NCBI GenBank assembly: GCA_013822735.1
Contig: PNKZ01000002.1
Location: 558,001 to 622,000, forward strand
Direction: 5' to 3'
DNA from: Pirellula sp.
GTDB lineage: Bacteria > Planctomycetota > Planctomycetia > Pirellulales > PNKZ01
Length of the DNA: 64,000 nt
Shown: positions 1 through 64,000 of the stretch, piece by piece
How positions within the stretch are numbered: position 1 is the stretch's first letter
Layout of the letters: every line of letters starts with the position of its first letter
Translations under genes and position numbers: made by a program
The notes under the pieces: generated by a model
What the model saw: the letters and a program-made list of their open reading frames with translations, nothing else
Databases searched by the model: none
What the model was told of the DNA's origin: nothing

Positions 1-84
1 GGCTGCAGATCTAAGGTTCACTGCCTAAGATTTACTGCGGCTTCCCTCCGTGTCGCTCCTTCCCGCCGAACGAGGATTTGCCCG

Positions 85-3000
85 ATGCCGCATCGTGCCG
101 TCCGGCCGACGTTGCCCCTGCGCACCTTCTTGGTGTGCTTGCTGCTCTCCGGAAATCTCGATCCTGCGTGCGCCAATGACGACGCAGGCGTCGAACTGTA
201 CGAGAAGAAGGTCCGGCCCGCCCTCGTCGAACATTGCGTGAAATGTCATGGCCCTGAGAAGCAAGAAGGGGGCCTGCAGGTTGATAGCGTCGCGGCGATG
301 TTGCGCGGGGGCGATCAAGGGCCCGCGCTCATGCCCGGCGACCCCGATGCGAGCCTGTTGATACAAGGCATTCGTTACGACGACATCAACTTCCAGATGC
401 CGCCCAAAGGGAAGATGCCGAGCGACGTCGTGAAGGCGCTCGAAGAGTGGGTTCGCGCAGGGGCACCGGCTCCCTCATCCGAGCAGAAAACGCCGGGCGC
501 GTCGGCTGTGAAGAAGTTCGACCTTGCCGAACGGGCCAAGCATTGGTGCTTCCAACCCCTCGCAAAGACGAAGCCGCCGGTAGTCGGCAACCGTGCGTGG
601 CCGCGCGGCGATGTTGATCGTTTCGTGCTACAGAAGCTCGAAGAAGCAAAGCTGCGCCCGGCGCCGCAGGCCGAACCGCATGAAATCATTCGCCGCCTTT
701 CGTTCGACCTAATCGGGCTACCGCCGACGGCGGCCGATGTCGCGTCGTTTGTCGCAGAGTTTACTGCGGCTAAAGACGATACGGCACGTGACAAGGTCTA
801 CGGAGCGTTGGTCGATCGGTTGCTCGCCTCGCCGCACTTCGGCGAGCGTTGGGCCCGGCATTGGCTCGACTTGGTGCGCTACGCCGAATCGCGCGGCCAC
901 GAGTTCGACTATTTGATTCCCAACGCCTTTCAGTATCGCGACTATGTGATTCGGGCGCTGAATGCCGACGTGCCGTACGATCGGTTCGTCGTCGAGCATC
1001 TGGCCGGCGATCTACTGGCCGAGCCCCGCCGACATCCGCAGACCGGGGGCAATGAATCAATTCTCGGTACCGGCTTTTGGTTTCTCGGCGAAGAATGTCA
1101 TTCGCCCGTGGATATTCGCCAAGACGAAACGGATCGGATCGACAATAAGATCGACGTGATGTCGAAGACGTTCCTCGGGCTGACTTTGGCCTGCGCCCGT
1201 TGCCACGATCACAAGTTCGACGCCCTCTCGACAAAAGACTATTACGCCATGTCGGGCTTCGTACTCGGCATGAGCTATCGACAGTCGGCGTTCGAGGTTG
1301 CGGAGCATAACCGCCGTATCGCAGAGCAAATTCGCATTCTTGACGCCCGACACGAAGCCGCGGTTCGGCAGGCGCAATGGGAGCTTTGGCAGCCGACGCT
1401 CGCGATCGTCGATCGCTACCTGTTGGCGGCGCGCGAAGTCCATATCAAGTCGAGTCGGGACGATACCGCATCTGCAAAGGTGTCGGCGGTACGTGCAGCG
1501 GCGCTAAAGCACGGCCTCGAAGAATCGCGATTGCAGGCTTGGATCGACTATCTGCAATCTCCGGCGACCCAAGATGATGTTTTTGCGCGCTGGCGCGAGT
1601 TTATGCGTAGCGGCAAGATCCCCGAGGCTAAGGAGCTCGAGTCCAGCGCGGCCTCCAGGACCTTCGCGCCGCGCATCATCGTTGACTATGGAAATATTTC
1701 GGCTCGCGACTGGTTGGAAGAGGGCCTAGTGTTCGGCGGTCGAGCGCGGCGTGCTGGTGAATTGTGCATTGGCGACGATCTGCAACGTCCGCTTAGCCGC
1801 GTGGAGACGGACTCTGCGGCGGTCGCCGACCTTCGGATGGATCCGCCCTCCGATCATCCGAGCGAAGGTGAACCAGGCAAAATTCAGTGGCGCCAAGCCG
1901 GCCGCACATTGAAGACTCCCACATTCACGCTGAATACCGGCAAACTTCGGTATCTCATTCGCGGCAGCGGGCACATATTCGCTTCGGTTGCTTCTCATCG
2001 CATGATCAACGGGCCGTTGCACGGCAGCTTGGTTCGCGATTTCCCGACTGATGGTGATGGATACCGTTGGGTCGAGCATGACCTTTCGGCGTATGTTGGG
2101 CAGCGCATGCACGTCGAATTCTCCCCCTACGAGCTGGACGATCTTAAAGAAGGTCAGTCATCCGAACTCGCGATTGGCGGGGTGATTGAGCTGCCTGATT
2201 CCACTCAGCCGATGCCTGAATGGAATTTTGAAAGCGTCGACCAACGTCGAGCCGAAGAACGCGCGTTATGGTTTATCCTACAGGAAGTTACGAGCCTGAA
2301 GTCAGGAGATGTTCCAGCTCACGTGTTGGCCGAACTCTATAAGAGCGTGCTAACGAAAAGTGCCCGAAGCGTGTTGCATGGCGATGGTCCGCCGAAGTGG
2401 ATTGAAGCCCGCATCGTAAATGAGATGTTGAAGCACGGCACGTTATGGAACGCTCCGTCGCCGAAGCCCGCGACGCAGATCGCCGATTATTTTTCCCGCC
2501 GTGCGGAGTTGCTAAAGCAATTGAAGCCGAACGCCACGACGGCGCCGGCGGCGTGGGAAGGCTCGGCCGTGGATGAGTATGTACTCGTGCGGGGCAACCA
2601 TCGCACGGTCGGCGAACTCGTGCCGCGGCGATTCTTAGAGGCAATCGACGGCGAGTCGCCCGACGCCTATCGCACAACCGGCGGCCGGCTTGCCTTGGCC
2701 GAGCGGCTGGTCGATCGGAGCGATCCGCTGCCGGCTCGCGTAATGGTCAATCGACTGTGGCAGCATCTCTTCGGCGCCGGCCTCGTTCGCACGGTCGACA
2801 ATTTCGGCAGCATGGGCGAGCTACCGACGCATCCGGAGTTGCTCGATCATCTGGCTCGGAAGTTTATGGACCAAGGGTGGTCGGTCAAAAGTATGCTGCG
2901 TGAGTTGGCGATGTCGCAGACCTATCGCATGTCGAGCCGTGCCGCGGAGCGATCCGTTACAGACGCCGATCCGGCGATCGCCGACCCGGAAAACAAACTG

Positions 3001-3573
3001 CTCCATCGCGCTCGGGTCAAACGTTTGGAAGCGGAAATTGTTCGCGACGCGATGCTCGCAGTTTCCGGGCGTCTCGACGCGCAGCTTTACGGACCGAGCA
3101 TCGGCGTGTACATCACGCCGTTTATGGACGGGCGCGGCAAGCCGCAGAGCGGACCTCTCGACGGGATGGGGCGTCGCAGCATCTATCTCAAGGTGCGCCG
3201 CAATTTTTTGAACCCGATGTTTCAAGCGTTCGACTACCCCACCCCGTTTACCAGCGTCGGCCGTCGCAGCGTTTCGAACGTGCCGCAGCAGGCGCTGGCT
3301 CTGATGAACGGCCTGCTCCCCGCGGAGTTGGCCAAGCAATGGGCCGGTAGCACTTTAAAGGACACGGCGTTGTCGTCAGCCGACGACCGCATTCGCCGGC
3401 TTTATCACGCGGCGTTTGCGCGCGAACCTTCCGCAGATGAACTGGCCGCCGGCCAAGAGTTTCTTCGCGACCAGCAGAAGCTCTATGAAGCCGCGACGCC
3501 GGACGATCCGCGTGTGTGGACCGATTATTGCCAGGTGCTGCTGAACACCAAGGAATTCATTTTCATTCCGTAG
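85..3573 (+). CDS. DUF1549/DUF1553 protein with N-terminal planctomycete cytochrome c domain (PSCyt1-PSCyt2-PSD1)
   Basis: Secreted 1162-residue protein of a family expanded in planctomycetes. A signal peptide covers about residues 1-30. A c-type heme motif CVKCH lies at 51-55 in the PSCyt1 domain. The DUF1549 region (about 165-400) carries a second CxxCH (CARCH, near 370), and the C-terminal third (about 870-1160) is DUF1553 and ends in the usual KEF motif. The middle holds an insert that resembles a beta-rich binding module; I could not name it. The next gene (DUF1501) starts 6 nt downstream, so the two are almost certainly cotranscribed. Biochemical activity of the family is not established; an extracytoplasmic redox role linked to polysaccharide use is inference. 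The start is supported by a GAGG 10 nt upstream. Confidence 0.93.
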   Translation: MPHRAVRPTLPLRTFLVCLLLSGNLDPACANDDAGVELYEKKVRPALVEHCVKCHGPEKQEGGLQVDSVAAMLRGGDQGPALMPGDPDASLLIQGIRYDDINFQMPPKGKMPSDVVKALEEWVRAGAPAPSSEQKTPGASAVKKFDLAERAKHWCFQPLAKTKPPVVGNRAWPRGDVDRFVLQKLEEAKLRPAPQAEPHEIIRRLSFDLIGLPPTAADVASFVAEFTAAKDDTARDKVYGALVDRLLASPHFGERWARHWLDLVRYAESRGHEFDYLIPNAFQYRDYVIRALNADVPYDRFVVEHLAGDLLAEPRRHPQTGGNESILGTGFWFLGEECHSPVDIRQDETDRIDNKIDVMSKTFLGLTLACARCHDHKFDALSTKDYYAMSGFVLGMSYRQSAFEVAEHNRRIAEQIRILDARHEAAVRQAQWELWQPTLAIVDRYLLAAREVHIKSSRDDTASAKVSAVRAAALKHGLEESRLQAWIDYLQSPATQDDVFARWREFMRSGKIPEAKELESSAASRTFAPRIIVDYGNISARDWLEEGLVFGGRARRAGELCIGDDLQRPLSRVETDSAAVADLRMDPPSDHPSEGEPGKIQWRQAGRTLKTPTFTLNTGKLRYLIRGSGHIFASVASHRMINGPLHGSLVRDFPTDGDGYRWVEHDLSAYVGQRMHVEFSPYELDDLKEGQSSELAIGGVIELPDSTQPMPEWNFESVDQRRAEERALWFILQEVTSLKSGDVPAHVLAELYKSVLTKSARSVLHGDGPPKWIEARIVNEMLKHGTLWNAPSPKPATQIADYFSRRAELLKQLKPNATTAPAAWEGSAVDEYVLVRGNHRTVGELVPRRFLEAIDGESPDAYRTTGGRLALAERLVDRSDPLPARVMVNRLWQHLFGAGLVRTVDNFGSMGELPTHPELLDHLARKFMDQGWSVKSMLRELAMSQTYRMSSRAAERSVTDADPAIADPENKLLHRARVKRLEAEIVRDAMLAVSGRLDAQLYGPSIGVYITPFMDGRGKPQSGPLDGMGRRSIYLKVRRNFLNPMFQAFDYPTPFTSVGRRSVSNVPQQALALMNGLLPAELAKQWAGSTLKDTALSSADDRIRRLYHAAFAREPSADELAAGQEFLRDQQKLYEAATPDDPRVWTDYCQVLLNTKEFIFIP

Positions 3574-3579
3574 GTTGCC

Positions 3580-5001
3580 ATGCATTGTCAGAACTTTCAG
3601 CAGCGTCCGGTTTCGCGTCGCGAGATGCTGGCTCGTTGCGCCGGCGGCTTCGGCGGCGCGGCTTTGGCGGCGTTGCTGAATGATCAAGCGTACGGCGCGG
3701 CTCCCGCCAAACCGCTGGGCAATGTATCGCCGCACCATCCGGCGCGGGCGAAGAGCGTTATTTTCTTGTACATGGACGGCGGCCCGTCGCAGATCGACAC
3801 GTTTGACCCGAAGCCGTTGCTCGACAAAGAGCACGGCAACCCGATCAAGTTGAAGACGCCGCCGACGCAATTCGCCAACGTCGGCAAAGTACTCAAGTCG
3901 CATTGGAAGTTTCGCAACTACGGCGAGTGTGGGCTTCCCGTGAGCGACTTGCTGCCGCACACGGCCACGTGCGCGGACGATCTCTGCGTTGTGCGCTCGA
4001 TGACGTCGAATTTTTCCGAGCACACTTTCGCAAACTACTTCCTGCACTCCGGCAGCGGTTTGCAAGGTCGGCCGAGCATGGGGGCGTGGACCACCTATGG
4101 CCTGGGAAGCGAATGCCGCGATTTGCCCGGCTTCATCGTGCTTAACGGCGGGCTCATTCCGCCGGGCGGCCTCGATACCTTTGGCGCCGGATTTTTGCCC
4201 GCGGCGTATCAAGGCTCGGTCTTTAAGGCCGGCAAATCCGGCGTGGCCGACGTGCAACCCCAGGAACCGAGCGCGGCGTTGCAGCGGAATAAATTAAAAC
4301 TGATCGAACGGCTCGACCGCGCGAATCTCCTGCGCCGCGATCCTGACGATGCGCTCGAGTCGGCGGTCGCCAACTATGAGTTGGCTTACCGCATGCAACA
4401 GACTGTACCCGAGGTGATGGACCTCACTAAGGAGTCCGCCGCCACGCGCAAGCTTTACGGGCTCGACGCGGAATACGAACCGACGCGTATTTTCGGATCG
4501 ATGTGTCTTTCGGCGCGACGGCTCGTCGAGCAAGGGGTGCGGTTCATCGAGGTCACCTGTCCGAGCGTCGGCACCGACCGTTGGGATCAGCACGGCAAGC
4601 TCAAGGAAGGGCACGAGCGCAACTGCCGCGCCGTCGACCAGCCGACTGCTGGACTATTGAAGGATCTCAAGAGCCGCGGACTGCTCGACGAAACGCTCGT
4701 CATCTGGGGAGGCGAGTTCGGCCGCACGCCGATGGCGCAAGGTACCGACGGTCGTGATCATAACCCGTTCGGCTTTACGATGTGGCTCGCCGGCGGCGGC
4801 GTTCGCGGCGGCACGACCTACGGCAAGACGGACGAGTGGGGTTACTTCGCCGTCGAGAACAAGGTCGAGATCCACGATCTGCACGCGACGATGTTGCATC
4901 TGCTCGGAGTCGATCACAAGAGATTGACGTATCGCTTCGGCGGCCGCGATTTCCGGCTGACCGACGTCTTCGGCGAAGTCATGCACGAGATTCTGGCATA
5001 G
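3580..5001 (+). CDS. DUF1501 (sulfatase-fold) protein with Tat signal
   Basis: DUF1501 family, 473 residues, related in fold to alkaline phosphatase and sulfatases. The N-terminus has a twin-arginine motif (SRREML) followed by a small-residue hydrophobic stretch, indicating Tat export. The conserved MDGGPSQIDTFDPK segment and the C-terminal GGEFGRTP and GRDHNP motifs are present. It follows the DUF1549/DUF1553 gene by 6 nt; this pairing is standard in planctomycetes and recurs in this window at 26539-30254. The substrate is unknown. It lacks the CxPSR motif of true sulfatases, so it should not be called a sulfatase. Confidence 0.93.
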   Translation: MHCQNFQQRPVSRREMLARCAGGFGGAALAALLNDQAYGAAPAKPLGNVSPHHPARAKSVIFLYMDGGPSQIDTFDPKPLLDKEHGNPIKLKTPPTQFANVGKVLKSHWKFRNYGECGLPVSDLLPHTATCADDLCVVRSMTSNFSEHTFANYFLHSGSGLQGRPSMGAWTTYGLGSECRDLPGFIVLNGGLIPPGGLDTFGAGFLPAAYQGSVFKAGKSGVADVQPQEPSAALQRNKLKLIERLDRANLLRRDPDDALESAVANYELAYRMQQTVPEVMDLTKESAATRKLYGLDAEYEPTRIFGSMCLSARRLVEQGVRFIEVTCPSVGTDRWDQHGKLKEGHERNCRAVDQPTAGLLKDLKSRGLLDETLVIWGGEFGRTPMAQGTDGRDHNPFGFTMWLAGGGVRGGTTYGKTDEWGYFAVENKVEIHDLHATMLHLLGVDHKRLTYRFGGRDFRLTDVFGEVMHEILA

Positions 5002-5121
5002 TTTGTTGTGGTCATCGGCACCGTCGTTTCTTGGTTGCGATACTTTGGCCGGCGAACCATACTACGGCGGCTATTCGGCCGTATTCATCCGCATCCCTAC
5101 TTCCCGTTTATAGGTTGCATC

Positions 5122-5970
5122 ATGTTCGCCGAGCGTTTCCTTCGCCGTTTGCCGGTCGTTCTGGGTTTGATTGTCGGAATGCAAGATTCGCTGCGTGCGG
5201 CCGACGAAAAGCCGGCGTCGAAACCGGTTGCGAGCGAGAAGAGCGAAGGGAAGTCGGCTAAGCCTGCTGCGAAGCCGGAAGCCAAGCCCGCCGTGAAGAA
5301 GCCGGCGAAGGTAAGCCGTGAATACGTCAGCGGCAAAAAATGGGACGAGCCGAAGATCGTGACGCCCGGTGCGGCCGGTGCTCCACCGTCGGATGCGATC
5401 GTCCTATTCGACGGTGAGAACCTAGCCAAGGAATTCAGCGGGGGCGACGGTTGGATCGTCTCCGACGGCGCGGTGACGGTCGGAGGGAAGGGGGGCGTCG
5501 AATCGCGGCGCAAGTTCGGCAGCTGCCAGCTCCATATCGAATGGGCGACGCCGAAGGAAGTGAAGGGGGAAGGGCAGGGGCGCGGCAACAGCGGCGTGTA
5601 CTTGATGGGAATGTACGAGGTTCAGATCCTCGATTCCTACGACAATAAAACCTACTTCGACGGCCAAGCCGCCTCGATCTACAAGCAACGTCCGCCGCTC
5701 GTGAACGCTTGTCGCAAGCCGGGTGAGTGGCAAACGTACGACATCATCTTCACCGCGCCGGTGTTCGAGGCCGACGGGAAGTTGAAGTCGCCGGCGGCTG
5801 TTACGGTGCTGCACAACGGCGTGCTCGTACAAAACCACTTTGAGCTCGAAGGGGGGACGTTCTACGATCGCCCGCCGGCGTACTCGAAGCATGCCGAGAA
5901 GCTGCCGTTCTCACTGCAGAACCACGGCAACCCGACGCGATTCCGCAACATTTGGATTCGCGAACTATAA
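5122..5970 (+). CDS. DUF1080 (3-keto-disaccharide hydrolase-like) secreted protein
   Basis: Secreted protein of 282 residues. A signal peptide (MFAERFLRRLPVVLGLIVGM...) is followed by a Lys/Ala/Pro-rich linker (about 25-70) and a DUF1080 jelly-roll domain with the typical LFDGENL, NSGVYLMG and YEVQILDSYDNKT segments. I chose the ATG at 5122 because it gives a clean signal peptide; an in-frame start at 5008 would add 38 residues. DUF1080 domains are known as concanavalin-like folds and some hydrolyse 3-keto-glycosides. Position after the DUF1549-DUF1501 pair suggests a common carbohydrate role. Its stop codon overlaps the convergent glycosyltransferase gene by 6 nt. Confidence 0.88.
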   Translation: MFAERFLRRLPVVLGLIVGMQDSLRAADEKPASKPVASEKSEGKSAKPAAKPEAKPAVKKPAKVSREYVSGKKWDEPKIVTPGAAGAPPSDAIVLFDGENLAKEFSGGDGWIVSDGAVTVGGKGGVESRRKFGSCQLHIEWATPKEVKGEGQGRGNSGVYLMGMYEVQILDSYDNKTYFDGQAASIYKQRPPLVNACRKPGEWQTYDIIFTAPVFEADGKLKSPAAVTVLHNGVLVQNHFELEGGTFYDRPPAYSKHAEKLPFSLQNHGNPTRFRNIWIREL

Positions 5971-7107
5971 GTTGCCCGAGGCGGCCGCGCATTTCGCGAG
6001 ACTGCGATTCGCGATAGAGCGATAGAGCTCGAGCAGTTCGGCGGCGCCGTCGTTTCGCTCCGCTCCGGCAAGGAACTGCGTACGACCGGCGGCGCCGAGC
6101 CGTTGCCGCAAAGGTTCGTCGAGCAGCAATTGGTGAATCTGCCGCGTGAGTGCGCCGGGATCGTGCGGCGGCGCGAAGAGTCCGTCGATCTCCGGACGAA
6201 CCTGCTCGCGGCGAATCGGCGTGTCGACGCAGACGACCGGAATGCCGCAACGCTGCGCTTCGGCGATCCCGCGCGATGGGCCGTCGACGACCGCCGCATC
6301 GACGTAGACGGTAAAGTGTCGAATGAGTTCCGCGGCGTCGAGTCGCGTGCCGGGAAAAACTGTGAGGTCGGGCATTCGCATTCGTTCACAGAAAGTGCGA
6401 ATGTCCGCGGCGGCGGGTCCGTCGCCGCAAAATACGAAGCGGACATCCTGATGCGCCATTCGCAGCAAGGCCGCGGCAAAGATGGCGTCGCGGATGCTCT
6501 TCGTCGTCGTGAATCGGCACGCCGTGCCGATCAAGCGTGCGTTCATGGGCAACCCGAGTTCGCGAAGTACGTCGGTACGCTCCCGTGGTTGGGCTTCAGC
6601 GAAGGGGGCATCGGGGATGGTTCGCCACCGAGGCGCGAGGCCGAGGTCACGAAATGCCGCGAGTGCTTGTGCCTTTAGCGCCGCCGAGGGGGAAATAATT
6701 CGCGCGGACCGCGCCAGCACGACTCGACCGACTTGCCGACGAGCCCAGGAAAGCTTCGAGGGCGGATTGCGAAAAGCGCAAATATAGGCAATGCCTCCGA
6801 GAGCAAGCATCGGACCGACGTTATAAAGCGTCCATTCGTCCCACAAGTGCGCGACGTCGGGCCGTGCCGCAATCACCGCTTTCGCCATACGCAGCGCCGT
6901 GGCCGCGGAGGCCGGGTCGCGAACTCCGAAAACCTGCGGGCAAACGCCCGCAACAGCGAGTGCATCGTTCAACGCGCCGCCGGTTGCCGCAAATAAGCGG
7001 GAAGCGACTCCGCTGCGGTTCGAGGCGTTTACCACATCATGCAGCGCGCGCTGCGTCCCCCAAGGTTGTAGAGAACGGACGACATGTACGACGCTGAGCG
7101 GGCTCAC
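5965..7107 (-). CDS. glycosyltransferase family 4
   Basis: A 380-residue GT-B fold glycosyltransferase. The N-terminal half opens with VVHVVRSLQPWGTQRALHDV, typical of the acceptor domain. The C-terminal half has the nucleotide-sugar part (RFVFCGDGP, about residues 210-225) and an E-x7-E-like region around DGPSRGIAEAQRCGIPVV. It overlaps the upstream family-4 gene by 4 nt (ATGA), so translation is probably coupled. Donor and acceptor sugars cannot be told from sequence; a role in envelope polysaccharide or LPS is inferred from the nearby kds genes. Confidence 0.87.
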   Translation of the reverse strand: MSPLSVVHVVRSLQPWGTQRALHDVVNASNRSGVASRLFAATGGALNDALAVAGVCPQVFGVRDPASAATALRMAKAVIAARPDVAHLWDEWTLYNVGPMLALGGIAYICAFRNPPSKLSWARRQVGRVVLARSARIISPSAALKAQALAAFRDLGLAPRWRTIPDAPFAEAQPRERTDVLRELGLPMNARLIGTACRFTTTKSIRDAIFAAALLRMAHQDVRFVFCGDGPAAADIRTFCERMRMPDLTVFPGTRLDAAELIRHFTVYVDAAVVDGPSRGIAEAQRCGIPVVCVDTPIRREQVRPEIDGLFAPPHDPGALTRQIHQLLLDEPLRQRLGAAGRTQFLAGAERNDGAAELLELYRSIANRSLAKCAAASGNL

Positions 7108-8294
7108 GACGTCGCCTCCTGAGCGACGGGGCGCGCGATCGAACCGAGGATCGATTCGTATTCGTCGGCCATCGTCGATAGGGAGCGTGTGCGTTGAACT
7201 CGCTCCCGTGCCGCGGTTCCAAGCCTGCGCGCGAGAGGGGCGTCGTCGAGAATTCGCAAGAGTGCTTGGGCGAGGGCCGCATCATCGTGCTTTTCGAACA
7301 AGATCGCTTCTTGGTCGGTCGTAACTAAGTCGCGCGCCGTTGTCGTGTCGGCGGCGATAATGGGTAGGCCGAACGAGGCGGCCTCCAAAATACCGAGTCC
7401 GATGCCGTCCTCAAGTGCCGGACAAACGGCAATGTCGGCGGCGCGCAAGGCATCCTCCACGTCGTCAAACGCGCCTGTGAGCCGCACGCTCGACGCCAAG
7501 CCGAGTTCGATCGCCTTCTCTCGCAAATAGCCGGCATCCGGCCCTTCGCCGACGAGCCAGAGCATGTCGCGCCGGCCGCTTTCGACAATGCGTCGCCAAG
7601 CCGCGAGCAGCGTATCAAGCCCCTTGCCGAGGCGTAACCGGCCCACGTAGACGACCAAAGACTGCGTCGCTGCCAACGCCAGCGCGGGATCTACCGAGGC
7701 CAGATTGCGACGAGCTTCGTGGCGTTGCCCTAAGTCGGTCGCGCTGCGCCGCGGAATGCCGAGCGTAATGGAACGGATGCGCGATCTCGCATAACCGGCG
7801 GCCGTGAGTTCGCGCTGCAAGAGCGGCGTCAGCGCGAGAAATGCGTCGGCGCCGAAGCACGTTTGCTTTACCCGACGTCCGCCGCGCCGTTCGATCTGCA
7901 AATGGCAATCCCCTTCAGCACCGGGACGCTCCGGCTGTAAGGCGACGACAGCCCCTCCGCGGCGCTTTTCACCCAGCAACGTGACGGCGTCGTTCAGCAT
8001 TCCCGAGACGAGTACGACGTCGGTTTGCGATCGCAAAGCGCGACACGTCGCCGAAAGTCGTCGGGCATAGCGAGCCTCTCCCCAGCAGCCGTTCGTCGGC
8101 GGATCGATGCGGCAAACACGCACGCCTGCGTAGTCGGTTTCGTCGGGCCAATCGGCGTGCCAGCGCGGGGTGACCACGGTCGCCTTGTGGCCCCGACGCA
8201 CCCATTCGCCGAGCAGTCGGATTGAAAGGTTTTCCAACCCGCCCGTCAGCGGACGGAAGCGGCGCGTTACAAAAAGCAAGCGAAGCGCAGTCAC
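7104..8294 (-). CDS. glycosyltransferase family 4
   Basis: A 396-residue GT-B glycosyltransferase. It has the glycine-rich acceptor loop FRPLTGGLENLSIRL near the N-terminus. The C-terminal donor domain has VVYVGRLRLGKGLDTLL, WLVGEGPD and the catalytic EDGIGLGILE (E-x7-E) motif. It overlaps hpt upstream and a second glycosyltransferase downstream by 4 nt each, giving a tightly coupled three-gene operon. The two enzymes probably act in sequence on one glycan; this is inference from arrangement. Confidence 0.9.
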   Translation of the reverse strand: MTALRLLFVTRRFRPLTGGLENLSIRLLGEWVRRGHKATVVTPRWHADWPDETDYAGVRVCRIDPPTNGCWGEARYARRLSATCRALRSQTDVVLVSGMLNDAVTLLGEKRRGGAVVALQPERPGAEGDCHLQIERRGGRRVKQTCFGADAFLALTPLLQRELTAAGYARSRIRSITLGIPRRSATDLGQRHEARRNLASVDPALALAATQSLVVYVGRLRLGKGLDTLLAAWRRIVESGRRDMLWLVGEGPDAGYLREKAIELGLASSVRLTGAFDDVEDALRAADIAVCPALEDGIGLGILEAASFGLPIIAADTTTARDLVTTDQEAILFEKHDDAALAQALLRILDDAPLARRLGTAARERVQRTRSLSTMADEYESILGSIARPVAQEATS

Positions 8295-8827
8295 GAGCTT
8301 TTTCCGGCCGCGATTTCGTGCGGTTCCAAGGCCGCGATATACGGAAGATTACGATAATGATCGTTGTAATCCAGTCCGTACCCGACGACGAATTCGTCCG
8401 GGATCTCGAACGCGCAGTAGTCCGGCTCGCGCGTCATCTCTTGTCGGCCCCGTTTGCGCAACAGCACGGCGGAGCGAATCGATTTGGGTCCGAGCCCTTG
8501 CATTTTGCCGAGCAGTTCGAAGAGCGTATGACCGGTGTCAAAGATGTCGTCGACCAACAAGACATCGCAACCGGTCAGGTCGGGAAGTAGATCGGCGTTG
8601 ATGAGGAGCTCACCCCGGACAGTCGTCGCTCCACGATAGCTCTTCGCCTGCACGACGCTGACGCGAAGCGGCATATCGAGCAAACGAATAATGTCGGCCA
8701 GAAGCACGACACTGCCCGTCAACACGCCGACGATCGTCAACGGCTTGTCGCCGTAGAAGCGGCCGATGTCTTCCGCCATGCGACGGACGCCGTCGCGCAC
8801 CTCGGCTTCAGTCAGCAATATTTTCAA
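8291..8827 (-). CDS. hpt: hypoxanthine phosphoribosyltransferase
   Basis: Purine salvage enzyme converting hypoxanthine or guanine and PRPP to IMP or GMP. The PRPP-binding loop VDDIFDTG lies at about 92-99, and VGVLTGSVVLLADI and AKSYRGATTVRGEL are family signatures. I chose a TTG start at 8827 because a GGGAG sequence lies 8 nt upstream and the resulting 178 residues match normal Hpt length. The frame stays open 28 codons further upstream, but that extension resembles no Hpt sequence. It is the first gene of an operon with two glycosyltransferases, an unusual partner for purine salvage. Confidence 0.93.
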   Translation of the reverse strand: MKILLTEAEVRDGVRRMAEDIGRFYGDKPLTIVGVLTGSVVLLADIIRLLDMPLRVSVVQAKSYRGATTVRGELLINADLLPDLTGCDVLLVDDIFDTGHTLFELLGKMQGLGPKSIRSAVLLRKRGRQEMTREPDYCAFEIPDEFVVGYGLDYNDHYRNLPYIAALEPHEIAAGKSS

Positions 8828-8988
8828 CGTTGCAACTCCCGCAATCGACGCCGACGACCTTCGAAATATTTCCCGGCAAATTTCCCGTCGGGCGTTCATT
8901 CTATTGAGCACCCGGCGAATGCCAATACATTGGATCGCCTACGAACCGCGCAAAACGAAAAAATCAGAATGTTCCGTGGAGAATCGCC

Positions 8989-9744
8989 GTGCCCGCCGGT
9001 AAGGGAACTTGGACGGAAGAACGAGTCGCGGGTCACACCGTCGATCTTTACGAACCGCCGCAGCGCAATCCGCACGGCTATGTAGTGCTGTTTTTGCACG
9101 GCGTGCATCTCGGGCGACTCGTCGAAAACGAGGCCTTCTGCCGCGAGTTCGACCGCTACGGGTTGCCGGTTGTGGGCCCGATGACGGCGCGCAGCTGGTG
9201 GACCAATCGTATCTGCCGCGAGTTCGATCCCGCGCTCACCGCCGAACGTCATGTGCTCGACAATATCCTGCCGTTTATCGGTGATCGATTCGGCGCCGTT
9301 CCCGGGCGCATCGCGCTCCTGGGCACGAGCATGGGGGGCCAGGGGGCGCTTCGCTTCGCCTTCAAATATCCGGCGAAGTTTCCGATCGCCGCGGCCGTGA
9401 GCCCGGCGATCGATTACCAGATTCGGTTCTACGAAGAAGAGGATGACCCCCTCGCCGAGATGTACGACGATCCTGAGGCGGCCCGACAGGATACGGCAAC
9501 GCTCCACGTGCATCCGCTGAACTGGCCGCGGAATATCTGGTTTTGCAGCGATCCGGCCGATCATCGTTGGCACGAAAGCTCAGAGCGACTCCACATGAAG
9601 TTGTTTTCGCTCGGCATCATGCATGAATACGATTTGGAAACGACCGCCGGAGGGCATGGCTGGGATTACTACAACCACATGGCGCCCAAGGCCCTGGAAT
9701 TTATTGCGCAGCGTTTAGATCAAGAGCGGCTGCGCGTCGTATAG
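8989..9744 (+). CDS. esterase of the alpha/beta-hydrolase family (esterase D-like)
   Basis: A 251-residue cytoplasmic hydrolase without a signal peptide. The nucleophile elbow GTSMGG puts the catalytic serine at residue 114. An HG oxyanion motif (LFLHGVHLG) is near residue 37, a probable acid lies in the FCSDPADHRWH segment and the catalytic histidine in GGHGWDYYNH. The fold resembles the putative esterase/S-formylglutathione hydrolase group. It begins with GTG at 8989, preceded by a GGAG site. It stands alone between divergent and convergent minus-strand genes. Substrate unknown. Confidence 0.85.
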   Translation: MPAGKGTWTEERVAGHTVDLYEPPQRNPHGYVVLFLHGVHLGRLVENEAFCREFDRYGLPVVGPMTARSWWTNRICREFDPALTAERHVLDNILPFIGDRFGAVPGRIALLGTSMGGQGALRFAFKYPAKFPIAAAVSPAIDYQIRFYEEEDDPLAEMYDDPEAARQDTATLHVHPLNWPRNIWFCSDPADHRWHESSERLHMKLFSLGIMHEYDLETTAGGHGWDYYNHMAPKALEFIAQRLDQERLRVV

Positions 9745-9754
9745 CGGCAACACA

Positions 9755-12700
9755 TTAACGCGGTACCAAATCGAGGAATGTTGCGCCATCGACTTGTACG
9801 CGATTCGTCGACGGCCAGACCATGAAACGTTGGGCCGTCGTGCCGGAGTTTTCTCCGCCTGCATGCTTCTGATGATAAAGTTCCGCCGCAGTTCGGCCGT
9901 CTCCTTCAATCACCAGCAGATCCTTCGCTTGGGCGAACGTGACGCGCGGGGCTCGGGCCGTAAACGTGTTCCCCTCGACGAGCGTGTTGCCGGCGGCAAT
10001 AAGGTTGTACGAGTCTTCCTTCGTCGTTGCATTTGGCACGGTCGCAATCTGTAGTTGATCGCAATCGATGAGCACGGTTTGCGGTCCCCATCCTTCGGGC
10101 CGGTCGGGATCGATGGTCGCGTTCCAATTCGGCACCGGACCGCGGACTACCCGCACTTGATTGTAGAAATTCAGTTCGCGACGAAGTTCATTTCCGGCCA
10201 TGCCGCGCTGGAACCGCGTGAATAGGTAGGTGATCGTCTTGTCGCCCTCCCCTTGCGGCAAATCGCCGGCGCCGAAGCCGATGGGAATTGCCGGCACTCC
10301 GGCGGGACCGGCCGCTTGTTGCCCCCCTTGTTCGCCCGGCTTCGCCGCGGAGCCGATCCGTACCGACGTAACTTCGCCCGGTCCTTCGGCCGTGAAATCA
10401 CCGGAAGGACGATCGACGGCGAGCGTGCGCGCCGTCATGCGTTCGACCGACGTGAGGGCGCCTTCCTTGAGCGTGCGGCTTTCCAGGAACACGCCGTCGT
10501 AGCAGTCGATTCGTTGCACGTCGGGCTGAGTATTGTCGGACTTACCGAAGGCAATGGGGCAGGTAAAGGTCACGTTCAATCGGTCGGTGCGCAAATACTG
10601 ATTCGTCAACTTCGCTTCGACGCCGCGCTCGAAGCGCGCGGTGAGTCCGTCGAATTGAAGTTGTCCCTGCCAAATGAGCGTGAGCGGCTCGGTGGTTCCG
10701 GTCGGACGCCCCTGCAGATCGCGGTCGACCGGCAGCGTCATGATTCCCTGCCCCGGCACGCCGACGATATTGGTTTGCTCATTCGGGCGATCGAGCGTGA
10801 GCTTTCCGCCCGACATCGTCATGCCGCGAGCTTCCACGTAGGCAGGCGTTCCCGTCACCGTTACGAACGAAGCCTTCGGCGCGGTCTGTGTGAGGTGCAG
10901 GGTGTCTCCCTGAATTAAGAGCGGCTTCTCTTCAGGTGTGGCGGATCCGACGGTCTCGACAAGCTTCACGCGGCGCTCGATCGTTGCTTCGCGCACCCGC
11001 ATTTGCTTCGTGTCGTTCTCGACAAGCAAACGCATGAGTTCGCCTTCGATTCGATACTGGTTGTCGCCCGACGCCGGCATTTGCACGAGCGGCACCGGTG
11101 GCGCTGAGGCGGCGGGGGGCGGCATTGTTGCAGTGGGAAGCGGGACAATTCCTGCGGCATGCAACGGAACCGCGGTCAGTAGCGGATTCGGTGTTTGCGG
11201 CGCGATGGCAGTTGCTGCCGCCGTCGGCGGAAATGTAACTCCGCCGGCTTTTAGAGGTGTGTTGCTCTCGGCGGGGGGAAACGTCAGTTCGCCGGCTCCC
11301 ACCGCCGCCAAGATCACTGCGCCCGCCGCCTGCGGACGGTAGTACGCTTGCCGCATGCCCGGGCCCGACTCGACATGTTCGAACCAAGCCTCGAGCCGCT
11401 CGACGTCCCCTTGTACCTGGGGTGAATCGATATGAACGTTGCCGACGGCCAGCAGTCGATCGGCTACAAGTTCGGTCGCCGGCTTCTTAACGGCAACACC
11501 GGCGTCCGCGACCGGTGCCGGTTTCGAAATCTCTTTGAACCACAGGTGGATTTCCGCGCCGCTCAGCGCTCCCTTGCCGATTGCCTCGACCCGGGCGGAC
11601 CCTTCGGCGGTGAGCACGTATTGACCGTCGTGATTGCGAAAGTGGAGCCGGCGCTTCCATTCGGCCTGCACGATGCTCGCGGGATCATCCGGCGACGCCC
11701 CCGTGAATCGCCCACGGCCATCGGCGATAAACGTCCCATAACGGCCGTCTGCGTCGGGAACAAAGTGGAGTTCCGGGGTGCGAATCTCCCGATCCTCCTG
11801 CCTTACAATCGATTCGTCGGCGTCGCGAAGTTTGACGGCGCGCGTCGCCAGATCATGTTCAATAAGTTGCGCGCGCGCTTGCAGTTTGTTCGTCGGGGCA
11901 CGGACAATTGCCGGCTCGCCCACGATCTCGACGCGACTCGGCTGCAGATTCTTCGCCGAGATTTGGCGTGCGCCGTTGAACGCTCCGGGTTGCACGGGAG
12001 CCGCCGGCGTGGTTCCCGCAGCGGGCGCCTTCGAGACGAAATAGACCTTCAACAAGTCGGCGTAGATCTGATCGGGCTCGGAGCCCGGCATTTGGCGCGA
12101 GACTTCGACCGACTTACGGAATATCGCAACGTCGCGAACGAGATCGAACGTAAACGGTCCCGAGCAGCGCACTTCGATCGGTACCGCCGGCTTCCGACTT
12201 GCCGCGACCGCTTCGGTTTTCTTGCCGGGCTCATTGCCGGGGAAGAAGTCGCCGTCTCCTTGATTTTCGAGATGTACGAACACTTGCTCATGGAGCGTCA
12301 TCATCTTGATGCCGCGCAACTCTCGCTTGCCGTTCACTTCGACGTTGTCTAGTTCGACCGCCAAGCCGCGCCCGCGCCCGCGATGCCCGCCGAGCTTATA
12401 TTCCAGAAGATGCGGCGTGGAGATGTCGGTCTCGCTGAGCATCACGTCGCGGGTCGTGATCAACAGATCGTCTTCCGGACCGGGAAGTCTTTGTCCGCCG
12501 CTGATTTGCACTTCGCCGAGCAGTTCGCCGCCGATGAGCTTGCTGATCTTGGCCTGTTTGAAATTGACGTCGTTTTCAAAGCGAAGCAATGCTCCATCGG
12601 GCGCACGAAGCACCATCGCGCGCCGCTTGCGAGATTCGTCGTCGCCCGATGTGTCGTGAGAGAGAAACACCATCGAGCAGGGCTTCAACTCGACGAGACC

Positions 12701-13030
12701 GTTGTCGAGTTGGCGATACTCGTCGAAGAGGAGCTTCCCTTGCGGGGTTTCGATGATTTTCGGCGAGTTGAGTTCCCAATCGCCGTCGCCGAACCAATAG
12801 CTAAGACTAGCCCGTTGACGCTCGGCGTTGGCTTCCATCACTTGGATATCGTCTTGCGTCCACGCGACGGCGGCGATCGTCGGCGCCGGAGGCTCGATCC
12901 ACGGCACGACGCTAACGGCGTACGCCGTGTAACACGCCGCCGTAAGCAGGAAGCTGCCGATGATTCGAGTGAAGCGTTCGATCACGTGCGTCTGAGAAAA
13001 ACTCGGCCGACGATCGACTTCGATCGCCAC
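9755..13030 (-). CDS. large OstA/LptA-LptC-like envelope protein
   Basis: A 1091-residue protein with one N-terminal membrane segment (about 24-45) and a long periplasmic part. An LptC-like stretch follows the anchor (about 50-130). Repeated beta-strand OstA-like sequence continues to the C-terminus, for example LLIQGDTLHLTQTAPKASF and MTMSGGKLTLDRPNEQ. A Pro/Ala-rich linker of about 80 residues (around 590-670) separates two halves. It lies downstream of kdsD and kdsC, the position of lptC-lptA in enterobacteria, so a bridge role in LPS transport is a reasonable inference. It is several times longer than LptC plus LptA (about 375 residues). GTG start with AGGA upstream. Family assignment is by pattern only. 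Confidence 0.72.
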   Translation of the reverse strand: MAIEVDRRPSFSQTHVIERFTRIIGSFLLTAACYTAYAVSVVPWIEPPAPTIAAVAWTQDDIQVMEANAERQRASLSYWFGDGDWELNSPKIIETPQGKLLFDEYRQLDNGLVELKPCSMVFLSHDTSGDDESRKRRAMVLRAPDGALLRFENDVNFKQAKISKLIGGELLGEVQISGGQRLPGPEDDLLITTRDVMLSETDISTPHLLEYKLGGHRGRGRGLAVELDNVEVNGKRELRGIKMMTLHEQVFVHLENQGDGDFFPGNEPGKKTEAVAASRKPAVPIEVRCSGPFTFDLVRDVAIFRKSVEVSRQMPGSEPDQIYADLLKVYFVSKAPAAGTTPAAPVQPGAFNGARQISAKNLQPSRVEIVGEPAIVRAPTNKLQARAQLIEHDLATRAVKLRDADESIVRQEDREIRTPELHFVPDADGRYGTFIADGRGRFTGASPDDPASIVQAEWKRRLHFRNHDGQYVLTAEGSARVEAIGKGALSGAEIHLWFKEISKPAPVADAGVAVKKPATELVADRLLAVGNVHIDSPQVQGDVERLEAWFEHVESGPGMRQAYYRPQAAGAVILAAVGAGELTFPPAESNTPLKAGGVTFPPTAAATAIAPQTPNPLLTAVPLHAAGIVPLPTATMPPPAASAPPVPLVQMPASGDNQYRIEGELMRLLVENDTKQMRVREATIERRVKLVETVGSATPEEKPLLIQGDTLHLTQTAPKASFVTVTGTPAYVEARGMTMSGGKLTLDRPNEQTNIVGVPGQGIMTLPVDRDLQGRPTGTTEPLTLIWQGQLQFDGLTARFERGVEAKLTNQYLRTDRLNVTFTCPIAFGKSDNTQPDVQRIDCYDGVFLESRTLKEGALTSVERMTARTLAVDRPSGDFTAEGPGEVTSVRIGSAAKPGEQGGQQAAGPAGVPAIPIGFGAGDLPQGEGDKTITYLFTRFQRGMAGNELRRELNFYNQVRVVRGPVPNWNATIDPDRPEGWGPQTVLIDCDQLQIATVPNATTKEDSYNLIAAGNTLVEGNTFTARAPRVTFAQAKDLLVIEGDGRTAAELYHQKHAGGENSGTTAQRFMVWPSTNRVQVDGATFLDLVPR

Positions 13031-13117
13031 GGCGTCCTGCCGCTACCGGCTTCCCTTACCTTATTCCGTTTTGAGGTGTTGCGACGCCGGGCGGCGCCGC
13101 CGTGTTTGCGATCTCTG

Positions 13118-13636
13118 CTATTGGTACGAATGGACGACGTCGTCCCAGCGCTGCTGCGACCGTAGTACGACTTCGATCACTTCGCGCACGGCACCGGCTC
13201 CGCCGAGCGCCGTGGTCACGTAGTCGGCGACCTGTCGAACGTCGACGCAGGCATTGGCCACGGCGACGCCGAGCCCGACATAGCGCAAGGCAGGCAGGTC
13301 GGGAAGGTCGTCGCCGATGTAGCACACTTGCCGCGGTTCGAGCCGAAGTTGTGCCAAAATCTCTTTGACGGCCGCCACCTTTTTCTCGGTCCCTTGCCGC
13401 ACGATCTCGATGCCCAGTTCCGCGGCGCGCACGTTCACAATGTGCGAGTTGCGACCAGTGACCAAGCCGAACTTGCCGCCGGCGCGTTGCCAAAGGCGAA
13501 TGCCGAGCCCGTCCTGAATATTGAACCGCTTAATCTCGATTCCTTCGTTCGTGAAGATGATGCTCCCGTCGGTCAACACGCCGTCGACGTCGGCAAGAAT
13601 CAATTCAATCGGTTGGCAAAGACTGGCAATCGACAT
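13118..13636 (-). CDS. kdsC: 3-deoxy-D-manno-octulosonate 8-phosphate phosphatase
   Basis: HAD-superfamily phosphatase of 172 residues without a cap domain, hydrolysing Kdo-8-phosphate in LPS core synthesis. The nucleophile motif LADVDGVLTDG puts the catalytic aspartates at 16 and 18. FNIQDGLGIRLW, TGRNSHIV and the metal-binding GDDLPDLPAL are KdsC signatures. I use the ATG at 13636; the frame opens upstream at a TTG directly after a stop codon and lacks a ribosome site. It sits between kdsD and an OstA/LptA-like gene on the same strand. Confidence 0.93.
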   Translation of the reverse strand: MSIASLCQPIELILADVDGVLTDGSIIFTNEGIEIKRFNIQDGLGIRLWQRAGGKFGLVTGRNSHIVNVRAAELGIEIVRQGTEKKVAAVKEILAQLRLEPRQVCYIGDDLPDLPALRYVGLGVAVANACVDVRQVADYVTTALGGAGAVREVIEVVLRSQQRWDDVVHSYQ

Positions 13637-13727
13637 GAGGCGGCTCGGGGCAGTGCGGGACGAAGCAACTACGAAGAGGAACAACTAGCGGGAAATATTA
13701 TACGGCGACAAATCAAAAGAATCGGGC

Positions 13728-14738
13728 TTAGCGCGGAGCGTCGGGAATTAGGCCGACAAGGTCCGTAATATCGAGCATTCCGACCGGCCGACCGGCGGCG
13801 TCGACCACGGGGAGTTCGCTGAACTTGCGATCGGCAAGAATGGCGATGGCGTCCGCCAACATTGTGCCGACGGTGACCGACGTGGGACGCTTTGTCATAA
13901 GTTCGGCCATCGGTTGGTCGAAGGCGCTATAGCGTCGGGCCTCAAAGAGCCGGGCCAAGTCGCTATCGGTGAACAATCCGCTGAGCACACCGTCGTCGTC
14001 GACGAGCATAATCGCGCCGGTTCGTCGGCCGGGACAGCTTGCGCGGGCGAATACTTCTCGAAGCGGCTCACTATCGGCGGCTACGCGGCATTCCTCCAGC
14101 GGCCGCACGCGTTCTTCCACCTTGCTCAACCGCATCCCCAGCGCGCCTCCCGGGTGTACACGAGCAAAGTCGGCACGACCGAAGCCGCGCACGCGACTGG
14201 CTACTAGGGCTAACGCATCGCCCAGCGCCAGCATCGCGGTCGTGCTGGTGCTGGGGGCTAGGCCCATCGAGCAGGCCTCTTGTAGGGGGCCGAGTTCGAG
14301 CACCACGTCGGCCGCCGCCCCGAGTCGGTTGGCGGTGCGCCCCGTTACGGCAATTACCGGCACTTCGAGTTCGTGGAAGCTCGGCAACAACCGAAGCAGT
14401 TCGTCGGTCTCGCCACTTTGAGAAAGCAGCAGGGCGACGTCGTCGGTTCGCACGCGTCCCAGGTCGCCATGCACCGCTTCCGTCGGATGCAAAAAGAAGC
14501 TCCGGGTACCGGTCGAGGCAAGCGTTGCCGAAAGCTTTTGCCCAATGAGGCCCGCTTTGCCGATACCGCTGACGACCACGCTGCCGCGACATTGCAGCAG
14601 CAGTTCCACACTGCGGCAAAACTCCAGTCCGAGCCGCCCGCTAAGCTTTTCCAGCGCTTGGGCTTCGAGCCGAATGATCTGGCGCGCGTAATTCAGTTGC
14701 TCAAACGAATTGAGCGGGTCGAGACGTGCGGCTTCCAT
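13728..14738 (-). CDS. kdsD: D-arabinose 5-phosphate isomerase
   Basis: Converts ribulose 5-phosphate to arabinose 5-phosphate, the first step towards Kdo. The 336 residues contain an N-terminal SIS sugar-isomerase domain (about 40-180; VVVSGIGKAGLIGQK, SQSGETDELL, SMGLAPSTSTTAMLALGDALA). Two CBS domains follow (about 215-330; LFTDSDL and GMLDITDLVGLI). Length and order match KdsD/KpsF. First gene of the kdsD-kdsC-OstA-like block. Confidence 0.95.
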   Translation of the reverse strand: MEAARLDPLNSFEQLNYARQIIRLEAQALEKLSGRLGLEFCRSVELLLQCRGSVVVSGIGKAGLIGQKLSATLASTGTRSFFLHPTEAVHGDLGRVRTDDVALLLSQSGETDELLRLLPSFHELEVPVIAVTGRTANRLGAAADVVLELGPLQEACSMGLAPSTSTTAMLALGDALALVASRVRGFGRADFARVHPGGALGMRLSKVEERVRPLEECRVAADSEPLREVFARASCPGRRTGAIMLVDDDGVLSGLFTDSDLARLFEARRYSAFDQPMAELMTKRPTSVTVGTMLADAIAILADRKFSELPVVDAAGRPVGMLDITDLVGLIPDAPR

Positions 14739-14893
14739 GCCTGCAACTCCCTGGCGGCAGCGGGTACTTGGGGGCGGCGAATTCTAGCGATTTCAGCCAC
14801 TTGGGGCAACGCGGGAAGTGGCGGCCCAGATCGGCGCAACATCCAGATTTGTAAGGATTTGCATGGCAACTAGCGACCTGCCGGCAGCCTCGA

Positions 14894-14899
14894 TATAAT
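14894..14899 (+). promoter_or_regulatory. possible -10 element for the aldolase gene
   Basis: A perfect TATAAT lies about 100 nt before the fructose-bisphosphate aldolase start in an otherwise GC-rich 258-nt gap. No convincing -35 hexamer lies 16-18 nt upstream, so this is a weak prediction. Confidence 0.3.
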
Positions 14900-14996
14900 C
14901 CGGCTTTCACCTCTGCAGGACGCCTGAAACGTCCCGTCGGCGTCACGATGTCTGCGTACCTAGGCAAGCGGCCCCCAGTCGGCCCCGGAGAGCTTC

Positions 14997-15989
14997 ATGA
15001 TCGTTACCACGAAGGAATTGTTCGAACACGCGTACGGCAAGTATGCCGTCGGTGCTTACAACATCAACAATTTGGAACAGACGATCGGCCTGTTCCGCGG
15101 CAACCTGGGCAAGAAAGACAAGAACGAAGAGCCCGTTCGCGATAACCTTGCCGCTCCGTTCATCATTCAACTCTCGCGCGGCGCCCGTGGTTACACCGAC
15201 AAGCGATATCTCGAGTCAATGATTCGGACGTCGGAAGAAGTATTCCCGGAAGCGATTTTCGCCGTGCATCTTGATCACGGCACGGAAGAAGTTTGCTACG
15301 AGTGCATTGATAGCGGCTTCTACTCGTCGGTCATGATCGACGCGTCGCACGAGACGTTCGACAAGAACATCGAAATCACCCGCCGCGTCGTCGATCGGGC
15401 CCACGCCAAGGGCATCTCGGTCGAAGCCGAACTCGGCATGCTCGGCGGCGTCGAAGAAGACATCTCCGTCGATGCGGATCACGCCTGCCTTACCGATCCG
15501 GATCAAGCGGTGGAATTCGTCGAGCGGTCCGGCTGCGATTCGCTCGCCGTGGCCATCGGTACGTCGCACGGTGCTTACAAGTTCAAGGGAAGCCAGGGGC
15601 TACATTTTGACCGCATCACCGAAATCCAGAAGCTGTTGCCGAACTATCCTTTCGTCATGCACGGCTCGAGTAGTGTGCCGAAAGAGTGGGTTGATCGAAT
15701 CAACAAAGCCGGCGGCAACATGCCCGACACAAGCGGCGTGCGCGAAGGAGACTATCTCCCGGCGGCGAAGCTCGGCGTGACCAAGGTGAACATCGACACC
15801 GACGGCCGCCTCGTGTGGTGTGCGATTCTTCGCGAAACATTCCGCGACAAGCCGGCGGATTTCGATCCCCGCACCTCGGGCAAGCCGTTCATGGCCGCTT
15901 ACGCGGAATTCATCACGCACAAGAACCAAATGCTCGGCTCGGCCGGTCAGTTGGAAGGCGTGCGCCAATCGCTAACGGCAAAGGTCTAA
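14997..15989 (+). CDS. fba: class II fructose-bisphosphate aldolase
   Basis: Zinc-dependent aldolase of glycolysis and gluconeogenesis, 330 residues, cytoplasmic. Conserved class II motifs are AYNINNLEQ at the N-terminus, VHLDHG (zinc ligand histidine), SVMIDASHETFDKNI, EAELGMLGG, AIGTSHGAYKF and VMHGSSSVP, then the GVTKVNIDTDGRL phosphate-binding loop. The start is fixed by GGAG six nt upstream. It is a single-gene unit with a strong terminator after it. Confidence 0.95.
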   Translation: MIVTTKELFEHAYGKYAVGAYNINNLEQTIGLFRGNLGKKDKNEEPVRDNLAAPFIIQLSRGARGYTDKRYLESMIRTSEEVFPEAIFAVHLDHGTEEVCYECIDSGFYSSVMIDASHETFDKNIEITRRVVDRAHAKGISVEAELGMLGGVEEDISVDADHACLTDPDQAVEFVERSGCDSLAVAIGTSHGAYKFKGSQGLHFDRITEIQKLLPNYPFVMHGSSSVPKEWVDRINKAGGNMPDTSGVREGDYLPAAKLGVTKVNIDTDGRLVWCAILRETFRDKPADFDPRTSGKPFMAAYAEFITHKNQMLGSAGQLEGVRQSLTAKV

Positions 15990-16057
15990 TTCGAGAGCCG
16001 ACCACGCCGGCTTAGCCGCGGCGTCCACGCGGCGAGTTTGCCCGAATTGTTTGATCT

Positions 16058-16099
16058 CAAAGGAGCCCGAGGAACTTGCTTCCTCGGGCTCCTTTTTTT
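16058..16099 (+). terminator. Rho-independent terminator after fba, probably bidirectional
   Basis: A perfect 15-bp stem (AAAGGAGCCCGAGGA and its complement) with a 7-nt loop ACTTGCT is followed by an uninterrupted T run. It lies 70 nt after the aldolase stop. It also lies just beyond the stop of the convergent transglutaminase gene, and the A residues on its left arm would serve as a T run for the minus strand. Confidence 0.9.
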
Positions 16100-16108
16100 G
16101 CGCCGTCG

Positions 16109-17203
16109 CTATTGCTTAGTCACTTTCCAATCCATCGTGTACTTGGCGCCGTCGATCTTTCCCTTGCCGGTCGCGTAGTAGTGGAACTGCTGCAACCAGG
16201 GAACCGTTTTCACCCCGAAGTGAATCGTGTCGATCTTCAATTCCGGGTCGACGTGCATTGTGAGAAAGTCGCCGGCATCATGGCCGAAGTAGCGTGTTTT
16301 CTCGGCCGATTTGTCATGCAGCACGGCCGACGATAAATCGACCGGCACCCAGCCGACGTCCGCCGCGAAGAATTCCGCCTTCACATGGGTTTGGTAATAG
16401 CGAACACCGCTCAGCGAGGCCGCCGGCTCCGACGACTTCGCCCAACACCCTGAGAGCACGCGCGCCGGTATGTCGTTCGCGCGCATCGCTGCCGCGAAGA
16501 GCACCGCCATGCCGCCGCAGTCGCTTCTGCTTGTCGTGCAAACGTGGGTCGCGTTACGCGTCATTTGCGCCGCGTATTCGTACTCGCACGATTTCACAAT
16601 GGCCAGAAAAACGCGGCGTCCGAAATCCACGTCGTTTTCCTGAGTGCGACGATGGAGACGATGTTTGTCAAGCCAGTCGGAAAACGGCTTCGAGCCGAAG
16701 TCAAACATGGGAGTCTTACGCAGTGCCGCTTCCCGTTCCGCCTTTGTCGGCGAGGCAACGGCGGGCCGAGCAGCACCGACTTGATCGGGCGCCAAATGCC
16801 GCGCGTAAAGAGTCGCCTCAAATTCCGACGCCGCTTCCACGTGGTTTTCGTTCGCTTTGCTCGTGTTCGGAATTCTCGCTCGAAGCAACGGCCGGCGGAG
16901 TTCGCTGATTTCGTTGTAAGGGACGCCCCGCGGTTCCAGCGTGGCGGATTGGACCCTTTGTCCCGGCAACAACGGAGGTCGCGCGACGAACAAGATCCAT
17001 TCCGAAGCCTGCAAGTTCGGCACGTCGATCTCAAACTGCAGAACGGCACGTACGCGTTGTGCCTCGGTCGTAATGAGCGTGTAGGGCGAATCGGCGGCAG
17101 CGGCGACTTTCAGCCCGGCGACGTAACCCGAGATCGCGATTGCCAGGATTCCCAGGCTTTTCACTCCGCAATCCGGCAATCGCTTATACATGGCGCGTCT
17201 CAT
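16109..17203 (-). CDS. secreted transglutaminase-like domain protein
   Basis: About 364 residues with an N-terminal hydrophobic segment (VKSLGILAIAISGYVAGLKVAAA) that looks like a signal peptide. The transglutaminase core has the catalytic cysteine in SRSDCGGMAVLFAA and the histidine and aspartate in THVKAEFFAADVGWVPVD. Such domains in bacteria act as proteases or cross-linkers; the substrate is unknown. The start is uncertain: ATG at 17203 or 17191, neither with a clear ribosome site. A functionally similar gene lies at 18854-19939 on the other side of a sulfatase gene. Confidence 0.82.
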   Translation of the reverse strand: MRRAMYKRLPDCGVKSLGILAIAISGYVAGLKVAAAADSPYTLITTEAQRVRAVLQFEIDVPNLQASEWILFVARPPLLPGQRVQSATLEPRGVPYNEISELRRPLLRARIPNTSKANENHVEAASEFEATLYARHLAPDQVGAARPAVASPTKAEREAALRKTPMFDFGSKPFSDWLDKHRLHRRTQENDVDFGRRVFLAIVKSCEYEYAAQMTRNATHVCTTSRSDCGGMAVLFAAAMRANDIPARVLSGCWAKSSEPAASLSGVRYYQTHVKAEFFAADVGWVPVDLSSAVLHDKSAEKTRYFGHDAGDFLTMHVDPELKIDTIHFGVKTVPWLQQFHYYATGKGKIDGAKYTMDWKVTKQ

Positions 17204-17317
17204 ACTTGATCGAATCGATTGAATTCCGACCGCCGCTTTGCGTGGCCTCTCGCGTGGGCATATTATCACGATGGCGGAGTTCGTGCCGCGAAGATTTCTA
17301 CGATGGGAGCACCTGTG

Positions 17318-18832
17318 ATGAAGACGCGCCTCAACGATAACTCACGGCGATTGCGAATCGGACTGCTGCTATCGACGATCTTCTTGACTTGGGCGGCTAC
17401 CGAAACGGAGCAAGCTTCCGCGCAAGCCGTACCTGCGGCGCCTGCCCCGGTTGCCGCGGCCGGTCGAATGAACGTGCTGTTCATCATGGCCGACGACTAC
17501 CGTTTGGAACTTGGCGCGTTGGGCTCCCCTGCCCTGACGCCGAACCTCGACCGCCTCGCGGCTCGCGGCATCTCGTTCACGCGCGCCTACTGTCAGCAGG
17601 CCCTTTGCAACCCCTCTCGATCGTCGATGCTTACGGGACTGCGTCCCGACACGCTCGGTCTCTGGTGCAACAGCATACATTTCCGCGATCTGAAGCCGGA
17701 CGTCGTCACGCTTCCGGAGCAGTTCAAGAAATACGGGTACACTACGCGCGACGTCGGCAAGATCTTTCACAACTGGCACACGAAGGTCCACGGCGATTCG
17801 CAATCTTGGAGCGCAACCGAGTATCTGCACTACGCGAATCACGGCGACGATAAGCCGATGGTCGAAGGCAAAGTGCCTGCGAGCTTAGCGACGGCGCCAA
17901 AATGCGAGCGGGTCGACGTGCCCGACAACGCCTATTACGACGGTCGCGTGGCCGACGAAGCCGTGCGCGTGCTCGAGTCGCTGGCCGGCCAACCGTTTTT
18001 CCTTGCCGTAGGTTTCTGGAAGCCGCATGCGCCGTTCAACGCACCAAGCCCGTATTGGGAACTCTACGATCGTGCACGGCTGCCGAAGGCGATCGTCGAG
18101 CCGCCGATCAACGGGCCGGAGATCGCTCTGCATCCCGGCAGCGAAATTCGCGGCACCCCTCCCAACCAGCTTAATTTCACGCCGGAACAAGTCGCGGAAA
18201 TTCGTCACGGCTATTTTGCGAACATCACCTACATGGATCGGCAAGTCGGCAAACTGCTCGCGGCGCTCGATGCGACGGGTCTCGCCGCCTCGACGCTCGT
18301 CGTCTTCGTATCAGACCACGGCTATCACATCGGTGAACACGGTTTGTGGGGCAAGACGTCCACCTACGAGCTCGACGCGCGGGTGCCGCTCATCATTGCG
18401 CCTCCTAGAAATCCGACGCCGGGAGCGCGCAGCGATACGCTCGTCGAACTCGTCGATCTCTATCCGACGCTGTGCGAACTTTGCGGTATCCCCAAGCCGC
18501 AAGGTCTCGAAGGGCTGAGCCTCCGACAGGTTCTCGGTTCGCCGATGGCCGAGATTCGCCAAGGCGCGTTTACCCAGACGCCTCGCCCGCAATACTTCGA
18601 CCGCACCGAGAAAAAGGTGCCCGAAGCGATGGGCTATGCCGTCCGCACGGAGCGGGCCCGCTATATCGAATGGCGCGAATGGGGCACGGATCGCATTCTC
18701 GCCCGGGAACTCTATGTGCACAAAGACGACCCGGGTGAAATGAAGAATGTCATCGACGATCCGCGCTTTCAAGGAGAAGTTGATGAGGCCGCGAAACTGA
18801 TCCAGAAGCAGTTTCCGCTCAAAAAGCCGTAG
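17318..18832 (+). CDS. secreted sulfatase (iduronate-2-sulfatase-like)
   Basis: Type I sulfatase of 504 residues. A signal peptide is followed by an Ala/Pro-rich linker and the metal-binding MADDYRLELGALG. The active-site motif CNPSR has Cys97 as the site of formylglycine conversion. FVSDHGYHIGEHGLWGKTSTYE and LVELVDLYPTLCELCG fit the iduronate-2-sulfatase subgroup. The ATG at 17318 is chosen because GGGAG lies 8 nt upstream. It probably desulfates a sulfated polysaccharide; no polysaccharide lyase or SusD-like gene is adjacent, so the substrate is open. Confidence 0.92.
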   Translation: MKTRLNDNSRRLRIGLLLSTIFLTWAATETEQASAQAVPAAPAPVAAAGRMNVLFIMADDYRLELGALGSPALTPNLDRLAARGISFTRAYCQQALCNPSRSSMLTGLRPDTLGLWCNSIHFRDLKPDVVTLPEQFKKYGYTTRDVGKIFHNWHTKVHGDSQSWSATEYLHYANHGDDKPMVEGKVPASLATAPKCERVDVPDNAYYDGRVADEAVRVLESLAGQPFFLAVGFWKPHAPFNAPSPYWELYDRARLPKAIVEPPINGPEIALHPGSEIRGTPPNQLNFTPEQVAEIRHGYFANITYMDRQVGKLLAALDATGLAASTLVVFVSDHGYHIGEHGLWGKTSTYELDARVPLIIAPPRNPTPGARSDTLVELVDLYPTLCELCGIPKPQGLEGLSLRQVLGSPMAEIRQGAFTQTPRPQYFDRTEKKVPEAMGYAVRTERARYIEWREWGTDRILARELYVHKDDPGEMKNVIDDPRFQGEVDEAAKLIQKQFPLKKP

Positions 18833-18853
18833 CAACCTCTCGCGCGTAAGCGA

Positions 18854-19939
18854 CTATTCTACGGTGCCCTGTAGTTCGCGAATAAACTTCACGCCGGGGT
18901 TGCCTCCCTTGCCCGTGAGATATTCGGCCACATAGCGCATCCGGTCCCGCGGCTTTTCCGGCACCTGAAAGTTGTCGCCCTTTTGCAGAATCGGGCGGTG
19001 TTCGGTAATGCCTCCGAATTCGCGCGTTCCGGCCGCTTGGCAAGGGAACCAATAGCCCTTCCCTTCGAGGTCTTCGAGGTAGAACTCCGGGTAGCAGTGA
19101 TCGGGCACCCAAACGATGCGGGCCGGAATGTTGGAAGCGCGGCAGAGCGCGATGAAGAGCGAACTAAGTTCTTCACAATCCCCGTTGCCGTCTTGCAAGG
19201 CTCGCAGCGCACCCTTGATCGGGCCGTTGACGTATTCCACGTGTTCGCGGGTCCAGTCGTAGATCGCCTCGACTTTCTTCCAGGCCGTGTCGTCTTTGTG
19301 CGCGACCATGAGTTCTTTGGCGATGCCGCGAATCTTCGTGTGGCTGCTCTCGATCAGCGGGCTCGGCAACAAGAACTGCCGGAGTTCCTTCGGCATCTTC
19401 TTATCATTGGGAAGCACGTAGATGCTCGGGTCCGCCGGCGGCGTGAGCGAGAAGCGGCGAATCTCGAGCGTCACCAAGGCCTTCGCTTCGTCGCCCGGTG
19501 CAATGTACGGCATCGAGACGAGCATCTGCTTGACGGTGCCGCCGAGCGTGCGGTAGTCGACCTTCTGTACGTTGGGAGACATTTCTTCGCTGATCACCTG
19601 CACGGTCTGCTCCGGCCAATCAATCGGCAGCGGAGCGGTGCCGTAGATGCCCGTGCAGGGTCCGCCCTTGGCGGTAATGATCATGCCGATTTGGTAGCGC
19701 TGCGTGAGATCCTTCGCAAGTTGCGGACCTTTGCCGTCGGGTGCCGCGCCGAATTGCGACCCGGGCGCCACGCCAAAACTAGCCGGCGCGCCGCCGGTGC
19801 CAAAGGCATTGGGAGCCGAAGGCGTCTGCGTTTTTGCAGCCGGACTCGGGCCGCCGAACGTCTGTGCGTCGGCGATCGGGCTCCACGCGAGCAAGCCGCA
19901 GAATAGAACTCCGAACAAATTTTGGACGGCGATTTTCAC
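18854..19939 (-). CDS. secreted transglutaminase-like domain protein
   Basis: 361 residues. A signal peptide ends near ADAQ (residue 26), followed by a low-complexity Ala/Pro/Gly linker to about residue 65. The transglutaminase core has the catalytic cysteine in QDGNGDCEELSSLF, the region AIYDWTREHVEYV before it and the histidine in WVPDHCYPEFYLED. It converges with the sulfatase gene, with 21 nt between the stops. The substrate is unknown. Confidence 0.87.
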   Translation of the reverse strand: MKIAVQNLFGVLFCGLLAWSPIADAQTFGGPSPAAKTQTPSAPNAFGTGGAPASFGVAPGSQFGAAPDGKGPQLAKDLTQRYQIGMIITAKGGPCTGIYGTAPLPIDWPEQTVQVISEEMSPNVQKVDYRTLGGTVKQMLVSMPYIAPGDEAKALVTLEIRRFSLTPPADPSIYVLPNDKKMPKELRQFLLPSPLIESSHTKIRGIAKELMVAHKDDTAWKKVEAIYDWTREHVEYVNGPIKGALRALQDGNGDCEELSSLFIALCRASNIPARIVWVPDHCYPEFYLEDLEGKGYWFPCQAAGTREFGGITEHRPILQKGDNFQVPEKPRDRMRYVAEYLTGKGGNPGVKFIRELQGTVE

Positions 19940-20351
19940 AGGCCTGATCTCCCAAAGTCGTGGCGGCCTCCAAATTGCCGAGTGCGAATATTCGCGCTAT
20001 TTCTACTAGTTTAACTTACTGCAGAGAGAACGTTTCGAGCGACGTCGGCGGCCCGCCCGCCAATATTCCCATCGTTCGCTGCAACCCGTTCACGTCATGA
20101 GCTTTACAGCGGATTTTCGCGATGTCCGTTCGCGCTTGAAAGTTTGACTCGACACTCCCCGGCCCTATAATTCCGGCGTCGAAACCTATTGTTAGGTAAA
20201 TACTTGCGGCAATCGGGCGAATAGCAAACGGGATGGACTGATGAACCGCGGCGGGCCGCTTAGGCGTCTCTTCCGTTGGGAACAGCATCTCGGAGATTTT
20301 GCAGTGCCTTTAAGGCCCGCACCGACGTTACGGAGGTACGTTCGGCCCACC
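19940..20351. other. divergent intergenic region
   Basis: 412 nt between the start of the transglutaminase-like gene (minus) and the chosen start of the NfeD gene (plus). It holds a good sigma-70 type promoter on the plus strand (20144-20171). An alternative in-frame start of the NfeD gene lies at 20241. No other gene or repeat is visible. Confidence 0.6.
20144..20171 (+). promoter_or_regulatory. sigma-70 type promoter for the NfeD operon
   Basis: TTGACT and TATAAT are separated by 16 nt, close to the vegetative consensus. Predicted transcription start is near 20178. This places either candidate NfeD start, 20241 or 20352, in the transcript. Confidence 0.6.
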
Positions 20352-22655
20352 ATGATGCACCTTATTCAGCCGTCGAAGCTTTGCTTCGCGACAGAACGCC
20401 GGTCGCTCCTTGAGATGGCTTTGGGCGGCCTGATGGCGCTGGCCATCGCGGTCTGCCCGTCGATTGCCGTTGCGCAAGACGCGAAAACTCGGCCCGCACC
20501 CTCGGCCAAGCCCGATACTGCGAAGCCCGGCAATGTGAGAGTCGACGATGTCGAGCCGACGGATGCGAAGCCGAAGTTCGGCCCGAATGGCGAGCCGCGC
20601 GTCGGCAAGTATCTCCGAATTGGCGCTCCGATCACCGACCAGGTGCGCAATCGCGTCCGTCGAACCGTCGAGTCGTTCGTCGCTCAAGCAAAACAGCGCG
20701 GCCAATGGCCGGTGCTGATCTTCGAAATTCAATCCGGCCGGACGGAATTCGGCGCCGCCGCAGAGTTGGCCAAGTACCTCACCGGCGCAAGCCTCAACGG
20801 GGCGACCACGGTCGCCTACGTTCCGAAATCGCTTAACGGGCACGGCGTGCTCATCGCCCTGGCCTGTAACGAGATCGCCATTCACAAAGACGGCGTCAAC
20901 GAAACGACCGAGTTTGGCGACGCAAGTGTTTACGACGCTTCGATCGATCAGGTGATGATCGCCGGGTATCGGGAGATCACCGAAAAGCGTCGAACGGTGC
21001 CGCTGCCTATCGCGCTGAAAATGCTCGATAAGAATCTCGAGTTGCTGCAGGTGGAAACGGAAAGTAGTCGCGAGTTCGTATTGCGAAGCGATCTCGACGA
21101 ACTGAAGAAACGTAAGGCGGTGAGCGAACCGAAGGTCGTGGTTGCGGCCGGACGCCCCGGTTTGTTTACTTCGGCGCAAGCGCAGGACCTCGGCGTCGTC
21201 GGCGCGGCTGTTGCCGATCGCCTGGAACTCATGCAAGAGCTCGGCTTACCGCGGGGCGCGCTCGAAGAAGATCCTTCCATCGACGGCGATTGGCGCACCG
21301 TGCGCATCGACATCAAGGGGGCGATCAAGGAAGAGATGATCCGCGAGCGGATGAAGTCCGTGGAAGACCAGATTCGCGACGCCGACGTTAATTTCATTTG
21401 TGTGTATATCGATAGCCCGGGCGGGTCTTTTGCCGGTAGTGCCAACTTGGCGAACACGCTCAAGAGCTTGGAACCGAGCAAGCGTCGCACGGTGGCTTAC
21501 ATTCCGAAACAGGCGCGCGGTGATGCGGCGCTCATTGCGTTGGCCTGCGACCAGATCGTGATGGGCCCCGGTGCGCAACTCGGCGGCAGCGGGGAAGCGA
21601 CCGTCGAAGAGCGGACGCTGGCCAACTACGAAGCGACGTTCCGCAGCATCGCTCAAGCGAAGTTCCATTCCCCCGCCCTGGCCGCGGCCATCATCAATCC
21701 GCAACTCGAGGTCTTTCGCTATACGCACAAGGCGAGCGGCCTCGCCGAATACTTCACCAGCGAAGATGTCGCCGAACGTCCCGACGCCGCCCAATGGGTG
21801 CAAGGCGAGCGCGTGCATGGTCCGCCGAGCAATCTGCTGCTCTCCGGCACCCGGGCCAAAGAAATGGGCTTGGCACATGACACAGTCGCAGACTTTGCCG
21901 AGTTTCGCGCTTTGTACGGATTGAACGACGATCCTCGCTTGGCCGAGCCGAATGCGGCGATGCAACTCATCGCGGCACTCAATAGTCCGGGGCTGAGTTT
22001 GGTTCTACTCTTAATCGGCGGGGCCGCGCTGTATGCGGAGTTGCACACGCCGGGCGTCGGTATCGGAGCGTTCATCGCCGCGATTTGCTTTCTCTTGTTC
22101 TTTTGGAGCAAGTATTTGGGAGGCACCGCTGGCTGGTTGGAAGTGCTGCTCTTTGGAATGGGCGTGATCTGCGTTTTGATGGAAATTTTCGTGTTTCCAG
22201 GAGTCGGCGTGTTCGGTCTTGGCGGCGGAATTCTGGTCATTTCCTCGCTTGTGTTGGCAAGCCAAACGTTTGTGTTGCCGCACAACGAGTACCAGATGGA
22301 GCATCTGCAGACGTCGCTGTTGGTGATCGTCGGCGCCATCGGCGGCACGCTCGTGACGACGGCCGTGATGCGGCGCTACTTGCCGCATGCGCCGATGTTT
22401 AATCGCGTGATCCTCGCGCCTCCGTCCGGAGATGAGCTTTCGGAACTCTTGCGCCGCGAATCGTTCGGCACGTTCGATCACTTGCGCGGCGCCCGCGGGT
22501 CGACCACGACGCCTCTAGTGCCGGGGGGCAAGGCCCGCTTCGGCGATCAGTTGGTCGACGTGGCGAGCGAGGGAGACTTCATCGATCGCGGCATGCCCGT
22601 GGAAGTCGTGGAAGTACAAGGGACGCGCGTCGTGGTGCGCGCCGTCACAACCTAA
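20352..22655 (+). CDS. NfeD/ClpP-class membrane protein with two degenerate protease domains
   Basis: About 767 residues. The signal peptide ends at SIAVAQ, followed by two ClpP/S49-like domains. The first has TVAYVPKSLNGHGVLIALAC. The second has IDSPGGSFAGSANLANTL and TVAYIPKQARGDAALIALAC. Four to five membrane helices follow (about 560-690), then an OB-fold NfeD domain. At the position of the catalytic serine (SAG in active NfeD proteases) both domains appear to have glycine, so proteolysis is doubtful. Known NfeD proteins work with stomatin-like partners at membranes; none is adjacent. Start alternatives are 20241 and 20352; I prefer 20352 for the signal peptide. Confidence 0.85.
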   Translation: MMHLIQPSKLCFATERRSLLEMALGGLMALAIAVCPSIAVAQDAKTRPAPSAKPDTAKPGNVRVDDVEPTDAKPKFGPNGEPRVGKYLRIGAPITDQVRNRVRRTVESFVAQAKQRGQWPVLIFEIQSGRTEFGAAAELAKYLTGASLNGATTVAYVPKSLNGHGVLIALACNEIAIHKDGVNETTEFGDASVYDASIDQVMIAGYREITEKRRTVPLPIALKMLDKNLELLQVETESSREFVLRSDLDELKKRKAVSEPKVVVAAGRPGLFTSAQAQDLGVVGAAVADRLELMQELGLPRGALEEDPSIDGDWRTVRIDIKGAIKEEMIRERMKSVEDQIRDADVNFICVYIDSPGGSFAGSANLANTLKSLEPSKRRTVAYIPKQARGDAALIALACDQIVMGPGAQLGGSGEATVEERTLANYEATFRSIAQAKFHSPALAAAIINPQLEVFRYTHKASGLAEYFTSEDVAERPDAAQWVQGERVHGPPSNLLLSGTRAKEMGLAHDTVADFAEFRALYGLNDDPRLAEPNAAMQLIAALNSPGLSLVLLLIGGAALYAELHTPGVGIGAFIAAICFLLFFWSKYLGGTAGWLEVLLFGMGVICVLMEIFVFPGVGVFGLGGGILVISSLVLASQTFVLPHNEYQMEHLQTSLLVIVGAIGGTLVTTAVMRRYLPHAPMFNRVILAPPSGDELSELLRRESFGTFDHLRGARGSTTTPLVPGGKARFGDQLVDVASEGDFIDRGMPVEVVEVQGTRVVVRAVTT

Positions 22656-22790
22656 CTCCGCATGTCGCACGGCTTCACGAAAGTTCGCGTCGCTCCCTCG
22701 TTCGCGTACGCCGCCCCGCTCGGGTAGAATGATTTCGGTTGCCGCGTCGTTCTCAATGGCGCGGCTCATGAGGTCTTAGAGTGACTTGAT

Positions 22791-23372
22791 ATGGCGTCGC
22801 CGTTAGCTTGGGCCATCGCGTTGTTGGCGTTCGGCCTGTTGATCGTGATTGTGGAGATGTTTCTCCCCAGCGGCGGCGTGTTGGCGGTCATCGCCACGTC
22901 GGCCGTCGTGGCGTCGATCGTGATGGCGTTCCGGCATTCGTCGGAAGCCGGCGTCGGATTCATGGCCATTGCCGTGCTCGGGACGCCGCTGCTCTTGGCG
23001 TTGGGCTTTAAGCTCTGGCCGCGCACGCCGCTCGGGCGGCGTATTCTGCTCGACGTGCCGACGGGAGACGACATGCTCCCGGACCCCGACATGCGCAAGC
23101 AACTGCGCGAACTGGTCGGCCGCATCGGCACGGCCAAATCGCTCATGTTGCCGGGCGGGCCGGTCATGGTCGATGGCGTGAGTTACGATGCTCTGAGCGA
23201 AGGAACGGCGGTGCAGCCCGGGCAGCGGGTGAAGGTGATTGAAATCCGCGGGACGCGCATCGTCGTCCGCCCCACGGACGAAGACATCTCGCCGGAATCG
23301 CTCGACCCGAACGACCCGCTCAACGTGACGATCGACAAGCTCGGCCTGGAACCGTTTGATCGGTTGCAGTAG
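22791..23372 (+). CDS. short NfeD-family membrane protein
   Basis: 193 residues. Three hydrophobic helices occupy about residues 2-75, followed by a soluble C-terminal beta domain with GRIGTAKSLMLPGGPVMVDG and VIEIRGTRIVVRP, typical of the NfeD OB fold. No protease domain. It follows the larger NfeD gene by 135 nt in the same direction and is probably in the same unit. An REP hairpin lies 18 nt after its stop codon. Confidence 0.85.
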   Translation: MASPLAWAIALLAFGLLIVIVEMFLPSGGVLAVIATSAVVASIVMAFRHSSEAGVGFMAIAVLGTPLLLALGFKLWPRTPLGRRILLDVPTGDDMLPDPDMRKQLRELVGRIGTAKSLMLPGGPVMVDGVSYDALSEGTAVQPGQRVKVIEIRGTRIVVRPTDEDISPESLDPNDPLNVTIDKLGLEPFDRLQ

Positions 23373-23390
23373 CGCGTATTTTTTGTTCCG

Positions 23391-23426
23391 AGGCGAGCGT
23401 CGAGCCGTAAGGCCGACGTGTCCGAA
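23391..23426 (+). repeat. REP hairpin, copy A (family 1)
   Basis: Stem CGTCG-A-GCC, loop GTAA, then GGC-CGACG, with one bulged A. It has the flank AGGCGAG on the left and TGTCCGAA on the right. It lies 18 nt after the stop of the short NfeD gene, in sense with it, and 1 nt beyond the stop of the RAYT gene on the other strand. Related copies lie at 24021-24057 and 34340-34376. Confidence 0.85.
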
Positions 23427-23427
23427 C

Positions 23428-24000
23428 CTACTTCGGCGGCACGTCGAAGCAAACGCCCGTCGCTTCCGACCAAGCAAGCAACGGTTCCGGTTGTTCGTAG
23501 AGTACGTACCGCATTGCGGCCGTGACCGCTGCATCATCCGGCAACTTACGTTTCGATCCACGCTCGGTCCACCAAGTCTCCGAGGCGGGCTTTCCGAAGA
23601 CTCGCGTCAATCGCCGAGTCGCCCAACTCTTGAGATCTCCCAATATCTTGCCGGGCGACGGATCGCCGAGAACACCGATCACGATATGGAAGTGATTATC
23701 CATAGCGGCCGCTGCGAATATTCGCCACGATCTTTGAGTCGCCGTTTCCCAGAATTGCGCGAGCATTTCCAAGGCATGGTCACGCGCAAGATAGATGGGC
23801 GGGCCGCGCATGATTTCGCGCGACCGCTCCTCCAATTCGGGAGCGTCTTCATCAACTGTAGTCCCCGGCACATTGTGAATTACACGATGGTCCGGCGGAT
23901 CGAGCGAGCGATGATCGGTTACGCGGCCGACGAAGCCGCGATGATCGCCGGGTAGTCGCGTGCCGTATGTGCTGTTGGTGAGGAGCCAAACGCGATCCAT
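23428..24000 (-). CDS. REP-associated (RAYT/IS200-like, Y1 family) transposase
   Basis: 190 residues. The HUH metal motif is intact in AMDNHFHIVIG (His103 and His105 in this numbering), and TWWTERGSKRKL and AAMRYVLYEQ match RAYT relatives. Where relatives carry the nucleophilic tyrosine (LKSY), this protein has tryptophan (GDLKSWATRRL), so catalytic competence is uncertain. The gene lies exactly between two inverted REP hairpins, 1 nt from one and 20 nt from the other, the usual RAYT arrangement. The ATG at 24000 is chosen; a longer frame starting at 24030 would run into the REP. Confidence 0.85.
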   Translation of the reverse strand: MDRVWLLTNSTYGTRLPGDHRGFVGRVTDHRSLDPPDHRVIHNVPGTTVDEDAPELEERSREIMRGPPIYLARDHALEMLAQFWETATQRSWRIFAAAAMDNHFHIVIGVLGDPSPGKILGDLKSWATRRLTRVFGKPASETWWTERGSKRKLPDDAAVTAAMRYVLYEQPEPLLAWSEATGVCFDVPPK

Positions 24001-24020
24001 GGCCTTCACTATGCTACGTT

Positions 24021-24057
24021 TTCCGGACACGTCGGGCTTACGCCTCGACGCTCGCCT
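24021..24057 (-). repeat. REP hairpin, copy B (family 1)
   Basis: Read on the minus strand, the stem is CGTCG-A-GGC, the loop GTAA, then GCC-CGACG. Compared with copy A the middle inner base pair is G-C instead of C-G, a compensatory change. It begins at the last base of the tyrS stop codon, in sense with tyrS. It is inverted relative to copy A, so the two flank the RAYT gene. Confidence 0.85.
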
Positions 24058-25337
24058 CAGACGACGAATCGCAGCAGCGCGTAGCTCTTCTTGCCGCTGC
24101 GGAGCACCATCACCGATTCACCGGCGAGATGCTCGGCGGTGAGCACCGTTGCCGGGTCTTCAATACGGCGGTTGCTCACATAAGCGCCGCCTTGTTGCAC
24201 GACGCGTCTTGCTTCGCCTCGAGACTTCGCAAGATTAGACAATGCTAGGGCATCGGTGATGGTCACCTTGCCGTCATCTAGAATGTGTCGTGGTTGCAAC
24301 GTGCTCGGCACGTCCGCGAAGATCTCTTGGAGTTCCGCGTCGCTCAGCTTGTCGATCTCCGCCCCGAACAGAATCTGCGAAGCGCGTTGCACTTTCGCCA
24401 GGGCGGCCTCGCCGTGTACGAGTTTCGTTAGTTCTTCCGCCAACTTCACCTGGCTTTCGCGTTTGCCGGGGTTTGCCGCTCGGGCTGCGTCGAGGGCGTC
24501 GAGTTCTTCGTGGCTGAGGTCCGTAAAGAAGCCGAGGCAGCGACCGACGTCGGCGTCGGGCAAGTTGATCCAGTATTGGTAGAAGACGTAAGGCGGCGTT
24601 TTCTCGGGCGAAAGCCAAACGGTGCCGGACTTTTCCGACTTCCCCATCTTGCGACCTTCACTGTCGGTGAGCAGCGGGCAGGTCATGCCGAAAAGTTGCA
24701 CGCCGCGCATCCGCCGGGCTAGGTCGATGCCGGCCGTGATGTTGCCCCATTGATCGCTGCCGCCGACCTGCAGTTCGCAGCCGTGCGTTTCGTGGAGTTT
24801 CACGAAGTCGAACGCCTGCAGCAGCATGTAGCTGAATTCGGTATAGCTGAGCCCGGCCTCGGAGCCGAGCCGGGCTTTCACGGAGTCTTTCGCCAGCATC
24901 GTGTTGACGGAGAAGTTCTTGCCGACGTCGCGCAAAAAGTCGAGGTACGAGAACGGCCCGATCCAATCCAGGTTGTTCAGAAGTTGGGCGCCGTGGGGAC
25001 CATCGAAATCGAGAATCTTCCGCATCTGGGCGCGCATGCCGGCGACGTTGGCTTCGATCGTTTCCTTCGAGAGTAAATTGCGCTCGTCGCTCTTGCCGCT
25101 CGGGTCGCCGATCATGCCGGTCGCCCCGCCGACGATGGCGATCGGGCGATGCCCGGCCCTTTGGAAGCGGCGCAAGATCATCATGCCGACCAAGTGCCCG
25201 ACGTGCAGGCTATCGGCCGTCGGGTCGAAACCGGCATAGAGCGTCCGCGGCTTTTCGGCGAGCCACGCGGGGAGGCCGGCGTCGTCGGTCGTTTGATGCA
25301 CCATGCCCCGGCGGCGAAGATCGGCGAGAACGTCCAT
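24057..25337 (-). CDS. tyrS: tyrosyl-tRNA synthetase
   Basis: 426-residue class I aminoacyl-tRNA synthetase charging tRNA-Tyr. The HIGH-type motif is LHVGHLVG (about 42-49), and the KMSKS-type loop is RKMGKSEKSGTVW. Tyrosine-binding segments FDPTADS and GGSDQWGNITAG are present. The C-terminal S4 RNA-binding domain includes RGEARRVVQQGGAYVSNRR. Full length. The REP copy B begins at its stop codon. ispD lies upstream in the same direction with a 98-nt gap. Confidence 0.97.
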   Translation of the reverse strand: MDVLADLRRRGMVHQTTDDAGLPAWLAEKPRTLYAGFDPTADSLHVGHLVGMMILRRFQRAGHRPIAIVGGATGMIGDPSGKSDERNLLSKETIEANVAGMRAQMRKILDFDGPHGAQLLNNLDWIGPFSYLDFLRDVGKNFSVNTMLAKDSVKARLGSEAGLSYTEFSYMLLQAFDFVKLHETHGCELQVGGSDQWGNITAGIDLARRMRGVQLFGMTCPLLTDSEGRKMGKSEKSGTVWLSPEKTPPYVFYQYWINLPDADVGRCLGFFTDLSHEELDALDAARAANPGKRESQVKLAEELTKLVHGEAALAKVQRASQILFGAEIDKLSDAELQEIFADVPSTLQPRHILDDGKVTITDALALSNLAKSRGEARRVVQQGGAYVSNRRIEDPATVLTAEHLAGESVMVLRSGKKSYALLRFVV

Positions 25338-25435
25338 GAGAATTGGGGTGAGGGGTCAGGGGAGAGGGGGGAGTAACTGAAACCTAAACGGCCGGCCGCG
25401 ATGCGCAGCAGAGCGTGTACGTCGGCGCGCCGCAT

Positions 25436-26173
25436 TTACTTCCACATATCGTCATCTGCAAAAGGATGCGCCGGGCCGAAGTTTTTCGGCTTCGGCAAAG
25501 CCTTGAGCGCGTGTTCGGCAAAACGCAGATCTTCCTGCGTCGTGATTTTCAAATTGATCGGCGAACCGGTGACGACGGTGACTTTGCGCCCCAAGCGTTC
25601 GACGAGCTGCGCATCGTCCGTGGCTTGGAAACCCGCGCGGCCGGCGTAAGCGTCGAGTAGTAGTTGCCGCTTGAATACCTGAGGCGTCTGGGCCTCCCAG
25701 AGGTTCGCGCGCGGTACGGTTTCTTGGATATTGCCTTGGTCGACGCGCTTCAGCGTCGCGGCGACGGGCAATGCCAGAATCGCCGCATCGCTCTTCTCGG
25801 CCGCTTCGAACACCCGCCCGATCCATTCGTCGGCGATGCAAGGCCGGGCCGCATCGTGCACGGCGATGAAGTCGATATCCGCCTTTACGCGGGCGAGCGC
25901 GTTTTGGATCGAATCGGCCCGTTCTTCGCCGCCGCTCACGACATCGATGCCGAGAATCATCACGTTGGCCGCGAACTTGCGATCGAACTCTTCACGATCT
26001 TCCGGCGAGACGACGACGATCACCTGCTTGACGTCGCCACGGGCCAAGAACCGCTCGGCCGAATGGAGCCAAACAGGTTTGCCGGCCAACGGCGCAAACG
26101 GCTTCTTGTAGTTCTTGTCGCGAAAGCGACTGCTCTTCCCGGCGGCGGGCAGGATGACGGCAAACTTGGGCAC
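25436..26173 (-). CDS. ispD: 2-C-methyl-D-erythritol 4-phosphate cytidylyltransferase
   Basis: MEP-pathway enzyme making CDP-methylerythritol for isoprenoids, 245 residues. The nucleotide-binding loop LPAAGKSSRF with the lysine of YKKPF, the GGEERADSIQNAL segment, AVHDAARPC and ATDDAQLVE are all present. Full-length for the family. Transcribed with tyrS downstream and a small membrane protein gene 60 nt upstream. Confidence 0.94.
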   Translation of the reverse strand: MPKFAVILPAAGKSSRFRDKNYKKPFAPLAGKPVWLHSAERFLARGDVKQVIVVVSPEDREEFDRKFAANVMILGIDVVSGGEERADSIQNALARVKADIDFIAVHDAARPCIADEWIGRVFEAAEKSDAAILALPVAATLKRVDQGNIQETVPRANLWEAQTPQVFKRQLLLDAYAGRAGFQATDDAQLVERLGRKVTVVTGSPINLKITTQEDLRFAEHALKALPKPKNFGPAHPFADDDMWK

Positions 26174-26233
26174 GACGGCACGCTCATGAAGGGCGAAGGA
26201 AAACCTTCGATTGTCCGGGCGGCCGGGAAGTCG

Positions 26234-26515
26234 TCAAGCGTCGCCGCGATCCTTCGGTCGGTCTTTGTCGCCCCAGCGCCAGCGTGGCGGCTCCCCTTTC
26301 ACATAGCAGACGACCAATAGGAGCGTCACCATCACGGCCTCGAAGACGAAAAACGCCGGCAGGCTGCGCTCGACCAATAATGTGGAGCCTAGCAATAGCA
26401 ACACGATCCATGAAAGCATCACGGCCCAACCTTCCCAAGTGAGCGGGAAGCCCCAACCCCAGCCGTACGTTTTGGCCGGAAACCAATAGCGAGGTTTATC
26501 GAGGTCGTCGTTCAT
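26234..26515 (-). CDS. small two-helix membrane protein, unknown function
   Basis: 93 residues with a cytoplasmic N-terminus rich in aromatic residues (WFPAKTYGWGWGFPLTW). Two adjacent hydrophobic helices lie at about 30-48 and 53-69, followed by a charged tail. I do not recognise the family by number; short proteins of this form are common in proteobacteria and planctomycetes. It lies between the DUF1501 gene (23 nt upstream) and ispD. Confidence 0.7.
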   Translation of the reverse strand: MNDDLDKPRYWFPAKTYGWGWGFPLTWEGWAVMLSWIVLLLLGSTLLVERSLPAFFVFEAVMVTLLLVVCYVKGEPPRWRWGDKDRPKDRGDA

Positions 26516-26538
26516 GGAAGATCTTTGGAAAAAGTCGG

Positions 26539-27960
26539 CTACGCGATCGCCCCATAGATCGGCCGTCCGGCGGCGATCGGCAGCGGTCGGTTGCCGGCGT
26601 CGTGCACTTCCGTGTCGTACGGAATGCCGAGCAGATGAAACATTGTCGCGGCGATGTCGTCGGGCGTCGCCGGTTCGCGGCTCGGAATGGCTCCGTTCTT
26701 ATCACTGGCACCGTGGACGTAGCCTCGCTTGATTCCGCCGCCGGCGAGCAACACGGTGTAACAGCCGGGCCAGTGATCGCGCGAAATGCTCGCGTTGATG
26801 CGCGGCGTACGACCGAATTCGCCCATCCAGACGACGAGCGTTTCGTCGAGCAAGCCGCGATCGTCGAGATCGTTCAAAAACGTCGGCAGCACCTGGTCGG
26901 TGAGCGGCAGTTGGTACTTCTCCAAAATTGGAAACATGCGCGTGTTGTTGAACCCGTGCGTGTCCCAACCGCCGGTCGTGAAACTTTGGCCCCCGATTCC
27001 TTCCGCGAAATACACGTTGACGAACTTCACGCCCGACTCGACCAGCCGGCGTGCGAGCAAGCAACTTTGGCCGTACGTCGTGCGGCCGTAACGCTCGCGC
27101 AACGCTTGCGGCTCGCGGGCGATATCAAACGCTTCGGCCACGCGCGTCGACGTGAGCATGCCGAGGGCTCGATCGTAGTACTCGTCGAGCCCTCGGGCTC
27201 GGGCGGAAGATTCCAAGAGCCGCGATTGTCGGTCGACCAATTGTTGCAAGGCGCGACGATCGGCCATTTGGTCGGCTGAGACGCCCGCCGGAAGCCGGAG
27301 CTCCGGCAGCTTAAAATCGGGCGAGTTCGGATCGGTGGTCACCAGCAGCGGGTCGAACGCCTTACCCAGGAAACTCGCGTGCTGGCCCGGCGATATCGAG
27401 CCGTCGCGGCAAACGTACGGATGGGCCACGAAGGTCGGCACGGCGTCGTCGTTCGGAGAAAGGCGCGAGACGACGGAACCGTAGGCCGGGAACAGTTCGA
27501 GCGAGTCGCGTAGACGAATATCGTCGACCGGCGGTGCATGACCGGAGAGCGCGTAGTAGGCGGCGGAGTTGTGATTGCGCATCGTGTGATGCACGCCGCG
27601 TAGAAGGGTGACTTTGTCCATCACCTTTGCCATCTGCGGCAGGTGTTCGCAGATGCGCAGGCCGGGGACATTGGTGGCGATGTTGGCGTAGAGCCCGCGA
27701 ATGCCGTCGGGGGCGTCGGGCTTCATGTCGAAGGTTTCGAATTGGCTTGGTCCGCCAAATTGAAACAGGAAGACGACGCTCTTGGCCTTCGGCGCGATGC
27801 GCTTCACTGCGGCCTGCTTCGCCTCGCTGGCGGCTTTGTCTTCGGCTGCGAAGACGCGGCTCGTCGTGAGGCCGAGTAAGCCGGCGCCGCCGATCTTCAG
27901 GGCGTCGCGTCGCAAGAGGCGGCCGGCTCGATACTCGGGGCAAGCGTGATTTTTTGACAT
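26539..27960 (-). CDS. DUF1501 (sulfatase-fold) protein with Tat signal
   Basis: 473 residues. The N-terminus ACPEYRAGRLLRRDALKIGG carries the twin-arginine motif and is typical of one DUF1501 subgroup. FLFQFGGPSQFETFDMKPD and WMGEFGRTPRIN are family signatures. The ATG at 27960 matches other members; an ATG at 27984 overlaps the upstream stop (TAATG) and would allow translational coupling, adding eight residues. It belongs to a different subgroup from the DUF1501 protein at 3580-5001. Confidence 0.92.
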   Translation of the reverse strand: MSKNHACPEYRAGRLLRRDALKIGGAGLLGLTTSRVFAAEDKAASEAKQAAVKRIAPKAKSVVFLFQFGGPSQFETFDMKPDAPDGIRGLYANIATNVPGLRICEHLPQMAKVMDKVTLLRGVHHTMRNHNSAAYYALSGHAPPVDDIRLRDSLELFPAYGSVVSRLSPNDDAVPTFVAHPYVCRDGSISPGQHASFLGKAFDPLLVTTDPNSPDFKLPELRLPAGVSADQMADRRALQQLVDRQSRLLESSARARGLDEYYDRALGMLTSTRVAEAFDIAREPQALRERYGRTTYGQSCLLARRLVESGVKFVNVYFAEGIGGQSFTTGGWDTHGFNNTRMFPILEKYQLPLTDQVLPTFLNDLDDRGLLDETLVVWMGEFGRTPRINASISRDHWPGCYTVLLAGGGIKRGYVHGASDKNGAIPSREPATPDDIAATMFHLLGIPYDTEVHDAGNRPLPIAAGRPIYGAIA

Positions 27961-27983
27961 TGCCGACCTGCGGAGCAAGGACA

Positions 27984-30254
27984 TTACCTGCGGAGCAAAA
28001 ACTCTTTGGAATTTACCAACGCCCAAACCACGTCTTGCCAAGCCGTGCGGCGATCTTTCGACTGCTCAACATGCGCGAGCATCAACTTTCGTTCGTCGTC
28101 GGTCGGAGGGCGGTTGAGCGCGTTCCAGTAGAGCCCGGCGAGCATCGACTCGGGGGATTTGCCGGCTTCAAGGCCGTCGTCCACGCGGTTGCCCGGCTTA
28201 TTCAGAAGCTCCAGCATCACGGTGCCGCCGATCAATTCAAATACTTGGCCCAGCGCCAAATCCGACGATCGTTCGCACTCGCACGACAACAACCGCTGCG
28301 GCTTGCCGAACTTCGTCAGGAAGCGATCGGCCGCCAACACCGGCTCCTTATCGCGAACCGGACGAACCCCGGGTAGCTGCCCGGCGCGCATGCCGTCGGG
28401 ATAGCCGGCGAATTTCACACGGGCGCCGGTGAAGCGGGTGAGGGAGTCGAGCGTCTGCTCGGCGGAGAGCGAACGAACCAGCGCGTGCGAGTAGTTGATC
28501 TCGTCGGTCGCGTTGGTGTCGTTCGTGGTCGAGGCGAGTTGATAGGTTCGCGATCGCATGATCGTGCGTATCAGCGGCTTCAGCCGGAAATCGTTTGCGA
28601 TGAAGTCGTCGGCCAACGCCTTCAGAAGTTCAGGATGGGTCGCAGGGTTCGTGGCGCGGAAGTCGTCGATCGGTTCGACGATGCCGCGCCCCAGCAGGTG
28701 AAACCACGTGCGATTCACTTGCGACTGCGCGAAGAACGGGTTCTTGTCGTCCGCCAACCAGTCGGCGAGGCCGCGCAGACGGTCGGCGTTCTCGGGCAGG
28801 TCGACCCCCGTTCCGAGCATGCGCGGCGCACGAGGATCGCCGGTGCGAGGGTCGTCAACGTCGCCGCTTCGTTTGCCGACGACGACTTGCTTCCCTTCAA
28901 ATTGGATCTTGTCGTTCTTGTCGTACTGCGTGTTTTCAAAAACCTTGTAGCCGACGCGGGCGAACAGGTTCGTCCAATGGTAGTAGTCGGTTTGCGTCCA
29001 ACGATCGAACGGATGGTTGTGACACTTGGCGCACTGCAAGCGGACGCCGAGGAACACTTGAGCCGTCGTCTCGGCGCGCAGCACCGGATCGCGCTGAGCT
29101 CGGTAGTAGCCGGCGGCCGGCGAAGTGTAAGTGTCGCCGCGCCCGGCAACTACTTCCGCCGCAAACTCGTTCATCGGCCGATCGTGTTCGATCCAGCGAC
29201 GAATCCAGTAGTAGAAGTTCTGCACGCCTTTGCGGTCGAGAGTCTTCTCTTCCACTCGCAACAGATCGGCATACTTCAATGCCCAAAAATCGGCGTATTC
29301 CGGTCGATCGAGCAGCGCGTCGATCAACTCGTTGCGCTTGTCGGGGTTCTTGTCTTTAAGGAACGCCTCCGCTTCGGGGCCGGTCGGGGCAAACCCAAGT
29401 AGATCGAGGTACGCGCGGCGGAGGAACGTCACGTCGTCGCAAACTTCCGACGGGGCGACACGCAGCTGTTGGAGTTTCGCGAAGACGAGCTTGTCGACGT
29501 AGTTGACCTCGGGGGGCTTAGGCCACTTGAATCCCGGACGATCAGGCACGAAGGCCAAACGGACCGGAAGTTGCCGATTGAGGTAGCGGACCAGCACGGT
29601 CGATTCGCCGAATCCGTTGCGGTGCACCACGCCGGCGGGCGAGACGTCGACGAGTTTGTTCGACGTTTCATACACGGCCGTCGTCGTGACGTCGCGTCGC
29701 GTGCCGTCGGCAAAGTGCGCCTCGGCGGTAATGCGAACTTCCGCAACCGGTTCGACGACGAACTCCGTTGTCGGCTTTACCACCAGCTTTTCGAGCTTCG
29801 GCGCATGTTCGACGTCGTTGGGCGCTCCGGCAGCGATCCAATCGCGGAGCACGCGATACTCGTAGGAATCGCGGGCGAAACGTCGGCCACCTTCGTGGGC
29901 CTGTTGCATCGTCGCCTTGAGTAGGAGCAAGCTCTTGTCGGGTTCTTGCACATTGATCCGCCGCGACATCTGATCGTGCGTCAACACGAGATAGTCGAGC
30001 TTGGCGTCTTGGCCCCGCAGCGAGATCTTAAAACCTCCCTTGCCGTTAGCGTTGCCGTGGCACGTGCCGAGATTGCAGCCGGCCTTCGAAAGCGTCTGCA
30101 TCACGTCGATCGCGTAGCTGGGCTTCGTAGGAGCTTCGGCAGCCGACGCCGCGGAAGAGAGACCCCAACTCACGCAGAATGCCGTTACCCACGGCGCGCA
30201 CCGACGGACAGCGCGGCGCAGCGACAAACTGAGAGTGTTGCAAGACGCGGGCAT
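27984..30254 (-). CDS. DUF1549/DUF1553 protein with N-terminal cytochrome-like motif and Big2-type domain
   Basis: 756 residues. A signal peptide ends at ASAAEA. An unusual heme-like motif with CX4CH spacing (AGCNLGTCHGNANGKGGF) comes next, followed by a Big2-like immunoglobulin domain (about 150-235). The DUF1549 domain has QCAKCHNHPFDRW, and the C-terminal DUF1553 domain ends in KEFLLRR. It differs from the protein at 85-3573, which has a standard CxxCH N-terminal domain and no Big2 domain. It is followed immediately by its DUF1501 partner. Function of the family is unproven. Confidence 0.92.
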   Translation of the reverse strand: MPASCNTLSLSLRRAVRRCAPWVTAFCVSWGLSSAASAAEAPTKPSYAIDVMQTLSKAGCNLGTCHGNANGKGGFKISLRGQDAKLDYLVLTHDQMSRRINVQEPDKSLLLLKATMQQAHEGGRRFARDSYEYRVLRDWIAAGAPNDVEHAPKLEKLVVKPTTEFVVEPVAEVRITAEAHFADGTRRDVTTTAVYETSNKLVDVSPAGVVHRNGFGESTVLVRYLNRQLPVRLAFVPDRPGFKWPKPPEVNYVDKLVFAKLQQLRVAPSEVCDDVTFLRRAYLDLLGFAPTGPEAEAFLKDKNPDKRNELIDALLDRPEYADFWALKYADLLRVEEKTLDRKGVQNFYYWIRRWIEHDRPMNEFAAEVVAGRGDTYTSPAAGYYRAQRDPVLRAETTAQVFLGVRLQCAKCHNHPFDRWTQTDYYHWTNLFARVGYKVFENTQYDKNDKIQFEGKQVVVGKRSGDVDDPRTGDPRAPRMLGTGVDLPENADRLRGLADWLADDKNPFFAQSQVNRTWFHLLGRGIVEPIDDFRATNPATHPELLKALADDFIANDFRLKPLIRTIMRSRTYQLASTTNDTNATDEINYSHALVRSLSAEQTLDSLTRFTGARVKFAGYPDGMRAGQLPGVRPVRDKEPVLAADRFLTKFGKPQRLLSCECERSSDLALGQVFELIGGTVMLELLNKPGNRVDDGLEAGKSPESMLAGLYWNALNRPPTDDERKLMLAHVEQSKDRRTAWQDVVWALVNSKEFLLRR

Positions 30255-30349
30255 GGCAACAAAGCGGCAGGTTGGCGGGAGGCGAGCCGGGGGAAGGCGG
30301 GAGCTCTTATTGTAGCGTCGGCGGCGGCCTACCGGCAACCTAAAGTGGC

Positions 30350-30366
30350 CCGCGACTCCGTCGCGG
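30350..30366 (+). repeat. hairpin repeat, family 2
   Basis: CCGCGAC-TCC-GTCGCGG, a 7-bp perfect stem with TCC loop, followed by AA. It lies in the 191-nt gap upstream of the DUF1549/DUF1553 gene. The stem differs from the copies at 32437-32539 by one compensated base pair while loop and 3' AA are the same. Confidence 0.6.
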
Positions 30367-30445
30367 AAAATGACGAAATTGCGTCGAAACCGATGGCGAT
30401 CGCAATCGTCATGAACCCGCATTTCCGGCGCGGAGCGGCGGACTC

Positions 30446-31801
30446 TTATACCGACTCGGCCGCCAGCCAACCGGTGCTGAATGCAGCCTGAAAGTTGTAG
30501 CCGCCGATGTAGCCGTCGAGGTCGAGGATTTCGCCGGCTAGATAAAGGCCGGGCACGCGTTTGCTTTCCATCGTGCGCGAATCGACCTCGTCGAGCGCGA
30601 CACCGCCGGCGGTGACTTCCGCTTTATCAAAGCCCCGGCTGCCGCTGACGCCGATTCGCATCTGCTTGATCGTTGCCGCGAGGCGCGCGCGTTCGAGTTT
30701 GCCGAACTCCGCAGCGCGCCGGTCGTGCGGAATTTCCGCTTGCGCGAAGATGGCTTCGGCCAGACGACGGGGTAGAATCTCAGGCAGCAGTCCGATCACT
30801 TGCTTCTTGCCGTCGCGTTCCGCCGACTGTCTCAAGGCGTCGTCGAGTTCGCGCTCGGAAACGTCGGGGAGGAAGTCGGCTAAGAGGACGACGCTCCGCG
30901 GGTCGCCGGCTTTGGTGACTTCGCGGCTGACGTCGAGCGGGCAGGGGCCCGAGAGCCCGAGATGCGTGAAGAGTACGGCGCCGCGGCGTTCGATGAGAAT
31001 TCCCGGCGGCAACTGTCGGCCGCGCCGATTGCCGCGCGGCTTGGTTATCGCAGATTTCGCCGCCGCAGATTGTGCCGCCGCAGATTGTGCCGTTCCGGCG
31101 GCAGCGATAAGTGCCGCGTCGGCCACGCGCAGCACGGTGTCGGGCATGGCGATGCCGGAGAGTTCGCGCACCCACGGTTCGTCGCTCGTAAGCGGCACGA
31201 GTGCCGGACGCGGCTTGCGAATGCTGTGACCGAGCGCGGCGAGCCAAGCGTAGCCGTCCCCCGTGGTACCGCAGCCGGCGTAACTCTTTCCCCCAACAGC
31301 GATGAGCAGCTTGTCGCACGTCAACGTGCGGAGCAAAGTGACGATGCGGAAGCCGGCTTGGTCGACCGACGTGCGTTCGATGGCGGAGACCGGTTCCCCC
31401 AGCGCCATCACAGCGCCGCTCCGTTGCACGCGGCGCGTGAGCGCGTTGGCGACGTCGAGTGCGCGGTCGCTCAAGGGAAACACCTTGCCCGTGCCGGCTT
31501 CGACATACGTCGGCACCCCTTCGGCGTGGAACAATTCGACGACTTCCGTCGGGCTCAAAGCCGCGAGGGCCGAATGCAGAAACGGCGCGGCCGAACCGAA
31601 GGCTTCGAGGATGCCGCGGGCGTCGCAATCGTGCGTAAGGTTGCAGCGCGTACCGCCCGAGATCAGGATCTTTACACCCGGTTTGCGATTCTTCTCCAGG
31701 AGCAACGTCCGCTTCCCCCGTTCCGCCGCGCGCGCCGCGGCCAACATGCCTGCCGCACCGGCGCCGACGACGATCAGTTCGTAATGTTCCGGCGAATTCA
31801 A
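30446..31801 (-). CDS. BaiN/HI0933-type FAD-dependent oxidoreductase
   Basis: 451-residue flavoprotein. The Rossmann FAD-binding motif is at the N-terminus (VVGAGAAGMLAAARAAERG), followed by the family signature KPGVKILISGGTRCNLTH. The C-terminal FAD-contact region includes VTAGGVALDEVD and GLYLAGEILDLDGYIGGYN. Full-length. Members of this family include BaiN-type and related reductases; the physiological substrate here is unknown. The gene is monocistronic by position. Confidence 0.9.
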   Translation of the reverse strand: MNSPEHYELIVVGAGAAGMLAAARAAERGKRTLLLEKNRKPGVKILISGGTRCNLTHDCDARGILEAFGSAAPFLHSALAALSPTEVVELFHAEGVPTYVEAGTGKVFPLSDRALDVANALTRRVQRSGAVMALGEPVSAIERTSVDQAGFRIVTLLRTLTCDKLLIAVGGKSYAGCGTTGDGYAWLAALGHSIRKPRPALVPLTSDEPWVRELSGIAMPDTVLRVADAALIAAAGTAQSAAAQSAAAKSAITKPRGNRRGRQLPPGILIERRGAVLFTHLGLSGPCPLDVSREVTKAGDPRSVVLLADFLPDVSERELDDALRQSAERDGKKQVIGLLPEILPRRLAEAIFAQAEIPHDRRAAEFGKLERARLAATIKQMRIGVSGSRGFDKAEVTAGGVALDEVDSRTMESKRVPGLYLAGEILDLDGYIGGYNFQAAFSTGWLAAESV

Positions 31802-31905
31802 AGGGATCGGGATTGCAAGGGAAGAAGACTTTCCGAAGATCTACGCGTTCCCATTGTCTCTTGCCGTGTAAGATTTCACCAGAACCGACGGCCGTCGGGC
31901 TTAGA

Positions 31906-31923
31906 CCGGCCGTCCACGGCCGG
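31906..31923 (+). other. hairpin in leader of membrane protein gene
   Basis: CCGGCCGT-CC-ACGGCCGG, a perfect inverted repeat 33 nt before the ATG at 31956. It could be a leader structure or the right half of a small palindromic cluster that begins with GACGGCCGTC at 31888. No function can be assigned. Confidence 0.35.
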
Positions 31924-31955
31924 AACCAACAGCGTAAACTCGCAGCAGCGTCAAC

Positions 31956-32348
31956 ATGTTCTACGTCTGGTGTACTGTCGCCGCGGTGTTGAGCTTCTTC
32001 GTCAGCTTGGCGGCGTGCGGCTATATTTTGCTGCGGCTGCCGACGAATTACTTCGTCGAACACTCGAAGCCGAAGTTGGCTTGGCCGACCGATGCGGCAG
32101 GCTGGGCGCTGCGCATCGGCAAGAACGTCGTCGGCGCCGCCATCCTGACGGCCGGCGTCGTAATGTTGTTTACGCCGGGGCAGGGGATCTTGGCGATTCT
32201 GCTGGGCCTGATGCTCATCGACTTCCCCGGCAAGCACGCGCTCGTACGACGATTGCTCAGCAGCGGCAAGGTGCTCGCCGCGGCCAATCGCTGGCGCGCG
32301 AAGTTCGACAAACCGCCGCTCGAGGCGCCGCCGCACGCGGGAGCTTAG
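31956..32348 (+). CDS. small membrane protein, PGPGW-like
   Basis: 130 residues. Hydrophobic helices lie at about 3-28 and 57-87, the second pair region containing LFTPGQGILAILLGLMLIDF, which resembles the PGPGW family of two-to-three-helix membrane proteins. The tail is basic (RRLLSSGKVLAAANRWRAKF). No operon partner. Function unknown. Confidence 0.75.
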   Translation: MFYVWCTVAAVLSFFVSLAACGYILLRLPTNYFVEHSKPKLAWPTDAAGWALRIGKNVVGAAILTAGVVMLFTPGQGILAILLGLMLIDFPGKHALVRRLLSSGKVLAAANRWRAKFDKPPLEAPPHAGA

Positions 32349-32436
32349 TCGAGCCCGAAATCAAGCGCACTTTTAGGCCGGCCAAAAGTTGCCTGGAGAT
32401 CTTTTGCGCGTTGCGGTAAGGTGCGGGATGGTTTGT

Positions 32437-32539
32437 GTAGTCCGCCACTCCGTGGCGGAAGTGGGCGTTGCATCGTCGTGAGCGATCGCCAACGTGGACG
32501 ATAGGCAGCGCGCATTTCCGCCACGGAGTGGCGGACTAC
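32437..32539. repeat. 103-bp element with 24-bp perfect terminal inverted repeats (family 2 hairpins)
   Basis: Positions 32437-32460 and 32516-32539 are exact reverse complements over 24 nt. Each arm is itself a hairpin, TCCGCCAC-TCC-GTGGCGGA. The 55-nt interior is partly self-complementary (CATCGTC against GACGAT). The layout resembles a pair of REP hairpins in opposite orientation (a BIME) or a very small non-autonomous element. There is no open reading frame. Confidence 0.8.
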
Positions 32540-32545
32540 TTTGAC

Positions 32546-32681
32546 CACTTACGTCGATTCTTTAAACGGGCCCTGCGCAGATAACTCGTGGTTATCTGCG
32601 CACAACCCTAAAACCCACAAGGGGTGCGCAGATAGGGTGAGTTATCTGCGCAGGAGCGAGTCCGACGAATCGACGTAAGTG
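32546..32681. repeat. nested four-arm inverted repeat able to adopt two folds
   Basis: The outer 15-bp inverted repeat is CACTTACGTCGATTC (32546-32560) with its complement at 32667-32681. Inside are four copies of TGCGCAGAT in alternating orientation, starting at 32574, 32594, 32625 and 32644. Copies 1 and 2 form a perfect 12-bp hairpin with loop TCGTG, and copies 3 and 4 a 10-bp hairpin. Alternatively copies 1 and 4 pair over 15 bp and copies 2 and 3 pair over 10 bp. I do not recognise this as attC, dif or a known transposon end. Confidence 0.75.
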
Positions 32682-34334
<1,653 letters not shown>

Positions 34335-34339
34335 TCGCA

Positions 34340-34376
34340 AGGCGAGCGTCGAGGCGCGAGCCCGACGTGTCTGAAT
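34340..34376 (+). repeat. REP hairpin, copy C (family 1)
   Basis: Stem CGTCG-A-GGC, loop GCGA, then GCC-CGACG, with the same AGGCGAG left flank and TGTCTGAAT on the right. It starts 5 nt after the enolase stop in sense orientation. The loop change from GTAA to GCGA keeps the GNRA pattern. No transposase is next to this copy. Confidence 0.85.
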
Positions 34377-34432
34377 AGTTTCGCGTCGCGACTTGAATCG
34401 ATCGGGTCGTGGCGCGCGGCGTTATGTTTGTG

Positions 34433-34462
34433 AATCGCGGCCGTCGATCGACGGCCGCGATT
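34433..34462. terminator. probable terminator after enolase
   Basis: A perfect 30-nt palindrome; the half-site is AATCGCGGCCGTCGA. It is followed by TTGTGTTCTT, a discontinuous T-rich stretch. It lies between enolase and a TTG-started membrane protein gene. Termination is likely but the T run is imperfect. Confidence 0.6.
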
Positions 34463-34484
34463 GTGTTCTTAGTCGAGGCGGATT

Positions 34485-34934
34485 TTGAATACGACGCCTG
34501 ACCAACTGCGACGCCCTCCGATTACCGAAAGCCCCTGGTTTTGGCTGGCGCTGTTCGGCGGCGTCGGTTTGTTGGGCGTGATGGTGATCGGTCCGAAATG
34601 GGTGTTGCGCACGGCCCGCATCGAGCGCATGCAAGGGACGCGCGAGCGCGTGGCGGCCGAGCGGGCACAGCGTAACGATGGTAACGCGGGTAGCGGCATC
34701 GCAGCGCCCGTCGAACCCGCGCAACCAGAGCGCGTCCCCGGCGAAGCGCCGCGCGACTTTGAGCATGAGCCCTATTTGCCTTCCGACCAGGGGCCGCCGT
34801 TGAAGCTGGTGGGTTTGTCCGGAATCATGATCGTACTGATGCTGACGGGCGTCGGCGGCCTGCTAGCGACTCGACACCGCGGCACTGCGTCGAATTCTTC
34901 GCTGCCGGACTCCCCAGGCGCCGCTTCGCTATGA
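34485..34934 (+). CDS. two-helix membrane protein of unknown function
   Basis: 149 residues. Helices at about 18-38 and 110-130 with a Pro/Ala/Glu-rich loop between. It starts with TTG at 34485, with GAGG 7 nt upstream. It overlaps the next gene by 4 nt (ATGA). I do not recognise the family. Confidence 0.7.
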   Translation: MNTTPDQLRRPPITESPWFWLALFGGVGLLGVMVIGPKWVLRTARIERMQGTRERVAAERAQRNDGNAGSGIAAPVEPAQPERVPGEAPRDFEHEPYLPSDQGPPLKLVGLSGIMIVLMLTGVGGLLATRHRGTASNSSLPDSPGAASL

Positions 34935-35458
34935 GTTGGTTCACGGAGAATCCGCTGCCGCCGGTGCTGATCGGAGTGATCCTCGAGGCGTTGCTCGTCG
35001 TCGTGCTGATGCGCACCGGTAAGAAGAGCGTGCTCTGGGGCATGGTCGGCTTGGCCGCGCTCGTGGCCGGCATCGTTGTGCTGGAGCGATCGATCGTTAC
35101 TCCGCGCGAAGAGGTGAAGCAGGCTATCGAGGAGATCCGCGCTCTGGTCGAAGCAAACGATCGGCCTGCGCTGCTGCAGCGCATCGATTCCAATCCCGGC
35201 GTCGCCGAGTTGCGGAACCGGGTACAAAGCGACTTGGCCCAGGTGCATGTGGATCAAGCCAAAGTCACGGACCTGCGCGACGAAGACATCAAGATCGACG
35301 CCGGAGCGACGCGCGCCAATGTGACGTTGATCGGCAGCGTCGACGTCAGCGGAGCGGCGAAGGCCCACATCGTGCTCAAATTTGAAATCGATCTCCGCAA
35401 ACGCGACGGCCAATGGATTCTGACGGCGGCCCAATGGCGTTCGCCTTTGGAGCGTTAG
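34931..35458 (+). CDS. membrane protein with C-terminal soluble domain, unknown function
   Basis: 175 residues. Two N-terminal helices (about 10-28 and 34-52) are followed by a soluble alpha+beta domain. The last strands (AHIVLKFEIDLRKRDGQWILTAAQW) look like an NTF2-like or SnoaL-like fold. It is translationally coupled to the preceding membrane protein gene, so the two probably work together. Function unknown. Confidence 0.72.
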   Translation: MSWFTENPLPPVLIGVILEALLVVVLMRTGKKSVLWGMVGLAALVAGIVVLERSIVTPREEVKQAIEEIRALVEANDRPALLQRIDSNPGVAELRNRVQSDLAQVHVDQAKVTDLRDEDIKIDAGATRANVTLIGSVDVSGAAKAHIVLKFEIDLRKRDGQWILTAAQWRSPLER

Positions 35459-35622
35459 CCGTAAGCGGCCCTCAATTTGTGCAAATTCCCGTGCTGCGAC
35501 GAAACTTGTAGCCCCGGCCGGCATCTATAAGTAGAACCCCGCAAGCCGGCCAAACCAGCCGTGTACCGCGACGGGCGGGGTGCGTAAAATACTGTGATCG
35601 GCGACCATTCGAGGAGATATCT

Positions 35623-36276
35623 ATGCCCTGGTTTCGCGGATCTATTGCAATTGCAGCCGCGCTCGCGACGTTTGTCATCGCAGGCGGCTGGTATGTGAGC
35701 GCGAAATTGCGCGAAACTGCGAAAGCGAGCCCTTCCGTTGAATTGCAGATCAATGGCGCGAATGCCGATGCCGACAAAAAGGAACATGTCATGAATGCCG
35801 ACGGCTCCAAGCCTAACGTTTCGCCTCTGCCGAAGACCGACGAGGAGTGGCGACAACTGCTGACGGAAGAGCAATTTTACGTCACGCGCAAGAAAGGGAC
35901 GGAGCGCGCGTTCTCCGGCGAATACTGGGATACGAAGACGCCGGGCGTTTATAAGTGCGTTTGCTGCGGCGAGCCGCTCTTCACGTCGGAAGCGAAGTTC
36001 GATTCGCACTGCGGCTGGCCGAGCTTCTACCAGCCGATCGACGGTTTGAAGGACAAGCGGATTGAAGAGCACGTCGACAAGAGTCACTTCATGGTGCGCA
36101 CGGAAGTGACCTGCAAGAAGTGCGGCGCTCACCTCGGCCACATTTTTGACGATAGCCCGCAAACGCCGACGGGAATGCGCTACTGCATCAACTCCGCGTC
36201 ACTCAAGTTGGAAGCAAAGCAAGCAGGGGACGCCGCGAAAGGGACCGCCGAAGCGAAACCTAACGAATCGAAGTAG
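35623..36276 (+). CDS. msrB: membrane-anchored peptide-methionine (R)-S-oxide reductase
   Basis: 217 residues. An N-terminal hydrophobic segment (about 5-27) is followed by a 50-residue linker and the MsrB domain. The zinc-binding CxxC pairs are CVCC and CKKC, and the catalytic cysteine lies in [19 protein letters not shown] and [10 protein letters not shown] are family signatures. Most MsrB proteins are cytoplasmic; this one is likely exported or anchored and repairs oxidised methionine outside the cytoplasm. GGAG lies 8 nt before the ATG. Confidence 0.93.
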
Positions 36277-36903
36277 CCGTCGCCGTCGCTATGAGTGCAA
36301 AAAAATAACCCCGCCCCGCGACAGTTCGCGGAGCGGGGTGAGTGATTGTGGGAAATCAAAATTCTCGGGTTTCCCGCTTCGTTCACAACGCGACAGGTCG
36401 GCGCACTCGCCGACGAAGCTTAGGGACGTCGACCATCAAGCATCGACCGTCACACGCTCGTTGGCGCGGCTGCTCGACTCCGGCATGAAAATGAAGCCGG
36501 TGTCAGCGGGAAGCGAACGACGGGAAACCTGAGAATGAGAAGCGAACGCCAAGTCCGCTCCTCACAAATACCGACCCGGTGGATCAAGCATGACGGCCCC
36601 TCCTGCGCTTTCAGGGTTGGGAAGCTACGACACACGAAATCAAAAACACCATCCTCGGGCAATGCATCCTTTTGCGGTGGAACGAAGCCAAAATCGCGAA
36701 TGCTTTCAGCAGCGAATTGGGTCGTGTTTTTCCGGTCCGCGTGGTGCACGACGCTCGATGAGCGTCACTTAAATGTAGAGATAACAAAGTGCTCACATCG
36801 TCGTCAATCTTTTTCTCGAAGGAGATCAAAGATTGCTCAATACGCGAAGAGTCGCACTGCGTTCGTCGCACTGCCGAGCGGGCGATAAAACCGGCGCATT
36901 TCG
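36277..36903. other. gap without recognisable gene
   Basis: 627 nt between msrB and a receiver gene. Short frames exist on both strands but none has a ribosome site or recognisable protein. A minus-strand terminator hairpin (36307-36338) and a hairpin GTCGGCG-CACT-CGCCGAC at 36399-36416 are the only structured elements. Confidence 0.55.
36307..36338 (-). terminator. terminator hairpin oriented to the minus strand
   Basis: Outer stem ACCCCGC/GCGGGGT, one C-A mismatch, inner stem CCGCGA/TCGCGG and loop CAGT. On the minus strand it is followed by TTATTTTTT. It lies 30 nt after msrB and would block transcription coming from the receiver gene on the other strand; it may also end msrB transcripts. 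Confidence 0.7.
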
Positions 36904-37299
36904 CTAGGTCGCGGCAAACACCATTGGTTCGCGAGAAGCGACTTTCGACAATGCCTGTTCGACGCGCGTCGGGAGCATCGTCCCCTTGGCGACGTATGTG
37001 GCTCGCAGACCGTGGCAATCGTGCTTCAGCGCGTCCTGGGCGGTTTCCGTCAACAGAATCGCCGGAATGAACGAGAAGCGGCGTTCGTCGGAGAGGAGTT
37101 CGCAAACGCAGATGCCGTTACGGCACTGCAGATTGATGTCGAGGACGAACGCGTCGGGCGTATCGAGATGCACGAGTTTGAGAATGGTCAACGCATCGTA
37201 AGCGGTTTTCACTTCGAAGCCGCGGCTGCGGAAATGCGTCGCCAAAGTTTCGACGAGCTTGACGTCGGCGTCGGCAATCAGAAGTTTTTGAGGATTCAT
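36904..37299 (-). CDS. single-domain response regulator
   Basis: 131-residue receiver domain without output domain. The acidic pocket is IADAD (aspartates 10 and 12 region), the phospho-acceptor aspartate lies in AFVLDINL, the threonine in LLTETAQ and the lysine in VAKG; the proline that normally follows the lysine is missing. No kinase gene is next to it. It is unrelated by position to the chemosensory block 8 kb away. ATG at 37299 is chosen over a longer frame to 37341. Confidence 0.8.
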   Translation of the reverse strand: MNPQKLLIADADVKLVETLATHFRSRGFEVKTAYDALTILKLVHLDTPDAFVLDINLQCRNGICVCELLSDERRFSFIPAILLTETAQDALKHDCHGLRATYVAKGTMLPTRVEQALSKVASREPMVFAAT

Positions 37300-37381
37300 G
37301 GCGTCGGGCTTTCTTCGAAAGAGCTGGGGTGCGATTTCCAAACTACTATCGACGGCCGGCGCGGGGCGTTGCGTCGGCTGG

Positions 37382-37573
37382 TTAGTGAACCGCGGCGGGC
37401 AACTCCGTCGGTTCGAGATACGTATCGGCGACCTTCGCGCAGTTCGCTTCGATCAATCGCTGCTCGCGCTGCAAAATGGCGAGTAAGTTAGCTAATCGAT
37501 TGGTCGCGAGTGCGGCCTTCGAACCGGCGGCTACGCTTACTTCTTCTACGCAATCGGTTGGAACCGTGTTCAT
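37382..37573 (-). CDS. possible small protein, unknown
   Basis: About 63 residues with a helical middle (ALATNRLANLLAILQREQRLIEANCAKVADTY, in part). It lies 82 nt upstream of the receiver gene in the same direction and could be cotranscribed. A GGAG lies 13 nt upstream of this ATG, so ribosome-site support is weak. The gene call is uncertain. Confidence 0.4.
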   Translation of the reverse strand: MNTVPTDCVEEVSVAAGSKAALATNRLANLLAILQREQRLIEANCAKVADTYLEPTELPAAVH

Positions 37574-37980
37574 GGTTCGGGGCATGCTCCGTGCGGATCG
37601 GAAATCGGCAACATCGGCAATCCGCTGAACTGTAGCTCAGCGGTCGATGACTCAAGTCCGTGCGTCTCTCTTGTCTATCGACAGAAGCTACGCAAGATTT
37701 TATGGAAGTGAGTGCAGTGCTGTTTCGGACATTTATTCGGACCGGCTTGAGTTATTATGGAGGGGCTGTAACGGTCGTGCCGCCTACTTCAGAGGTGCGT
37801 TGTCGGAAGGCCGCAGGGCGTTGGAATGCCGGCATCCGGTGTAGTTGGAGTTGGAACTTCCCTCCGGATACGATGTTGCCGTGCCGGCACCCCGTCTTGC
37901 CGGCAGCTCTACAACGTGGTTCGATCCGTGACGGCCCTGTGCGTTTGGTACCCACGAATTTTTCACTCGTTTCCCAACTT
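37574..37980. other. gap upstream of the PQQ-propeller gene
   Basis: 407 nt. The frame of the downstream gene is open through part of this region (from 37660), but the translated sequence lacks a recognisable domain before the signal peptide at 37981. No RNA gene or repeat is visible. Confidence 0.45.
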
Positions 37981-39282
37981 ATGAATCAGCGATCTCATTC
38001 ACGGCTCCACATTTTCCGGGCACGCGTTATCGCCGTCGTTGTTGCGGTGGCTCCATGCATGGCGATGCCGATCGCCGCTGCCGAGCTTCCCTGGCCGCAA
38101 TTTCGCGGACCGGGCGGGCAAGGGCATTCCGACGCCCATGACTTGCCGACTCGCTGGAGCGACAAGGAAAACGTCACTTGGAAAACGCCTCTGCTCGGCG
38201 AAGGTTGGTCGTCTCCCGTGCTCGGTCACGGGGGCATTTGGATGACCGCCGCCTCGACCGACGGCCTATCGCTGCGCGCTTTGTGCGTCGACCCGAGCTC
38301 CGGGAAGTTATTGCACGACGTTGAAGTGATTCAACGCAGCGAACCGCTCCCGAAAAATACGAAAAACAGTTTCGCTTCGCCGACGCCTGTCGTTGACGAC
38401 CGAAACGTTTACGTTCACTTTGGCACGCAAGGCACGGCATGCCTCGACCAAGCGACGGGCAAAGTGTTGTGGGTCAATCAAGAATTGCAGCTCGACCACA
38501 AAGAAGGGCCCGGCAGTTCGCCGATTCTCTGGAACGATCTGTTGATCATCACCTGCGACGGCATGGACGTGCAGTTCGTCGCGGCGCTCGATAAGAACAC
38601 CGGCAAGCTCCGCTGGAAGACCGATCGCTCCGGACCTCCGGCCGACAATCCCGACCATCGCAAGGCGTACACGACGCCGCTCGTCATCACCGTCGACGGG
38701 AAGGAGCAGTTGATTAGCCCGGGCGCCGATCGCGTCATCGCTTACGAGCCGGCGACCGGTCGCGAACTTTGGAAGGTTGAATACAAGGGCTTCTCCATCG
38801 TGCCGCGCCCCGTGCTTGCTCACGACCTGCTGTACATCACCACGGCCTTCGCGCGCCCGGAGCTTTGGGCCATTCGCACGGGCGGAAAAGGAGACGTCAC
38901 GGAATCGCACGTCGCCTGGAAAATCAAAAAGCAAGTGCCGTCGAGCCCTTCGTCGTTGGTCGTCGGTAAAGAGCTGTACCTTATCAGCGACAAGGGAATC
39001 CTCACGGTGCTCGACGCCGTGAGCGGCGAGGAACTTTTCACGGAGCGGATCGGCGGCAATTTTTCGGCGTCGCCGCTCTATGCCGACGGCAAGATTTTCC
39101 TGTTTCGCGAAGACGGCATCTGCTACGTGCTGAAGCCGGGGCGAACTTACGAACTGTTGCAGGAAAATCAAATGGAGGGGCGCATTCTCGCCACTCCAGC
39201 CGCCGTCGGGCACACGATGTTCCTCCGCACCGACGCGGCCTTGTACCGCATCGAAAAGCCGACGACGCAGGCCTCGCGTTAG
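37981..39282 (+). CDS. secreted PQQ-like beta-propeller repeat protein
   Basis: 433 residues. A signal peptide ends near AAAELP, followed by the typical planctomycete start WPQFRGPGGQGHS and seven to eight propeller blades. Repeated segments include GKVLWVNQELQL, LRWKTDRSGPP and GRELWKVEYKGFS. BamB-like in fold, but no outer-membrane assembly partner is adjacent and no PQQ ligands were identified. These proteins probably act as scaffolds or enzymes in the periplasm; activity unknown. Confidence 0.88.
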   Translation: MNQRSHSRLHIFRARVIAVVVAVAPCMAMPIAAAELPWPQFRGPGGQGHSDAHDLPTRWSDKENVTWKTPLLGEGWSSPVLGHGGIWMTAASTDGLSLRALCVDPSSGKLLHDVEVIQRSEPLPKNTKNSFASPTPVVDDRNVYVHFGTQGTACLDQATGKVLWVNQELQLDHKEGPGSSPILWNDLLIITCDGMDVQFVAALDKNTGKLRWKTDRSGPPADNPDHRKAYTTPLVITVDGKEQLISPGADRVIAYEPATGRELWKVEYKGFSIVPRPVLAHDLLYITTAFARPELWAIRTGGKGDVTESHVAWKIKKQVPSSPSSLVVGKELYLISDKGILTVLDAVSGEELFTERIGGNFSASPLYADGKIFLFREDGICYVLKPGRTYELLQENQMEGRILATPAAVGHTMFLRTDAALYRIEKPTTQASR

Positions 39283-39306
39283 TCGCCGATTCGTCTCGCA
39301 GCGCTG

Positions 39307-40026
39307 CTAGGGGAAGTGAATATGCAGGTCCGGCCGCGCGCGAAGTAGTTCGCGCTCGCCGGCTTCCGTCACCTGCGTTCCTTCCAGATAGAGCGATTCG
39401 AGCTGCTTCATCGTCGCGAGCGGTTTCAAGCCTGCGTCGGTGAGCGGAGCGAAGCGAATGATCAGATGTCGAAGCTTCGGTAGCTTGGCAATTTCCGCGA
39501 GGCTTGCATCCGTCAGACGACTACTGCCGACGCGGAGCAACTCAAGATCGACCAGCGACGAAACGCGGCTCGAAGCGGCATCGTCGATCTCGCATTTCGC
39601 AACGTTTAAGCGCTTGAGCTTCTGCAGCGAAGTAAGCCGCGTCCAACCTTCGTTGCCGATCGTCGTTTCGCCGAGCACTAGCACTTCGAGATTCCCAAGC
39701 GAGGCAACTTGCTTTGCGGCTAAGTCGTCGAAACCGGCGTGGGGAAGTTCCAGTTGCGTGAGCGTGGTAAGTGTCCCGAGCGTTTGCAGCTGGACGTCGC
39801 TGAGTGTCGTCTCGTCGGCACGGATCGTCGTGCTGCGGCCGGCCTGCACTTCCGCCGCCTGCTGGTCGAACGAAGCCGACTGCGACGCTGCGGCAGTGCC
39901 CGTGCCGCCGGTCGGGCGGTTTTCCGGGCCCACAGGCTTATCGCAGCCCAGAATTGCCAGTACCGCGGATATAGAGATAACCAGACGGGCGCGAGAAGGC
40001 CGGAAAATCGAAACGTTAGGCATCAT
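39307..40026 (-). CDS. leucine-rich repeat lipoprotein
   Basis: About 239 residues. The signal peptide ends in a lipobox (LAILGC). A Ser/Thr/Gly linker follows, then seven to eight leucine-rich repeats of about 24 residues (LTTLTQLELPHAGFDDLAAK, LEVLVLGETTIGNEGW). The repeats are of the bacterial type with polar positions typical of planctomycete LRR proteins. It diverges from the toroid protein gene at 40147, with which it shares a 120-nt promoter region. Ligand unknown. Confidence 0.85.
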   Translation of the reverse strand: MMPNVSIFRPSRARLVISISAVLAILGCDKPVGPENRPTGGTGTAAASQSASFDQQAAEVQAGRSTTIRADETTLSDVQLQTLGTLTTLTQLELPHAGFDDLAAKQVASLGNLEVLVLGETTIGNEGWTRLTSLQKLKRLNVAKCEIDDAASSRVSSLVDLELLRVGSSRLTDASLAEIAKLPKLRHLIIRFAPLTDAGLKPLATMKQLESLYLEGTQVTEAGERELLRARPDLHIHFP

Positions 40027-40146
40027 TGATACAGTTCGGCTCGTTTCATTCAAGCGGCGTAAAATAGCGGGTAGCATTACAGACTAGCGATTTTACCGAC
40101 CGAGCGGTCGAGGCGTCGCCCGTAATTTCGTCGTCGCAGCTCGAGT

Positions 40147-41688
40147 ATGGCCACGCTCACCGAACCCGCCGCCGTTCTCGCGACGCACGCTGCGCCGGTG
40201 CGCTTGGGGCTGCGCATGCAAGTGAGCCGTGAAAGCCGCCGTCTTGCCACGGCCTCGACGTTCAGCGCCGCCGTGCATGTGGGGCTCGTGCTGTTGCTAG
40301 GAAGCTGGGGCATAGCGGCGAAGCCGACCCCTTCGAATACGGCATTGCAAGTCTCGGTGGCTGCCGTCGAGCCGCCCCTCGAAGTGATCGAAAAGCTCCT
40401 GGAGCCGACGATCGAGGAGAGGAACTTCGAACCTGGACAAGCGGTGCTCGTGGTCTCGGGTAGCGCGATGGTCGCGCCGGTCGTTATTCCGGAGCCTAAG
40501 CCGTCGACGGCTCGGCCGCAGAAGCTCAGCGCCGAACAAGTCGACGTCGACGTCTTCGCACAGAGCCCATTGCTCGCGGCGGTCGATACGGGCAAGTATA
40601 AAACGAAGCTCGGACAGATTCGCAGCGCCGGCCAACGGATGCAGGCCGTCATCTATCGAGGCGGCAGCGTCGAAAGTGAGAAGGCGGTTGCACTGGCGCT
40701 GGTATGGATCGCCAAGCATCAGCTGCCCGACGGGAGTTGGAGCTTCGATCATCGCACGAGCGGCGATTGTCGCGGACAGTGTCGGCACGCAGGCACGATG
40801 TCGAACGCGCGGATTGCCGCCACGGCGCTGGCGATGTTGCCGTTTCTCGCCGCCGGAGAAACACACAAGCAAGGGCGCTACAAAAAGGAAATTGATGCCG
40901 GCCTGAAGTTTCTCTTGCGCAACATGCAGTCTAACGGCGCCCTGACGCAGGGGGGCGGCACCATGTATTCGCAAGCGCTAGCGACCGTGGTTCTCTGCGA
41001 ACTCTCGGCGATCACCCGTGATCGCGATTTGCTGAAGCCTTCGCGCACGGCGATGGGCTACATCGTTGCGGCGCAAGATCCTCGTGGCGGCGGCTGGCGT
41101 TACTTCCCCGGAATGCCGGGCGACACTTCTGTGACCGGCTGGCAAGTCATGGCGCTTAAGAGCGCCGACAACGCTTACCATCCCGTGCCGCCGGTCTCGC
41201 TCGAGGGAGCCCGCAAGTTTCTCGATTACGTGCAACAAGACGGGGGATCGGCGTACGGCTATGCGACTCCCGACGAAGCCTCGACCGCATCGACGCCGGT
41301 CGGACTCCTCTGCCGCATGCAAATGGGATGGACGCGCGACGAGCCGGCACTGATTCACGGCGTCGAGGCCTTGATGGTTCGCGGGCCGCTGCCGAACAAC
41401 ATGTATTACAACTTCTATGCAACGCAGGTCTTGCACCATTTCGGCGGGCCGCATTGGACCGAATGGAACAAGCGCATGCGCGACCATTTGGTGCGCACGC
41501 AAGCGACGGCGGGGCACGAAACGGGGAGCTGGCATTTCGAAGAAGTCACGCGGGAAGATGCGTTGGCCCCCCTGGTCGGCGGTCGGCTCTACACCACCGC
41601 GCTCGCCGCCCTCACGCTCGAGGTCTACTACCGATATTTGCCGCTCTACGGCAATCGGATTTTTCCGGATGAAACGAAGAAGCCGTAA
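40147..41688 (+). CDS. membrane-anchored prenyltransferase/squalene-oxidase-repeat (alpha/alpha toroid) protein, paralogue 1
   Basis: 513 residues. One membrane segment at about 38-56 in a TonB-like N-terminus. A linker follows, then an alpha/alpha-toroid domain from about 180 with KHQLPDGSWSFDH, GGGWRYFPGMPGDTSVTGWQ and LYTTALAALTLEVYYRYLPL. A cysteine cluster GDCRGQC follows the first repeat. There is no DxDD motif of terpene cyclases, so an enzymatic cyclase role is unlikely. A paralogue follows 102 nt downstream. Confidence 0.82.
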   Translation: MATLTEPAAVLATHAAPVRLGLRMQVSRESRRLATASTFSAAVHVGLVLLLGSWGIAAKPTPSNTALQVSVAAVEPPLEVIEKLLEPTIEERNFEPGQAVLVVSGSAMVAPVVIPEPKPSTARPQKLSAEQVDVDVFAQSPLLAAVDTGKYKTKLGQIRSAGQRMQAVIYRGGSVESEKAVALALVWIAKHQLPDGSWSFDHRTSGDCRGQCRHAGTMSNARIAATALAMLPFLAAGETHKQGRYKKEIDAGLKFLLRNMQSNGALTQGGGTMYSQALATVVLCELSAITRDRDLLKPSRTAMGYIVAAQDPRGGGWRYFPGMPGDTSVTGWQVMALKSADNAYHPVPPVSLEGARKFLDYVQQDGGSAYGYATPDEASTASTPVGLLCRMQMGWTRDEPALIHGVEALMVRGPLPNNMYYNFYATQVLHHFGGPHWTEWNKRMRDHLVRTQATAGHETGSWHFEEVTREDALAPLVGGRLYTTALAALTLEVYYRYLPLYGNRIFPDETKKP

Positions 41689-41790
41689 GTAGCGGGCGAT
41701 TCCGGGATAACGATCGTGCCGCCGCGGCTTTGAAGCGCAACCTATAGTTGCAAGTTACCGCCGCTCCGTCCGTATACGGCCCTTCCGTCC

Positions 41791-43560
41791 ATGTCTGCCG
41801 ATGCTCAGCCGCCGCTTGGTCACTCGCATCCCGTCGCTCCGGGAATGGGGGACGCTGCGCCCGGCATCGGCGGTCCGTTACCTCCGCTCGCGCCGCTGCC
41901 GCCGCCGGTCGTGCCGCTCAACGCGCCGCAGGTAAAGCCTGCCTCGTCGCCGACGCATCCTGTTCCGCCGCAAACGACGCCCGGCCATCCGAAACCGCGA
42001 CCTGTTGCGAAACCGATTGTTGCTCAGACCACGTCGTCGCCGAAGAATGCGCCGCGCCCTGCCCCGCTCGTCGCGCAACCGGTGGTGGAAGAACCGACGG
42101 CAAAGTTGACGACGAGCGTCGCCGCCGGCGCCGATCTGTTTCGAGGACCGCGCAAGTTCGTCGTCTCAGGGCTTGTCAGCACGATCGTACATTGCCTACT
42201 GGTGATCATGTTGGCGCTGATGGGAACGAGTCGACCGGAGGTCTATCGCGTTTATCTGGAATCGACGGGAGAGCGCCCGCGGCCCGTGCAACCGGAGACG
42301 CTCAATATCTCCCCTTCGACCGTCGCCAAGACGACCGGGGTCCTGGCCGGCGGTGAGTCGCCGCAAGCGATGGCGCTGGCATCGATCCAAGCGCCGACGC
42401 TCGGCAAGCGTACCGACGATCGCCCGACGCTCCATTCGCCGACGTTGACGTCTCCCGGAAATCTCGGCGTCGGCGATTTGCTGACGCCGGTCGGCGGGAG
42501 TCCGTTCGGCATGCTCGATGGTCGCGACGGCGATCTGAAACGTTCGTTGCTCCAAGACGGCGGTAGCGACGCCAGCGAGATCGCCGTGGCCCGAGGCTTG
42601 CGTTGGTTAGCTGCCCATCAACGCGAAGACGGCAGTTGGCACTTCAACCATTTGCAAGACGGCGTCTGCAAATATTGCCGCAATCCCGGCAACCACGGCT
42701 CGACGACGGCTTCGACGGGCCTGGCGCTATTGCCGTTTCTCGGCGCGGGCCAAACGCACATGCGCGGCGAGTATCAAGAAACGGTCCGCAAAGCGCTGGA
42801 GTTTCTCAAGAAGCGCACGATCGCCACGCCGCTCGGCGGCGACTTACAAGACGGCGTGAATCTCTATTCACAGGCCATTGCGTCGCTCGCGCTCTGTGAA
42901 GCGTATGCGATGACGCGCGATCCGGAACTTGCGCCGGCCTGCCGCGAAGCCATTCGATTTATCGTTAACGCGCAAGATAAAAACGGCGGCGGCTGGCGCT
43001 ATTTCCCGGGCCAAGTCGGCGACACCACCGTGACCGGCTGGATGCTGATGGCCCTGAAAAGCGGACAGTTGACCTACATGCCGATCTCTCCCGAAGTTTG
43101 GACCGGCGCGAAGCGGTATCTCGACTTCGTGCAAGACGACGGCGGCGCGGCGTACGGCTACCAAGCTCCGAACAAACAAGACGCGACGATGACCGCGATC
43201 GGTCTGTTGTGCCGCATGTACGCCGGTTGGCCGCGCTCGCAAGCGGCGTTGGCCCGCGGAGTGCGCATGCTGAGCAAACGGGGCCCTTCGGAGCACGACC
43301 TCTATTACGACTACTATGCCACGCAGGTCCTGCGCCATTACGGCGGCCCCGAATGGACCGATTGGAACTTGAAGATGCGGGAGTTTCTGATCGGCACGCA
43401 AGCCAAGGAAGGGCACTCCTCGGGCAGTTGGTACTTCCCCGACAAACACGGCGACCAAGGAGGCCGTGTCTACAACACGGCAATGGCGATCCTCATTTTG
43501 GAAGTCTATTACCGGCACCTGCCGATCTACGGCAGTCGAGTCCTTGGGGAAGGCTACTAA
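41791..43560 (+). CDS. membrane-anchored prenyltransferase/squalene-oxidase-repeat protein, paralogue 2
   Basis: 589 residues. The N-terminal 110 residues are rich in proline, then one membrane helix (about 130-150, VSTIVHCLLVIMLALMG). The toroid domain starts near 265 with AHQREDGSWHFNHLQDG and a CKYC pair, continuing with GGGWRYFPGQVGDTTVTGWM and VYNTAMAILILEVYYRHLPI. It is a clear paralogue of the preceding gene. Two copies side by side suggest a heteromer; that is inference. Confidence 0.82.
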   Translation: MSADAQPPLGHSHPVAPGMGDAAPGIGGPLPPLAPLPPPVVPLNAPQVKPASSPTHPVPPQTTPGHPKPRPVAKPIVAQTTSSPKNAPRPAPLVAQPVVEEPTAKLTTSVAAGADLFRGPRKFVVSGLVSTIVHCLLVIMLALMGTSRPEVYRVYLESTGERPRPVQPETLNISPSTVAKTTGVLAGGESPQAMALASIQAPTLGKRTDDRPTLHSPTLTSPGNLGVGDLLTPVGGSPFGMLDGRDGDLKRSLLQDGGSDASEIAVARGLRWLAAHQREDGSWHFNHLQDGVCKYCRNPGNHGSTTASTGLALLPFLGAGQTHMRGEYQETVRKALEFLKKRTIATPLGGDLQDGVNLYSQAIASLALCEAYAMTRDPELAPACREAIRFIVNAQDKNGGGWRYFPGQVGDTTVTGWMLMALKSGQLTYMPISPEVWTGAKRYLDFVQDDGGAAYGYQAPNKQDATMTAIGLLCRMYAGWPRSQAALARGVRMLSKRGPSEHDLYYDYYATQVLRHYGGPEWTDWNLKMREFLIGTQAKEGHSSGSWYFPDKHGDQGGRVYNTAMAILILEVYYRHLPIYGSRVLGEGY

Positions 43561-43673
43561 GGCCTTTCAGGCCGCGATCTTAGTCGCCTCCATGGAAAAA
43601 CGCACGAACTCCCGCCTATTCAGACGCCACTGGCATTTGCGTCCGGCCTAAGTTAAAACGGAATCTACCAATC

Positions 43674-43746
43674 GCGGGCGTATCTCAGTTGGTAGAGAGC
43701 TAGCTTCCCAAGCTGGATGTCGCCGGTTCGAGCCCGGTCGCCCGCT
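43674..43746 (+). tRNA. tRNA-Gly (anticodon CCC)
   Basis: 73-nt cloverleaf. Acceptor GCGGGCG pairs with CGCCCGC, D stem TCTC with GAGA, anticodon stem CTAGC with GCTGG. The anticodon loop TTCCCAA gives CCC, and the T arm is GCCGG-TTCGAGC-CCGGT. Discriminator is T, as usual for glycine; CCA is not encoded. It reads GGG codons. Confidence 0.93.
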
Positions 43747-43910
43747 CTGAATTGTAAATTTTGCAGTTACGGCGACTTACGTAACCTGCCGCTGTTCGGC
43801 AGCGCGGCCCGTTTGAGCCTGAGTACTCCGGTAGTACCGGATTCGGTTCTTCGGAGTTGAGCGCTATGTCTCGAACCCGGCCCTCTCGGCAACCCTCGTA
43901 TCGTCATCGC

Positions 43911-44195
43911 CTAATGGTTCGCGATTTCAAGTAGTACGTCCCCATGGCACGGACCGGGCGTCGGACAAAAGCAAAGTAAGTCCTTCCCTCGCAATTCCCC
44001 GATCTCCGCTCGCATCTGCTTGGCGCGCGGATCATCGCCCCTGATCCATTCCCGAAACAGTCGGACGACTTCCGCACGCTCCGTCTCGGCATCGATCTTG
44101 AACGGATTTCCCCATTTCGACGGCCGACTGATGACGACGGCGCCCGGCGGCTTACGCCACCCCTTTGTTCGCTTCTGCTGAAGCCGTTTCGGCAT
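43911..44195 (-). CDS. DUF4326 family protein
   Basis: 94 residues with no membrane segment. PSKWGNPFKI near the N-terminus, a central RxFREWI stretch and LLCFCPTPGPCHGDVLLE at the C-terminus match DUF4326, a small family often found in phage and plasmid genomes. It lies 164 nt from tRNA-Gly in opposite orientation. ATG at 44195 is preferred to the GTG at 44201 because GAGGTG is about 10 nt upstream. Function unknown. Confidence 0.75.
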   Translation of the reverse strand: MPKRLQQKRTKGWRKPPGAVVISRPSKWGNPFKIDAETERAEVVRLFREWIRGDDPRAKQMRAEIGELRGKDLLCFCPTPGPCHGDVLLEIANH

Positions 44196-44386
44196 ACGCA
44201 CATCACCTCAAAAACAACGCCGCCGCATGACGGCAGACAGTGCGCGCGGCTAATTCCACACACAAGTTGTCGCGGGCTTGCGGGTAGGGTCGGCGTCACG
44301 GAGAAGCCGGCGTGCGCCTTCGGTGCGGCGCCGTTTAAGGCGGCGCTCACGCCGCTCCAAGCCTCTATAAGTCGTAGTCTTTAGAG

Positions 44387-45973
44387 TCAAACCCTTGTGC
44401 TTGAATCGATCTCCGACTCCGATTTATGACTTCCCGGGACTGCAGAAAGGACTCTCTTCAGCTCGATAAAATCGACCGGCTTAGTCAAGTGAAGGTCGAA
44501 GCCGGCATCGTGGGCTTTGCGGACGTCCTCGTCTTGTCCATAGCCGCTTTGTGCTATGAGGTAGGCATGTTCCGTAATAGGATCGGCGCGCAATGCGCGT
44601 GCGACTTCAAAGCCGTTTCTTCCGGGAAGACCGATGTCGCATAAGACAATGCTGGGAGAAAAACGCCGGGCGAGATCAAGACCCGCGTTCCCCGAGTCGG
44701 CCCACTCCACTTGGTAACCGATGTGGCTCAGCAGCATTTTCATGCTCTGGGCCATATCGCGATTGTCTTCGATCACCAAAATGCGTTTCATTTCCTGATT
44801 GGGGATGGCCGGCTCTGCTGCCGGCGTAGTTTCGACGACGCCCGATTCGGTCAATGGAACCGACAAGGTGAACGAAGAACCTCTACCGACACCGTCGCTG
44901 GACGCTTGAATGGCGCCGCCGTGCAAGTTGGCCAGACCTTTCGCCAGCGACAAGCCCAATCCGAGTCCTCCTTTGCTGCGATCCAAGCTTTCGTCGGCCT
45001 GCGAGAAAGTGTCGAAGATCTGCAGGAGCGTTTCGCGACTCATGCCGATACCGGTGTCGGAGATGCGGATCAACACCGATTTAGTTTCGCGGTTGGTTTC
45101 GCAAGCTACCCGAATTTCACCGCCAGGATTGGTGAATTTGTTGGCGTTGTTCAAAAGATTGCCGACGATTTGCGCCAGCCGAATACTGTCGCCGCAAACT
45201 GCGGCATCCTCCGCCAGCGAAAGCAAAACCAACCGGATGCCGTTCTTTTCAATCAAGGGGCGATAGTCTTCTACGACGTCGTGCACGATTGAATTAAGAT
45301 CGCAGAGAGTTTGGCGCAAGCGCACTTTGCCGCGCGCGATTCGGGAAACGTCGAGCAAGTCATCCACGAGCCGCGACATATGCGTCACTTGACGCTCCAT
45401 CATTTGTCGCGTTTGAATCGCGTCCGGTGAATCGCCGGGGATAAAATCGAGGACTTGCAGACCGTTGCGGATCGGGCCGAGCGGATTGCGAAGCTCGTGA
45501 GCCAACATCGCGAGAAAGTCGTCTTTGTGGCGATTCGCCTCTTCCAGGCGATCGGCCTGCTTCCGCAATTCTTCTTCGGTAACGATCCGCTCGGTGACGT
45601 CTTCAATCAACGTCAGCGTGCCGCAGATCACCTCATCCTCGAGCAGCGGCATCAAGCGGGCCGTCTGCTGCATGTTCATCAGGTGCGTGTGCGCGACCGT
45701 CGGCGGCATCGGCAGAAGGTATTTATGAAATCGCTGCGACAGCAAACAGGCTTGGCCCTCTAAGGCTTGGCGATAATAGCGGTCCATCGCGCGGACGAGC
45801 AAATCAGGATAAATTTCCACGATCCGGCGGCCCACAACGTCGCGAGCCGCTTTACCGCTGCGCTGTTCCAGCCAGCGATTCCAGCCGGTGACGACGAGAT
45901 TGGAATCCGTCGTCACGACGCCCCATGCGCCTAACCGATCAAGCGTCGCAATTAAGAGGTTGCTCGATTCCAT
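44387..45973 (-). CDS. PAS-containing hybrid histidine kinase with C-terminal receiver
   Basis: 528 residues and no transmembrane segment, so a soluble sensor. A PAS domain covers about 8-120, HisKA has the phospho-histidine in MLAHELRNPLGP (His159), and the HATPase domain has NLLNNANKFT and SDTGIGMS. The receiver domain (about 400-510) has VIEDNRDMAQ, the aspartate in LCDIGLPG and lysine in TKPVD. It lies 104 nt downstream of the cheC stop on the same strand and may be read from the chemosensory operon, though the junction is not coupled. Start alternative GTG at 45985. Confidence 0.88.
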   Translation of the reverse strand: MESSNLLIATLDRLGAWGVVTTDSNLVVTGWNRWLEQRSGKAARDVVGRRIVEIYPDLLVRAMDRYYRQALEGQACLLSQRFHKYLLPMPPTVAHTHLMNMQQTARLMPLLEDEVICGTLTLIEDVTERIVTEEELRKQADRLEEANRHKDDFLAMLAHELRNPLGPIRNGLQVLDFIPGDSPDAIQTRQMMERQVTHMSRLVDDLLDVSRIARGKVRLRQTLCDLNSIVHDVVEDYRPLIEKNGIRLVLLSLAEDAAVCGDSIRLAQIVGNLLNNANKFTNPGGEIRVACETNRETKSVLIRISDTGIGMSRETLLQIFDTFSQADESLDRSKGGLGLGLSLAKGLANLHGGAIQASSDGVGRGSSFTLSVPLTESGVVETTPAAEPAIPNQEMKRILVIEDNRDMAQSMKMLLSHIGYQVEWADSGNAGLDLARRFSPSIVLCDIGLPGRNGFEVARALRADPITEHAYLIAQSGYGQDEDVRKAHDAGFDLHLTKPVDFIELKRVLSAVPGSHKSESEIDSSTRV

Positions 45974-46077
45974 GCCTATCGTCACTTAAATTTCACTTCG
46001 AAAATCTCAATCGTCGTAACCAAGCAACTCGGTAGATGTCGGTGGCACGTTACGGCCGACCCCAGTTCGATGTCGCG

Positions 46078-46701
46078 TCAATCTCCCTTAAGGGAGCGTT
46101 CGGCCCAGGCTTCCACTTCTTGCAAAAACAACTCAAACGACGCGATGCCCAGCACCAATACCAAGCACCCGGTGACTTCGCTTTGTCGCAGGCGAAATCT
46201 CGCTCCCACGATGAGTGCATGTTGCATCGGGTTCTTTTCGACGACGAGAGAGTTCACCATCGCGCCGAGATCATCCAAGCTAAGGTGCGGTACCGAAAAC
46301 GAGAATCGTACCTGCAGCAGATTGCCGAACACGCCGAGGCAAGCATTCATGACGATGTTGCCGATTTCGGTGACGACTTCGCGCGCCGAAGCTCCCAAGC
46401 CTTGAGTCGGAACGTCGCCGTCGGTCAGCAGATCAACAAGATGGACCGCACCGTCGAAGTTGAGCAGGAGAAAAGCGTCTCCGGCCACAGGACCCGAAAA
46501 CACTTGGTGAACCGTGGCGACTTCACCCTTTACGAAACGGGACAACTCCGTCGATATTTCAGCGATCGGGTGAACCGATACTTCGGGCACTTCGAGGTCG
46601 ACGCGACTACCGGTCAATTCCGAAAGCGAAGCGGCGGAGCGCGAAAACGCAATATTGATTAGTTCCGCGATCGCGTCGGATTGCAATTCCGAAAGGATCA
46701 T
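46078..46701 (-). CDS. cheC: CheC-family CheY-P phosphatase
   Basis: 207 residues. Two copies of the CheC signature with paired Glu and Asn: AIAELINIAFSRSAASL near the N-terminus and REVVTEIGNIVMNACLGVF in the middle. CheC dephosphorylates CheY-P in organisms lacking CheZ. It overlaps the cheY stop by 4 nt, so it is translationally coupled. Last gene of the core chemosensory operon. Confidence 0.87.
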   Translation of the reverse strand: MILSELQSDAIAELINIAFSRSAASLSELTGSRVDLEVPEVSVHPIAEISTELSRFVKGEVATVHQVFSGPVAGDAFLLLNFDGAVHLVDLLTDGDVPTQGLGASAREVVTEIGNIVMNACLGVFGNLLQVRFSFSVPHLSLDDLGAMVNSLVVEKNPMQHALIVGARFRLRQSEVTGCLVLVLGIASFELFLQEVEAWAERSLKGD

Positions 46702-47066
46702 GGGCCGACCTCCGGCAAGATCGCGGCGATGGCGCTTAAGAGCGGCTGCGCGGAGACCGGCTTTACGATAAATCCGCAGGCGCCGCCGGCGTCGGCCATT
46801 TCACGTGTGGAGCTTTGCACGTCGGCGGTCACGAAAACCACTCGAACCGCTGGATCCAAATCGCGAAGACGCTTCAATACTTCCAGGCCGTCCATGTCGC
46901 GCATCGTTACGTCAAGCAACACCAATTCCGGCTTGTCGAGAAAGTATCGCTCGATCGCCGCCAAGCCGTCTTGGGCATCGGTTACCTCGTGGCCGGCATT
47001 CTCCAAGATCATGCGAGTTGCGCGGCGTGCGAGACCTGAATCGTCGACGACTAGAATTTTTGACAC
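46698..47066 (-). CDS. cheY: CheY-like response regulator
   Basis: 122-residue receiver. VVDDSGLARRA, the phospho-aspartate in VLLDVTMRDMDG, threonine in FVTADVQ and lysine in IVKPVSA are present. The GTG start at 47066 overlaps the cheB stop by 1 nt (TAGTG), with AGGAG upstream. It is the likely output of CheA together with the separate receiver at 55977-56360. Confidence 0.9.
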   Translation of the reverse strand: MSKILVVDDSGLARRATRMILENAGHEVTDAQDGLAAIERYFLDKPELVLLDVTMRDMDGLEVLKRLRDLDPAVRVVFVTADVQSSTREMADAGGACGFIVKPVSAQPLLSAIAAILPEVGP

Positions 47067-48154
47067 TAAAGCGCTCCTAGTATTGACGAAGCCATTTTAC
47101 CGAGCGGTACGGTCAGGTCACAGAGGCCGGCTTCGACGATCGAGCGCGGCATACCGTACACGATGCAACTTTCTTCCGCTTCCGCGATGATGCGCCCCCC
47201 CTGGGCTTTGATCCACGCGGCACCCTCGGTTCCGTCGGAACCCATGCCCGTCATCACGACTCCGAGACTTCGACTGCCGTAGATTTCTGATGCCGAACGG
47301 AAGAGCACGTCGACCGATGGTCGATGTGGAGAGTCAAATGGTCGGAGGTCGAGGTGCATTTCAACCTCGCCATCCTGAGCACGGACGAACGAGAGATGAT
47401 GTCCGGCGGGAGCAAGATAGACCGTGCCCGGGCGCGGACGATCGCCTTCGCGGGCTTCCCGAACTTCTAAAGAACACACATCGTTTAGGCTTCGAGCAAA
47501 AAGTTCCGTGTAGCCGAGAGGCATATGGAGAACGATTACGAGCGGTACGGGAAAGTCGGCCGGCAGGAGAGGGACAAGAAACTTCAGAGCCTGCGGACCT
47601 CCCGTCGAAATGCCCAGCACGACGATGTCCGTCGAACGCTTCGAACGGCTACCGGGGAAAGGTTGTTCGGGAGTGATTTCTAAGGGCGCCGCGATTACCG
47701 AGAGCTTTGTCGCCGCACAGGCTTTCACCTTGCTTACCAATTCGTCGGCGATCTCGAGCACTTTGTCGGTCGCCAGGCCCGTGGGCTTTTGAATTACGTC
47801 TAGCGCTCCGAGTTCGAACGCTTCGAGCACCTGCTCATCGCTTTTGGCGATCATGCTCACCACAATCACCGGCAGCGGGCGACGCTGCATTTGCGTGCGG
47901 AGAAATGCCAAACCGTCTGTGCCCGGCATCGTCAGATCGAGAGTCACGACGTCCGGCTTCAACTGTTCGACGAGTTCCAGCGCCTCGGCGCCGTCGCGAG
48001 CCGTTGCGACCACTTCGATAAACGGGCTGCGCGACAACATCTGCCGCATGGTTTTGCGAACGAACGCCGAGTCGTCGACCACGATCACGCGAATGATTTC
48101 GCTCACGGGAAATGTTGCTCGTTCCGCGTTAGGGGAGTGCGTAGACAAAGGCAT
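47066..48154 (-). CDS. cheB: chemoreceptor protein-glutamate methylesterase
   Basis: 362 residues. N-terminal receiver (VVDDSAFVRKTMRQML, aspartate in LDLTMPGTDG) joined to a CheB methylesterase domain. The catalytic serine lies in GISTGGPQAL, histidine in VLHMPLGYTE and aspartate in MTGMGSDGTEGAAWIK. ATG at 48154 has AGGAAG 7 nt upstream and overlaps the end of cheR by 26 nt; the alternative GTG at 48106 lacks a site. Confidence 0.93.
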   Translation of the reverse strand: MPLSTHSPNAERATFPVSEIIRVIVVDDSAFVRKTMRQMLSRSPFIEVVATARDGAEALELVEQLKPDVVTLDLTMPGTDGLAFLRTQMQRRPLPVIVVSMIAKSDEQVLEAFELGALDVIQKPTGLATDKVLEIADELVSKVKACAATKLSVIAAPLEITPEQPFPGSRSKRSTDIVVLGISTGGPQALKFLVPLLPADFPVPLVIVLHMPLGYTELFARSLNDVCSLEVREAREGDRPRPGTVYLAPAGHHLSFVRAQDGEVEMHLDLRPFDSPHRPSVDVLFRSASEIYGSRSLGVVMTGMGSDGTEGAAWIKAQGGRIIAEAEESCIVYGMPRSIVEAGLCDLTVPLGKMASSILGAL

Positions 48155-48968
48155 CACCGGCTTCCTGAAGTTCGAAGTCGGTGGAGATTTTGAGCAACGA
48201 CTCCGCCGCTCCCACAAACAAGTAGCCCGGTCGTTGCATCGATTCGGCCATGCGACGCACGGTGCGAGCAATCATCTGTTCCGAAAAATAGATGAATACG
48301 TTGCGGCAGAAAATGATTTGACTGGCCGCGAATGGGGCAATTTCTTCCGCGACCGTCAAGTTTGCCCGAGCCCAATGGATGCGGGCATGCAGTTCCGGAG
48401 CGATCTGCCTCCCGCCCGAGACGTCCGTAAAATACTTCTCGACCAATCGGCCGGGAATCGCCCGGAACGAACGGTCGCGATAGACTCCCCGCCGCGCCTT
48501 GATCAGCGCCGCGGGACTGGCGTCGCTGGCGCAAATCTTGATCGGCAGCCGGTCGAACCAGCCGGCTTCGTTGAGGTACATGGCGATCGTCAAAGGTTCC
48601 TCTCCGGTGGCGCAGGCCGCACACCAGATGGAAACCGGCCGATTCGGATCGGCGGCCACGATGCCGGGAAGCAGTCGATCGACCAGCGCTTGAATTTGTC
48701 CGATTTCGCGCCAGAAATACGTCTCTTGCACGGAAAGCGCGTCGACGACGTTCGGCCATTCCTCGTCGGCCCCGGGACCATACTTGAGTAAGTAGTAATA
48801 GTCGAGAAAGGACTTCATACCGCGTTCGCCCAAATACGGCGCAAGTTTCTCCGCGAGCAGTCGACGCTTCTCGGCGTCGTAATAGATTCCGAGGCGTTCG
48901 TGAATCAGGTCGCGCAAGATGACGAATATGTTTGCCGTCAATTCCGGCTCGTCGTCCGAAGGCGGCAT
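48129..48968 (-). CDS. cheR: chemoreceptor methyltransferase
   Basis: 279-residue S-adenosylmethionine-dependent methyltransferase that methylates receptor glutamates. An N-terminal helical domain (about 10-75) precedes the SAM domain with WCAACATGEEPLTIAMYL and FCRNVFIYFS. The start overlaps the HEAT-repeat gene stop by 1 nt, and its 3' end overlaps cheB. There is no TPR extension. Confidence 0.94.
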   Translation of the reverse strand: MPPSDDEPELTANIFVILRDLIHERLGIYYDAEKRRLLAEKLAPYLGERGMKSFLDYYYLLKYGPGADEEWPNVVDALSVQETYFWREIGQIQALVDRLLPGIVAADPNRPVSIWCAACATGEEPLTIAMYLNEAGWFDRLPIKICASDASPAALIKARRGVYRDRSFRAIPGRLVEKYFTDVSGGRQIAPELHARIHWARANLTVAEEIAPFAASQIIFCRNVFIYFSEQMIARTVRRMAESMQRPGYLFVGAAESLLKISTDFELQEAGDAFVYALP

Positions 48969-51217
48969 TAGGTACCACCTCGGTTAGGTCCCGCCGCATC
49001 GACAGCTCCACCGGAAACACTAAGTCGAGCGATGGCGTAGCGTGCGGCATAGCGAACTGCTGGTTGATTGTCGTCCACAACGGTCGACAACGCCTCCCAA
49101 GCCGAAGAGGTTGCTCGCCGCGTCAGTGCTTCGACGGCGGTGCGTCGAACATCAAGCTCCGCATCATGCAAAACCTGGGCCACATGCTTGACGGCCGATT
49201 CATCCAATCGAGAAAGTTCCGCCAAGCACAATTCTCGCAAATCTGTGTGAGCGGCAAACTCAAGCAGCACGGCAATCGACTCGGGCGTGTCGAGTCGGGC
49301 CAAAGCAGCGATGACGCCTGCGGAAACGCTCCTATCGGCATCGAATGCCGCATGACGCAACAGTTCGAGGGCGTCAGGTGCTGCCGCCGCCAAGGCCTGC
49401 ACCGCGCTGAATCGGCGCCGCGGATCTGCGTCTGCGAGCAAATTCGCCAAAAAGGGAGGCGATTCGACGAAATGACCGGCACCAATCGCCGCGATCGCCG
49501 CTGCAGCAATATCGGGCTCCGAATCGTCGACCAGCGAGGCGAGCACTCCGAACTCCGCCCCTCGAGCTCCTAAGGCGGCAATCGCCGTGACGCGAACCGG
49601 TACGTCTTCCGGTTGTTGAGACAAGCGGACCAACATCTCGGTTGTTGCAGTCGCCGGTTCGTGCTGCAAGAGTTCACGCAGAGCGACATAACGAACCCAG
49701 CCGTCGGCATCGTCGAGGGCTGCGGCAATCCAGGTACGTGCTGCAAAAAAATCCGAGTTCGCCAACGTCGAAACTGCGGCCGCACGCACCCTCGGTCGAT
49801 CGGTTTGTAAGGCATGAACGACGATCGCAAGTACGCTTTCGTCGCGGCAATCCGCAAGCATTTCGATCGCTGCGCGGCGAACTTGCTCGTCGGAGTCGGA
49901 ACAAGCGTTCTTGAGCTGCTCTAAGTGACCTACCGCATCGCAACGCCCCAGGATTTTCACGGCCGCCTCACGCACATGTGCGGAAGAGTGCGGCAACAAC
50001 GGCAGTGCCGCGAGGATGGCCTGCGGTGCGTCCAATGTTGCGATTGCAACAGATGCGGCGTGGCGAATTGCCTTGTGCCTGCGATCGAGCAAGGCGACGA
50101 GACTGGGAATGATTTGGGCGTCGCCCGCATTCGCTAACGCATTTGCGGCCGCGACCACCACGTCTTCCTCGTCCATGTCGAGGAGACCTTCCAAGGCCCT
50201 GACCACATCCGAACCGCCGAGTCTGCCGAGGAGTTCGCACACGGCGCATTGCGTTTCGCCGTCAAGCTGAGGCAACTCTTGGAGAAGGGCCGACGTTGCC
50301 GCCGGTCCTAGCTTTGCCAAGGCATCCAACGTCGCAACGCGGACATCGGGACGATGCAACAATGAAGCTAGTTGCGGCGCCGCCTCGGCCATGCGCAGCA
50401 CGCCGACCAGTTGAATCAATGAGTTGAGCTGCGGAAACGATGCTTCGCTGAAGGAAGCAAGCAACGCTTGCCGTCCGCTCGCGCCCAATTCGCGCCGAAT
50501 AAGTTCGACAACTTCCGCGCCCGCCGCAAAACGGGCCTCTTCACGCTCATAGATGTCGAGTAGGGCGCCGGCGACGACGCATGCCGACACCTGTCGCGAG
50601 ATGATGAGTTGCGTCAAATGGGGAACGGCGTCACGGTCGCCAAGAGCGCCCAACGCCTCCGTCGCCGGGATTTGCAAGAAGGGAGCTTGCAGCAAGGGAG
50701 GTAAGCGGCGCCAAACACGTTCGTCGCCAATTGCCGTCAGGGCCGCGAGTGCCGAGAAGGAAATAGCGAAAGAGGATGACTCCGCCAAACCCAGCAGCGC
50801 GTCGACGGCGACGGCCGCGCGAAGGCGGCCTAGGGCGTCGGCGGCATGCAAAACGACGTTAGGGTCTGCATCCGAAAGGGCCTGAACGAGCGACGGCGCC
50901 GCGCGCGGGTCCCCTCGTTCTCCCAGCGCCAGTGCAACATAACAACGGACATCGGCATCGCCGTGCGCAAGCAAATCGATCAGCGGCGGGACGACATCCG
51001 CGCCGGTTTGTACCAATACCTGAATCGCGGCGTTGAGTCGGGAAAAATCTTGATGCGAGTCGCGTAGGACGTCGAGCACCTGCCGCAATTCGTCGGCGGC
51101 GAGCGGGCGACCGACAAGCGTTCCCACGGCTCGACGCCGGACGCGCCAATCGTCGCTACCGATCGCTGCGAGCTCATCTAAATTGTCGCTCGGCGGCTCT
51201 GATTGCATTGAATTCAA
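48968..51217 (-). CDS. HEAT-repeat protein in the chemosensory operon
   Basis: 749 residues built almost entirely of HEAT/PBS-lyase repeats of about 31 residues, roughly twenty units. Typical helices are VRCYVALALGERGDPRAAPS, VVLHAADALGRLRAAVAV and VRYVALRELLQHEP. No signal peptide or membrane segment. It lies between the receptor gene and cheR, coupled to cheR by 1 nt. HEAT proteins encoded in some chemosensory clusters, such as Che7 of Myxococcus, are thought to be accessory scaffold or adaptor proteins. Role here is inferred. Confidence 0.88.
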   Translation of the reverse strand: MNSMQSEPPSDNLDELAAIGSDDWRVRRRAVGTLVGRPLAADELRQVLDVLRDSHQDFSRLNAAIQVLVQTGADVVPPLIDLLAHGDADVRCYVALALGERGDPRAAPSLVQALSDADPNVVLHAADALGRLRAAVAVDALLGLAESSSFAISFSALAALTAIGDERVWRRLPPLLQAPFLQIPATEALGALGDRDAVPHLTQLIISRQVSACVVAGALLDIYEREEARFAAGAEVVELIRRELGASGRQALLASFSEASFPQLNSLIQLVGVLRMAEAAPQLASLLHRPDVRVATLDALAKLGPAATSALLQELPQLDGETQCAVCELLGRLGGSDVVRALEGLLDMDEEDVVVAAANALANAGDAQIIPSLVALLDRRHKAIRHAASVAIATLDAPQAILAALPLLPHSSAHVREAAVKILGRCDAVGHLEQLKNACSDSDEQVRRAAIEMLADCRDESVLAIVVHALQTDRPRVRAAAVSTLANSDFFAARTWIAAALDDADGWVRYVALRELLQHEPATATTEMLVRLSQQPEDVPVRVTAIAALGARGAEFGVLASLVDDSEPDIAAAAIAAIGAGHFVESPPFLANLLADADPRRRFSAVQALAAAAPDALELLRHAAFDADRSVSAGVIAALARLDTPESIAVLLEFAAHTDLRELCLAELSRLDESAVKHVAQVLHDAELDVRRTAVEALTRRATSSAWEALSTVVDDNQPAVRYAARYAIARLSVSGGAVDAAGPNRGGT

Positions 51218-51287
51218 CTTCCGTCGATCCGTCGCTCAGGAAAATCTTAAGTCGCTAGTTTCCGCGGCGGAATCCGGTGACTGACGA

Positions 51288-53405
51288 TTACCGCGAGGGC
51301 TTTTTCTTGGAAACGACACGTCGTTTGACGGGCGGCGGCGAAGCCGGCTCTAGTAAACGAGCCGCCAGCGACGCGATCGCGTCGCTCCGTTGTCGTAGTA
51401 TATCGGCAACTCGTCGCGAGTCGCGGCCCCCTTGCAGATTGCGTTCGACGACGGCGCGCACCTCGGCCAGTCCTTGATGAATTCCTTCCGCCAGCGTTGC
51501 GTTCCCTTCATTGGAACGAGCGATCAAACGGATTTGTTTCGATACGTTTTCCGAGGCGCTTGCCATCTCTTTCGTGGCGCGCGATTGTTCGGCCATCGCT
51601 TGGTTCACCTGACCGGATTGCTTACGTATTCCCTCCACGGAACGGCCGATTTGTACGATACCGATAGATTGCTCATGTATCGCGCTCGCGGTTTCCGCCA
51701 AGAGCCGGCTGAGGTCCTCGATCGCCTTGGCGACTTCCTCGCCTCCTTGAACCTGCTCCGCAACACCCTTCGCGGTCGTGCTCGCTCCTTTACGCATCAA
51801 AACAAGCGCCTGCGTAATTTGGTTTGCTCCGGTCGCCTGTTCGGCAGTTGCCTTACGAACCTGCTCCGCTAAAGCGCGCGTATTCTGTCCGGCCTTGATG
51901 ATCTCGCGCGCCGCTCCTCCCTGGTCGTTCATGGCCTGCGATACTTGCTGGGCGATTCGCCGCATCTGCACGGCCGACTGAGCGACGCTTTGCGCCGTTT
52001 TGCTTTGCTCGGCCGTGGCCGTTGCAACCTGTTTCGCCTGAACGGCGGTCGTGTTAATCGCGGAGACCACATGTTTGCCGGCCGTGGTTTGCTCTTCCGT
52101 CGCCCGCACGATCTGCGCCGTGATGACGGTCGTTTCCTTAACACCTCCCAAGATCTTCTTGAGCCCGCTCATGCCGTCTTCGGCGAGTTGGCTGCTCTCC
52201 TGAGCGACGCGTACCCCTTCATTCGACGCGGTTACGGCATCTTGCACCACATCCTGCAAGCCTTTGATGATGCTTGCGATGTCCGACGTGGCCTGGGCTG
52301 CGCGGTTGGCAAGATTGCGAATTTCTTCCGCGACTACGGCGAACCCTCGTCCGGCATCTCCGGCCCGCGCAGCTTCGATCGATGCGTTGAGCGAGAGCAG
52401 GTTGGTTCGTTCGGCGATGAGATTGATGGTATTGATGATGCCGCCGATCTCGCCCGCCTTCTTCCCCATTTCGCGCACCGACTCGGCAGACTGCCCCATC
52501 GCATCGCGAACACGCGTGAGCCCGTGGATCGACTTCTGAACGGCGGCGCCTCCTTCCTCGGCTTCCTGAACGACGCGCCGCGTGGTGTCGTCGGCCTGCT
52601 TCGCGAGTTGGGCGACCGAATGGATCGAACGATCCAGCTGCGTGGCGCTGGTCGCGGCGCCGTCGGCGGCGTCCGTAATTCGTTCCGAATTCTGAGCCAC
52701 GCCGACAATCGATCGGGCCAGCTCTTCCGTCGCCGCGCCGACACGGTCGACTTCGGCCGAGAGATTTTCAGAGGTCGCGCCGACCTCTTCGATCGAGGCG
52801 GCCATTTCATTGATTGACGAGGCGGTCGATTCCGCCGCCGCGACCAGGTCGTCGCAATTCTTCGCGACTCCTTGGATCGAGCGCGCCATCTCTTCCACGG
52901 CCGCGCCGCTCTCATTCACCGCCGAGACGAGGCCGTCCGTGTCGTCGCTGATTCCGCGCAACGATTTCGCCATGGCGCCGGTCGAGCTCGTCACTTGGGT
53001 CGCCGCGACCGACATCGACTGCGCCTTGTCGCTGACGCTCTTGGTCGACGACGACATCTCCTCGAGCGACGTACCGATCTCGCCTAGTGCGTCGTTGAGG
53101 TTCTTCGCATTCCCGTTCACCTGCTCGGTCGACGCGGCCATTTCGTTGATCGACGACGAGAGCTGTTCCACGGAGCCGGCGACCGACGCCGTCTGGAGAG
53201 CCGTTTCTTTAAACGAAGCGGCGGCAGTTTTCACAGACGCGCCTAGTTCATCGAGCGAACGCTCTTGCGCAGCTACGCCGTCGTGAATCTGGTCATTGAT
53301 CTGCGCGAGATCGCCGATCGCGACCGCCAAGGGAGCGGTCTCGTTTTGAAGTTGAAGCACTTCCGCACTCGCCGGCGTAGCATTGTTCCCAGATTGCCGA
53401 ACCAT
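51288..53405 (-). CDS. cytoplasmic methyl-accepting chemotaxis protein without sensor domain
   Basis: 705 residues, almost wholly coiled coil and without membrane helices or a ligand-binding domain. The signalling tip is canonical: INLIAERTNLLSLNASIEAA and AGDAGRGFAVVAEEIRNLA. N- and C-terminal arms have many repeated heptads with SSINEMAAS-type segments. The C-terminus is basic (KRRVVSKKKPSR). ATG at 53405 has GGAGAG 7 nt upstream; the frame continues to 53426, which would add seven residues. It lies 29 nt downstream of cheW. Confidence 0.93.
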   Translation of the reverse strand: MVRQSGNNATPASAEVLQLQNETAPLAVAIGDLAQINDQIHDGVAAQERSLDELGASVKTAAASFKETALQTASVAGSVEQLSSSINEMAASTEQVNGNAKNLNDALGEIGTSLEEMSSSTKSVSDKAQSMSVAATQVTSSTGAMAKSLRGISDDTDGLVSAVNESGAAVEEMARSIQGVAKNCDDLVAAAESTASSINEMAASIEEVGATSENLSAEVDRVGAATEELARSIVGVAQNSERITDAADGAATSATQLDRSIHSVAQLAKQADDTTRRVVQEAEEGGAAVQKSIHGLTRVRDAMGQSAESVREMGKKAGEIGGIINTINLIAERTNLLSLNASIEAARAGDAGRGFAVVAEEIRNLANRAAQATSDIASIIKGLQDVVQDAVTASNEGVRVAQESSQLAEDGMSGLKKILGGVKETTVITAQIVRATEEQTTAGKHVVSAINTTAVQAKQVATATAEQSKTAQSVAQSAVQMRRIAQQVSQAMNDQGGAAREIIKAGQNTRALAEQVRKATAEQATGANQITQALVLMRKGASTTAKGVAEQVQGGEEVAKAIEDLSRLLAETASAIHEQSIGIVQIGRSVEGIRKQSGQVNQAMAEQSRATKEMASASENVSKQIRLIARSNEGNATLAEGIHQGLAEVRAVVERNLQGGRDSRRVADILRQRSDAIASLAARLLEPASPPPVKRRVVSKKKPSR

Positions 53406-53434
53406 CTTAAGACTCTCCGATTTCAAGCGCCGCT

Positions 53435-53890
53435 TTAGGCGGTAGCCAACTCAGTGAAGTTCAGTATTTCGCTTACGTCCAAGATCAACAGCAATCGCTC
53501 GTCGACATATGCAATGCCCGCTAAGTACTTGCCGCTCAACCCGGTCACCGTTTCCGGCGGGGGCTGAATTGCGGCCGTGGGGATCGTCAAAAACTCACGC
53601 GCCGAGTCCACGATGAGACCGACCGTCCGTCCATGTTCGGCCAACACCACGAGCCGCGTCTTTAAATTGTAAGGCACGCGCTCAAACCCGAAACGCAGCC
53701 GCAGGTTCAACGCCGGTACGACTTGTCCCCTTGCGAAGACCACGCCGTCGACGAATGCGGGCGCATTCGGAACCGGCGTAATGCGCTCCACCATTTCCAT
53801 CTGCTGCACCAGCCGGCTCGGCACGGCATAGGTCGTCGCGGCGAGTTCGAACAAGATGAGCGAGGTCGTCGCACCGTCGTGATTGCTCAT
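53435..53890 (-). CDS. cheW: chemotaxis coupling protein CheW
   Basis: 151-residue single CheW domain linking receptor and CheA. FELAATTYAVPSRLVQQMEM, PAFVDGVVFARGQVVPALNL and GLIVDSAREFLTI fit the family. It overlaps the cheA stop by 4 nt. Confidence 0.93.
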   Translation of the reverse strand: MSNHDGATTSLILFELAATTYAVPSRLVQQMEMVERITPVPNAPAFVDGVVFARGQVVPALNLRLRFGFERVPYNLKTRLVVLAEHGRTVGLIVDSAREFLTIPTAAIQPPPETVTGLSGKYLAGIAYVDERLLLILDVSEILNFTELATA

Positions 53891-55980
53891 GGCTTCGCTC
53901 CTGTTTGCTTGACTTGATTCGCCGCATCGTGTCGTCCGCCGGCATATCGCTCTCCAGTCGACGCGAGTTTCCGATTTCGGGAGTTGCGTTTCAGATCGGC
54001 GACATCCAGGATCAACACGACCTGCCCGTCCCCCAGTTCGGTTGCCCCGGAAATTCCCGGGACTTGAACCAAGCGATCGGTCAGCGGCCGCACGACGACT
54101 TCGCGCAACCCTAGTATCCGCTCTACTACCAGTCCCAACGCGTCGCTACCGTCGCCGACGACCAGGACATGATGGGCGGCTATCGCTTGACGATTGCGCG
54201 CGCCGAAAAAACGGTCGAGCCGCAACAACGGAAGAGCCCGTCCATGATGGGTCAACAACTCGTTGTTTTCAATCGTCGTAATGGACGTTGATTCAATTTG
54301 AATCACTTCGCGCACTGCGACCTGCGGAACAGCGTATCGCTCGCCATGGACGCTCACGATGAGAGCGTCGGTGATTGCCAGCGTGAGCGGCAAATGAATG
54401 ACAAACCGCGTGCCGAAACCCAACTTCGTATGGACGATTAACGCTCCCCCCAGCTCCTCGACCGCACGACGGACGACGTCCATTCCAACCCCCCGGCCGC
54501 TGGATCGATCCGCCTCCTCGCGCGTCGAGAATCCGGGCGCACACAGGATATCGAGTAAGGCGGCGGGATCGTTCGTCGAGCGCGGCGCCATGCCCATCGC
54601 TTCAGCGCGCGCCAGAACCTTGGCGGCGTCGATTCCGCGTCCGTCGTCTTCCACCTCGACGACGATCGTATCGCCGATCGTCGCGGCTCGAAGATCAATC
54701 CGCGCTTCGGGCGACTTTCCGGCCGCGATGCGCTCTTCCGGCGACTCAAGTCCGTGGCTGACGGCATTCCGGATGAGATGCAACAGCGGATCCATCATCC
54801 TTTCGACGATGAACTTGTCGATCTGAGTTTCCTCGCCGCTGAGATGCAGCGCCGCACGTTTCCCTTGCTCGCGGACCAGGTCGCGAATGACGAACTGCAT
54901 CCGCGCGAATACTTCATGAACGGGCACCATGCGAATGCGCATCACCCCTTCGCGAAGATCGCGGAGTTGACGTTCGATAACCAGATTCACTTCCTCGAGC
55001 GTGCGACGTTCGGCCGAAGGAATAATGTCGTGGAGACGTTGCAGGGCGTCTTGAAGCCGTGCCCTGCTCAGAACCAATTCTCCTACCATCCGCATGAGTT
55101 CGTCGAGCCTCCCGAGATCGACGCGCACGAGATTGGCCGGCACCAGATGCGTCGAGCCGCCTCCTCGAGCTGCGCCGGATTCCGAGTCCGTGGTCGCGCT
55201 AGGCGCCGCGTCCGACTCCACGACCGGCGAAGCGGGTTCGTAGGGCGTCACGGTCAGCCCTTCCTTCATCGTGAACTGCGGCGGATCTTGCCCGGGCGTG
55301 ATCAATAGGAAGAGAAAAGCCACCCGACCGCCTGCTTCGATGCGCGGTTCGGAATGAACCAGCGTGCCGAGCTGCAAGAGTTCCGCTCGAACAGAGTTGA
55401 CGTTGATTCCCAACTCCGACCCTGCAGGCGAAGGAGCGAAGTGCACGCTCCAAGCGCGCCCCCCGTCGACGAGCTTCATTGCCACCTTAGCGGCAACGTC
55501 CGTGGAGGTGGAACCGCTCGGCGCGCCCTGCGCCGACGACTTCGGCACTGCTTCGTTCACCGCGGTCGACGGCAACAACGCTTCGAGACGCTTGGTCAGC
55601 TCCGTGACGTCCGGCTTCGGCGCACCGTCGCGCTTGGCGGCCACGACTTGTTCGATCGCAATGACGCCGGCCACTAAGGCCTCCAGTCCTTCGGAGGTGA
55701 GCTTGGTCTGCGCTTTTCTCAGCAGCCCTAGGTAACTTTCCAAGCCATGCGCAAGTTGTTCCGCAACTTGCAATCCGACCATGGCTGACAGGCCCTTGAT
55801 CGAATGAAAGCTGCGAAACAATTCGTCCAGCAAGCCGCGGTCGATTACTTCTTGCTGCAGTGACGCCTCCAAAGCAAGGACGGCGCGGCGTGCGACGGAC
55901 AAATGCTCGTCGCATTCGACGTAAAAATCGTCGAGAAACTGTTCGAAATGCAGGCCGCTTTCGCCGGGGTCGTTCGTCAT
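53887..55980 (-). CDS. cheA: chemotaxis histidine kinase CheA
   Basis: 697 residues. The P1 Hpt domain has the phospho-histidine in RSFHSIKGLSAMVG (His59). A linker of about 130 residues holds a domain in the P2 position. The P3 dimerisation helix starts near MRMVGELVLSRARLQDAL, the P4 ATPase has HLIRNAVSHGLE, VEVEDDGRGID and GRGVGMDVV, and a C-terminal P5 CheW-like domain follows. There is no fused receiver. It overlaps the upstream receiver gene and downstream cheW by 4 nt each. Confidence 0.95.
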   Translation of the reverse strand: MTNDPGESGLHFEQFLDDFYVECDEHLSVARRAVLALEASLQQEVIDRGLLDELFRSFHSIKGLSAMVGLQVAEQLAHGLESYLGLLRKAQTKLTSEGLEALVAGVIAIEQVVAAKRDGAPKPDVTELTKRLEALLPSTAVNEAVPKSSAQGAPSGSTSTDVAAKVAMKLVDGGRAWSVHFAPSPAGSELGINVNSVRAELLQLGTLVHSEPRIEAGGRVAFLFLLITPGQDPPQFTMKEGLTVTPYEPASPVVESDAAPSATTDSESGAARGGGSTHLVPANLVRVDLGRLDELMRMVGELVLSRARLQDALQRLHDIIPSAERRTLEEVNLVIERQLRDLREGVMRIRMVPVHEVFARMQFVIRDLVREQGKRAALHLSGEETQIDKFIVERMMDPLLHLIRNAVSHGLESPEERIAAGKSPEARIDLRAATIGDTIVVEVEDDGRGIDAAKVLARAEAMGMAPRSTNDPAALLDILCAPGFSTREEADRSSGRGVGMDVVRRAVEELGGALIVHTKLGFGTRFVIHLPLTLAITDALIVSVHGERYAVPQVAVREVIQIESTSITTIENNELLTHHGRALPLLRLDRFFGARNRQAIAAHHVLVVGDGSDALGLVVERILGLREVVVRPLTDRLVQVPGISGATELGDGQVVLILDVADLKRNSRNRKLASTGERYAGGRHDAANQVKQTGAKP

Positions 55981-56360
55981 TGCACGTCTAAAAAGTGGCG
56001 TGCATGCTCCATCAGCTTTGCCGGTTCGAAAGGCTTGTTCATGTAAAGCGATGCGCCCGCCGCCAACACCGACTCGCGTCCGGCGTCATCACTACGCGTC
56101 GTCAGCACGATGATCGGAATCTTCTTGAACGCCGCATGCTTGCGGAGGAACTTCACAACCTCGAGTCCGTGCATGTCGGGCATGTTTAAGTCAAGGATCA
56201 CCAAGTCAAACTTTGTCAGCGAGAGTTGTTCGATCGCCTCCAGGCCGTTCCCGGCGTCGACAAACTCTGCATTCGCGAGCCCGGACAGCGTCAACTTCAC
56301 CATCCGACGCATCGTCGCGGAATCGTCGACCACCAAGACTCTTCTGGACTCCACTCCCAT
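55977..56360 (-). CDS. single-domain response regulator, first gene of the chemosensory block
   Basis: 127-residue receiver. VVDDSATMRRMVKL, phospho-aspartate in LVILDLNMPDMHG, threonine in LTTRSDD and lysine in NKPFEP are intact. ATG at 56360 follows a GGA sequence; the frame is open 17 codons more. It overlaps the cheA start by 4 nt. It closely resembles CheY, so the cluster has two stand-alone receivers. Confidence 0.9.
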   Translation of the reverse strand: MGVESRRVLVVDDSATMRRMVKLTLSGLANAEFVDAGNGLEAIEQLSLTKFDLVILDLNMPDMHGLEVVKFLRKHAAFKKIPIIVLTTRSDDAGRESVLAAGASLYMNKPFEPAKLMEHARHFLDVQ

Positions 56361-56674
56361 AATTCGCATTCCGCCCAACGTCCATCGCGACGGGTTCCGT
56401 CGCGTAACCACGGCAAATGCGCCGCCACTGCTCCGAACCTAAATTCTACTCACCGATTTCAAGACAACGTCATCAAAACGTCTGCAACGCGGAAACGGCG
56501 GCAAAAATGGTGCCATAGCCTGCCGATGAGCCGGAATACGTGCGCCTCACCGGTCCGCGCGGTCAAGTTGCCGCCGGCATTACAATTGCATTGGGCGTGA
56601 GGCGATCGTCGGTGCTCATTCGGGGAGGCAGCCGGCTTATGCACCCGAATTCGTTCCGGCGGAGTTATTGCGGC
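56361..56674. other. divergent intergenic region between che operon and lipid kinase
   Basis: 314 nt. It must contain the promoter of the chemosensory operon on the minus strand, though no clear consensus was found. The lipid-kinase frame is open from 56540, but the start at 56675 is favoured. Confidence 0.45.
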
Positions 56675-57571
56675 ATGGAATCGAAACCTCTCCCCAAGGA
56701 CGCCGTTCTCATCGTCAATGCCCATAGCCGTAGCGGGCAGGATCACTTCGCTCAGGCCAGAGACAAGCTGGAGGCGGCCGGCATCCGCCTGATTGCCGCC
56801 CATGCGGTGGAAGATCCTGAAAAGATGGCCGCGACCGTCGCCGCTGCGGTGGCGCGCGGCGCGCCGATGGTGATCGTGGGCGGGGGCGATGGTTCGATGT
56901 CGGGCACCGTGGACGAATTGGTGGGCAAGAATTGTGTCTTCGGCGTGCTGCCGTTGGGTACCGCGAACAGTTTCGCCCGCACCCTGGGCCTGCCGCTCGA
57001 CCTGGATGGCGCGGTGCAGGCGATCGCCACGGGCAAGCGCCGGCGTGTCGATCTGGGCATGGTAGATCGCGATTATTTCGTCAATGCCGCGGCGTTGGGC
57101 CTGTCGCCCCAGATCGGCCAGACGGTGCCGCACAAACTCAAACGCTATCTTGGCCGGATCGGCTATTTGATATGGGCGGTCAAATGCGCTGTCGGCTTCC
57201 GCGCCTTCCGCCTGACCGTGGACGACGGACAGACCGAGCGGCGGATGTGGTCGACTGAAGTGCGGATCCTTAACGGTTCCTATCTTGGCGGGGTCGAACT
57301 GTCCGACCATGCCGATGTCGATACCGGCGAAATCGTTGTCCAGGCGGTGGTGGGACGCAGCAAGCCGCGCCTCGCTTGGGATTGGTACGCCAAATTCTTC
57401 AAGCTGCGCGACCGCGACGCCCATACCGAGGAGTTTCACGGACGATCGTTCAGGATCGACACCGTGCCGCGGCAGAAGATTGCCATCGATGGCGAAGTGC
57501 TGGCGAAGACCCCGGTAACCGTGCGGATCGCGCCGGGGGCGATCGAGGTGGCGGCTCCGGCGGATCACTGA
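56675..57571 (+). CDS. diacylglycerol kinase-type lipid kinase (YegS/DagK-like)
   Basis: 298 residues with a DAGK catalytic domain: VLIVNAHSRSG at the N-terminus, the nucleotide loop VIVGGGDGSMSGTVDEL and GVLPLGTANSFARTLGLP. The C-terminal beta domain has FVNAAALGLSPQIGQ and TEEFHGRSFRID. It likely phosphorylates diacylglycerol or a similar lipid. All eight glutamine codons are CAG, unlike the mixed use next door, and the sequence resembles alphaproteobacterial versions; transfer is inferred. GGAG lies 11 nt upstream of the ATG. Confidence 0.87.
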   Translation: MESKPLPKDAVLIVNAHSRSGQDHFAQARDKLEAAGIRLIAAHAVEDPEKMAATVAAAVARGAPMVIVGGGDGSMSGTVDELVGKNCVFGVLPLGTANSFARTLGLPLDLDGAVQAIATGKRRRVDLGMVDRDYFVNAAALGLSPQIGQTVPHKLKRYLGRIGYLIWAVKCAVGFRAFRLTVDDGQTERRMWSTEVRILNGSYLGGVELSDHADVDTGEIVVQAVVGRSKPRLAWDWYAKFFKLRDRDAHTEEFHGRSFRIDTVPRQKIAIDGEVLAKTPVTVRIAPGAIEVAAPADH

Positions 57572-57594
57572 CGCCAACGATTTCTAATAGGGCC

Positions 57595-58935
57595 TTACTT
57601 GGTCCGCTTCTTCTTACGCTTCTCTTTCGGTTTCACTTTCTCCTTGGCCTGACGCGGCTCGGCCTGCTGCGCGTTCCAGTCGTCCCACAACTTCCGCAGC
57701 TCTTTCACTTTCGCCGGTTGCTCCGCCGCTAGGTTGTGCTGCTCGCTTAAGTCGGTCGCCAGATCGAAGAGTTCCGGAGCGTCGTCACCGCCGTCGCCGT
57801 TCACAAGCTTAAGATCGCCGTGACGAACGGCCCACATCCCGTCGATTCGCCAGAATAGGTCTTCGTGCGTTCGGCCTTTGTTTGCTCCCGTGAGAAACGG
57901 GAGCAAGTCGACGCCGTCGAGTTTCCACTTCGGGTCGATAGTACCGCCGGCGGCCGCTACGCAGGTCGGCATGACGTCCAACTGCACGGCCGGCAAATCG
58001 TACACCGCGCCGGTCGGCAGTTTCCCCTTCCATTGCACAATGAAAGGTACGCGGATGCCGCCTTCCCACGTGGTGTGCTTCTTTCCTCTTAGCACACCAT
58101 TACCGTCGGGATGCCCAGGTGCGCCGTTATCGCTGATGAAGAAGATGAGCGTGTTCGATTCGAGACCCAACTCGCGAATCTTGCCGAGCACCGTGCCGAC
58201 GGCGTCGTCCATTGCCGACGTCATGGCGAACAACCGGCGATTGCCCGCATGATCGACGTCCGCGAACCGGTTCAAGTATTTTTCGGTGGCCTCGGCCGGC
58301 GAGTGAATCGCGTTGAACGGTAGGTACAAGAACCACGGGGCTGCTTTGTGCTGATCGATCCACTCGGCGGCCCGGGCCGCGAATGCATCGGTCGTGTAAA
58401 ATTTTGGATCGTCGATCTGTCGACTTTCTGTGGAAATCCGCGAATCGACGAAGCCGCGCGGCTTGAAATAGGAGCCCGGATTTCCCCAGACTCCGTAGTA
58501 TTCGTTGAAGCCGCGGGACGTCGGGATTCGATCAGAGGCGTTACCCAAGTGCCACTTGCCGACCGTGGCTGTGGCGTAGCCGAGCGCCTTCATTCGATCG
58601 CCGAGCGTGACTTCCGAAAGGGGCAGGCCTCCGTCGACCATCGTGTTGTTGTCGTGACCGAAGCGCGTTTGATAACGACCGGTCATCAAGCCGGCCCGCG
58701 AGGGCGAACAGAGCGGCGCCGAGACGTAACCTTGCGTCAACCGCACGCCGCCGGTCGCCAAGCTGTCGATATTCGGCGTCGGCACATGCTTGCCGCCGTA
58801 GCAGCCGAGTTCGTTGTAGCCCAGGTCGTCGGCATAGATGAGCAGGATATTGGGCCGATCGGCGGCCGCGGCGTTGGCTAAACAGGTCGCCGCAAAGATC
58901 AATGGCAGACCCAGGAGTAATTTGAGCATCGTCAT
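57595..58935 (-). CDS. secreted sulfatase (arylsulfatase A-like)
   Basis: 446 residues. The signal peptide ends near NAAAADRP, followed by the metal motif YADDLGYNELGCYG and the active site CSPSR with Cys76 as formylglycine precursor. TVGKWHLG and ISDNGAPGHPDGNG are conserved. The last 20 residues are strongly lysine-rich (KEKVKPKEKRKKKRTK), unusual for a secreted sulfatase and possibly a surface-retention tail. It converges with the lipid kinase gene, 23 nt apart. Confidence 0.93.
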   Translation of the reverse strand: MTMLKLLLGLPLIFAATCLANAAAADRPNILLIYADDLGYNELGCYGGKHVPTPNIDSLATGGVRLTQGYVSAPLCSPSRAGLMTGRYQTRFGHDNNTMVDGGLPLSEVTLGDRMKALGYATATVGKWHLGNASDRIPTSRGFNEYYGVWGNPGSYFKPRGFVDSRISTESRQIDDPKFYTTDAFAARAAEWIDQHKAAPWFLYLPFNAIHSPAEATEKYLNRFADVDHAGNRRLFAMTSAMDDAVGTVLGKIRELGLESNTLIFFISDNGAPGHPDGNGVLRGKKHTTWEGGIRVPFIVQWKGKLPTGAVYDLPAVQLDVMPTCVAAAGGTIDPKWKLDGVDLLPFLTGANKGRTHEDLFWRIDGMWAVRHGDLKLVNGDGGDDAPELFDLATDLSEQHNLAAEQPAKVKELRKLWDDWNAQQAEPRQAKEKVKPKEKRKKKRTK

Positions 58936-59368
58936 CGGTTTTAGGGGAAAGGTTGACTGGAGTACCGAACAGAATGATGCGCGTTAGACCGACATTATCG
59001 GCGGTCGATTAGAAAGTGCAGTTAGGGCGTCGGCGCGAACCGCGAAAAGGGCGCCAAGGAGCACGGACCGAGGCAAGTCTTCCTGCGGCATTCGTCGATC
59101 ACGCTCGCGATGGACGTCTACGGCCGCCTATTCCCCGGCCAAGAGTCCGACACGGCGTCCAGTTCGCAAGCCTGAGTGAAAGATCCATCCCGGCAAAGTC
59201 GTTGATCTCAGGTTGCCTCTCGACCGCGGCGCCGAAGGCTACCAGGCGCCGGACGAGCGGCTTGTTTCGTTTCCAGGCCGTGTGCGGTCTCCCTTCGCGA
59301 TTGGGGGGAGGCTATATTGACCGCCCAAAGTCGCTGCATTTCTTGATCATGCACCAGGGCGGGCCCAC
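58936..59368. other. gap upstream of the acyltransferase gene
   Basis: 433 nt. The longest plus-strand frame runs from 59016 but codes for an arginine-rich sequence without domain features, and I do not consider it real. No repeats or strong promoter consensus are visible; AGGGCGGG lies before the ATG at 59369. Confidence 0.5.
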
Positions 59369-60553
59369 ATGACTTCGGTCGTCTCCGACAAGCCGTACGT
59401 ACCGGTGCCGCCGTACCACGGGAAGCTCTGGCCGCGCGCTTTGTCGTGGTATGCGCCGCGCTTTCTACGCCGACGCTACGGTATCCGGCGCGTCGACGTC
59501 GTCGGTGCCGAAAAGGTCACCCAGTCGATTAGCGAGGGACACGGAGTACTGGTCGCGCCGAACCATTGTCGCGACGAAGACCCGTTGGTTCTCAGCACGC
59601 TCGCGGCGAAGATTCGGCAGCCTTTCTTCGTCGTCGCCAGCGCGCACTTGTTTATGGATAACAAGTTGCAAGCGTTCTTACTCCGCCGAGCCGGCGCATT
59701 TTCCATCTACCGCGAAGGAATGGATAAGCAGGCGGTGCAAACGTCAATCGAGATCCTGGAGACCGCCTCTCGGCCGCTTGTGATTTTCCCCGAAGGGCAC
59801 GTCTCGCGAACCAACGATCGGCTCACGCCGATGCTCGAAGGAATGGCGCTCATCGCCCGACAGGCGGCCAAGAAGCGAGCCAAGGAGAATAAGAAGGTCG
59901 TGATCCATCCGATTGCGACGCGGTACAGCTTTCCGTTCGACGTGCATGCCGCGGCCGCGCGGATGCTCGACGAAATCGAACAACGTCTCACCTGGCGCCC
60001 GAGCCGTGAGTTGTCGCTGCACGAACGGTTCAAGAAAGTCGGCGCCGGCTTGATGGCTTTGAAAGAACTGCAGTATCTCGGTGAAACGCAGGAAGGAACG
60101 ATCGACGAACGCTTGAGCAAGTTGATCGACGCCATCCTGAAGCCGATGGAAACGGAATGGGTCGGCGGCAACGGCGCAGGCCATCCGGTTGCCCGCGTCA
60201 AGCGCTTGCGCACCGCCATGCTGCCCGACATGATCAAAGGGGATCTCTCCGAAGGAGAGAAGGCCCGCCGCTGGCGGCAGCTGGAAGACGCCGCTCTGGC
60301 GCAGATGCTCTATCACTATCCGCCGGGATATCTAAGCGAGAACTGCGCCGCGAATCGAATCATCGAGACGGTCGAACGGTTTGAAGAAGACCTCACCGGC
60401 ACCATCCGGGTACATGGGCCGATTGAAGCGGTGATCACGGTCGGCGACGCCGTGGAAGTGAGCACGTCGCGCGAGGCGCGCGGCGAGAACGATCCTTTGA
60501 TGACGGCCGTCGAAGGTCAGATGCGCAGCATGCTCGGCATCCCTGGGGAGTAA
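59369..60553 (+). CDS. PlsC-like lysophospholipid acyltransferase family protein
   Basis: 394 residues. The PlsC acyltransferase domain (about 40-220) has the HX4D motif in APNHCRDEDPL and the phosphate-binding FPEGHVSR. The C-terminal 170 residues (KEFKKVG and LKPMETEW region to the end) are not part of the standard 240-residue enzyme and I cannot name them. It probably transfers an acyl chain to a lysolipid or other glycerol or sphingoid acceptor at the membrane. The downstream gene starts 7 nt later. Confidence 0.85.
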   Translation: MTSVVSDKPYVPVPPYHGKLWPRALSWYAPRFLRRRYGIRRVDVVGAEKVTQSISEGHGVLVAPNHCRDEDPLVLSTLAAKIRQPFFVVASAHLFMDNKLQAFLLRRAGAFSIYREGMDKQAVQTSIEILETASRPLVIFPEGHVSRTNDRLTPMLEGMALIARQAAKKRAKENKKVVIHPIATRYSFPFDVHAAAARMLDEIEQRLTWRPSRELSLHERFKKVGAGLMALKELQYLGETQEGTIDERLSKLIDAILKPMETEWVGGNGAGHPVARVKRLRTAMLPDMIKGDLSEGEKARRWRQLEDAALAQMLYHYPPGYLSENCAANRIIETVERFEEDLTGTIRVHGPIEAVITVGDAVEVSTSREARGENDPLMTAVEGQMRSMLGIPGE

Positions 60554-60560
60554 ACGGCAA

Positions 60561-61235
60561 ATGTTCGACGCAACTTGGCCGGTGATCGGCGTACGGGTCG
60601 GGCTCATCGCCGCCGGCTTGGTGGCGTGGTTCTGGAGCCAAGCGCTGATCGGCAAGCGGATCCCGAAGGTCGCCTATGAAGTACCGCTGACCGACGGCAT
60701 TCACGTCCTCACGGCGCGGCTGAATCAGCGCTACGTTACGAACCTCGCCGCCGGCAACCGGCTGCTCATCATTTCATCGCTCGTCATCGATCTGCTCGGT
60801 GCGTATCTCCTCTGCTCCTCCATCTTCGGCGAATCGATCCGCCCGTTTCTCGGGCTGTTGATGGTGTTCTCGCTGCGCCAGATTTGCCAGTTGCTCTGCC
60901 CGCTCCCGGCGCCTTCCGGCATGGTGTGGCGTTATCCAGGCGTCCCTGCGGTGCTCGTCACCTACGGCACGGCCAACGATCTGTTCTTCTCCGGTCACAC
61001 GTCGATTGCCGTCTACGGCGCCGCCACACTGGCCGGACATTGGGGCCCGTGGGGCTTGGCGCTGGGATTGGCGATTGCCTTCTTCGAAGCGATTACCGTA
61101 CTGATTCTCCGCGCTCATTACACGATGGATGTGTTCACCGGCATCATCTGCGCTCTGTGGGTCTATTCCCTCAGCGGCGAACTTGCACCACGGGTCGACG
61201 CCCTGATTTCCCAATGGGTCGGGCAGGCCACGTGA
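60561..61235 (+). CDS. PAP2_C/sphingomyelin-synthase-like membrane protein
   Basis: 224 residues with five to six membrane helices. The catalytic triad of the sphingomyelin-synthase-like PAP2_C family is visible: the histidine in DLFFSGHTS and the histidine and aspartate in RAHYTMDVFTG. RQICQLLCPLPAPSGMVW is also typical of that family. It could transfer a phospho-headgroup or dephosphorylate a lipid phosphate. It follows the PlsC-like gene by 7 nt, with GGGGAG 10 nt before the ATG, so the two are one operon. Confidence 0.83.
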   Translation: MFDATWPVIGVRVGLIAAGLVAWFWSQALIGKRIPKVAYEVPLTDGIHVLTARLNQRYVTNLAAGNRLLIISSLVIDLLGAYLLCSSIFGESIRPFLGLLMVFSLRQICQLLCPLPAPSGMVWRYPGVPAVLVTYGTANDLFFSGHTSIAVYGAATLAGHWGPWGLALGLAIAFFEAITVLILRAHYTMDVFTGIICALWVYSLSGELAPRVDALISQWVGQAT

Positions 61236-61257
61236 TGCGTCCGCACGAGTTGCGCGA

Positions 61258-62328
61258 CTAGTTTTTCGGCGCGTCGCGCACCAACCGGGCGATCGGCACC
61301 TTCAAGAAGTGTACGCCGTCGCCGTTCATAAACACGGAACCGACGTGCGCGTCGTCGGTTTGCACGGTTCGCGCGGAGTAGAAGCGGGCCATGGCATGAG
61401 TTTCCGGTAGAAGCGTTACCGTCGCGTTCCAGGTGCGGCCGTCGTCCGCGGAGTAGTTGTAATGCAGCCCCTTGTTTGCATTTCCCACGCCCCAAGTCAC
61501 GAGTAGCCCGCCATCGGCCAGCGTCGTGAGGTAGCGCCCTTCGGCGCTGTCGCCGTCGGGCACGGCCGGAAAATTTTCGACGGGCGACCACGTACGCCCC
61601 TCGTCCGTCGACCGTAGAAACACGGGCCCCATTGCCACGAGCGTGCCCTTGGCCGTACGCACGATCTGCTGATACGCATGCTGCTTCCGGTCGGGGCCCG
61701 CGAGCGGAAACGGTTCCGTTGCGCCGCTTTTCGGATCGAACATGCGGGGCGGCAAACCGCGGATCGGCAAGAGCCAGCGCCCGTCGGGCATTGCGAGCAC
61801 GTTGTGTCGCACGGCGCCGAGATGTTTTCCCTCGACCGGCCCGATGAGTCCTTGCTCCGTCCAGGTGCGCCCTTGATCGGAGCTGAGCGTGTAGAGCAAG
61901 GCCCGCTCGTAGTATCCGTCCTTCGCTTTATCGTCGGCGATGTAGTTCCAGGTCACGAGCACTCGATCATCGGGCAGCACGTCGGCCGTGCCGGGATAGA
62001 CTTCGAATTTCTGCACCTCGCGAAGGACGTCGGGCCGGCGCGCGGTCGTGGCGATGGGCGTCGGCTGCTCCCACGTCGCGCCGCCGTCGGTCGACCGCGA
62101 AACCATGAGCACGTTCTTTCCCTTGTAGACCACGACGAGCGTGCCGTCGCGCGTGCGACAGATCGAGGGATGAATATGCCCGCCGATCTTTGCCGCTAAG
62201 ATGGAAACCGGTTTCTCTTCGGCACGAAGGGTCCCGATCATCGACGTCGCAAACACCAGAGCGACGCAGGCAGTAGAAATCCGTTGCCGAGCGAGCAGCA
62301 AGTGCGCCGGCGAATTCGGAGAAAACAT
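61258..62328 (-). CDS. secreted sialidase-like (BNR/Asp-box) protein
   Basis: 356 residues. A signal peptide ends near RAEEKP. The beta-propeller has four Asp boxes: STDGGATW, SSDQGRTW, STDEGRTW and SADDGRTW. An arginine motif lies in HPSICRTRDGTLVVV. Family GH33-like, but planctomycete members are diverse, and sialidase activity is not assured. I chose ATG at 62328; the frame is open another 1470 nt upstream, antisense to a sulfatase gene, and that part is not coding. It diverges from the sulfatase at 62440. Confidence 0.86.
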   Translation of the reverse strand: MFSPNSPAHLLLARQRISTACVALVFATSMIGTLRAEEKPVSILAAKIGGHIHPSICRTRDGTLVVVYKGKNVLMVSRSTDGGATWEQPTPIATTARRPDVLREVQKFEVYPGTADVLPDDRVLVTWNYIADDKAKDGYYERALLYTLSSDQGRTWTEQGLIGPVEGKHLGAVRHNVLAMPDGRWLLPIRGLPPRMFDPKSGATEPFPLAGPDRKQHAYQQIVRTAKGTLVAMGPVFLRSTDEGRTWSPVENFPAVPDGDSAEGRYLTTLADGGLLVTWGVGNANKGLHYNYSADDGRTWNATVTLLPETHAMARFYSARTVQTDDAHVGSVFMNGDGVHFLKVPIARLVRDAPKN

Positions 62329-62439
62329 AGCGGCAACCTCGAGGCGGGCGGTTGGTTGGGGTAGGCCGGTTGATTGTATCGGCCGCCATTGCGCGAGGAT
62401 ACAATCGCTCGTTGCATCCGCTGTCGTTCTATCAAATCC

Positions 62440-63963
62440 ATGCAAGCCCGCTCCGCGTATATGCTTCTTTTCGCGCGCCACCATGCCGTCGCAGCGCTCA
62501 TTCTGCTCGCGTTTTTGCACGTTGCCGCACCGTCGACGGCCGCCGAGCAAAAGCGTCCGAGTATTCTCTGGCTCATCGGCGAAAACCTCACGCATGATCT
62601 CGGCTGCTACGGCGCGAAGAACGTGCGGACCCCGCACCTGGATCGGCTCGCCGCCGAAGGTCTGCGATTCACGAATTGTTTCGCCACGAACCCCGCCTGC
62701 GCTCCGAGCCGTTCGGCGTTTTTCACCGGCATGTATCAAACGAGCACCGATACGCACCCGATGCGTTCGCACCGCAACGACGATTTTCGCCTCCCCGACG
62801 GCGTGCGACCGGTTACGCATCGCCTCCGCGACGCAGGCTACTACTGCGCGAATCTCAAAACGCTCGACGGACGCGAGGTCGGCACGGGCAAGCTCGATCT
62901 CAATTTCGTCAACGAGGGGCCGATCTACGAAGCCGGCTCCGACGATTGGTCGTCGCTCCTTCGCGATCGCCCGTTCTTCGCCGTGGTCAACGCGCTGGAA
63001 TCGGAGTACGACATTTACGATCGGCAATCGTGGAAGCATCCGCGCGTCGAGTGGGTCGGCGAGCGCGAACACGAAAAGATTGCGACGCCGGAAAGTGTGA
63101 CGCCGCCGCCGTACTATCCCGACCGGCCGCTTGTGCGCGAAGAATGGGCCCGCTACTTGAACTCCGTCTCCGGGATGGACAAGCGCTTCGGCCTCGTGCT
63201 TGAAAAACTCCGCGCCGACGAACGGCTCGACGACACGGTCGTAATCTTCTTCGGCGACAACGGCCGGCTCGAGCCGCGCGGCATCCACTGGTGCTACGAT
63301 TCCGGACTCCGCGTGCCGCTGGTCATTCGTTGGCCGAAAAACTTTCCTACACCGCCACAATGCGTGCCCGGCACGGTCTGCGGCGATCTCGTAAGCCTGC
63401 TCGACGTCACGGCCACGACGCTCATGATCGCCGGCATTACGCCGCCGCTCACAATGCAGGGGCACAACCTGCTCGGCGATCACATCGGCCCGGCGCGAAC
63501 GTATGCCTTCGCGGCCCGCGATCGCATTGACGAAACCGTGCAGCGGATCCGCTCCGTGCACGACCGGCGGTTTCATTACATTCGCACGATCAGCACGGGC
63601 CCGACGTTCGCGTCGCTCAATCGCTACAAGGAGAAGTGCTTCCCGATCCTCCCGCTGATGCGCGAGCTTCATGCTCGCGGCGAACTCACCGGCCCGCCGC
63701 GAGAACTCATGGAGCGCACCGGCCCGTGCGAAGAGCTGTACGATCTCCAGACCGACCCGCACGAAATCCGCAATCTCGCCGCGTCCGGCGAACCTGCGCA
63801 CGCCGCAGCCCTAGCACGACTGCGCGCCGCGCTGGATACTTGGATCGTCGAAACCGGCGACCGCGGCGCCGTGCCCGAGCCGGCCGCGGTCGTCGCCCCG
63901 TTCGCCCAAGAAATGCACGACTGGTTCGGCACGCCCGACTGGTGGCGAAAGACTGGAGACTAG
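62440..63963 (+). CDS. secreted sulfatase
   Basis: 507 residues. A signal peptide (AALILLAFLHVAAPSTAAEQ) is followed by WLIGENLTHDLGCYG, in which the usual DD metal pair is replaced by EN as in one sulfatase subgroup. The active-site motif is CAPSR (Cys87, formylglycine precursor). FFGDNGRLEPRGIHWCYDSG and VSLLDVTATTLMIAGI fit heparan-N-sulfatase-like enzymes. The start at 62440 has no strong ribosome site; ATG at 62461 is an alternative. The 112-nt spacer separates it from the divergent sialidase-like gene. Confidence 0.9.
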   Translation: MQARSAYMLLFARHHAVAALILLAFLHVAAPSTAAEQKRPSILWLIGENLTHDLGCYGAKNVRTPHLDRLAAEGLRFTNCFATNPACAPSRSAFFTGMYQTSTDTHPMRSHRNDDFRLPDGVRPVTHRLRDAGYYCANLKTLDGREVGTGKLDLNFVNEGPIYEAGSDDWSSLLRDRPFFAVVNALESEYDIYDRQSWKHPRVEWVGEREHEKIATPESVTPPPYYPDRPLVREEWARYLNSVSGMDKRFGLVLEKLRADERLDDTVVIFFGDNGRLEPRGIHWCYDSGLRVPLVIRWPKNFPTPPQCVPGTVCGDLVSLLDVTATTLMIAGITPPLTMQGHNLLGDHIGPARTYAFAARDRIDETVQRIRSVHDRRFHYIRTISTGPTFASLNRYKEKCFPILPLMRELHARGELTGPPRELMERTGPCEELYDLQTDPHEIRNLAASGEPAHAAALARLRAALDTWIVETGDRGAVPEPAAVVAPFAQEMHDWFGTPDWWRKTGD

Positions 63964-64000
63964 AGACCGGAGACATACGTTTCTCGCCACTCGCCACTCG

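Follow-up and report, generated by a model that had tools for sequence, protein, structure and literature searches.

A palindrome upstream of enolase in Pirellula sp. as the tail of a dispersed, putatively transcribed repeat unit

Correia, pneumococcal BOX and ERIC are modular intergenic repeats, i.e., dispersed, short and structured mosaics that sometimes contain promoters. We know of no repeat of this type that carries a boxA antitermination signal; the "boxA" of the pneumococcal element is an unrelated name. The unit described below resembles these repeats in its general description. According to PMC3733652, REPs are palindromes of 20–40 bp with a GTAG or CGTC foot, and REP/BIME sequences are intergenic, palindromic, species-specific, present in high copy number, often located at the 3' ends of genes and clustered with other repeats. 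The present unit is alike in these properties, but it is 250–600 bp long and oriented, has a promoter-like head, sometimes a boxA, and a tail of two hairpins between constant 11-mers, and no RAYT partner was found for it. The class 3 repeats of the TnpA-Y1 family in Planctomycetes share the atypical secondary structures at high copy number; according to PMC6006769, they border class 3 genes, with CnGA as their foot, whereas the tails studied here border none of 34 Y1 loci. The putative succession of promoter region, boxA and untranslated structured RNA would be shared with rRNA and CRISPR leaders (PMC7862264 and PMC12691694). In contrast to these leaders, the boxA-like word in the present case heads dispersed short repeats with no repeat-spacer array, rRNA or tRNA inside.

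The window analyzed here is a stretch of 64,000 nucleotides of a Pirellula sp. genome (contig PNKZ01000002.1, positions 558,001–622,000), for which a preliminary description had reported a palindrome with four arms upstream of enolase. In literature searches on the 11-mer, on boxA in connection with repeats, non-coding RNA or CRISPR, and on repeats, structured RNAs and small RNAs of planctomycetes, the unit was not encountered (most subscription journals and preprints lay outside the scope of this search). The unit would stand out among dispersed palindromic intergenic repeats by its oriented promoter-like head, by a boxA that some copies carry and by arms that change in concert.

The palindromic tail and its family

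All features previously ascribed to the palindrome were recovered exactly in the window sequence (Table 1). The four alternating arms lie within a perfect outer inverted repeat of 15 bp (23 nt at 91% in an extended version), and the distance of 7 nt to the neighboring REP-like element, the family 2 of the preliminary description, was correct. Pairing of adjacent arms results in stems of 12 and 10 bp, while arms 1 and 4 together with their neighboring bases form a perfect 16-bp pair (32572–32587/32639–32654). The RNA fold of the palindrome has a predicted energy of −93 kcal/mol compared to a mean of −44.1 kcal/mol for shuffled sequences (z −12.4; none of 200 shuffles was as good), and folding with DNA parameters gave z −11.5. 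The structure is far beyond chance. No Rfam 15 family matched the palindrome at E values up to 1, and its assignment to a known structured RNA family was rejected in the absence of a match at the gathering score. The adjacent REP pair (32442–32533) showed a match to MIR7486 that was below threshold (27.3 bits, gathering score 67; Rfam 15).

Table 1. Features of the unit and its surroundings in the window (positions refer to the window)
Feature	Position	Strand	Description
Head start	32376–32387	+	GGCCGGCCAAAA, pointing at the tail; about 170 nt upstream of the palindrome
Head (whole)	32376–32422		Window copy
Promoter-like hexamers	32394–32422	+	TGGAGA (32394–32399), 17-nt spacer, TAAGGT (32417–32422)
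REP pair (family 2)	32437–32539		GTAGTCCGCC...GGCGGACTAC, between head and tail
Left outer arm	32546–32560	+	CACTTACGTCGATTC; contains the conserved 11-mer ACTTACGTCGA (32547–32557)
First hairpin	32574–32602	+	Arm 1 TGCGCAGATAAC (32574–32585, +); arm 2 GTTATCTGCGCA (32591–32602, −)
Linker	32603–32624	+	CAACCCTAAAACCCACAAGGGG; one of the family's best-conserved regions
Second hairpin	32625–32652	+	Arm 3 TGCGCAGATA (32625–32634, +); arm 4 GTTATCTGCGCA (32641–32652, −)
Right outer arm	32667–32681	−	GAATCGACGTAAGTG; TCGACGTAAGT, the inverse of the left 11-mer (32670–32680)
Enolase ORF	33027–34334	+	435 aa; co-directional with the unit

Judged from its sequence relatives, the palindrome is not a one-off structure but forms the tail end of a repeated unit that measures about 250–600 bp in total. 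The order and orientation of the parts are fixed, with the head first, then in some copies a boxA-like sequence and in many a REP pair, and the tail last; in the window the unit spans positions 32376–32681. It contains no intact boxA; the place taken by the REP pair is occupied in other copies by boxA followed by REP. The unit begins 27 nt after the stop codon of an upstream ORF of 130 aa (31956–32348), and 345 nt separate the end of its tail from the start codon of enolase. The proposal that the locus is a hot spot for structured DNA fits these observations, since a REP pair lies between head and tail here and at several other loci.

The genome-wide search that had been suggested revealed that the core of the palindrome is not unique. 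The 21-mer CCCACAAGGGGTGCGCAGATA, taken from the linker and the third arm and searched with up to three mismatches, is present in 46 copies in the genome (type A; 39 exact, 7 with one mismatch), and a further match with three mismatches falls inside a known copy. The same 21-mer was absent from three congeners and from the reversed control, and the entire 155-bp element had no match (E ≤ 0.001) in the family's six other genomes. Searched against its own genome, the 155-bp element matched in 101 pieces, 40 out of 103 initial candidates having been scored. In alignments of 30 and of 35 copies, a common tail layout was seen: ACTTACGTCGA, a stretch of about 16 variable bases, hairpin 1, the near-constant linker of 22 nt, hairpin 2, 12–17 variable bases and TCGACGTAAGT. 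The 35 aligned tails derive from 38 collected ones, three of which (L014, L016, L017) were left out because of irregular ends. In a second subtype, type B, the 11-mers point outward and lie exactly 135 nt apart, and the hairpin core is related; 18 copies were aligned, and at least 20 such cores are present among the own loci examined. One reading frame (NRRK...GALTNKGAHY...LTSI) is free of stop codons over the 150-nt element at the 18 type B loci L049–L066. A protein-coding function of type B was set aside, as the entropy is flat over the codon positions (0.48, 0.57, 0.55) and residues such as Ser, Trp and Cys alternate.

The 11-mer ACTTACGTCGA occurs 183 times in the genome compared to two occurrences of the reversed word. 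Among 196 genomes of the order, an excess was found in the congeners G005 (231; MAG UWPOB_PLAC3, JAFLCO01) and G004 (24; "new MAG-44", JAEUIN01) as well as in G057 (53), G012 (21) and G113 (19); most of the genomes hold 0–8 copies and some 9–13. The 53 sites of G057 belong to another multi-copy hairpin element, which is often situated near contig ends, and may be a coincidence. On two IMG/VR contigs (L131, L132) and at one locus each of Verrucomicrobiales (L148) and Pirellulaceae (L172), TCGACGTAAGT and ACTTACGTCGA are paired at a distance of 13–15 nt and no tail was seen; in L132, the pair is present as three tandem variants. Several copies in the own genome are located about 23–45 nt from contig ends (C31:24, C14:24, C4:24, C28:42 and the ends of C18 and C22), which suggests that an adjoining long repeat broke the assembly.

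The head module and the boxA-like word

The flank alignments contain a second conserved block, which consists of GGCCGGCCAAAA, CTGGAGA/TGGAAA, 16–18 nt and a −10-like hexamer (TATAAT in L005 and L027, TAACGT or GANAAT in many copies), followed in part of the copies by TGATCTTTGGCAATT. An oriented head was found upstream of 42 of the 46 own tails that have at least 600 nt of upstream sequence (27 of 30 type A, 15 of 16 type B; each locus counted once, loci chosen for boxA left out), the exceptions being L008, L013, L021 and L062. Heads in the wrong orientation were present upstream of 10 of these 46 tails; downstream, none was found in the same orientation as the 42 oriented heads and one in the opposite orientation. 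With the boxA-chosen and later loci included, the head lies upstream of 46 of 51 tails. The head motif set was encountered six times in the 64-kb window (both strands) and not once in 26 kb of control loci.

The hexamers of the window copy were assigned by eye from the family alignment and were not called by a strict consensus scan; a strict sigma-70 scan of the window, L022 and L181 was negative for promoters. Scans for intrinsic terminators were negative in the window and in L181, and a terminator was rejected there; in L022, three terminator-like sites were detected (0.9 expected). When the head model was applied to the 196 genomes, at least 25 matches each were obtained in the own genome and in G005, eight in G004, nine in G193, one each in G001, G083, G157, G177 and G189, and none in the congener G006. 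The match in G083 is a 16S leader (the 16S rRNA gene was recognized by eye), and the locus in G177 lacks the boxA word. Four loci of G193 (L239, L247, L251, L254), a genome of another family of the order, and one of G189 (L238) possess a diverged head, CCGGCCAAAAATCGCCT...TGCTAAATTG...TTGTTCTTTGACAACTT. In the four G193 loci, a partly conserved stretch of about 330 nt comes after it, in which TTTTGCG boxes occur; GACTTAC is a further component of this diverged unit.

The boxA-like word TCTTTGRCAATT occurs at 34 places in the genome and is absent from the control. A script assigned 21 of these to heads; two lie in tRNA arrays, one in the region before the 23S rRNA gene and three in other places; seven fell outside the script's classes, three of which are matches of the head model. 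Inspection of 13 loci placed two between tRNA genes, one about 300 bp before the 23S rRNA gene, seven in heads and three elsewhere. The two tRNA arrays (L225, L226) have 14 and 13 Rfam tRNA matches per 2.5 kb, with boxA between the tRNA genes. Upstream of tails that had not been chosen for boxA, the exact word was rarer than first counted, with 12 cases among 30 type A tails and none among 16 type B tails. In the head alignment A4, the invariance of GGCCAAA and boxA is a consequence of its construction, as the copies were selected for both.

Congeners, folding and genomic context

The 11-mer sites outside the own genome were collected in 63 stretches, 59 of which originate from G005, two from G004 and one each from Verrucomicrobiales and Pirellulaceae; the latter two records hold single site pairs only. 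The congener sites are spaced 28/142–147/28 or 39/122/39 nt with few exceptions, and 52 complete elements (50 of G005, 2 of G004) were extracted. Their arms are GTGCGTAC, GTGCGTGCAA or GTGCGCAC, in G004 also TGCGCATCTA, compared to TGCGCAGATAAC in the window species, and the arms within one element mostly change together. Random drift of the arms in other strains, which the preliminary description had named as evidence against its view, was not what we found: the congener arms differ but are still complementary to each other. The same layout with different arms is located upstream of enolase in two of three congeners. In G005, the head lies at −737 and the sites at −643 to −443 relative to enolase; in G004, a head at −437 is accompanied by four TGCGCA boxes and no 11-mers; and in G006, neither head nor 11-mer sites were found. 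A Y1_Tnp match (G006:C167:21029–21253, L213) lies less than 2 kb from enolase in G006, the congener without the unit at this place.

Because the arms of type A hardly vary, covariation in these tails is uninformative: neither fold surpasses shuffled alignments, and in the single variable column, two double changes favor the nested and one the tandem fold. For 29 congener tails (28 of G005, 1 of G004), the tandem fold pairs 95.7% of the cells with double changes in 8 pairs and 42 cells, while the nested fold pairs 90.5% with double changes in 7 pairs and 37 cells. The 42 double-changed cells of the tandem fold compare with 13.2 in shuffles and its score of 0.233 with 0.115 (reached by 0 of 500 shuffles each); the number of pairs with double changes (8 vs. 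6.2; 39 of 500) and of pair types (10 vs. 10.8) is not outstanding. Because the arms mostly change together, both folds exceed all 500 shuffles in paired cells, double-changed cells and score; neither does so in pair types. In the congener tails, a fifth arm is a potential competitor of arm 3 (99% paired), and RNAalifold reported no covariation for type B. Tandem hairpins, which fit the congener tails somewhat better than the nested fold, are favored, and a competition between arms is possible.

The spacing of the 11-mer sites is associated with the orientation of the next gene, as determined from gene calls by a simple codon score rather than annotation. Own tails with a spacing of 116–120 nt are followed by a convergent gene in 17 cases and by a co-directional gene in four (one without a called gene), those with 121–124 nt in 2 and 11 cases, respectively (one without a called gene; p = 0.0003, with the four cores that lack a site pair left out). 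In the congeners, the 28-type faces 27 convergent and 8 co-directional genes (two without a called gene) and the 39-type 4 and 7 (four without a called gene), which corresponds to p = 0.024 for G005 plus one G004 element and to 0.026 without the latter.

For six own loci, orthologous positions were sought through the flanking sequences in three congeners, and 3 of the 18 combinations, those with both flanks lying together, were informative. In all three, the unit is absent between the orthologous genes: the gap measures 395 nt in the own genome and about 41 nt in G005 for L013, 424 and about 145 nt in G005 for L020, and 382 and about 140 nt in G004 for L009. The empty stretches contain neither an 11-mer (up to one mismatch) nor GCCGGCCAAA; this statement is based on the flank coordinates and the motif check. 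At the L009 site in G004, a promoter-like stretch, CCGCCACGTTAA, remains (by eye), while the tail and GGCCGGCC are gone. Conversely, 8 of 15 flank matches between own and G005 element loci lie within 600 nt of an element of the other genome, compared to an expectation of 21% (p = 0.005), with a cut-off picked after the list had been seen and with one element-to-element match, the G004 match L053–L111 and the enolase matches left out of the count. Since positions are shared more often than expected, part of the copies may be long-standing, fixed ones and not the result of recent insertion. The two flanks of L088 match different G005 loci (L178 and L190), each beside an element, as if rearranged at the repeat.

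Explanations for the unit and their implications

From its sequence features, we consider it somewhat probable that the family represents a dispersed, amplifying non-coding repeat unit that behaves like a small transcription unit; its transcription and mobility are what we infer. RNA polymerase would start in the head, and a boxA, where present, would recruit the antitermination complex of NusB/S10, which would protect the untranslated, hairpin-rich RNA from early termination. The tail would fold as tandem hairpins in the 3' part of this RNA. Units with the shorter spacing (own 119 nt, G005 28-type) mostly abut a convergent gene at its 3' end; those with the other spacing (own 121–123, G005 39-type), such as the enolase copy, more often point into the following gene, for which they could provide promoter and leader. 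Amplification within the species would be carried out by an enzyme. The suggestion of a small mobile element is consistent with the 46 dispersed copies and the three empty orthologous sites.

Among the alternatives, an element of gene borders, in which the tail is a bidirectional terminator or a stabilizer of 3' ends kept by selection and copied by ordinary duplication, appears unlikely. The positions of the 28-type tails are as expected for such an element, as 27 of 35 (34 of G005, 1 of G004) face a convergent gene, with the stop codon at most 30 nt away in 21 of these 27, and short T runs follow the outer sites. However, the terminator scans of the window and L181 were empty, and the head, the boxA and the co-directional units located hundreds of nt from the next gene are left unexplained. 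A MITE-like non-autonomous DNA transposon with ACTTACGTCGA as terminal repeats bound by a transposase acting in trans would account for dispersed copies, inverted 11-mers at a largely fixed spacing and the empty orthologous sites. We regard it as decidedly unlikely, because the unit is asymmetric, with 11-mers bounding the tail and no such terminal repeat at the head end, and because target duplications of at least 4 nt are not in excess over shuffles at the outer 11-mers of 68 elements (37 28-type and 14 39-type of the congeners, 17 own type B; lengths 2–10, offsets 0–7). The excess at 2–3 nt is small (own type B at length 3: 4 vs. 1.1 and 1.3). The lack of target duplications of at least 4 nt at these sites weakened a DDE-type MITE. 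The near-constant 11-mer beside changing arms, and spacings of 28 and 39 nt that differ by 11 nt or about one helical turn, are compatible with an array of DNA sites for a regulator or nucleoid protein, for which transcription would be irrelevant. The earlier idea of a protein-binding array is a candidate insofar as the sequence of ACTTACGTCGA and, with few exceptions, its spacing are kept, but arm pairing maintained by compensatory changes is needless for a site bound as duplex, and head and boxA again find no explanation; such an array seems quite improbable.

The switch between tandem and nested folds of RNA or DNA, as originally proposed, is very improbable. The window copy could adopt either fold, two of the three informative double changes of type A agree with nesting, and the fifth congener arm offers a competitor for arm 3. 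On the other hand, the congener tails are better fitted by tandem hairpins, the type A arms are nearly invariant, the core is one of 46 dispersed near-identical copies rather than a one-off device, and the long rod of the window copy is a folding prediction. Mobilization as a REP/BIME family by a RAYT (TnpA-Y1) is extremely improbable, although the tails are palindromic, intergenic and numerous, the own genome has eight Y1_Tnp matches (one below the cut-off) and the neighboring family 2 borders a Y1 gene. Across 34 Y1 loci, of which 8 are own and 26 come from four relatives, no 11-mer cluster was found within about 1.5 kb, so RAYT mobilization of the tails was rejected; two of these loci have one lone 11-mer match with one mismatch. 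Moreover, no GTAG/GTGG or CGTC foot was found beside the arms in the 35 aligned tails; the 11-mer contains CGTC, but about 16 nt away from the arm. Family 2 itself looks like an ordinary RAYT-borne REP pair, because the GTAGTCCGCC...GGCGGACTAC repeat borders a Y1_Tnp gene on both sides at L035 (G000:C9:188361–188594 with flanks). In the window, a weak Y1_Tnp match (L037, 23566–23781, −; 229-aa frame) lies about 9 kb from the element with no 11-mer nearby.

Returning to the small transcription unit, a further step can be proposed tentatively, with more doubt than the basic reading: the intact copies might be selfish or regulatory non-coding RNA genes, each with its own promoter and a host rRNA-type boxA, which produce an antiterminated structured RNA, spread within the species and have their arms renewed in concert in each species, with the TTTTGCG unit of G193 as a diverged relative in another family of the order. 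If the reading as antiterminated transcription units holds, an antitermination signal regarded as a mark of rRNA, tRNA and CRISPR transcription would have been taken up by a dispersed repeat, and each genome would harbor many untranslated transcription units at gene borders, including related ones before enolase in three of the four congeners. The unit would then provide a testable way for a non-coding repeat to escape Rho, and an example of hairpin arms that change in concert between closely related species. Transcription aside, the findings define a repeat family and offer an explanation for the mosaic intergenic regions of these planctomycetes.
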